Shown piece after piece: positions 1 to 28,596 of a stretch of DNA of 28,596 bases. The notes below the pieces were generated by a model. The model worked only from the letters and a program-made list of their open reading frames with translations. It made no database searches and was not told the DNA's origin. The stretch's first letter is position 1. Each line of letters opens with the position of its first letter. Source of the DNA: a virus; the IMG/VR virus record IMGVR_UViG_3300007540_000075, positions 1 through 28,596 of that record. One strand, 5' to 3'. The position numbers were made by a program, and so were the translations under genes.

Positions 1-318
1 AAGGCGTGGGTGAACTTTAATGGTGAGGGTACGGTGACGATTCGGTCGGATTATAATGTGTCGAGCATTACGGATAACACCACTGGTGATTACACGGTCA
101 ACTTTACGACTGCGATGGCGGATGTTAACTATTCGTTTAACGTAAATAATTACGTGGGCGATGACCTCGGTGCTGGATCAGCCGGGTATTCTCGGACAAT
201 CTCTGTCGGGTCAAGCGACGTAACTACTTCTGCGTTAACATTTGTTGTTTACGGACATTTCCCCGGTTTTTTTGGCACAAAAGATACACCAAATGTCTGC
301 GTAACCATTTTCCGCTAA
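1..318 (+). CDS. Tail-fibre tip protein, 5'-truncated by the window edge
   Basis: The reading frame is open from base 1 (K-A-W-V-N-F-N-G...), so the start lies outside the window; a GTG at position 10 is probably internal. The first ~40 visible residues closely match the core of the gene at 580-948, with the shared stretch around NVSSITDN and TGDYTVNFTTAM. The C-terminal ~60 residues differ completely. This 'conserved stalk, variable tip' pattern is typical of small phage fibre or receptor-binding tip proteins. The sequence just after the stop codon is also nearly the same as that after the paralogue's stop, which points to duplication. Exact role in host binding is inferred from the pattern and from the tail genes nearby. 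Confidence 0.7.
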   Translation, partial: KAWVNFNGEGTVTIRSDYNVSSITDNTTGDYTVNFTTAMADVNYSFNVNNYVGDDLGAGSAGYSRTISVGSSDVTTSALTFVVYGHFPGFFGTKDTPNVCVTIFR

Positions 319-348
319 ACAACCAAAATTCTCAACAGGAGTAAACAC

Positions 349-576
349 ATGACTGACCAAACAAAACGAGTAATCTTCCGCACCGAAGACGGCGGTGTTG
401 CTGTTATCGTGCCTTCACCTAACTGCGAACTGACCATTGAGCAAGTGGCGGCGAAGGATGTGCCCACTGGTACACCTTACAAGATCGTGGATGTCGCTGA
501 CGTACCCTCTGATCGTACATTCCGTGGGGCATGGGAAGTGGCAGTAGAAAGCCTCACCGACGGCGTAGGGGCATAA
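349..576 (+). CDS. Small phage tail-accessory protein (hypothetical)
   Basis: 75 residues, ATG preceded by an AGGAG ribosome site 9 bases upstream. It has no membrane segment. The central PYKIVDVADVPSDRTFRGAW stretch resembles a family of small phage proteins that I recognise from marine phages, usually next to tail-fibre genes and next to a small charged helical protein like that at 975-1223. In this window the two are separated by the fibre-tip paralogue at 580-948. A role in fibre or tail assembly is inferred from context only. It ends 3 bases before the next start, so the genes are in one transcription unit. Confidence 0.6.
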   Translation: MTDQTKRVIFRTEDGGVAVIVPSPNCELTIEQVAAKDVPTGTPYKIVDVADVPSDRTFRGAWEVAVESLTDGVGA

Positions 577-579
577 GCC

Positions 580-948
580 ATGTCTACGTTGAAGGTCAAT
601 GCCATCTCAAATGTGGCTGGCACGGGTAGCCCGAATATCACGGAGCAAGCCAAAGCGTGGGTGAACTTCAATGGTACGGGTACGGTGGCGATTCGTGGGA
701 GTTTTAATGTTAGTAGTATTACGGATAACGGAACTGGTGACTATACGGTGAACTTTACCACGGCTATGACTGATGCGAATTATGCTGTAGTTTCTTCTGC
801 CGCAAGAAACCACGCTACCAATCCTATGCTTTGTGCGCCAAGAGGGAATGCTAGCACATATTCAACATCAGCGGTTCGTTTATCAGCACTATCAGATGGC
901 GGTGCTACTGAAGATTCACCCATTGTGGGTATTTCCATCTTCAGCTAA
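580..948 (+). CDS. Tail-fibre tip protein, paralogue of the gene at 1-318
   Basis: 122 residues. The N-terminus (MSTLKVNAISNVAGTG) is the common marine-phage fibre opening, followed by KAWVNFNGTGTVAIR and NVSSITDN/TGDYTVNFTTAM, a motif frequent in marine phage tail proteins. Residues ~25-65 match the truncated gene at the left edge; residues ~66-122 are unrelated to it and rich in Ala, Ser and Thr. Likely a trimeric fibre-tip or receptor-contact protein. The bases after the stop (CTAAACAACC...) are nearly the same as those after the left paralogue. The intact start here shows what is missing from the left copy. Confidence 0.7.
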   Translation: MSTLKVNAISNVAGTGSPNITEQAKAWVNFNGTGTVAIRGSFNVSSITDNGTGDYTVNFTTAMTDANYAVVSSAARNHATNPMLCAPRGNASTYSTSAVRLSALSDGGATEDSPIVGISIFS

Positions 949-974
949 ACAACCAAATTCTCAAGGAGAAACAA

Positions 975-1223
975 ATGATTAACATCAACATGACAAAAGC
1001 CAAAGAAATCAAGAAGGACATGATTCGTCAGGAACGTGCTCCATTACTTGATTCACTGGACGTACAATTTATGCGAGCTGTCGAGTCTGGTGACACAGAA
1101 GCGCAAGCAACCATTGCGGCAAAAAAGCAAGCACTGCGTGATGCAACTGCTGATTCAGCAATCGAGGCGGCTTCTACGCCTGAAGAATTGAAAGCAGTAC
1201 GTCCTACTGCATTAGATGCCTAA
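975..1223 (+). CDS. Small helical tail-assembly-type protein
   Basis: 82 residues, ATG with AAGGAGA 7 bases upstream. Composition is charged and strongly helical: an N-terminal TKAKEIKKDMIRQERAP segment, then LDVQFMRAVESGDTEAQ and a KKQALRDAT helix, ending in TPEELKAVRP. The same arrangement occurs in small phage proteins encoded beside tail-fibre genes and often called tail assembly chaperones. I recognise the pattern but cannot prove the function. It follows the fibre-tip gene after 26 bases. Confidence 0.6.
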   Translation: MININMTKAKEIKKDMIRQERAPLLDSLDVQFMRAVESGDTEAQATIAAKKQALRDATADSAIEAASTPEELKAVRPTALDA

Positions 1224-1247
1224 ACTTTAATTAACGGGAGCATTACT

Positions 1248-1544
1248 ATGGCTGTTGAATACACATGGACTATTGCTCAATTGGAGCGCAACACAGCAGA
1301 CGACTTCGTTGTCACTGTTCACTATCGTGTCAATGCTGTTGACGGAGACTACACAGCATCCACATACGGCACTGTCGGTTATACACAAGAAAGCGAGACA
1401 TTTATTCCTTTCGCTGACTTAACAGAAGCAACAGTGGTGGGATGGGTAAAAGAATCACTCGGTGAAGAAACAGTGCAAGAAGCATTGGCTTTACAGATTG
1501 AAGCACAGAAGGCCCCTGCCTCAGTATCGGGTATGCCTTGGTAA
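1248..1544 (+). CDS. Conserved small phage protein, unknown function
   Basis: 98 residues, start supported by CGGGAG about 9 bases upstream. The N-terminal half is predicted beta (YTWTIAQLERNT, DFVVTVHYRVNAVDG, ASTYGTVGY) and the C-terminal half helical (LTEATVVGWVKESLGEETVQEAL). Similar small proteins occur in tail regions of marine phages. No catalytic motif or membrane segment is visible. Probably a virion or tail accessory protein, from position only. Confidence 0.55.
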   Translation: MAVEYTWTIAQLERNTADDFVVTVHYRVNAVDGDYTASTYGTVGYTQESETFIPFADLTEATVVGWVKESLGEETVQEALALQIEAQKAPASVSGMPW

Positions 1545-1568
1545 TTTAACCAGCAAAGGAGAAACACG

Positions 1569-1787
1569 ATGAGCGAGAAAAAAACAGCCTCAATCGTAAT
1601 TGACGACATAGAGTACACAGAAGACCAACTGACAGATGCGCAGAAGATGCTTATCAACCATGTAGCAGACTTAGATCGTAAGATTGGATCTGCACGGTTT
1701 AACTTAGACCAATTGCAAGTAGGACGTGATGCGTTCATGTCTATTCTTACGCAAAAGCTCAAAGAAGAACCTAAAGTAGACGAGTAG
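1569..1787 (+). CDS. Small coiled-coil protein, DUF6447-like
   Basis: 72 residues with AAAGGAGAAA ahead of the ATG. A short beta start (ASIVIDDIEYTEDQLTD) is followed by a long amphipathic helix (residues ~22-65, NHVADLDRKIGSARFNLDQL). The pattern 'V.IDG.EY...LSD.A' followed by a coiled coil matches my memory of the small phage DUF6447 family; this is recall, not a search. Function unknown. It sits in the tail-accessory cluster. Confidence 0.55.
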   Translation: MSEKKTASIVIDDIEYTEDQLTDAQKMLINHVADLDRKIGSARFNLDQLQVGRDAFMSILTQKLKEEPKVDE

Positions 1788-1807
1788 TAGTCAAGAGGAC
1801 TAAATAG

Positions 1808-2944
1808 ATGGCATTTTCAGTATCCGCCTTTTCGGAAGTTCCGTTTGGGGCCGAACCTACTGCAGGTTTGGCACTGGATGCTAGTGCCTCTATTGAAACA
1901 ACGGCAACAGTCACCGGCAGTATTTTAGAGATCGCTAACCCTACTGCCACTGCTGTCGGTGCAGGCAGTGTCAATGCAGTCACAGTAATTGATGTCACGA
2001 ATATTGTAACAACTCCTGCTATTACAGGAGCTAGTACAACTGCCGGTGCAATAGTAGAGATTGCCAATTCTAGCGCAAGTGCCACGGGTACTTCTACTGT
2101 AACGCCGACACTTGCATTTGAGATTGCAAACCCAACAGCAACTTCAGTAGGCACTGCGACTGCTAGTGCAATTGCAAGGGATATTGCAAACCCAACAGGC
2201 ACGGTAACTGGCACTGCAACTACACCAAACGTAAACACAACTGCCGTATTCCGCAATTTGTCAGTAGTCGGTACATCAAATGTGCCAAATACTTTAGCAT
2301 TTGCTATTGCAAATTACACAGTTTTGAGTATAACTAGTGTAGCTTCTGTATCGGGCGCTATTCAAGAAGTTGCTAACGTCGTATCTAATGTAACTGGTAC
2401 GGCGATTGTAGCACCTTCTACTGCGTCTGCGATTGCCAATGTCACATCATACGCAACAGGAACATCTGTATCTACATCAACAGCACGTGCAATTGCTAAC
2501 CAACAAGGTTCAGCAACAGGCACATCATCTGTTCCTAACGTCGCTACGTTACAAGTTGCTAACCCAACAGCCTCTGCTACCGGAATTGCTACAACGTCCG
2601 GCACAGGCCGTTACATTGCGAATCCAACAGCAATTATCTCTGTTACTGCAATTGTTGAAGGTTCTGCCGGGGCAATTAGACCAGTCACAGGTGCAATTGT
2701 AGGTGACGCAGAAGTATCTAGTATTGCATATCAATCATTCCGATTCGATCCGAATCTTTATGCACGATCTCGCAGTGTCTACGTAGACCGAGAACTTGCG
2801 AGGTTTGTTTTAATAGAAGCTGATAAGCCAAGAATCACATACGCTGATGTTGAGCTTAGTCGCACAATTTTGGTAGAAGCTGACAGGTCCAGAATCGCAT
2901 ATGTCGATGCGGAGCTAAGTCGTACAATTAAGGTGGCTGCATAA
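1808..2944 (+). CDS. Repeat-rich fibre-like virion protein
   Basis: 378 residues, AGAGGA ribosome site 8 bases before ATG. After a short N-terminus (MAFSVSAFSEVPFGAE), residues ~40-290 hold about a dozen degenerate repeats of ~20-22 residues that centre on I-A-N-P-T-A-(T/S) and G-T-(A/S). They are rich in Ala, Thr, Val and Ser and almost free of charge, as expected for a beta-structured fibre. The C-terminus has three charged repeats of ~19-20 residues (Y.D.EL.R....EAD..R). It overlaps the next start (TAATG). Likely a fibre, decoration or tail appendage protein; no sequence motif fixes which. Confidence 0.6.
   Translation: MAFSVSAFSEVPFGAEPTAGLALDASASIETTATVTGSILEIANPTATAVGAGSVNAVTVIDVTNIVTTPAITGASTTAGAIVEIANSSASATGTSTVTPTLAFEIANPTATSVGTATASAIARDIANPTGTVTGTATTPNVNTTAVFRNLSVVGTSNVPNTLAFAIANYTVLSITSVASVSGAIQEVANVVSNVTGTAIVAPSTASAIANVTSYATGTSVSTSTARAIANQQGSATGTSSVPNVATLQVANPTASATGIATTSGTGRYIANPTAIISVTAIVEGSAGAIRPVTGAIVGDAEVSSIAYQSFRFDPNLYARSRSVYVDRELARFVLIEADKPRITYADVELSRTILVEADRSRIAYVDAELSRTIKVAA
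1931..2670 (+). repeat. Degenerate ~60-66 bp coding repeats (IANPTA units)
   Basis: About a dozen in-frame units coding for (I/V)-A-N-x-(T/S) followed by a G-T motif recur every ~20-22 codons. They are divergent at the DNA level, so these are old protein repeats rather than a recent tandem expansion. One longer interval (~2220-2310) suggests a decayed unit. Confidence 0.6.
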
Positions 2945-3321
2945 TGGCACTACGTTTTCCGGATAAAGATCCAGATGAGAAGTTGGACTACACCGTCGAT
3001 TGGTCACGGTACCTTGCAGGGGATGTAACAATTGCTTCTGTTGTATGGAAGATCCAACAAGCAGATGGTACTGCATTAACATTCCCTGTTGGCTATGCTT
3101 TCCAAGGAGATGAGTTAGTTGTTGCGAGCGGGTCAACCATTGGATTGACTGCAAACTCTCAAACAAATACAGCAACGACTGCAACAATCGTCTTAGAGAA
3201 GGGTGACCCCAACACAACCTATAAGTTGTTATGTGAGATTACAACAACAACTTCTGCAAGAACAAGTGCTCCAATCGTTACGAATCGTAAGATTGTGATC
3301 AAAGTACGGGAGCGTGTGTAA
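2944..3321 (+). CDS. Predicted tail/fibre adaptor, Ig-like small virion protein
   Basis: 125 residues beginning in a TAATG overlap with the gene before. The opening ALRFPDKDPDEKLDYTVDWS, the central GDVTIASVVWKIQQADG and a beta-rich remainder resemble a widespread family of small phage proteins next to neck and tail genes, sometimes called fibre-tail adaptors. The strand pattern fits an Ig-like fold. It sits directly upstream of the gp11-like protein, also by TAATG. Function comes from family resemblance and order. Confidence 0.55.
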   Translation: MALRFPDKDPDEKLDYTVDWSRYLAGDVTIASVVWKIQQADGTALTFPVGYAFQGDELVVASGSTIGLTANSQTNTATTATIVLEKGDPNTTYKLLCEITTTTSARTSAPIVTNRKIVIKVRERV

Positions 3322-4040
3322 TGGCTTACAATTTTTTAGGTCTTGTCAATGATGTTTGTGGGCGTTTAAACGAAACACCATTAACTTCGTCTACGTTCCC
3401 TACATCCAAGAATTTTTACACAACTGTAAAAGACAGTGTGAATGCTGCATTGCGGGATATCAATCATCAGCAGTATGACTATCCATTCAACCACAATGCA
3501 ATTGAAGTGTACTTAGAAGCTGGCATTGCTCGGTACCCATTACCTTCTAATGCAAAGAAGATTGATTTTGATACAGTGCGTATTTTACGCGATGACACAT
3601 TAAACGTACAGACTACCATCTTAAAGCAGATTCAGTATAACGAATACATCCGCAAATTTTTAGATGATGAGCTAAACACTGCAGTGACTGGTGAAGTGCC
3701 ACGTTATATTGCAAAGTCACAATCTAATGAGTTTGTGATTGCGCCTAAGCCAGATCAAGACTATGTGTTAGAACTTGAGTACTTCATGCACCCCGCAGAT
3801 CTTGTTCTGTATGATGATGTGCCCACAGTACCTGAAGCATTTAAGCATGTGATTATTGATGGTGCTATGTATCATGCATACATGTTTCGTGACAATGCCC
3901 AATCTGCAGCAATGGCAGAAGCTAAGTTCAAAGAGGGCATTAAGGCGTTACGTAGCCTTCTAGTCAATGAGTATATTTCAGTTGTAGATACTCGTGTGCA
4001 TCACGCTAGGTCTTCATCTGTTGTGCCAAGGATTAACTAA
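3321..4040 (+). CDS. Tail tube/adaptor protein (T7 gp11 / P22 gp4-like)
   Basis: 239 residues. The N-terminal helices (NFLGLVNDVCGRLNETPL, TTVKDSVNAALRDINHQQYDYPF), a central beta part (RYIAKSQSNEFVIAPKPDQDYVLELEYF) and a C-terminal helix pair (AMAEAKFKEGIKALRSLL) match the general layout of podovirus adaptor or tail tubular protein A. Such proteins dock on the portal and start the short tail. Start and stop are both in TAATG overlaps with neighbours, which supports coupled, roughly equal expression with the next tail protein. T7 gp11 is similar in length (~200 residues). Confidence 0.7.
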   Translation: MAYNFLGLVNDVCGRLNETPLTSSTFPTSKNFYTTVKDSVNAALRDINHQQYDYPFNHNAIEVYLEAGIARYPLPSNAKKIDFDTVRILRDDTLNVQTTILKQIQYNEYIRKFLDDELNTAVTGEVPRYIAKSQSNEFVIAPKPDQDYVLELEYFMHPADLVLYDDVPTVPEAFKHVIIDGAMYHAYMFRDNAQSAAMAEAKFKEGIKALRSLLVNEYISVVDTRVHHARSSSVVPRIN

Positions 4041-5617
4041 TGGCGGACAATTGGCAGACGTATCCTGTTGAGTTCCGTGGTGGTCTCGTTACTAACTTGT
4101 CTCCTATCCAGCAAGGTATTAACTTGCCGGGCAGTGCTAGACAGTTACGTAACTTTGAGCCATCTGTAGAGGGTGGCTATCGTCGTATTAGTGGCTTTAC
4201 TAAGTATGACGATAACACTGTTACGGGTACGGGCTTAGTACGTGGCGTTATGTACTATAATAATAAAGTACTTGCTGTTCGCTCTAATGCCAGTATCGGT
4301 GAGGGTGAGCTTTACGAATCTGCTGGTGGTGGCTGGACACGTAAGTCCACAGACGCTATTCGGTTTAGCTCTGGCAGTAACAAGATCCGCTTTAAGAAGT
4401 ACAACTTCTCTGGTGCAGAAAAAGTTATCATGGTGGATGGTGTTGTTAAGCCAATCATCTACAATGGAACTGCGGTATCGCAATTGTCTTCTTTGTCATC
4501 TGACTATGTTGGGGGCAATCATCTGGAAGTCTTTAAAGATCATATCTTTATGGCTACAGATTATAATGTGTTCTTCTCTGCTCCCTTCTCGGATACAGAT
4601 TGGTCATCTGCAAGTGGCGGTGGAGTGATTACATTCAGTGATCAGATTACTGGATTAAAGATCTTCCGAGATCAACTGTATGTGTTTACTAAACGACAGA
4701 TCCACCGGATTGTAGGTAACACTGTATCTGACTTCCAGCGTATTCCTGTCTCATTAGACTTGGGTTGTATTGAAGAAGATACAATTCAAGAGATTGCTGG
4801 TGATGTCGTGTTCATGGGCCCTGATGGGTTGCGCTTGTTATCTGGTACAGAGCGTATCGGTGACGTTGGATTGGGAGCGATTACTAAGCCCATCCAGTCT
4901 GAGGCTACTTCATTCCAGACACGCAATAACACATTTACAAGTTTAGTTATCCGTAATAAAACACAGTACCGCATATTTGGGTATAAGAGTGGTGACCCTG
5001 TTGGGCAAGCACAAGGATTGATTGGCGTTCAGTTTGCCTCTCAGGGCGGTGACAACATGGCGTGGGCAGAGACACGTGGCATCAAGGCATACGTCTCTTA
5101 CAGTGAATACTCTGAGTCTCAAGAAATATTGTTGTTCGCCAATGAAAATGGCTATGTGTACGAGCTAGAGAGTGGCATTACATTTGATGGTGCTGCAATT
5201 GATGCATCTTTCTTTACGCCATACCTACCGATCAACGATCCAACAATTCGTAAGACGTTATACGCAGTACATTCGTACATTGATCCTGATGGAAGTTTTA
5301 ACACAAGTCTTACACTAAACTATGATTTTAATGGGCAGAACATTGTCCAACCAGATCCAATTTCATTGTCTAACACACTTGACGTAGAGATTGGGGGTAG
5401 GGTCGCAGGTACTTATGGTGTTGCAACATACGCCACATATTCTGGCGAAACAGTAACATCTGGTTTTATTTATGGTGATGCCGTGAGGCTAACACTCCGA
5501 GAGCAGGTCACAGGGTCTGGATTTGTAGTATCTCTAGAATACATCTCTAGTGGCTCTACTCAACCTTTTACATTAGACGCATTGGCGATTGAATACGCTA
5601 CAAATAGCAGGAGATAA
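4040..5617 (+). CDS. Tail nozzle/stabilisation protein (P22 gp10 / T7 gp12 analogue)
   Basis: 525 residues, beta-rich throughout. The N-terminus (FRGGLVTNLSPIQQGINLPGSARQLRNFEPS, written here in outline) gives the typical 'GG...P......G.a..l.NFe' opening of phage stabilisation and nozzle proteins, followed by GGYRRISGF. Repeated short blades follow (KVLAVRSN, HIFMATDYNVFFSAP, QLYVFTKRQIHRI), suggesting a propeller-like fold. It follows the gp11-like gene by TAATG and precedes the tail fibre, which is the usual order for the distal tail tube. It is shorter than T7 gp12, so the P22 gp10-like assignment is the better one. Confidence 0.65.
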   Translation: MADNWQTYPVEFRGGLVTNLSPIQQGINLPGSARQLRNFEPSVEGGYRRISGFTKYDDNTVTGTGLVRGVMYYNNKVLAVRSNASIGEGELYESAGGGWTRKSTDAIRFSSGSNKIRFKKYNFSGAEKVIMVDGVVKPIIYNGTAVSQLSSLSSDYVGGNHLEVFKDHIFMATDYNVFFSAPFSDTDWSSASGGGVITFSDQITGLKIFRDQLYVFTKRQIHRIVGNTVSDFQRIPVSLDLGCIEEDTIQEIAGDVVFMGPDGLRLLSGTERIGDVGLGAITKPIQSEATSFQTRNNTFTSLVIRNKTQYRIFGYKSGDPVGQAQGLIGVQFASQGGDNMAWAETRGIKAYVSYSEYSESQEILLFANENGYVYELESGITFDGAAIDASFFTPYLPINDPTIRKTLYAVHSYIDPDGSFNTSLTLNYDFNGQNIVQPDPISLSNTLDVEIGGRVAGTYGVATYATYSGETVTSGFIYGDAVRLTLREQVTGSGFVVSLEYISSGSTQPFTLDALAIEYATNSRR

Positions 5618-5619
5618 CT

Positions 5620-7392
5620 ATGGCTGGATATACCAGACAAAGTGAGGCAGGAATTGTCGATGGCGGTATCATTAGCGCCAATGACTTGAATGCTGAGTTT
5701 GATCAAATTGAAACTGCAATGGGTGCCCTTGGGCATTCCCATAGTGGTGCGTCTGGCGAAGGCCCACAGATCAGTACAGCAGGTATTGCTGATTCTGCAG
5801 TTACTACTGTAAAGATTAACGATGCTGCTGTTACTACAGCAAAGATAACTGACGCAAATGTTACTAATGCAAAGCTTGCAACAGATTCTGTATCTACTGC
5901 AAAGATTCAAGATGATGCAATTACCGGAGATAAGATTGATTCCACAACAACAATCACTGCGGCCAGCTTTGTAGGGCCACTGACAGGCGATGTTACTGGA
6001 AATGTCACTGGCAACTTGACAGGCGATGTTACTGGCACTAATGGAACAATCACTAATCTGACGATTGGTTCTAGCACTGCAGTTACTTCTGTAGACACAG
6101 ACTTGTCTAGTGTAGCGGAGACGGATACAACACTTGCGTCCGCAAAAGCAATTAAAGCGTATGTTGACGCACAAGTTACTGCGCAAGATCTTGACTTTAT
6201 CGCAGATAGTGGTGGTGCATTATCTATTGATTTAGATTCTGCGACCTTGAGCATTCTTGGTGGAACAGGTATCAGTACTACTGGCTCAGAAAATGCCGTT
6301 ACAATCGACATTGATTCAACTGTTGCTACATTGACAGGGACACAAACTCTTACAAATAAGACGCTAACAAGCCCCACAATCGACACCCCAACTGTTACTA
6401 ATTTGTACATAAACGATAGCGAGATTACATTTGAGGGTTCTTCTGCTAATGATTTTGAAACTGTTCTTCAGGTCACAAACCCAACCGCAGATCACATAGT
6501 CACGATAAAAGATGAGTCTGGCACTGTCGCTTTAATCTCCGATATCCCAACAAACAATAATCAATTGACAAATGGTGCAGGGTACATCACTGGTGTTGCA
6601 GATGATTCACATAATCATATCATCTCTAATGTCGATGGGCTACAAGATGCGTTAGATGCAAAAGCACCTTTGGATTCTCCTGTATTTATAAATACACCTA
6701 CAGCCCCAACTGCGGCTGCAGGCACCAACACTATTCAAGTAGCCACAACAGCATTCGTGTCAACTGCGGTAGCCAATATTGTAGACACTGCACCTGAAGC
6801 ATTAAATACATTAAATGAATTAGCGGTTGCTCTTGGAAATGATGAAAATTTCGCAACAACTGTGAGCACTGCCCTCGGGACAAAGGCACCTTTGGATTCT
6901 CCTGTATTTGAAAATACACCTACAGCGCCTACAGCGGCGACGGGAACTAATACTACACAACTTGCTACAACAGCTTTTGTGCAGCAAGAAATAAGCGCTA
7001 TCCCCGGTGTTGACTTAAGTTCTGTATATCCAGTAGGCTCTGTTTACATCAACGCCTCTGTTTCAACAAGCCCAGCAACATTGCTTGGATTTGGAACGTG
7101 GGAAGCGTTTGGTGCTGGGCGAGTCATGGTGGGTCTTGATGCTGGTCAGACTGAGTTTGATACGCTCGGAGAAACAGGCGGGGCAAAAACTCACACGCTC
7201 ACTCAAAGCGAGCTTCCATCGCACAATCACAGCACGGCATATAGTGGAACATTTAAAGCCGGGCTTGATGCGGATGGAGGAACATTTGTAACGCAAGCAG
7301 GGTCTGGTACAACTGGATCTACTGGCTCAGGGAGTGCTCACAACAACTTACAGCCGTACATCGTAGTGTATATGTGGAAGCGCACAGCGTAA
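5620..7392 (+). CDS. Tail fibre with collar-type C-terminal domain
   Basis: 590 residues. N-terminus: YTRQSEAGIVDGGIISANDLNAEFDQI, a common particle-attachment opening, then a GHSHSG motif. Residues ~50-105 carry a repeated 'A-V-T-T-(V/A)-K-I-x-D' pattern, followed by GDVTG repeats. Two copies of a KAPLDSPVF-NTPTAPTAA-GTNT-ATTAFV unit (see repeats) are shared by many phage fibres. The last ~120 residues (YPVGSVYIN, GTWEAFGAGRVMVGLD, HTLTQSELPSHNH, NNLQPYIVVYMWKRT) are a gp10/gp12-type collar domain, whose HNH histidines bind metal in known trimers. This is the likely main receptor-binding fibre. It starts two bases after the stop of the upstream gene, with AGGAG in that gene's 3' end. Confidence 0.8.
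   Translation: MAGYTRQSEAGIVDGGIISANDLNAEFDQIETAMGALGHSHSGASGEGPQISTAGIADSAVTTVKINDAAVTTAKITDANVTNAKLATDSVSTAKIQDDAITGDKIDSTTTITAASFVGPLTGDVTGNVTGNLTGDVTGTNGTITNLTIGSSTAVTSVDTDLSSVAETDTTLASAKAIKAYVDAQVTAQDLDFIADSGGALSIDLDSATLSILGGTGISTTGSENAVTIDIDSTVATLTGTQTLTNKTLTSPTIDTPTVTNLYINDSEITFEGSSANDFETVLQVTNPTADHIVTIKDESGTVALISDIPTNNNQLTNGAGYITGVADDSHNHIISNVDGLQDALDAKAPLDSPVFINTPTAPTAAAGTNTIQVATTAFVSTAVANIVDTAPEALNTLNELAVALGNDENFATTVSTALGTKAPLDSPVFENTPTAPTAATGTNTTQLATTAFVQQEISAIPGVDLSSVYPVGSVYINASVSTSPATLLGFGTWEAFGAGRVMVGLDAGQTEFDTLGETGGAKTHTLTQSELPSHNHSTAYSGTFKAGLDADGGTFVTQAGSGTTGSTGSGSAHNNLQPYIVVYMWKRTA
6661..6759 (+). repeat. Fibre repeat unit 1 (99 bp)
   Basis: Codes for KAPLDSPVFINTPTAPTAAA and ending in TTAFV. 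Pairs with the unit at 6883-6981; both hold the same run that encodes A-P-L-D-S-P-V-F. The spacing between units is 222 bp, a multiple of three, so recombination between them would keep the frame. Confidence 0.75.
6883..6981 (+). repeat. Fibre repeat unit 2 (99 bp)
   Basis: Second copy of the unit at 6661-6759. The first ~25 bp are identical; the rest differs mainly at third codon positions, which indicates protein-level selection after duplication. Confidence 0.75.
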
Positions 7393-7404
7393 GGAAAAAT
7401 AAAA

Positions 7405-7662
7405 ATGGACTTCCAAGATCTATACAACACAGCAATGGGATTTGTACTGGCCTTAGGTGGCTGGGTCATGCGAGTGATCTGGGACAACTTAAAAGACTTA
7501 CGTACACAAGACAATGTCCTTGCAGAGAAAGTATCACGCATTGAAGTTCTTGTCGCAGGTGAATACGTTAAAAAAGATGAATTGGAACGTGTAGTACAGC
7601 GCCTATTCGACAAACTAGAACACATTGAAATGAAGATCGACAGGAAAGTCGATAAAAACTAA
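7405..7662 (+). CDS. Small membrane-anchored coiled-coil protein
   Basis: 85 residues. One hydrophobic segment (residues ~8-27, TAMGFVLALGGWVMRVIW) is followed by a charged coiled coil (residues ~30-83, EKVSRIEVLV, ELERVVQRLFDKLEHIEMKI). It lies just after the fibre and ahead of the lysis genes. An N-terminal anchor with a coiled coil resembles an inner-membrane spanin or an XhlA-type partner, but sequence identity to either is not visible. Function unknown. Confidence 0.6.
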   Translation: MDFQDLYNTAMGFVLALGGWVMRVIWDNLKDLRTQDNVLAEKVSRIEVLVAGEYVKKDELERVVQRLFDKLEHIEMKIDRKVDKN

Positions 7663-7698
7663 ATCTCATTCACCTGACTTTTAAAGGGAGAAGTCAAG

Positions 7699-8157
7699 AT
7701 GATTGTCGAGGCGATTACGCTGATTAGCACTGCAAATGCGGCTATCGGTGCAGTCAAAGAAATGATCGGCAATGGTCGTGACTTGATGGACTGCGGTAAA
7801 GAATTAGGTGACTACTTTTCTGCAAAGTCAGAGATTCAAAAGCAAGCCAACCCAAGCGGCAAGGGCAGTGACTTAGAAGCATTCTTTGCATTAGAGAAGT
7901 TGAAGCAACAAGAACAAGAATTGAAAGAGATGATGATCTACAGTGGCCGTGGTGGGATGTGGGATGATTGGCTACTCTTTCAAGCTGAGCAAAAAAGAAA
8001 AAGAGATGATCAAGCAAAACAAATACTCATTGCGAAGACCAAGCGGAAAAAGAAAATTCATGACTGGATTGTTGGTGTTCTCGTTAGCGTTGCCGTTCTT
8101 AGTGGCGTTGGTGCAATCGGTGTAATGTTCTGGTGGTTAGCAAATAATGCAAGGTAG
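7699..8157 (+). CDS. Conserved marine-phage protein with C-terminal membrane anchor
   Basis: 152 residues with AAAGGGAGAA ahead of the ATG. An N-terminal amphipathic helix, a motif GKGSDLEAFFALEKLKQQEQ, then EMMIYSGRGGMWDDW, a very basic stretch (residues ~99-120, KRKRDD...KTKRKKK) and one membrane span (residues ~123-147). The SDLEAF...MIY.GR.G.WDD pattern recurs in marine phage genomes near lysis or tail genes but has no assigned function. The basic stretch before the span fits a tail-anchored inner-membrane protein. Confidence 0.6.
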   Translation: MIVEAITLISTANAAIGAVKEMIGNGRDLMDCGKELGDYFSAKSEIQKQANPSGKGSDLEAFFALEKLKQQEQELKEMMIYSGRGGMWDDWLLFQAEQKRKRDDQAKQILIAKTKRKKKIHDWIVGVLVSVAVLSGVGAIGVMFWWLANNAR

Positions 8158-8166
8158 GTGATTGTC

Positions 8167-8337
8167 ATGTTGAAATGGATCTTGGTGTTTATCTTAGTAC
8201 AGGGGGACACCATCTATTTCAAACATGGTGGTGTCTTTATGAATCCCGAAGAGTGTGAGATTACACGGTTAATGCTCCCACCTCAAATTAACATTGAAAG
8301 TGTTTGCGTAGAAACAGATCAGGTAAAAGACATATGA
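8167..8337 (+). CDS. 56-residue protein with N-terminal hydrophobic segment
   Basis: Short frame starting MLKWILVFILVQGDTIYF and ending VCVETDQVKDI. The first 11 residues are hydrophobic and the rest is soluble, with cysteines at ~30 and ~47. It fills the gap between 8157 and the next gene and ends in an ATGA overlap with it. The AGGTAGGTGATTGTC stretch before the ATG offers a modest ribosome site. It could be a small secreted or membrane-tethered lysis accessory; no lipobox is present, so a classic outer spanin is not supported. Confidence 0.5.
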   Translation: MLKWILVFILVQGDTIYFKHGGVFMNPEECEITRLMLPPQINIESVCVETDQVKDI

Positions 8338-8654
8338 CTGAATTAGAAAAGTACGACACAAACGGTAACGGCAAATTAGATCCAGAAGAGATGATGGCGA
8401 TTGAGTTAGAAGATCGCCGTAGACGGATGGAAGATGAAGATGCCCAGCGTGACCAGCAACGTAAGATGGTCTGGTTCGTACTTTTCGGCATGTTAGGGTA
8501 CCCACTGTTTGTGATCTTCTCTGCACTTGCTGGCTTAGATCAAGCGTCTGACATTCTCGGTAGCATGGCAACAATCTATTTCCCTGCAACCAGCATGATC
8601 CTTGCCGCATTCTTTGGTGCATCTGCGTACATGGCTAAGAAGGAATCTAAGTAA
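8334..8654 (+). CDS. EF-hand membrane protein of the lysis region
   Basis: 106 residues from the ATG at 8334, which overlaps the upstream stop by ATGA; an upstream in-frame ATG at 8304 lies inside that gene and is unlikely. Residues 8-19 read D-T-N-G-N-G-K-L-D-P-E-E, a textbook EF-hand loop with acidic or polar ligands at 1, 3, 5, 9 and 12, Gly at 6 and Leu at 8. An acidic/basic helix follows, then two membrane spans (residues ~45-65 and ~79-99). Location just before the holin suggests a lysis or membrane role, possibly calcium-responsive. Only one EF-hand is seen, so it may pair in a dimer. Confidence 0.65.
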   Translation: MTELEKYDTNGNGKLDPEEMMAIELEDRRRRMEDEDAQRDQQRKMVWFVLFGMLGYPLFVIFSALAGLDQASDILGSMATIYFPATSMILAAFFGASAYMAKKESK

Positions 8655-9049
8655 TGTTAACAGCACTCCTCGGTCCAGCCACACAACTGCTTGATAAGTT
8701 TGTTGAAGACAAAGACAAAAAGAATGAACTGGCTCATGAAATTGCAACAATGGCAGAGCGTCATGCCCAAGAGTTAGCGAAGGGCCAGTTAGACATTAAC
8801 AAAGAAGAAGCCAAACACCGCTCTATCTTCGTTAGCGGATGGAGACCCTTCGTGGGCTGGACATGTGGGGCTGCTCTGTGTTATCATTTTATCTTAGCAC
8901 CGCTGATTCTGTTCGGAGTTGGCATCTCAGGGCACACTGTTCCCCCACTACCTGAATTTGACATGGGAAGTCTCATGACTGTACTCATGGGCATGTTAGG
9001 TCTTGGTGGTCTCAGAACATTTGAAAAGACAAAAGGGTTAACAAAATAA
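8654..9049 (+). CDS. Holin, 3-TM GTA-holin-like family
   Basis: 131 residues. An N-terminal helical region (residues 1-55) is followed by S-G-W-R-P-F-V-G-W-T at ~61-70, the hallmark of the GTA_holin_3TM family, then hydrophobic segments at ~68-91 and ~104-120. These proteins form membrane lesions that release the endolysin. The start is in a TAATG overlap with the EF-hand gene, and the stop overlaps the endolysin start (TAATG). Order holin - endolysin supports the assignment. Confidence 0.75.
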   Translation: MLTALLGPATQLLDKFVEDKDKKNELAHEIATMAERHAQELAKGQLDINKEEAKHRSIFVSGWRPFVGWTCGAALCYHFILAPLILFGVGISGHTVPPLPEFDMGSLMTVLMGMLGLGGLRTFEKTKGLTK

Positions 9050-9546
9050 TGTCAGGTTTTAACGAAGCAGTAAAGATGGTTTTGAAGCATGAAGGTGGCT
9101 ATGTGAATCACCCTTCAGATCCGGGCGGGGAGACTAACTTTGGGATTTCAAAGAGAGCGTATCCAGAAGTCGATATCGCCAACCTTACAGAAGAAGAAGC
9201 TGCTGAAATTTATCGGGCGGATTATTGGGGTAAAATTAAAGGTGATCTGCTTCCTGTACCTGTTGCTATTCTTATCTTCGACTGGGCTGTTAACTCAGGT
9301 GTTAGCAGAGCTGTTAAAGCTCTTCAGACGGCTGTTGGTGCTGACGCAGATGGGGTACTAGGCAGTCGCACTGTAGCGTCTGTCACAGCGGCTTACGATG
9401 CGTCTCCGAAGGATGTATGCGACTCAATCACAAACCTCAGACAGTCCTTTGTACGAAACATTCCTACATACAACGTATTCGGCAAGGGTTGGGAACGTCG
9501 TATTCAAGAAACACATGACTTTGCTATGGAGCACTTAAATGGCTAA
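9049..9546 (+). CDS. Endolysin, glycoside hydrolase 108 family
   Basis: 165 residues, a normal length for GH108 lysozymes. The catalytic region has LKHEGGYVNHPSDPGGETNF (glutamate at ~15 in the EGGY motif) and G-I-S-K-R, then YRADYWGKIKGDLLP. The C-terminal part (VNSGVSRAVKALQTAVGADA, DGVLGSRT) is the PG-binding type 3 domain usual in this family. It would cleave peptidoglycan after the holin opens the inner membrane. There is no signal peptide, consistent with holin-dependent release. The stop overlaps the next start by 8 bases. Confidence 0.85.
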   Translation: MSGFNEAVKMVLKHEGGYVNHPSDPGGETNFGISKRAYPEVDIANLTEEEAAEIYRADYWGKIKGDLLPVPVAILIFDWAVNSGVSRAVKALQTAVGADADGVLGSRTVASVTAAYDASPKDVCDSITNLRQSFVRNIPTYNVFGKGWERRIQETHDFAMEHLNG

Positions 9547-11455
9547 GGGCAAAACTTTTAAAGGATTCAGTGATGAGCAAATGAAGCGCATTGCTGGCAA
9601 GTTAGGGTTTCAAGGACCAGTCGAAAACTTCGGTCAGTTCTTACAGTCTAACCCTGCAATGGCGGCTAAGTATGCTGGACTTGAAGCAAAGGCTAAGATG
9701 AAATTTGCTGAAGGTGGGGATGTTCCTGATCCAAATCAACCTGCTGGCACAGGAACTGACGCAGAAAATCAAACTCCTCCTATATCTGGTATTGGGGAAG
9801 AAACTGCAGAAAGAATGCAATCACCTACTATACCAGAAGGTGGGGCTTACATTCCTGCGACTGTTACAAAAACAGACGAGCAAGATATTACTGAAGGCAC
9901 AGGTCAGGTTGCAGATGAGGGGCAGCAGGTAAAGACTACGTCAACTACAACGAAAACAGTTGAAGATCCTACAACAATGACTGCAGCGCAAATTGAAGCG
10001 CAAAAGGCAGAAGAGGCTATTCGTAAAGAGACCGAAGCGAATAAAGCAGTAAAAGGTGAGGTAGGTGAAAAGTCTTTAGTTGACGCAGAAACAATGGACC
10101 CACTGAGCACGCAGGCTGGATCTGTACCTGCTGCACAGATAAAAGATGCAGTACAAGTAAAAACACCGAAATCTCGTACACTTGAGTCTGGCGAACTTGT
10201 TGAAGCAACAGCTGATGCTGCTAAAGCTGCTGCATTTGCCGAAGAAGTTCAAGCTGCTACAGCTAATCCAACAGCCGCTGCAACAGTTAAAGGTCAATTA
10301 AATGACCTTATGTCTGATTTTGATGATGGGCAAACTCCTGCATGGGCTGCTGGTGCGCTTCGTAATGCGACAGCTCAGATGGCCGCACGTGGACTTGGTG
10401 CTTCTTCAATGGCTGGTCAGGCACTTGTACAAGCTGCTATGGAATCAGCACTTCCAATTGCACAGGCAGACGCTCAGACGCAAGCAACATTTCAACTGCA
10501 GAACCTGTCTAACCGTCAGGCTCGTGCAATGTTAGCTGCAGAGCAACGTGCTCAGTTTATCGGTCAAGAGTTTGATCAACAATTCCAAGCACGTGTTGCC
10601 AATGCTGCAAAGATTAGTGACATTGCTAACATGAACTTTACTGCAGAGCAGCAGATTGCACTTGAAAATGCTCGTTTAGCACAGACAGTTGATCTGGCAA
10701 ACTTAGATAACAGACAAGCAATGGCATTAGCTGAAGCTGCACAAATTGCGTCTTTGGAAACACAGAACTTGGGTAACCGGCAACAAGCTGCTGTACAAAA
10801 TGCGCAAGCATTTCTGCAGACAGATTTAGCTAACTTGAGCAACGAACAACAAACAACGCTGTTCAACGCACAGTCTAACATTCAAGCTTTGTTATCTGAT
10901 CAAGCCGCTGAAAATTCTGCTAAACAATTTAATGCCACTTCACAAAATCAAGTGGACCAATTCTTTGCTGGCCTATCCACGCAAGTCAAACAATTCAATG
11001 CAACTCAAACAAATGCGATGACGCAGTTTGATGCTACGAATGCAACAGATGTTGCCAAATTTAACTCTGCCATGAAAGATATGAGAGAGCAATTCAACGC
11101 AAACAATCAGCTTGTGATTGCACAATCAAATGCTCAATGGCGCAAAGATATTGCGACAATTGACAACGCTTCTACAAACGCAGCAAATGAATTTAATGCA
11201 AAGTCGCTACTAGATATTTCTAACCAAGCGTATGATAATCTGTGGCAACAGTTTGAAGACGTTGTTGAATATGCGTGGAAGTCTGGGGAAAATGAACGAA
11301 ATCGTATCAACGAACTTGTGCGGACACAGATCGGTGCAGATGCTACATTGAAAGCTGCCGAACTACAGTCTGACGCAGAATCGTCTAGCGCCCTTGGTGG
11401 GTTCTTTGCCAGTGCATTGTTTGGCTCTGGCGGGTTCATGAGCAGATTAAAGTAA
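9539..11455 (+). CDS. Large Ala/Gln-rich helical virion protein
   Basis: 638 residues. The N-terminal ~60 residues (GFSDEQMKRIAGKLGFQGPVENF, in outline) are followed by a disordered, acidic Thr/Pro/Glu-rich linker (~60-200). Residues ~260-600 form a long helical region with repeated N-x-x-N-R-Q-(Q)-A and A-N-L-(D/S)-N-(R/E)-Q units, rich in Ala, Gln and Asn. The end is hydrophobic (ALGGFFASALFGSGGFMSRL). Proteins of this style are common structural proteins in marine phages. It begins inside the endolysin 3' end and precedes the internal proteins, so an inner-core or ejection role is plausible but unproven. Confidence 0.6.
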   Translation: MAKGKTFKGFSDEQMKRIAGKLGFQGPVENFGQFLQSNPAMAAKYAGLEAKAKMKFAEGGDVPDPNQPAGTGTDAENQTPPISGIGEETAERMQSPTIPEGGAYIPATVTKTDEQDITEGTGQVADEGQQVKTTSTTTKTVEDPTTMTAAQIEAQKAEEAIRKETEANKAVKGEVGEKSLVDAETMDPLSTQAGSVPAAQIKDAVQVKTPKSRTLESGELVEATADAAKAAAFAEEVQAATANPTAAATVKGQLNDLMSDFDDGQTPAWAAGALRNATAQMAARGLGASSMAGQALVQAAMESALPIAQADAQTQATFQLQNLSNRQARAMLAAEQRAQFIGQEFDQQFQARVANAAKISDIANMNFTAEQQIALENARLAQTVDLANLDNRQAMALAEAAQIASLETQNLGNRQQAAVQNAQAFLQTDLANLSNEQQTTLFNAQSNIQALLSDQAAENSAKQFNATSQNQVDQFFAGLSTQVKQFNATQTNAMTQFDATNATDVAKFNSAMKDMREQFNANNQLVIAQSNAQWRKDIATIDNASTNAANEFNAKSLLDISNQAYDNLWQQFEDVVEYAWKSGENERNRINELVRTQIGADATLKAAELQSDAESSSALGGFFASALFGSGGFMSRLK

Positions 11456-11473
11456 ATAACAGGAGCAATAATC

Positions 11474-11698
11474 ATGTCAATAGAAATGGCTGGTGCGTAC
11501 AGTAACTTCCTAAAAAAATATCAATCAATGAAGAAGCCAGTGCAGGAAGCCCCGCAGACTGGGTTATTGGCACGTAAGAATGTAAAACCTAAAGTAATGT
11601 CAAACACACAAGACGATGCATTCAGCTCAATTGCTGAATACGTTGACTTTATTCGTGAACAAAGGATGAAAAATGGCAAAGACAAAAACTCCGTTTGA
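11474..11698 (+). CDS. Small hypothetical virion-region protein
   Basis: 74 residues with AACAGGAG before the ATG. Charged, with a TGLLARKN segment that resembles the RGLMARRS end of the following 172-residue protein, which may be a shared short motif for virion assembly or processing. The last 26 bases overlap the next gene. No known domain. Confidence 0.55.
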   Translation: MSIEMAGAYSNFLKKYQSMKKPVQEAPQTGLLARKNVKPKVMSNTQDDAFSSIAEYVDFIREQRMKNGKDKNSV

Positions 11699-12191
11699 TG
11701 GCCCCATTCCGGGTATGTCATTGACTGCTGAGCCAAAGAGTCGTCCATGGCGTAGGCCAGCTCAAGTGTCGAACGTAGATGATGCATTAGTTATGTATCT
11801 GCCTATGTTCCAAAGTTCTGAGTTCGCAATATTACTGAGCGAACAAATTGAGAATGGTGTGCCTCTCACTGCCATTGCAAACATCTTTATCACTGCCGCT
11901 GTCATGGAAGGCAAGCATACTATTGATGTTGGCATACTTATTGCTCCAGTACTTATTGAGTTAATGCTTTCTATTGCCGATTCTCTGGGCATTGAACCTA
12001 CAGTAGGGACAGAAGAAGGGCTGTACGATGACGGTAAAGACAAGTCCCTTGAGATGATTCGTAGGGCCGTTAAGAATTCTAAGAAAGGTACTGAAGAAGA
12101 ACCTGCAATGAAGATGGAATCTGAAATGGCCGAAGAGCCTGTAGAGGCAGAGGCACCACGTGGGTTAATGGCTCGTAGGAGTGCAATGTAA
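11673..12191 (+). CDS. Virion-associated protein of unknown function
   Basis: 172 residues. The opening PFDGPIPGMSLTAEPKSRPW and the adjoining RRPAQ motif recur in marine phage proteins near internal virion genes. A central hydrophobic helix region (residues ~60-110, AIANIFITAAVMEGKHTIDV) is followed by an acidic C-terminal tail ending RGLMARRSAM. Overlaps the gene before by 26 bases and the next by TAATG. Probably a minor structural or ejection-complex component. Confidence 0.55.
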   Translation: MAKTKTPFDGPIPGMSLTAEPKSRPWRRPAQVSNVDDALVMYLPMFQSSEFAILLSEQIENGVPLTAIANIFITAAVMEGKHTIDVGILIAPVLIELMLSIADSLGIEPTVGTEEGLYDDGKDKSLEMIRRAVKNSKKGTEEEPAMKMESEMAEEPVEAEAPRGLMARRSAM

Positions 12192-13279
12192 TGGCTTTTA
12201 AACTTAAGCACTTTTTAGCTGGTGCAGCAACAGAAGCAACCAACATTAATGAAGAACGCCGTAAGCGTGCCATGGAAATGCTTCAGGCTTCTATGGAGAT
12301 GCAGGGTAAATCGCTTTTAAATGACAACAAAGCACGTAAAGAACAAGGCAAAGAATTAGAAGTTGCTGCGGCGGGGCTGCGCAGATTAAATCTCAACGAT
12401 GCGCAGATTAATCGTGTTTTAAATGAAGGCGTTGATTTTGCTAACGATTTTGTAGAGAAGGCACCAATAGCAGCTAAAGCTAGAGGAGTCACTCCAGATA
12501 TATTTGTGACCATTGCAGACCCAGATGCCCCGCTAATTCCCGTAAGTGAATACATTAATAGAGGTGACATTGCTGGACGTGTTGAGGTTGGCTCATTTAA
12601 GCGTGTTGAAGGGTTGCCTAAATCTATCTTTGGTGGCACTTTCGACGTTGAACAAGATCAAACGATCAAACAGTATTCAAGCACTACTGGTTTGCCTATT
12701 GATGAAGCGCCACAAGAACGTATTTCCGCCCCCAAAGGTACTATTGACATCATGGGAATGATACCGGGAGAGACGCCTGAAGGTTTTGGGCTAACCCCTA
12801 ATACTATATTTACAGCGGCTACTGACAAAATAGCTTCAGTGATGGGGCTAAAGGCAGGTGATTTTTTGGCGGATGGCACAAGAGCATGGACAAGCGACGT
12901 ACCAGCTAACAATATAAAATATCAGAATGCGCGTTTGGACCTAGCAAGAAGAGCGAATAACATAAAATTAGCAAACCCGAATACATCAGATATTGCAGTG
13001 GTGGCTCGTGCTATACAAGAATTTGAGGCTGACAATCCTGAGTTGTTTGAAGCCAGAAATGATGGATCTGACGATACGTCAGGTGGGGCAGTTACTGGCG
13101 GGGCAGTTACTGGCGGGGATGCCTTACAAAAAGCACTTGCCAAAGGAAGTCCAGCGCAAGTTGCGGCAGAGCTTTCTAAAGATCCTGGGAATGCAGGCAA
13201 AAGCCGGGAAGAGATAAATAAAATGGCAGCAAAATTGCTAAGCCAATACAAAGGTAGTGCAGCGGCGGGTGCTAGATAA
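12191..13279 (+). CDS. Internal virion protein, mid-size
   Basis: 362 residues. The N-terminal ~100 residues are helical and charged (EERRKRAMEMLQASMEM), the middle is mixed (PDIFVTIADPDAPLIPVSEY), and near residue ~270 there is a gly-rich linker with two identical GGAVTG units from a 15-bp tandem repeat at ~13084-13120. The C-terminus is helical (PAQVAAELSKDPGNAGKSRE). Lies between the 172-residue protein and the 1047-residue ejection-like protein, joined by TAATG at both ends. Comparable in place to T7 gp14/gp15, though no similarity can be shown. Confidence 0.55.
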   Translation: MAFKLKHFLAGAATEATNINEERRKRAMEMLQASMEMQGKSLLNDNKARKEQGKELEVAAAGLRRLNLNDAQINRVLNEGVDFANDFVEKAPIAAKARGVTPDIFVTIADPDAPLIPVSEYINRGDIAGRVEVGSFKRVEGLPKSIFGGTFDVEQDQTIKQYSSTTGLPIDEAPQERISAPKGTIDIMGMIPGETPEGFGLTPNTIFTAATDKIASVMGLKAGDFLADGTRAWTSDVPANNIKYQNARLDLARRANNIKLANPNTSDIAVVARAIQEFEADNPELFEARNDGSDDTSGGAVTGGAVTGGDALQKALAKGSPAQVAAELSKDPGNAGKSREEINKMAAKLLSQYKGSAAAGAR

Positions 13280-16200
13280 TGAGCTATAACGAAAACAGAC
13301 CTGACTTTTTAACTAAAGATGTCCTCACCCAAGATGAAAACTTCATAAACGATGCGTCTGCCTTTTTGTATAAGCGTACTGGTGAGGTGCTGACTGAGCC
13401 AGAAAAAGTATACGAGAAGTATCTTGAGCATATGCGCATCTCTGACGTTAATGAAGCAACAACTGTGCAGGACTATTACTACGCCCAACGAGCAGAAGAC
13501 GAAGACAAAGCTGAGATGGCACGTCTGTACCATGCGTATGACAAGATGGAAATGTTTCGCTCTGGGGAAGGTGTAGGTGACGCATTTAATAGGTTTACCG
13601 ACTACGCCGAAGGGATTTTAACTGCACCGTCTACAATTATCGGCGTCTTGACTGGTGGTGCAGGTAAAGCTGGGGCCATGGTCGGACAAGCAGTTGCTAA
13701 AACAGCAATCCGTAAGGCATTAATATCTGGATTAACTAAGAAGGGCGCACTTCGTGCGGCAGGTGTTGAGGGTGGTGTTGCTGCTGTGCAGGACATTGGA
13801 CGCCAAGCAACTCAGCTAGAGTTGAGTGATGATACCGGAGTAACTATACGTGAAGAATATTCTCCATTAGAAACGGGCATCAATGTCACTTTGAGTTCTG
13901 GTTTAGGTGGAGCACTTGGTGGTGCTGCTTCATATAGAGGTGCCGTGCAAGAAGCTACTGCACAGAGACGTGCAGCAATAGGTCTGGCCGCTGAAAAGCG
14001 TGGCGTAGCCCCTGCAGTAGAAGAAGCAAAGAAAGTATTAGAAGAATCTAAGCTAAACATACGTCCCATTGATGAGCTAAAAGTTCAACTTGGTGACAAG
14101 ATCCGTTCAGAAAAACTACTCACTCCGCTTGAGTCTGTCATTGCTCAGTTAGACGATGATACAACAACACGTATTCAAGCTGCTGCAACTGAGTTTGCAG
14201 AAAACATTGATATTAAGACATACCAAGATGGCACACGTCAGTCGATCACTGAAGCGATTGCAGATGCAATTGGTACAGAGAAGCTGGGAACAGACCGCTG
14301 GTCAACTATTTTAGATAAATATAAATTAACGAATGAGCAGTTCGGCTTAGTGTTTGCTGCCGATGTCTCTCGTGCCGCACGGTTAATGAACAAGCAAAGC
14401 CAGATTGCCCGCGTTAAAGCATTAACTTCCGGAATTGAAAGCATTGCAAGTAAGGTAGAAGGATCTGTAGGCGAGGATGCTTTAAATCAATACAGTGCAA
14501 TGAATGAAGCATTGAAAAGTTTTGCGTCTGGCGCACAAGGATTTGAGCGTATGCGCCGAGCAATGATGACATCAATGTTGCAGACAACTCAGCGGAACAT
14601 TGTTGGGGGCGGAGCACGTATTTTTGTAGATGCTATGAACACACTCAGTGAGCAGACCCTTCGTACAATTACAAGTAAACTAAACATTCCCTACACTGGC
14701 ATTGAGACTCGTGGTGGCGTAGGAGATATCTTTAAGTACATGATTAACCAAGAAGAAGCACAAGTTATTGTGGATGCATATTCACGTCAGATGCCACAGC
14801 AAGCACAGTATTTGTTTAGCAACTTTGTTGATGGTGCTAACTTAGGTGCCCGCACAGGTGCTGGTGGCGCGTTTGAAAAAATGGGTACTTGGTTAAACTT
14901 TGCCAACAGATACGCAGATAACTATTATAAAAGGGCTATCTTTTCCGGTGAATTGAACCGGCTAGCTAAAGTAAAATTCGACAAAGACATTATTCAACTC
15001 TTGCAAGATGGGGAATTTAATAAGATTACCCCTGATATGTTCAAGTACGCATCTGACAAATCATTAGAACTTTTGTATCAAAAGACGCCGAGCAAAAAAA
15101 CTGCTGCGGGCAGAGTAGCCAATACTTACTTAGATATTGATAAAATGGCTGGCGTAGGCATGCTTACTGGTCTTGTACTGCCATTCCCCCGTTTTGTATT
15201 CAATCAAATTAAATTCATGACTGAGTATGCACCTGCCATTGGTTTGATGATGCCCGGAGCGACTACCTCACAGAAACTTGCTAAGCAGTTGACTGGATTT
15301 GGTCTCATAGGTGGATTTGCTGCATTCAGGTCAACCCAACCCGACGGCAGTAACTGGTATGAATATACCCGTGAAAATGGACAGACGGCGGACTTACGGC
15401 CAACATTAGCAGGGCTAACACTGCCGTTGTATCTTGGGGACATTCTTCACAGATATATGACCGGGCAACCAAACGAAGTTGACAGCGAGGACTATGGAAA
15501 GATACTTAAGCAAGTGCAGGAGTTATCTTTAGGCACTGCATTTCGTGCAGGACAGGGCACGGCGTTAACAGATAGGTATATACCAGACGCACTTGGTGCG
15601 GTATTTGGTGAAGGCGAATTAGACATAGGTTCAGCAAAATTCTTTGGAACTGCAATTGGCGATTACGCCGCAACATTTTCTTATTCAATGCCTATGGGTA
15701 TTGCCCGTGACTTATACCAAATGACAGCTGAAGAAAATCGTCAAGTGGGAGAGACACGTGAAGGTATTACATTTTATGAAATCTTTAAGATGCGGGCTAC
15801 TCGTGGATTACCTGAACCAATGCGTCCGGAAAGGTCTCCTCGCTATGAGATCACTTCCCCGCAACCAACCCGTGTCGAGCTTCCATTATCTGCCCCAGTA
15901 ACAGGTATGACAATTTCACGTGCAAAGAATGCATTAGAAGAAGAGATGACTCGTCTGAAGCTTACTTCTTATGATCTGTACAAGCCAGTGCCATTCGGAC
16001 CTGCAGATGTAGCTATCCGCAAAGCATTGTCAGAACAATTGCCTCAGTATGGTGTTGCTGCTATTCAATCTGAGCGGTACCGTTCTGCGGACACTGATGG
16101 TGAGCGTAAAGAATTGTTACGTAATGAATTGCGTAGCAAAGTTAACGAAATTAAAAACGATGCATTTGAAGATCTGCGTGCTCGCATTAAGAGTGGTGAA

Positions 16201-16422
16201 GAGACTCGCTTCACAGTTGAAGATGTACTTAGATTTGAATTTGAATCTACCGGCACAAAGGCGCAGAGAAGGGACTTCAAGCCATTGTTTAAGAAACGTA
16301 CCGGGCAAGAGTTCAATGACTCTGACCCTGAAATGCTCAAGCGTGGTTTGATTATTCTTCAGGATTACATTGAGAGCACTAAGAGACTTGCTAAAGGCGG
16401 ATTAATGTCCCCGCGCAAATAA
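13279..16422 (+). CDS. Large internal virion / DNA-ejection protein (T7 gp16 analogue)
   Basis: 1047 residues, last gene of the rightward block. Residues ~110-220 contain three small-residue-rich hydrophobic stretches (IIGVLTGGAGKAGAMVGQAV, GVEGGVAAVQDIG, LSSGLGGALGGAASY) able to insert into membrane. Another hydrophobic region lies at ~620-690 (MLTGLVLPFPRFVFNQIKF, GFGLIGGFAAF). The rest is long and helical. Size, position after smaller internal proteins, and amphipathic segments match the T7 gp16 class that forms the trans-envelope ejection channel. I see no N-terminal lytic transglycosylase motif, unlike T7 gp16. The C-terminus ends KGGLMSPRK. The stop lies next to the converging terminator. 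Confidence 0.65.
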   Translation: MSYNENRPDFLTKDVLTQDENFINDASAFLYKRTGEVLTEPEKVYEKYLEHMRISDVNEATTVQDYYYAQRAEDEDKAEMARLYHAYDKMEMFRSGEGVGDAFNRFTDYAEGILTAPSTIIGVLTGGAGKAGAMVGQAVAKTAIRKALISGLTKKGALRAAGVEGGVAAVQDIGRQATQLELSDDTGVTIREEYSPLETGINVTLSSGLGGALGGAASYRGAVQEATAQRRAAIGLAAEKRGVAPAVEEAKKVLEESKLNIRPIDELKVQLGDKIRSEKLLTPLESVIAQLDDDTTTRIQAAATEFAENIDIKTYQDGTRQSITEAIADAIGTEKLGTDRWSTILDKYKLTNEQFGLVFAADVSRAARLMNKQSQIARVKALTSGIESIASKVEGSVGEDALNQYSAMNEALKSFASGAQGFERMRRAMMTSMLQTTQRNIVGGGARIFVDAMNTLSEQTLRTITSKLNIPYTGIETRGGVGDIFKYMINQEEAQVIVDAYSRQMPQQAQYLFSNFVDGANLGARTGAGGAFEKMGTWLNFANRYADNYYKRAIFSGELNRLAKVKFDKDIIQLLQDGEFNKITPDMFKYASDKSLELLYQKTPSKKTAAGRVANTYLDIDKMAGVGMLTGLVLPFPRFVFNQIKFMTEYAPAIGLMMPGATTSQKLAKQLTGFGLIGGFAAFRSTQPDGSNWYEYTRENGQTADLRPTLAGLTLPLYLGDILHRYMTGQPNEVDSEDYGKILKQVQELSLGTAFRAGQGTALTDRYIPDALGAVFGEGELDIGSAKFFGTAIGDYAATFSYSMPMGIARDLYQMTAEENRQVGETREGITFYEIFKMRATRGLPEPMRPERSPRYEITSPQPTRVELPLSAPVTGMTISRAKNALEEEMTRLKLTSYDLYKPVPFGPADVAIRKALSEQLPQYGVAAIQSERYRSADTDGERKELLRNELRSKVNEIKNDAFEDLRARIKSGEETRFTVEDVLRFEFESTGTKAQRRDFKPLFKKRTGQEFNDSDPEMLKRGLIILQDYIESTKRLAKGGLMSPRK

Positions 16423-16443
16423 AAAACCCCTCATTGCGAGGGG
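16421..16443 (-). terminator. Intrinsic terminator of the leftward block
   Basis: On the minus strand, a 6-bp stem (CCCCTC / GAGGGG, loop GCAAT) is followed by six T. On the plus strand the stem is followed by no T run, so it should stop leftward transcripts only. It abuts the stop codon of the 1047-residue gene, protecting the late block from antisense transcription. Confidence 0.85.
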
Positions 16444-16512
16444 CTTGGAGAGTGTAGCCAGCACGGATGTACTGACTAGCAGGTGGGACTGTTAGCCAAT
16501 TGGCATATCCTC
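16421..16512 (-). ncRNA. Candidate small structured RNA between the converging blocks
   Basis: The gap after the 35-residue gene contains a strong sigma70-type promoter, then about 90 bases without a meaningful reading frame, then an intrinsic terminator. From the predicted start (near 16512): a palindrome GCCAATTGGC (16504-16495), a 10-bp stem with two G-U pairs and a 4-base AUCC loop (16478-16455), an unpaired pyrimidine-rich CUCUCC (16452-16447), and the terminator hairpin. The CUCUCC can pair with GGAGAG-type ribosome sites, such as that of the gene at 27988-28209. A four-codon frame (M-P-I-G) starts near the 5' end. The transcript is predicted, not observed; it could instead be a read-through 3' end. 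Confidence 0.55.
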
Positions 16513-16518
16513 TATATA

Positions 16519-16546
16519 GTTATAGCAATAGTTTATCAAATGTCAA
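16519..16546 (-). promoter_or_regulatory. Sigma70-like promoter (TTGACA-N16-TATAAC)
   Basis: On the minus strand, TTGACA at 16546-16541 and TATAAC at 16524-16519 are 16 bases apart. A second TTGACA at 16559-16554, which overlaps the stop codon of the 35-residue gene, has a weaker -10 (ATAAAC, 16536-16531) at 17 bases. Both point to the candidate small RNA. The -10 and spacing are the same as those of the promoter at 17687-17714. Confidence 0.7.
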
Positions 16547-16555
16547 TAGTATTTG

Positions 16556-16663
16556 TCAATTGGTATTCCTTAGCTTTCTACGTAGATGTCTAATTACAGT
16601 CTCCATTTCTTTCATGCGTTTCTTGAGTTCTTCAAATTCTTGTCTAATTTGATTCTCGCTCAT
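16556..16663 (-). CDS. 35-residue coiled-coil microprotein, coupled to nrdB
   Basis: Frame of 35 codons whose ATG overlaps the nrdB stop (ATGA). The product is nearly all helix: MSENQIRQEFEELKKRMKEM then a basic end RHLRRKLRN. Hydrophobic positions repeat in a heptad-like way, as in a short coiled coil. The ATGA coupling and the clean use of the interval up to the promoter support a real gene. A partner is unknown; NrdB is the obvious one to test because the two are co-translated. Confidence 0.55.
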   Translation of the reverse strand: MSENQIRQEFEELKKRMKEMETVIRHLRRKLRNTN

Positions 16664-17625
16664 GCAGCACTACCCCATCCCCAGTCATCACCTGAAATGC
16701 CGGCGGCATTGTAATCTGTTACAACACCCTCAAAGAAATTCTTATGAGAGTCTCCCGCAATGATCCAATCAACCCACGGAAGCGGGTTCTTTTTGACTCC
16801 ATAATTACCTTTAAGTCCGAGCTGGATAAGCCGTCTGTCAGCGATGTACCTAATATAAGATTTAACTTCCTCGGACGACAAGCCTTCCAAGTTACCCATC
16901 TCATACGCCAAATCAATAACCGCATCTTCCAGAGACACAGCATTCCGTACCATCTGGTAGATATCGCCTTTGAAAGCGTCTGTAACGATGCGAGGATGCT
17001 CCTCACAGAACGTGCGGAACAGTCTAACCATCCCTTCACAGTGCATTGATTCATCTCTAATTGACCACTCTACAATCTCACACATGCCCCGCATCTTGCC
17101 ATAACGCTGGTAGTTCAACAGCATTACGAATGCACTGAACAGAGACATGCCCTCATTAATCACTGATCGTGCCACAGCCTTGCACAAGCCTGACTGTGTG
17201 CCCACGTCAATGTCTGACATAAACTCTAGTTTATCACTCATCTCTTGTACGGCGGCAAACGCCGAGAACTCGGACTCGGGCAAACCTAACGTATCATTAA
17301 GTAGAGCGTAGCTCCGCTGATGCACAAATTCACGATTAGCAAAGCTAGTAAGCATAGCCCGTATTTCGTTATTCTTAAACTTAGGGATGTAAGATTCCAA
17401 GTAGTTAGTTCCGACTTGGACATCCGATTGAGTAAAGAGTCTAAGGATTTGCGTAATATGGTTTCGTTCTGCATCAGTCAACTTCCCATTGTTCCACTGG
17501 GCAACATCGTCTTGTAGCTTAGCTTCCCACTCGCCCCAGTGCGCCTTCTCTGATTTAATTGCGTATTCCACAGCCCATGGATAACTAAATGGCTTGTAAC
17601 TCTTTGATTCTTCTAGCAATGCCAT
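16660..17625 (-). CDS. nrdB: Ribonucleotide reductase class Ia, small (R2) subunit
   Basis: 321 residues. Carries the full diiron-tyrosyl set with E. coli spacing: D68, E99, H102, radical tyrosine Y106 (REFVHQRSY), E158 (INEG), E192 and H195 (RDESMH). It generates the tyrosyl radical passed to NrdA for reduction of ribonucleotides. It is shorter than E. coli R2 (~375), mostly from a short C-terminal tail (DDWGWGSAA), so the R1-binding end is unusual. The start ATG has only a GGGG eight bases upstream. nrdB is separated from nrdA by five small or mid-size genes and by its own promoter-terminator element, so the two subunits may be expressed at different levels. Confidence 0.92.
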   Translation of the reverse strand: MALLEESKSYKPFSYPWAVEYAIKSEKAHWGEWEAKLQDDVAQWNNGKLTDAERNHITQILRLFTQSDVQVGTNYLESYIPKFKNNEIRAMLTSFANREFVHQRSYALLNDTLGLPESEFSAFAAVQEMSDKLEFMSDIDVGTQSGLCKAVARSVINEGMSLFSAFVMLLNYQRYGKMRGMCEIVEWSIRDESMHCEGMVRLFRTFCEEHPRIVTDAFKGDIYQMVRNAVSLEDAVIDLAYEMGNLEGLSSEEVKSYIRYIADRRLIQLGLKGNYGVKKNPLPWVDWIIAGDSHKNFFEGVVTDYNAAGISGDDWGWGSAA

Positions 17626-17650
17626 CGGCAGTACCCCAATTATTAGTGAT

Positions 17651-17672
17651 AAAAAAGCCCACCGAAGTGGGC
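17651..17672 (-). terminator. UUCG-loop terminator / attenuator ahead of nrdB
   Basis: Minus strand: GCCCAC-TTCG-GTGGGC followed by six T. A perfect 6-bp stem with the very stable C(UUCG)G tetraloop. It lies between the coiled-coil gene (stop at 17707) and the nrdB start (17625), and only ~15 bases downstream of a promoter. It should end most upstream transcripts, with nrdB made by read-through. Confidence 0.85.
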
Positions 17673-17686
17673 CACCAAGATTGGTA

Positions 17687-17714
17687 GTTATACTCAGAGA
17701 GGGAGATTAGTCAA
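17687..17714 (-). promoter_or_regulatory. Sigma70-like promoter (TTGACT-N16-TATAAC) ahead of nrdB
   Basis: On the minus strand, TTGACT (17714-17709) is 16 bases from TATAAC (17692-17687). The -35 overlaps the stop codon of the upstream gene. A start near 17680 would leave only ~30 bases before the terminator ends. An imperfect palindrome ACCAA-TC-TTGGT (17685-17674) covers the start region and could be an operator or part of an alternative hairpin. Confidence 0.65.
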
Positions 17715-17928
17715 CGTCTTTTTTATTCATCGTGTTAGTCAACTGTTGACGTAGTTGGCTAACCTGTTCTTCTAGTTCAAGAATCCGATCTGCAGCAAGA
17801 TTAGACAATTCGCAGGCAACGATTTCAGTGACGTATGAACCATTATCCCGTTCCTCTTTAAGCTCTAATGCTTGTGCCTCACGTAACGCTTTAACTAGAG
17901 TGAACTCTTCATCAAAATCTATGCTCAT
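17707..17928 (-). CDS. Small acidic coiled-coil protein
   Basis: 73 residues, ATGA overlap with the upstream 49-residue gene. Acidic N-terminus (MSIDFDEEFTLVKAL) and a C-terminal leucine-rich coiled coil (AADRILELEEQVSQLRQQL). No domain recognised. The 3' end of the gene carries the inverted repeat GTCAACTGTTGAC (17738-17750) and the -35 of the next promoter, so part of this coding sequence may also be regulatory. Confidence 0.6.
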   Translation of the reverse strand: MSIDFDEEFTLVKALREAQALELKEERDNGSYVTEIVACELSNLAADRILELEEQVSQLRQQLTNTMNKKDVD

Positions 17929-18074
17929 CGCCCTTGCCCCCTGTAAGGTTTGTAGCTACGCTTCTTGTGTTTGTTCATTGATGATAGTTTGATAGCGCCA
18001 TTACCAATGCTTGTTCCTTTGATCATAGGCTCTGGGTGCCATGCAACGCCAGTAGCTTTTGTCTTAGTTGCCAT
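17925..18074 (-). CDS. 49-residue basic protein
   Basis: Starts MATKTKATGVAWHPEPMIKG and ends NKHKKRSYKPYRGQGR. The ribosome site GGAG lies 7 bases ahead of the ATG, and the stop overlaps the next start (ATGA). The 'HP.PMIKGTS.G' opening and 'YRGQG' ending resemble tiny basic proteins I recognise from marine phages. It is strongly positively charged, so nucleic-acid binding is possible; no proof. Confidence 0.6.
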   Translation of the reverse strand: MATKTKATGVAWHPEPMIKGTSIGNGAIKLSSMNKHKKRSYKPYRGQGR

Positions 18075-18123
18075 CTTTTAACTCCAATTCTAGTTGAATT
18101 AGTTTAGCCTCAAGCTTTGCCAT
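18064..18123 (-). CDS. Possible 19-residue leader peptide
   Basis: Frame MAKLEAKLIQLELELKDGN begins inside the 3' end of the metallophosphoesterase gene and ends just inside the 49-residue gene. It is amphipathic and leucine-rich. Its ribosome site is weak. It bridges the otherwise untranslated gap between its neighbours, so translational coupling is possible, but chance is not excluded. Confidence 0.25.
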   Translation of the reverse strand: MAKLEAKLIQLELELKDGN

Positions 18124-18856
18124 CTTCCGTGTCTGATGTTTCACTGATGCTTTCAGAAGTTTCAGATACGTCTTGTACAACTTCTCCTGAATCCTCTTGA
18201 TTTCTTTTGCCATAGTATTTAAGTTCCCATGTGTCATCTAAATTGTGTACTATATAAGAGCAATTATAAACCCAATCACCGCAATTCATGTATGGACCCT
18301 TGATCTTAGGAGAATGTGTATGGCCTGTCAAGCAACCTTTATATCCTTTCCGATGAACCCATTTTACTATGTTACGTTCTGTACCGAACCATTTATACAT
18401 GAGGTCTGTGAACGCAGGCTTACTGCTGTCGTGATGTACCCAGTCCCACAGATGGGCAAAAAGGTTGATCGCCCGCCTCGGAATTTTCATTGTAAGGTCA
18501 AAGTAGTCACCGTGCGTAACGACAATATCTTCGTAGATATACTGATCTACAATAACTACGTTCGCTAAGCTCATGTCCTCCCGCAGGAAGGGCCTTACGA
18601 AGTCATCGTGGTTACCGGGTAGGTAAATCACTTTACATCGCTCAGAGAGCTTTAGAATGCGTCTCAGCACCTCTGTGTGAGTCTTAGGCCAGTAATGCCT
18701 ACGACGTAATGCCCATCCATCAATCATGTCACCCACAAGAAACAGATAGTCTGAAGTAAAAGAGTCCAAGAACCTGTGCAACCGCTGTGCCTTGCAACTC
18801 TTTGTTCCTAAGTGGGTGTCACTAATGAAGACAGCTTTATAGTGTGGGCGTTTCAA
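18110..18856 (-). CDS. Metallophosphoesterase, LpxH-like (UDP-diacylglucosamine pyrophosphatase type)
   Basis: 248 residues from a TTG start at 18856, chosen because it gives the usual short lead (KRPHYKAVFISDTHLGTK) and has AAGG ahead; the longer ATG start at 18931 would overlap the upstream gene by 95 bases. All metal-binding motifs of the calcineurin-like fold are present: D13-T-H15, GD43MIDGW, GN82H83DD, H115GD and GH179TH181. Overall order and the ALRRRHYWP segment fit the LpxH-like branch, which in hosts acts in lipid A synthesis. In phage it could modify host envelope lipids or act on nucleotides. The Ser/Glu-rich C-terminal tail (~26 residues) is extra. Confidence 0.8.
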   Translation of the reverse strand: MKRPHYKAVFISDTHLGTKSCKAQRLHRFLDSFTSDYLFLVGDMIDGWALRRRHYWPKTHTEVLRRILKLSERCKVIYLPGNHDDFVRPFLREDMSLANVVIVDQYIYEDIVVTHGDYFDLTMKIPRRAINLFAHLWDWVHHDSSKPAFTDLMYKWFGTERNIVKWVHRKGYKGCLTGHTHSPKIKGPYMNCGDWVYNCSYIVHNLDDTWELKYYGKRNQEDSGEVVQDVSETSESISETSDTEDGKA

Positions 18857-19106
18857 GTCCCTTGTCCTTACGTTTGTTATGTAGCATTTGTTCAAAGCAG
18901 TCCCATAGCTCTTCAAAACGCATAGAAGCAAAGATCTCCAATCCTAATAGGGCATTGGTTATCTGATCCTGATTCATCCGCTCAGAAGACTTGTAGAGAG
19001 CTTTAATGTCATCAACTGTATGCCATGCCGCCATGATCTTCTGTTCAAGTGTCAGATAATCAATCTTACGTTTTCCATCGTCTTCGCAATAGTACCCATC
19101 ACTCAT
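18837..19106 (-). CDS. Hypothetical helical protein
   Basis: 89 residues from the ATG at 19106 (MSDGYYCEDDGKRKIDYL); an alternative in-frame ATG at 19124 adds six residues but overlaps the zinc-ribbon gene further. Helical and charged, with KIMAAWHTVDDIKALYKSSE and a second helix LLGLEIFASMRFEELWD. The 'AAW.TVDDI..LY..SE' pattern recurs in marine phages beside RNR genes; no function known. Overlaps both neighbours. Confidence 0.55.
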   Translation of the reverse strand: MSDGYYCEDDGKRKIDYLTLEQKIMAAWHTVDDIKALYKSSERMNQDQITNALLGLEIFASMRFEELWDCFEQMLHNKRKDKGLETPTL

Positions 19107-19293
19107 CATCTTCTTCATCCTCATAGCATCCGTGTATTTCTGTGTACAACATGTCTAATCCGCTATGACACATTGGACATAATTGTACAGGGATAATGCC
19201 GATGTATCCGGCAATACCCCCTTCCAATTGAATTTCAAAGTCACACCGGCAGATACTACACTCCATTACGTTTGGTTCAGCGTTCTGGTGCAT
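19099..19293 (-). CDS. Small zinc-ribbon protein
   Basis: 64 residues. Two CxxC knuckles (ECSICR near residue 12 and LCPMCH near 39) with a GG.AGYIGIIPVQ loop between, then a strongly acidic tail (YEDEEDDE). This is a four-cysteine zinc ribbon. It lies 4 bases after nrdA, with AGGGA before its ATG. Similar ribbons are frequent in phage nucleotide-metabolism clusters. A role with NrdA is only a guess. Confidence 0.65.
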   Translation of the reverse strand: MHQNAEPNVMECSICRCDFEIQLEGGIAGYIGIIPVQLCPMCHSGLDMLYTEIHGCYEDEEDDE

Positions 19294-19297
19294 TCAA

Positions 19298-21067
19298 TTA
19301 TCCCTGACAGCTAATACAAACATCATCATCGTCTGCGGCAGCACCTGCATAATCTTTCAGTGCATTACGTTCGACTGATGAGCCAACCTTGTCGGCACTA
19401 ATGCCTGCGTTTGTACGTAAATAGTACAGCCCCTTGAGCCCATCCTTCCATGCCTTCATGTGCACAGAGTTCACATACTTAGCAGGAGATCCTGCAGGGA
19501 AGAACAGATTCACTGACTGCCCTTGACAAATAAACTCCTGTCTTTTCGACGAGTGTTCGACCACCCACGCTTGATCAAGTTCAAACGCTGTTTTAAATAC
19601 AGCTTTTTCATGATCCGATAGGAAGTCCAAATGCTGGACAGAACCTTCGTTTGCAATGATCGTCTTCCATGTGCCTTCTGTGTTCTCGCCATGTTCTGCT
19701 AACACCTCCTCCAGAGCACGATTTTTGACCAGATGAGCACCAGCCCGTGTCCGATGCGTGTAAGCATTCGACTTAATGGGTTCAATGGAGGCACTGCATC
19801 CGCATATGATTGAGCTATTTGCATTCGGCGCAATAGCCAACAAGTGTGCGTTGCGTCTACCTGTACCAGCCATGTCTGGAGCCTCACCCCGTAGTAGCGC
19901 AAGTTCTTGCGTAGACTCAATTGCATTCTCCTTGATCTTCTTAAAGATCTGATAATTTTCACTGGCCGCTTGCCAAGACTCCCAAGCAATCCCCTTGTTC
20001 TGGAGATAACCGTGGAAGCCCATCGCACCTAATCCAATAGAGCGTTCCATGTACGCACTGTACTTGGCCTTCTCTAGCTCTTCCGGAGCGTTTCGGATAA
20101 AGAATTTAAGTACGTTGTCCAAGTATCTGACCAAGTCTTGAACCATTGTTGTGTCTCGCCATTCATCCCATTTTTCAAGGTTGACGCTTGAGAGGCAGCA
20201 GACGGCTGTCCGCTTGGTGTCTGTAGCGAGATGTATTTCGTTACATAGGTTAGACCCTCTAATTGATAGTCCAAGAGCTTTTTGAGCATCTGGTAGTGCT
20301 CGGTTGGCTGTGTCGATAAAGTTGAGGTAAGGCGAACCAGTTCTGAAGCGAGCTTCAAGTATTCTTTGCCACAACTCTCTAGCTTGGATTGTACTTCTAA
20401 CAGCCCCTGAATGTGGGCATCTGAGTTCCCAAGTTTGTCCATTTTGTACTGCCTCCATGAAAGCATCTGTAATGTTTACTGCGTTGAAAAGGTTGAAACA
20501 TTTACGATTAATGTCCCCGCCTGTAGGTACTTTAAAGTTTGTAAATTCAATAATCTCAGGATGTGAGACATCTAAGTAGGCAGCATAGCTACCCTTACGT
20601 GTCTTACCCTGCTTGTATGCAGTCATCTGTGAGTCCACAACCTTCATGAAGGGAATCACACCGGGTGCCTTGTCACTGACAGGGCGCACAGAGGACCAGT
20701 GTCCACCTACCCCACCGCCTTTGACAGATAGCCATGCCACTTCAGCGTTATGCTCTATCAGACTATCAAGAGTGTCATCAACGTAAGAGAGAAAGCAAGA
20801 GATAGGTAGTCCAGTAATCTTGTCACTTTCTCGTGGGGCGTTACTGAGCACAGGGCTAGCATACATAAACCAACGCTTGCTAGCGTAATCATAAATACGT
20901 TGTGCAAAGTCTAAGTCTCCTTCGCAATAGGCAACTGCCGCACGAGCAAATGCCTCCTGCGGGGATGTTTCATCCTCAAGCATGTAGTAATCTTTGAGCA
21001 GGACGATTGCCTGCTCTGTCAGATCCTCATCACGCTCAGGATAAATTGTAATTCCTAAGTGTTTCAC
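19298..21067 (-). CDS. nrdA: Ribonucleotide reductase class I, large (R1) subunit, lacking the ATP cone
   Basis: 589 residues against ~760 in E. coli NrdA. Catalytic residues are all present: C91 (LPISC) and C290 (AVCCLSS) as the redox pair, N273-L-C275-N-E277 as the radical site, Y548-Y549 as the radical relay, and a C-terminal C584-x2-C587 for re-reduction. The N-terminal ATP-cone is missing, so dATP activity control through that domain is absent. It reduces ribonucleoside diphosphates to deoxy forms with the NrdB encoded at 16660. The start overlaps the upstream DUF3310 gene by ATGA. Confidence 0.93.
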   Translation of the reverse strand: MKHLGITIYPERDEDLTEQAIVLLKDYYMLEDETSPQEAFARAAVAYCEGDLDFAQRIYDYASKRWFMYASPVLSNAPRESDKITGLPISCFLSYVDDTLDSLIEHNAEVAWLSVKGGGVGGHWSSVRPVSDKAPGVIPFMKVVDSQMTAYKQGKTRKGSYAAYLDVSHPEIIEFTNFKVPTGGDINRKCFNLFNAVNITDAFMEAVQNGQTWELRCPHSGAVRSTIQARELWQRILEARFRTGSPYLNFIDTANRALPDAQKALGLSIRGSNLCNEIHLATDTKRTAVCCLSSVNLEKWDEWRDTTMVQDLVRYLDNVLKFFIRNAPEELEKAKYSAYMERSIGLGAMGFHGYLQNKGIAWESWQAASENYQIFKKIKENAIESTQELALLRGEAPDMAGTGRRNAHLLAIAPNANSSIICGCSASIEPIKSNAYTHRTRAGAHLVKNRALEEVLAEHGENTEGTWKTIIANEGSVQHLDFLSDHEKAVFKTAFELDQAWVVEHSSKRQEFICQGQSVNLFFPAGSPAKYVNSVHMKAWKDGLKGLYYLRTNAGISADKVGSSVERNALKDYAGAAADDDDVCISCQG

Positions 21068-21381
21068 CAGTTAACCCCTTCAGTCTTCTCCATTAACTCA
21101 ATCATCTTCTTGAGATACCAGATAGACTTTTTACAATTAGAAATTGGATCGCCCTTATTCCATAGACGACTGCCAGTATACTTAAGTACATTACCATGAC
21201 AATACTGTATAGCATCATAAGGACCAAGAACATCAACAATGTAGTCGATGGTTTCAATGGTTCCTGCATTATAGTGTGCTGGTTTTTCGATTTCATCGTA
21301 CATGTCTACATCTACCATGTCTTCAATCAAAGCGTTGACTTCTGGGGATAAGGATTCCCTAATTTCTTTCATTCCTTTCAT
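21064..21381 (-). CDS. DUF3310 / T7 gp1.7-like nucleotide kinase domain protein
   Basis: 105 residues. The DUF3310 signature is clear: KPAHYNAGTIETIDYI at ~33-48, CHGNVLKYTGSR at ~61-72 and KGDPISNCKKSIWYLKKMIE at ~76-95. In T7, gp1.7 with this domain phosphorylates dTMP and dGMP. It is coupled to nrdA (ATGA), which fits a role in the dNTP supply. The start is in a TAATG with the gene before. The N-terminal ~30 residues are acidic and specific to this protein. Confidence 0.8.
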   Translation of the reverse strand: MKGMKEIRESLSPEVNALIEDMVDVDMYDEIEKPAHYNAGTIETIDYIVDVLGPYDAIQYCHGNVLKYTGSRLWNKGDPISNCKKSIWYLKKMIELMEKTEGVNW

Positions 21382-21743
21382 TACGCATTCCCGTATGTCT
21401 TTGTATTAAAGTTCAATGTGATCACCTTACCGTCTTCACTACGAGTGAAGGTAGGTTCCTCTTCGGCATCTTCCAGAAATTCATCAATCATGTCAGTAAA
21501 GTTGTCGATAAAGTGTGACCGCACATAGTCAAGAAAATCTTGATCTTGTTCCATCAATTGCAGAGTACATGCCATCATACCAACAACACTGCGAATTTTC
21601 ATCCGATCATCCTCAGATAAATCGTCTTGTAAATCTTCTTCCACGTAGGCACTAACCTCGCCTGTCCACTGCCCATTCTCATCAAATACAGGCTCAACTC
21701 CGACACCAAATATGGAATGCTTCTTCTCTGTTTGCTCTGTCAT
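21381..21743 (-). CDS. Acidic hypothetical protein
   Basis: 120 residues, very acidic through the middle (VEEDLQDDLSEDDRMKI, DEFLEDAEEEPTF). A mainly helical core with a beta end (GKVITLNFNTKTYG). No recognised domain. Such acidic proteins in replication clusters can be DNA mimics or partner-binding factors; nothing here proves that. An AAGG site lies ahead of the ATG, 4 bases after the endonuclease I stop. Confidence 0.55.
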   Translation of the reverse strand: MTEQTEKKHSIFGVGVEPVFDENGQWTGEVSAYVEEDLQDDLSEDDRMKIRSVVGMMACTLQLMEQDQDFLDYVRSHFIDNFTDMIDEFLEDAEEEPTFTRSEDGKVITLNFNTKTYGNA

Positions 21744-21747
21744 GACT

Positions 21748-22209
21748 CTACCTTTTTACCTTCTGTAACGGAAATTCGTTCATCTCTTTAGGCATTAGCT
21801 TAACTGGCTTTTTCTTTTCGTCAAGCCACTCTTGCGGTACATCTTTGTCGGCGTACAAAAACCCATTCTTCTCACACCAATCAGCGTAAGAAGTCTTTGA
21901 GCCCTTGCGTAGTTTTGCCTTGCTACTTGTAAACACAAAACGTATATCTAGATTGGGGTGTTGTTTCTTTATACACAAATGCTTCATCCGATCTTCTGTT
22001 GTGAATCGTCCTTTCGTTTCGACGATGATCCCATTCGGGAGTAAGAAATCTGGAGTGTAACTTCTGTAATTCAGATCTTCCCATTCAATCTTGATGCACT
22101 CGTACTGGGCATTACAGTTCCTCTTTTTCAAAGATTCAAGAACTACATGTTCCAGCCCAGAACGATAGCCATGTTTACGTGCAGCTAAAAATGCTTTGCT
22201 ATTTCGCAT
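21748..22209 (-). CDS. T7-type endonuclease I (Holliday-junction resolvase)
   Basis: 153 residues, close to T7 gp3 (149). The catalytic set matches T7 almost residue by residue: E20 (RSGLE), D54 (YTPDF), E64 and K66 (IVETKGRF). It cleaves branched DNA during packaging and, in T7, breaks host DNA for nucleotide recycling. It overlaps the upstream exonuclease by 11 bases, so the two nucleases are likely co-produced. Confidence 0.9.
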   Translation of the reverse strand: MRNSKAFLAARKHGYRSGLEHVVLESLKKRNCNAQYECIKIEWEDLNYRSYTPDFLLPNGIIVETKGRFTTEDRMKHLCIKKQHPNLDIRFVFTSSKAKLRKGSKTSYADWCEKNGFLYADKDVPQEWLDEKKKPVKLMPKEMNEFPLQKVKR

Positions 22210-23065
22210 TCACATACTTTTCATCAATCTCTACGTAGGAAACGATAGGCAGTTCCTTTGCTGCAGAGACGAGTGATGGAATCTCTTGAAGTCCGGGCCA
22301 GCATTTGTACCTGAACTTACACCATCCACACTCAGGTGCTAGTATCTTGTTACCTGTCTCTTTCTTACGGAAAGTTTCTGGAACAGCTTCAAAGCAACGC
22401 TTAAATTGATTGTCTTGGAGTTTGTCTGCTTTCTCTTTGATCTCATCAAGTACATCCTCTACTTCAACAGCTAAGTCATATGCAGATACGTATTTAAACT
22501 CTCCTGAGCCTTTGTTAATGACCCACCAGCCACCTACGTCCACATTCAACGCCTTAGCGTAGCCAGCAAGCTGTCCTACGTAACCAAAGGCATCATGCTC
22601 TTTCAGTGTCTGGTAATCCTTGAACTTGTTTGTGTAAGACCAAGGGGAAGCAGATTTAATGTCATCCACTCGCTTATTCATAATCAAGTCATGGGTGCCA
22701 TCAATCTTATGCCTACCTACCGTGAGGGTAGATTTATACCCATCACTGAAGTCAACACCGGCCTCCATCAAGATACCTTTGAACACGGCTTCAACAATAT
22801 CCCCGATCATCATGTTCATCAGGAAGTTTGCAGATGGTTCAATGGCATCCTTCGGATCATTCTTTTCATACCATAGCTGGCAGTAAGGTCTGCCAACATT
22901 GGACATGCGCAGTCCAAACTTACGTTCCTTCTGGTTGAACTGCTTATTGATAGCCTCTTCCATATCTCGCATGATACGAGCAATCGTGGCACTTGACATG
23001 CCACGCTTACCCTTCCGAGCATCTTCTAGGTACCGATGTACCTTGATCTCTGCTGGATGCATCAT
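22199..23065 (-). CDS. PD-(D/E)XK exonuclease with Cas4/AddB-like Fe-S cysteines
   Basis: 288 residues. RecB-like nuclease motifs: G..E at ~88-92 (IGDIVE), D126 (IDGTHDLI), D135-I-K137 (VDDIKSA) and Q165-x3-Y169 (GQLAGYAKAL). One cysteine comes before the core (C62, RPYCQLWYE) and three after it (C246-x2-C249-x5-C255), the arrangement that holds a 4Fe-4S cluster in Cas4 and AddB. Place in the cluster equals T7 gene 6 exonuclease, so it probably digests DNA for recombination and host DNA recycling. The start overlaps the upstream stop by ATGA. No CRISPR locus is near. Confidence 0.8.
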   Translation of the reverse strand: MMHPAEIKVHRYLEDARKGKRGMSSATIARIMRDMEEAINKQFNQKERKFGLRMSNVGRPYCQLWYEKNDPKDAIEPSANFLMNMMIGDIVEAVFKGILMEAGVDFSDGYKSTLTVGRHKIDGTHDLIMNKRVDDIKSASPWSYTNKFKDYQTLKEHDAFGYVGQLAGYAKALNVDVGGWWVINKGSGEFKYVSAYDLAVEVEDVLDEIKEKADKLQDNQFKRCFEAVPETFRKKETGNKILAPECGWCKFRYKCWPGLQEIPSLVSAAKELPIVSYVEIDEKYVNAK

Positions 23066-23949
23066 TGATCGTCGCCCATGTCTACATCAATAAAGTCTTC
23101 GACAAGGGCCATGTCATCCTCTGAGATTTTCTCAACACGCTTTTCATTCCATTGATTTAATACATAGTCATTGTAGTTGTTAATCCATTCCAAGAATGAA
23201 GCAAACTTCTCTTGATCTTCCTCTTTAAGATCAATGGAGTTGGACTGATCCAGTTCCACAATCGGAGTAAAGTACACCGCACCTGTAGGCAAGTCATGGC
23301 TCTCTGTCTGTAAATTAATCCAGTGCTGGATAGGCAGACGCTTCTGACGACCAAGTGTAGCAAACGGAACACCCATATCCTTGTATGCATCTTTGTTGTC
23401 AATCTCCCAGATGAATGGGTGGACGACAGGTTCAATCGACTCTCCTTGGGCATTCACTGGCTCTAGCATCTCGACTTCGCCAAAGATAACACGCACACGC
23501 TTGATGGACTTCATCAGATCTTGCGTCTCTTTTGGCAGAGATTTGTAGTCAGCAATGTACCCAGACGGACGACCGCAGTTGAGGGTGCCTGCGGTGTCCT
23601 TGAGGTCTAGGTTAATGTTGTCAGACATCAATGTCTTGACATATGTTTTCGTGCCCGACTCATACTTCTTGTACATAAAACGCTGTACAAACGGGCGAAT
23701 GCGTACAACAAGCGAATAGATGTATGTGTCATCTGGTAATTGTAACCGGTACGTACCGCCTTCAATCACTTCCATGTTCTTCATTTTACCCTTCACATCG
23801 ACCTGACCCATAACGGCTGGGTTCCAAATGCGTAATCGGGCTAATGTAGATTGTTTAGATGATCCACTGGACATGTCCGTGGTCATACCCATTGCCTTCG
23901 CCATCTCTGCGAAGTTGCCTGAACTTAGTGTTGATACTTCTGTGGTCAT
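23062..23949 (-). CDS. Probable single-stranded DNA-binding protein
   Basis: 295 residues. The N-terminal ~35 residues look disordered; the core (residues ~40-250) is mixed beta/alpha with a basic, aromatic-rich part (RIRPFVQRFMYKKYESGTK). The C-terminus is strongly acidic (SEDDMALVEDFIDVDMGDDQ), as in phage and bacterial SSBs such as T7 gp2.5, where the tail recruits polymerase and helicase. It sits between polymerase and exonuclease and has the strongest ribosome site in the window, fitting a protein needed in large amounts. No OB-fold motif can be proved by eye. Confidence 0.45.
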   Translation of the reverse strand: MTTEVSTLSSGNFAEMAKAMGMTTDMSSGSSKQSTLARLRIWNPAVMGQVDVKGKMKNMEVIEGGTYRLQLPDDTYIYSLVVRIRPFVQRFMYKKYESGTKTYVKTLMSDNINLDLKDTAGTLNCGRPSGYIADYKSLPKETQDLMKSIKRVRVIFGEVEMLEPVNAQGESIEPVVHPFIWEIDNKDAYKDMGVPFATLGRQKRLPIQHWINLQTESHDLPTGAVYFTPIVELDQSNSIDLKEEDQEKFASFLEWINNYNDYVLNQWNEKRVEKISEDDMALVEDFIDVDMGDDQ

Positions 23950-23952
23950 AAG

Positions 23953-23959
23953 TCCTCCT
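23953..23959 (-). promoter_or_regulatory. Strong ribosome-binding site AGGAGGA
   Basis: Full-strength Shine-Dalgarno 3 bases ahead of the ATG triplet's upstream ACTT, overlapping the polymerase stop codon. It is the best match in the leftward block and marks the 295-residue protein for high expression. Confidence 0.8.
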
Positions 23960-26009
23960 AGACCTCTTTCTGAGTGAGCCAGTTTACACCCATCTTTGCT
24001 TCAAGTAAAAGGGGTACGTTAAAATTAATGTTGAATTTTTTGTTTATAATACTAATCAATTCACTATTTATCTGTGCAATTGTCTCAACAATTAGACGTT
24101 CCTCATCTGGATGTACGTCAATGACAATAGAATCATGCACTGAATTCACAATCATCGACTGCAACGGCACAAGCTTCTTGTCAATCTCAATGAGCACTGC
24201 AGGCACTATGTCTGCGGTAGCGAATGACTGCACAGGATAATTCTTAATCGCTGTGAAGTTAGTCACTGTCCCATCCCGTCTACGTACAACATCATTGAAT
24301 GAAAATTCACGACCACTAGGGGTGCGTATTTTACGTGTACTTAGAACTTCTTTAGCCAGCTCCCTATGCCAACGTGCTATTCCTTTGTACTTCTCTGTGA
24401 AGTGGGTGTAGTAGGCTGCTTCTGCAGGGGTTCTCCCGAATCCTGTTGCTCCGTAGAGTGGGGCAAATGTATGTGCCTTAGCCTCCTGCCGAGAAGTTGC
24501 CTGACCCGCTTCCGAAATGACTTGTGCGGTGTATGAGTGAACATCAAACCCCTCCGTTACTTCCTTAATAGCCGTTTCATCCTGCGACAAAAACGCCGCA
24601 ACTCTAAACTCCAATTGTGCAAAGTCCGCCTCCATAATCTTGCCACCATCCCAACGGGACACGAATACCTTTTTCACTGGAAAGGTACCGCCACGGGGCA
24701 TGTTCTGCATGTTAGGATCACGACCACTGAATCGTCCAGTGGAAGTCATATGCTGTGTCAATCGCACATGCAATAACCCATCCTCTTTCTTGTACATAGA
24801 AATGCCGCCAATAAAGCTAGATAAGTATGTGTCAACAGCCGATAGGCGACTTAAGTTACTCAAAAAAGTAGCCGCATCATCATAGCCACGCTGACGTGCC
24901 ACACCTTCTAGTATACGTAACACTTCCTTGTTTGTGCTGAATCCATTCGCACTGTGCCACTTTGTACTGCTAGGTGTGAACTTAAGACCCGCTACCTCAG
25001 TCGTCGGCTTGTACACAAATCCTGTCGCATTACATGTTGGACACTTAGTCATGTTCTTGAATGACTGCCCATTGACCTTAGTCTTGTAGTAGCCACCGGA
25101 ACCCTTACACTCTGAACACTTAGCCGCACGAGTCTTACGAATCACACTGGATGATCCATTAACGAATCGTTTAAACTCTTCAGGCTTCATTCGTGGGTCA
25201 AAAGAGTTGGCCCACTGTGTCTTGTCTTTAGGCTTACGTGAGTAAATGACCCACGACATCTGCTCGGGCGAATTGAGATTGATTGGTGTATCACCCATCA
25301 AGTGCAACACTTGTGCGTTCAAGTCTTTGATTAGTTGTTGCTTCTCCTTCTCAAACTGCTCTTGTACATCCTTCAATGCGACTGGATCTACTGTGAATCC
25401 GTTCTTGTAGATCTTAGTCAGGAGTACCGCAGTTTCCATTGTCAAGTCAATTGTAGGTAATAAGACACGATTCATCTCCTCCCGCAGATCTAACTGCTGT
25501 TCAAAGTACAAAGACATTGTAGTCCGTAGATCACCCACCAAGTACTCAGACAGTTCTGCATGGGGTATCTGATTAATGGCTACGCCCTGCTTCATGTACT
25601 GCTTTAGTGTGTCCTGCTTCTTGAACTCAAGATCCCTGCGCTCAGCAACTGCCTCAAGAGACAGTGGTTCTTTCACACCTCGTTGCATCACATACTCAGC
25701 AAGCATGGTATCCCATACAGGACCTTCGTAGTTAAAGCCACAAGCCCATAGCCATTGTAAATCGTGACCGATGTTATGACCTATGAGTACTGTACATTTA
25801 TCCAGTAGATCTTGGATACGTTCAACATGCGCTTTACGCTCATGTGTATGCTCAACATATTCAACATGATCAAATGTATACACTTCAGGTTCACCATCGT
25901 CAGCATAAACACCGACCATGACGAGACTGTTACTGGGCTCAAAAGGATCTAGGTGTAACTTACCATCCCTCTTTATTACTGTGTTCTCTACGTCAAGAAC
26001 TAATTTCAT
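23958..26009 (-). CDS. Family A DNA polymerase with 3'-5' exonuclease and DnaJ-like zinc insert
   Basis: 683 residues. Exonuclease: D6-V-E8, GHNIGHD83, YLVGD160. Polymerase: motif A D462-F-A-Q-L-E467-F-R469, motif B R507...K511...F515...Y519-G (E. coli F762 position is Phe), motif C H625-D626-S627. The Ser after HD replaces the usual Glu. Residues 298-326 hold C298-x2-C301-x-G and C323-x2-C326, a DnaJ-type CxxCxGxG zinc insert before the palm; this is known from SAR116 phage HMO-2011. There is no 5'-3' exonuclease domain. The gene starts inside the endonuclease VII-like gene (17-base overlap) with GAGAGG ahead. Confidence 0.93.
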   Translation of the reverse strand: MKLVLDVENTVIKRDGKLHLDPFEPSNSLVMVGVYADDGEPEVYTFDHVEYVEHTHERKAHVERIQDLLDKCTVLIGHNIGHDLQWLWACGFNYEGPVWDTMLAEYVMQRGVKEPLSLEAVAERRDLEFKKQDTLKQYMKQGVAINQIPHAELSEYLVGDLRTTMSLYFEQQLDLREEMNRVLLPTIDLTMETAVLLTKIYKNGFTVDPVALKDVQEQFEKEKQQLIKDLNAQVLHLMGDTPINLNSPEQMSWVIYSRKPKDKTQWANSFDPRMKPEEFKRFVNGSSSVIRKTRAAKCSECKGSGGYYKTKVNGQSFKNMTKCPTCNATGFVYKPTTEVAGLKFTPSSTKWHSANGFSTNKEVLRILEGVARQRGYDDAATFLSNLSRLSAVDTYLSSFIGGISMYKKEDGLLHVRLTQHMTSTGRFSGRDPNMQNMPRGGTFPVKKVFVSRWDGGKIMEADFAQLEFRVAAFLSQDETAIKEVTEGFDVHSYTAQVISEAGQATSRQEAKAHTFAPLYGATGFGRTPAEAAYYTHFTEKYKGIARWHRELAKEVLSTRKIRTPSGREFSFNDVVRRRDGTVTNFTAIKNYPVQSFATADIVPAVLIEIDKKLVPLQSMIVNSVHDSIVIDVHPDEERLIVETIAQINSELISIINKKFNINFNVPLLLEAKMGVNWLTQKEV

Positions 26010-26469
26010 TACCGTGCCTCTCTAGATAAACAAGTGCATTCCTGATCCTGTTTATGTCATCTGAAAATGCTCCCAGCCCAACATTACAATGATGGCATAT
26101 CCATCCTCTGAACGTCTCAGTTTCATGGCAGTGATCTAGCACCCAGTTTTGCAACCTAGTCTGACCATGCTTGCCAATCTCTTCTATACTTCTTTCACAA
26201 CACGGGCATACGTAGTCATCAGAAGGGTAGGGGTTCTGCTTTTTCAATTCTTTAATTAAGTTTGATTGATTCCTAGCACAACTTCTGCACTTACGTTTTA
26301 TCTCCCCTGACACCATATGACAAAACTGATCGGGAGGCTGCCTAGTGTTGCAATTGATGCACACAATCCCATCGTCGCCTATGTACTCATCCGGTCTATC
26401 CGAATACCTTTCAAACATTTCTAGTTGAAAGCTTTCGACCACTGAGCGGATAACGTCTTCACGTATCAC
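25993..26469 (-). CDS. Endonuclease VII-like zinc nuclease (HNH/His-Me finger)
   Basis: 158 residues, GTG start in a GTGA overlap with the helicase stop. The catalytic part is D112-H113-C-H115 (NWVLDHCHETETFRGW) and C125-H-H-C128-N129 (HCNVGLGAFSDD), with C88-x2-C91 giving the other zinc ligands, as in T4 endonuclease VII. A second, N-terminal zinc knuckle (C37-x2-C40, C61-x2-C64) is separate. It could resolve branched DNA or act as a nicking or host-DNA nuclease. Overlaps with both helicase and polymerase suggest a settled part of the operon, not a recent homing endonuclease. Confidence 0.8.
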   Translation of the reverse strand: MIREDVIRSVVESFQLEMFERYSDRPDEYIGDDGIVCINCNTRQPPDQFCHMVSGEIKRKCRSCARNQSNLIKELKKQNPYPSDDYVCPCCERSIEEIGKHGQTRLQNWVLDHCHETETFRGWICHHCNVGLGAFSDDINRIRNALVYLERHGNEISS

Positions 26470-27677
26470 ACCTCGTATCTCCCTATCGTGTAATTCAGTT
26501 GACAGGTCACATACCCATGCCAGCCACTCAGTTTGTTCTTGACAACATTGATATGTCTCTGTAGATCATCCTCCTCACGCCCCTCCATTGGCGGGTTCTT
26601 ACTGATCAGGAGCATCAGGTCAGCTTCAGATGCTTTACCTGTCTTACTGCCCTCCATCATAGACTGGTTCAGGATAATTTTTCCTTCAGCTTCCGCAGAC
26701 AACTGCGACATGTAAAAGATCGCGCATTCATACTCTTTGGCAATCTGTCTCGTATGAATAGCACAATCCTTAAGTCCTTCGTGCGATTGATCTTTTGCAA
26801 ATTTATCTCCCATGTCCAGCACTAGAATGTCTGGCTTATATGTTTTACATACAGATTCTACCCAACTCATATCTTGCCCAGTCGCATCCTTAATATGAAT
26901 GTGCTCCTTAAGCTTAGCCCAGCGTTGCTGTGCCATACGTGGATTGTCACGTATTTGACGCATTGTCATGCCACTAGCGGCAGTCAGGTAGCGTGCTCCA
27001 ACTCGGTGTGTGCCTTCTTCATTACATAAGATGATGCACTTCGCGCCCTGCTCAGCAAAGCCATTGGGCCCAGCGATACATGATGCATGGAAGGATGTCT
27101 TGCCTGTGTTAGGGCGAGCACCACACACAATCAAGTGCCCAGAATTCACACCTTCAATGCGACCAGCAAGTGTAGGTACATTAAATACCCAACGTGCTTC
27201 TAGATCATTCTTCTGCAACAAAGTATCAATCTCCAGATCATCCCAAAGAATATTCATCTCTGGTAGGAAGTCGTCCCTGTAACTGTCCAACATCCTTCGT
27301 AATGGTTCTAATGTAGAGCGAGTGCCATTGACATAATCAAATCCTATGTTTGCAATCTCTTCGCCAAGGTAGCGTTGAAATAGTTTAGATAGAATTTCAT
27401 CTGCAATGTCATCACCTATAGGTGCCTCACGCTTAAGCTTTTGAAACAGGCCCATAAAGCCTTGCTTCTGTGCTGTCGTCATTGTCGGGTCAGATGTCAT
27501 GAACAATGCTTCAACTTCTTCAACGGCAAGGTCACGAGCATACTTAGCCATTGCCTCATCAATGAGCGTTTTGATCTTGCCGATGTCTTTGCTGAAGATA
27601 AAATGAGGGCACTTGTGCCCCCTATGATTGTCGTAGAACTCTTTGTTCATCAAACTCTTGATGATTGATAATTCCAT
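26466..27677 (-). CDS. Replicative DNA helicase, DnaB/RecA-fold
   Basis: 403 residues from the ATG at 27677 (a GTG three bases earlier is also possible). Walker A G-A-R-P-N-T-G-K-T at ~186-194, Walker B ILVLDMGDKF at ~284-293, an EEG segment after strand 2 (ILCNEEG) and the downstream MSQLS motif match DnaB-type C-terminal domains. The N-terminal ~140 residues are helical with no zinc primase module, so a separate primase is needed or is encoded elsewhere. It opens the core replication genes: helicase - nuclease - polymerase. Confidence 0.85.
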   Translation of the reverse strand: MELSIIKSLMNKEFYDNHRGHKCPHFIFSKDIGKIKTLIDEAMAKYARDLAVEEVEALFMTSDPTMTTAQKQGFMGLFQKLKREAPIGDDIADEILSKLFQRYLGEEIANIGFDYVNGTRSTLEPLRRMLDSYRDDFLPEMNILWDDLEIDTLLQKNDLEARWVFNVPTLAGRIEGVNSGHLIVCGARPNTGKTSFHASCIAGPNGFAEQGAKCIILCNEEGTHRVGARYLTAASGMTMRQIRDNPRMAQQRWAKLKEHIHIKDATGQDMSWVESVCKTYKPDILVLDMGDKFAKDQSHEGLKDCAIHTRQIAKEYECAIFYMSQLSAEAEGKIILNQSMMEGSKTGKASEADLMLLISKNPPMEGREEDDLQRHINVVKNKLSGWHGYVTCQLNYTIGRYEV

Positions 27678-27823
27678 CACTGCTTCTCTTTCTTTCCAAA
27701 AATCTTGTCCCAGTTATCACGATACTGTTGTGATGACGGCTTCGTCACAATCTCTTTAGGCTTTTTGCTTTTATCTTGTATCCATTCCTGATTGTGTTTG
27801 TTCATTTGGTCACGCCAATGCAT
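27677..27823 (-). CDS. Small basic protein ahead of the helicase
   Basis: 48 residues from the ATG at 27823, which has GGAGG 8 bases upstream; longer in-frame starts up to 27946 run back through the gene before and lack this site. Begins MHWRDQMNKHNQEWIQDKSK and ends WDKIFGKKEKQ. Its stop overlaps the helicase start (TGATG). Lysine-rich, no known domain. Confidence 0.5.
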   Translation of the reverse strand: MHWRDQMNKHNQEWIQDKSKKPKEIVTKPSSQQYRDNWDKIFGKKEKQ

Positions 27824-27986
27824 AAAGCGGTACCTCCACTGCTGTAAAGTCATTGACTGATGGCCCAGTGTATCTGCTGGCACTGCCATGCGACATGTAT
27901 ACTTTGTACTCTGCGCTTGATTCCGAGTATGCCCGCACTGTAACAACGTACTGGCCTCTGCAGTATACGTGATATAAACGTATCAT
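27810..27986 (-). CDS. Conserved small marine-phage protein
   Basis: 58 residues from the ATG at 27986, which follows GGAG by 7 bases; an in-frame ATG at 28007 lies inside the upstream gene. MIRLYHVYCRGQYVVTVRAY then SESSAEYKVYM, GSASRYTG and a DFTAVEV end. The 'YC.G..V.TVRA.SE..A..K.Y...G.ASRY.G' pattern is recurrent in marine phages. Function unknown. Overlaps the next gene by 14 bases. Confidence 0.6.
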   Translation of the reverse strand: MIRLYHVYCRGQYVVTVRAYSESSAEYKVYMSHGSASRYTGPSVNDFTAVEVPLYALA

Positions 27987-27987
27987 T

Positions 27988-28209
27988 CTATTCTCCGTAT
28001 TGCACACCCATATAATCTAACACCATGCTAACAGACCGCATCAGGTCACGCATGATGGCAATGTCTTTGTTCTTGTCATGGTCCATGTACACATAGCCGG
28101 TGCCGTTGAAGCGGCTTTCCAAGTTGGCATGCAGACCATCGTACATGCTCTTTAGCTCTTCCTCGACGATGGCATCCACCTGCTCATCCACTAATTGTAT
28201 TGTCTTCAT
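27988..28209 (-). CDS. Early-region hypothetical protein
   Basis: 73 residues with a strong AAGGAGAG site 5 bases ahead of ATG. Helical, acidic N-terminal half (QVDAIVEEELKSMYDGLHAN), then a short FNGTGYVYMD segment and a helix AIMRDLMRSVSMVLDYM. No known domain. Directly downstream of the 10-bp repeat array, so possibly the first gene controlled by it. Confidence 0.6.
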   Translation of the reverse strand: MKTIQLVDEQVDAIVEEELKSMYDGLHANLESRFNGTGYVYMDHDKNKDIAIMRDLMRSVSMVLDYMGVQYGE

Positions 28210-28228
28210 GTGCTCTCCTTACAGTTTT

Positions 28229-28298
28229 ATGCGCCTAATTCTGCACCTTACATGCGTTTATATGCACTTATATGCAGATATAGGTACTTATAAGGGTA
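28229..28298 (-). repeat. 10-bp-phased repeat array (consensus NNGCATRTAA)
   Basis: Read leftward, seven consecutive 10-mers line up. Three match NNGCATRTAA exactly (28278-28269, 28268-28259, 28258-28249) and those on either side match partly (TATAA or GCAT/GCGCAT). One repeat per helical turn suggests a protein-binding array, a bendable DNA segment or an origin-like element. It ends just before the ribosome site of the gene at 27988-28209. Confidence 0.55.
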
Positions 28299-28342
28299 AT
28301 ATAATATACAAATAGGGCAATGAATCCACCTTTTACCCTCAT
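28268..28342 (-). CDS. Possible 24-residue membrane microprotein
   Basis: ATG overlaps the stop of the 17-residue frame upstream (ATGA) and has GGGGGAAG about 7 bases ahead. Product begins MRVKGGFIALFVYYITLIST: two basic residues then a continuous hydrophobic stretch, a shape common in one-span phage microproteins. It ends within the repeat array, so the coding claim competes with a regulatory role for the same DNA. Confidence 0.3.
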   Translation of the reverse strand: MRVKGGFIALFVYYITLISTYICI

Positions 28343-28392
28343 GTGTTCTTCCCCCTTAGCTTGGCTTCAATCCACCAATCTTCAAAGCTCAT
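28339..28392 (-). CDS. Possible 17-residue peptide
   Basis: MSFEDWWIEAKLRGKNT. The ATG overlaps the upstream stop (ATGA), with GGAG about 8 bases ahead, and the stop overlaps the next ATG. A chain of overlapping starts and stops is what coupled genes look like, but such short frames also arise by chance. Confidence 0.3.
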   Translation of the reverse strand: MSFEDWWIEAKLRGKNT

Positions 28393-28595
28393 CTCTTACT
28401 CCATGACTGTGTGATTGTCCAGTGCTTGGGAGGTACTGATCCATGCCATTGTCTATCAAAGGCTTTCATGAACTCAGTCCCATGTAACTTGTACGTATGG
28501 TGCTTCTTCCGGTAATTCGTTGGTCTCTTCTCAAGGCCAAGCGCATCTCTATTACGTGTAAGATAACTCGCAATACATCCTTTGGTCTTGTCCAT
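28389..28595 (-). CDS. Early-region basic protein, possibly 5'-truncated
   Basis: 68 residues from an ATG at the very edge of the window; the true start may lie beyond base 28596. Basic and aromatic (NRDALGLEKRPTNYRKKHHT, WHGSVPPKHW). The KTKGCIASYLTRNRDALG segment could be part of a DNA-binding helix pair, but no named fold can be assigned. Ends in an ATGA overlap with a 17-codon frame. Confidence 0.5.
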   Translation of the reverse strand: MDKTKGCIASYLTRNRDALGLEKRPTNYRKKHHTYKLHGTEFMKAFDRQWHGSVPPKHWTITQSWSKR

Positions 28596-28596
28596 G

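What the first reader, a model, noticed from the sequence alone, without database searches (positions are those of the whole stretch)
16421..16560. Candidate ~90-nt phage small RNA in the convergent intergenic gap
Seen: two overlapping TTGACA promoters (the second TTGACA-N16-TATAAC), then ~90 bases without a useful frame, then a six-U intrinsic terminator, all on the minus strand. The predicted RNA folds a 10-bp stem with an AUCC loop (16478-16455) and leaves CUCUCC unpaired before the terminator stem. Known: phage small RNAs with an unpaired anti-Shine-Dalgarno stretch can block translation. Inference: an autonomous RNA that targets GGAG(A/G) ribosome sites, or a sponge or stability element. 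A promoter here has no downstream gene to serve.
Basis: partly seen in the sequence, partly recalled or inferred. Interest (0 to 1): 0.75.

Follow-up and report, generated by a model that had tools for sequence, protein, structure and literature searches.

The report
Conserved small RNA in marine phages
The stretch encodes a real small RNA of about 90 bases, with its own promoter, a conserved C-rich tail, a hairpin kept by matching mutations and a terminator; it recurs at the same place in an uncultured group of marine phages, sometimes on the end of a ribosome-inactivating-factor gene and sometimes alone, and what it targets is still unknown.

Summary
On the minus strand downstream of nrdB lies TTGACA-N16-TATAAC, about 90 nt without a frame, a 10-bp hairpin (16478-16455, AUCC loop) and a six-U terminator. 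The promoter belongs to a phage-wide class: 25 copies of TTGAC[AT]-N16-TATAACTA in seven related contigs, all at spacing 16. Eight distinct relatives keep the hairpin with no broken pair and four two-sided changes in the stem; in a search that left most of the stem free, all 14 hits with promoter and terminator pair 10/10, and 7 background hits pair 5-7/10. The phages are related to the HMO-2011 group. In several relatives an RMF-like ORF lies between promoter and hairpin and its last codons overlap the RNA; the window and three other lineages keep promoter and RNA without that ORF. Other relatives carry a second RNA ('class B') at the same place. Best reading: an autonomous trans-acting phage sRNA with a C-rich 5' seed, probably related to a 3'-UTR RNA of a phage rmf gene. 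Expression and target are untested.

The parts
16541..16546 (-). -35 box TTGACA of the RNA promoter
   Evidence: sequence; one of 25 TTGAC[AT]-N16-TATAACTA sites in 7 contigs, all spacing 16
16519..16524 (-). -10 box TATAAC (TATAACTA), 16 bases after the -35 box
16554..16559 (-). second, upstream TTGACA (with TAAACT at spacing 18), overlapping the stop codon of the 35-aa ORF; less conserved
   Evidence: relatives keep the downstream promoter
16421..16512 (-). predicted small RNA (class A), about 92 nt
   Evidence: fold z -3.6; covariance model R1 match 93.3 bits, one copy per contig
16492..16512 (-). variable 5' stretch of the RNA; in relatives this place holds an RMF-like ORF (L001, L009, L012, L013, L016) or almost nothing (L008, L044)
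16480..16487 (-). conserved C-rich unpaired stretch CCCACCUG (candidate seed)
   Evidence: columns 5-12 of A1: CCCACC and G invariant in 8 distinct sequences; unpaired in the models, partly so in the window, where the longer 5' end can cover the first Cs
16455..16478 (-). 10-bp covarying stem with AUCC loop
   Evidence: 80 of 80 stem cells paired, 4 pairs with two-sided changes; unbiased test
16421..16446 (-). intrinsic terminator, GCAAU loop, six U
   Evidence: shared with class B RNAs and common as a terminator in other phages
16556..16663 (-). 35-aa ORF just after nrdB, its start overlapping the nrdB stop; conserved in relatives
16660..17625 (-). nrdB, ribonucleotide reductase small subunit (upstream neighbour and synteny anchor)
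   Evidence: PHROG 86, E 4e-85

Best explanation
A phage-encoded small RNA gene. Shown: a promoter of a phage-wide class, an RNA with an invariant unpaired CCCACCYG followed by a covarying hairpin and an intrinsic terminator, at one syntenic place per contig, kept in four lineages that have no ORF there. Inferred: host RNA polymerase makes it as a discrete RNA of about 60-92 nt; the hairpin and terminator stabilise it (perhaps with Hfq or ProQ of the host); the C-rich stretch at or near the 5' end is the seed that pairs in trans with G-rich sites (GGUGGG-like, near ribosome sites) of mRNAs, more likely host than phage, and lowers translation. It is probably related to the 3' end of a phage rmf mRNA: relatives have an RMF-like ORF between promoter and RNA, and its last codons (CCC ACC CGC TAG) are the seed.
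For: Stem: 100% of 152 cells paired, 6 pairs with two-sided changes, 0/500 shuffles, slid controls 29-50% paired. Unbiased pattern: 14 hits with promoter and terminator all 10/10, 7 background hits 5-7/10 with neither. Promoter spacing exactly 16 in 25 of 25 sites. One copy per contig, same place. Retained without ORF in four lineages, four changes forced by well-supported branches. In L008 and L044 CCCACC begins 3-4 nt from the predicted 5' end, the usual place of an sRNA seed. [quoted passage not shown]
Against: No transcript data. No target: complementary heptamers are not enriched at phage start regions (3 against 1.7 expected, one of them its own complement); the host is unknown, so host targets could not be searched. 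In ORF-bearing relatives part of the conserved motif is also coding. Six U in a row is short for a typical Hfq terminator (own knowledge). The class is narrow: 8 close and 1 diverged sequence.
Confidence: 0.6

Rival explanations
1. A 3'-UTR element of the phage rmf mRNA that protects or regulates that mRNA in cis; in the window it is a relic after loss of the ORF.
For: RMF-like ORF between promoter and RNA in many relatives, above the Pfam cut-off (28.7 against 27.9 bits); its stop codon is the first part of the stem; the window keeps in-frame remnants of the last codons (ANSPTC-stop, read).
Against: Promoter, motif and stem pairing are all intact in four ORF-less lineages, one of which (L008) has only a few bases between -10 box and motif; relics would decay.
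Confidence: 0.2
2. A short leader or attenuator module (promoter, hairpin, terminator) whose RNA has no function of its own, as made at promoters with a close terminator under antitermination control.
For: The same promoter class stands before nrdB with a terminator about 20 nt downstream in these phages; outgroup phages have C-rich stretch + hairpin + terminator directly before nrdB.
Against: No co-oriented gene follows here (convergent gene ends at 16422); the hairpin between promoter and terminator covaries and the C-rich stretch is invariant, whereas the nrdB leader stem varies freely.
Confidence: 0.1
3. Antisense RNA against the 3' end of the convergent late gene or its read-through transcript.
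For: The terminator overlaps the stop codon of the plus-strand gene (16422), and that gene has no terminator of its own on the plus strand.
Against: The convergent gene differs between relatives while the RNA is kept; most of the RNA lies outside the gene; conservation is of pairing, not of complementarity.
Confidence: 0.06
4. Chance promoter and terminator in a convergent gap, no RNA gene.
For: A single >=11/12 promoter is expected by chance in a window this long (1.2 expected).
Against: Covariation, fixed promoter spacing, synteny and the unbiased pattern test.
Confidence: 0.04

Closest known systems
RaiZ (Salmonella; sRNA from the 3' end of raiA mRNA, PMC5391140)
   Same: [quoted passage not shown] terminator at its 3' end
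   Different: Bacterial, processed from the mRNA; here phage-borne, and in the window stand-alone with its own promoter; no sequence relation tested or seen; target unknown
Phage trans-acting sRNAs such as PreS of lambda (about 88 nt) and VpdS of VP882 (review PMC12197685)
   Same: Size and status as a phage RNA from an intergenic place; base-pairing in trans proposed
   Different: Those come from temperate phages of enterobacteria and vibrios and are Hfq-dependent; no homology, no Rfam match here
StxS of Stx phage (review PMC12197685)
   Same: Short phage RNA that acts in trans; by my own knowledge a promoter-proximal terminated transcript
   Different: StxS lies upstream of other phage genes in a lysogen; here no gene follows
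Alphaproteobacterial anti-Shine-Dalgarno sRNAs (AbcR, NfeR1; own knowledge, papers listed)
   Same: C-rich unpaired stretches as seeds
   Different: CCCACC is not complementary to a canonical SD; no homology; membership not met

Membership tests
phage-encoded trans-acting sRNA | own promoter and intrinsic terminator around a non-coding stretch | tested here: met
phage-encoded trans-acting sRNA | RNA-level conservation (covarying structure) | tested here: met
phage-encoded trans-acting sRNA | discrete transcript during infection | not testable with these tools
   no transcriptome of this phage
phage-encoded trans-acting sRNA | base-pairing with a target in trans | tested here: inconclusive
   no enrichment at phage start regions; host unknown
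any Rfam family | match at gathering score | tested here: not met
   linker varies in all relatives
3'-UTR-derived sRNA (RaiZ-like) | RNA at the 3' end of an mRNA, overlapping the stop codon | tested here: inconclusive
   met in ORF-bearing relatives, but the ORF is absent in the window
3'-UTR-derived sRNA (RaiZ-like) | release from the mRNA by processing | not testable with these tools
   needs RNA 5'-end mapping
RMF (Pfam PF04957), the linked ORF in relatives | score above curated cut-off | tested here: met
   28.7 and 28.3 bits against 27.9, only just
HMO-2011-type phages | closest DNA polymerase | tested here: met
   52-62% identity over full length to roseophages CRP-345, CRP-1, CRP-603, CRP-2, CRP-207 and to HMO-2011; note class Ia NrdAB here, class II RNR annotated in HMO-2011, CRP-1 and CRP-2

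The most novel reading that the evidence does not exclude
Marine phages related to HMO-2011 carry an exchangeable regulatory slot behind nrdB, driven by one phage-specific promoter, filled by an RMF-like protein plus RNA, by RNA A alone or by an unrelated RNA B, all serving the same step of taking over host translation; the sRNA gene arose by freeing the 3' end of a phage ribosome-hibernation gene from its ORF.
Probability: 0.2. Interest if true: 0.75.

Novelty: new member of a known kind. Interest (0 to 1): 0.55.

Why it matters
Few small RNAs are described for marine phages outside cyanophages, and here one is defined by covariation across an uncultured clade related to HMO-2011, an abundant marine phage group. 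The series ORF+RNA, RNA alone and replacement RNA at one locus gives a natural test case for how a 3'-UTR RNA becomes a free-standing sRNA, and the fixed promoter TTGAC[AT]-N16-TATAACTA lets further RNA units of these phages be found by sequence.

Tried and rejected
Rfam at gathering and relaxed thresholds: nothing. BLAST of classes A and B against isolate phages: only terminators or chance. Patterns in bacterial genomes: none. A wider class A pattern in IMG/VR added only the diverged L044; the other eight hits are unrelated sequence without this layout. Antitermination of the nrdB leader by CCCACC pairing with GGUGGG of its terminator: rejected, the leader stem changes freely (GCCGGG, GCCGCC, GCCACC) while the seed does not. 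Self-targets at phage start regions: no enrichment, no convincing shared ortholog. CsrA sponge: on the RNA strand the loop is AUCC, no GGA; rejected. Cross-matches between models R1 and R2 are mostly the shared terminator and are not taken as homology of A and B. nrdB upstream regions of pelagiphage isolates and Melnitz: annotated genes mostly abut or overlap nrdB, so no such leader is to be seen there.

Full report
What is there. The window is an IMG/VR virus record. The finding lies on the minus strand between the end of nrdB (PHROG 86) plus a 35-aa ORF and the end of a large plus-strand gene (13279-16422). The 92-nt RNA folds better than all 200 shuffles (z -3.6).

Relatives. NrdB brought 80 related loci. 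Behind nrdB the closest ones carry the same promoter and one of two RNAs. Class A, that of the window, has 8 distinct sequences plus the diverged L044: CCCACCYGCTAG, hairpin, linker, terminator. Class B has 14 distinct sequences: a first hairpin GAGAGAAGCUAC..GUAGCUUUCCCUC, a second hairpin GCUGU..CUCAC..ACAGC, terminator. Model searches find one copy per contig at this place and no significant match in the isolates HMO-2011, CRP-1 and CRP-345, whose convergent gaps hold only a terminator.

Structure is under selection. In class A all 152 cells pair; four pairs of the 10-bp stem and two of the terminator have two-sided changes; 0 of 500 shuffles reach this and slid controls pair in 29-50% of cells. 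Because the first patterns could favour pairing, I scanned 2.9 million viral contigs with CCCACCYGCTAG-N18-CTAC, which fixes only the three outer stem pairs. Of 21 hits, the 14 that are class A loci with promoter and terminator (representatives of the distinct sequences read, the rest copies of them) pair 10/10; 7 others pair 5-7/10 and have neither. Class B is also supported, less strongly: 98.3% of cells paired, covariation score above all 500 shuffles, but the number of pairs with two-sided changes is not unusual (158/500).

Promoter. In seven contigs (window and G001, G002, G003, G004, G007, G014) TTGAC[AT]-N-TATAACTA occurs 25 times, always with N = 16, never with another spacing from 10 to 24. 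This is a promoter class of these phages; the sRNA has one copy of it. Another stands before nrdB, followed after about 20 nt by an intrinsic terminator whose stem sequence is free to vary.

Link to a ribosome factor. In L001, L009, L012, L013, L016 and copies an ORF of about 58 codons lies between promoter and hairpin. It scores just above the Pfam cut-off for ribosome modulation factor (28.7 and 28.3 against 27.9 bits). Its last codons and stop are CCC ACC CGC TAG, that is, the conserved motif and the first bases of the stem. Similar genes by tblastn occur in HMO-2011 and the CRP phages, but those fall under the Pfam cut-off. The window, L008, L029 and L044 lack the ORF and keep promoter and RNA; on the nrdB tree these four need four separate changes, forced by well-supported branches, and A and B alternate repeatedly. 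Recombination around nrdB may inflate the count. The window still has rmf-like last codons in frame (ANSPTC-stop, read), which fits loss of the ORF.

How it probably works. Shown: promoter class, RNA-level conservation, retention without ORF. Inferred: transcription, trans action, seed. CCCACCYG is the best seed candidate because it is invariant, predicted unpaired (in the window the first Cs can pair with the longer 5' end) and, in the shortest members, 3-4 nt from the expected 5' end. Phage start regions show no enrichment of complementary sites, so I favour host targets; the host is unknown, though the DNA polymerase points to phages of marine Alphaproteobacteria.

Comparison. No Rfam match, no match in isolate phages or bacterial genomes. 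[quoted passage not shown] Phage sRNAs of similar size include PreS and VpdS (PMC12197685). The HMO-2011-type survey paper, searched for these terms, names neither ribosome modulation factor nor promoters (PMC9038755). I therefore call it a new family of a known kind, with an unusual evolutionary setting.

Limits. Everything rests on sequence. Contigs are metagenomic fragments; the class is narrow; the tree is of one gene; the RMF match is marginal.

Noticed in passing
window 17714-17625 (-): The nrdB promoter (TTGACT-N16-TATAACTA) is followed after about 20 nt by a strong intrinsic terminator before the nrdB start; the layout is kept in the related phages while the stem sequence changes. Looks like an attenuator or antitermination-controlled leader.
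   Followed up: partly
L046, L050, L054, L057, L066, L074, L076, L077, L080, about 100 bases upstream of nrdB: Another RNA element ('class C') directly before nrdB in outgroup phages: UUUCUCCC, a hairpin whose stem changes (GCCGG/CCGGC, GACGG/CCGUC, GCUAG/CUAGC) with loop YUGAUCC nearly kept, then a terminator. Pair counting not done.
   Followed up: partly
L039, L040, L043 (upstream of nrdB), L052: C-rich stretch and a hairpin with the same AC-AUCC-GU tip (AUUCC in L052) in the nrdB leader, no terminator; weak match of L039/L040/L043 to model R1 (14.4 bits, E 0.74).
   Followed up: no
G001:C1:39949 (+), G002:C1:7411 (-), G014:C1:11930 (+): The same promoter class is followed by a similar stretch GTGGCCCC..GGACACCCAC..TTAA, perhaps a further structured RNA.
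   Followed up: no
G001:C1:26713/26895, G002:C1:19489/19243, G003:C1:10365/10129, G014:C1:8/255: Tandem pairs of the phage promoter 180-250 bases apart; the second often has ATG directly after TATAACT.
   Followed up: no
L013 5123-5299, L001 5123-5290 and copies: Phage genes for an RMF-like (ribosome modulation factor) protein, just above the Pfam cut-off; diverged homologues by tblastn in HMO-2011 (annotated hypothetical) and CRP-1/CRP-345.
   Followed up: partly
window 13279-16422 (+): 1047-aa protein without PHROG or Pfam match, convergent to the sRNA; no U-tract terminator follows it on the plus strand, so its transcript may run through the sRNA gene as antisense.
   Followed up: no
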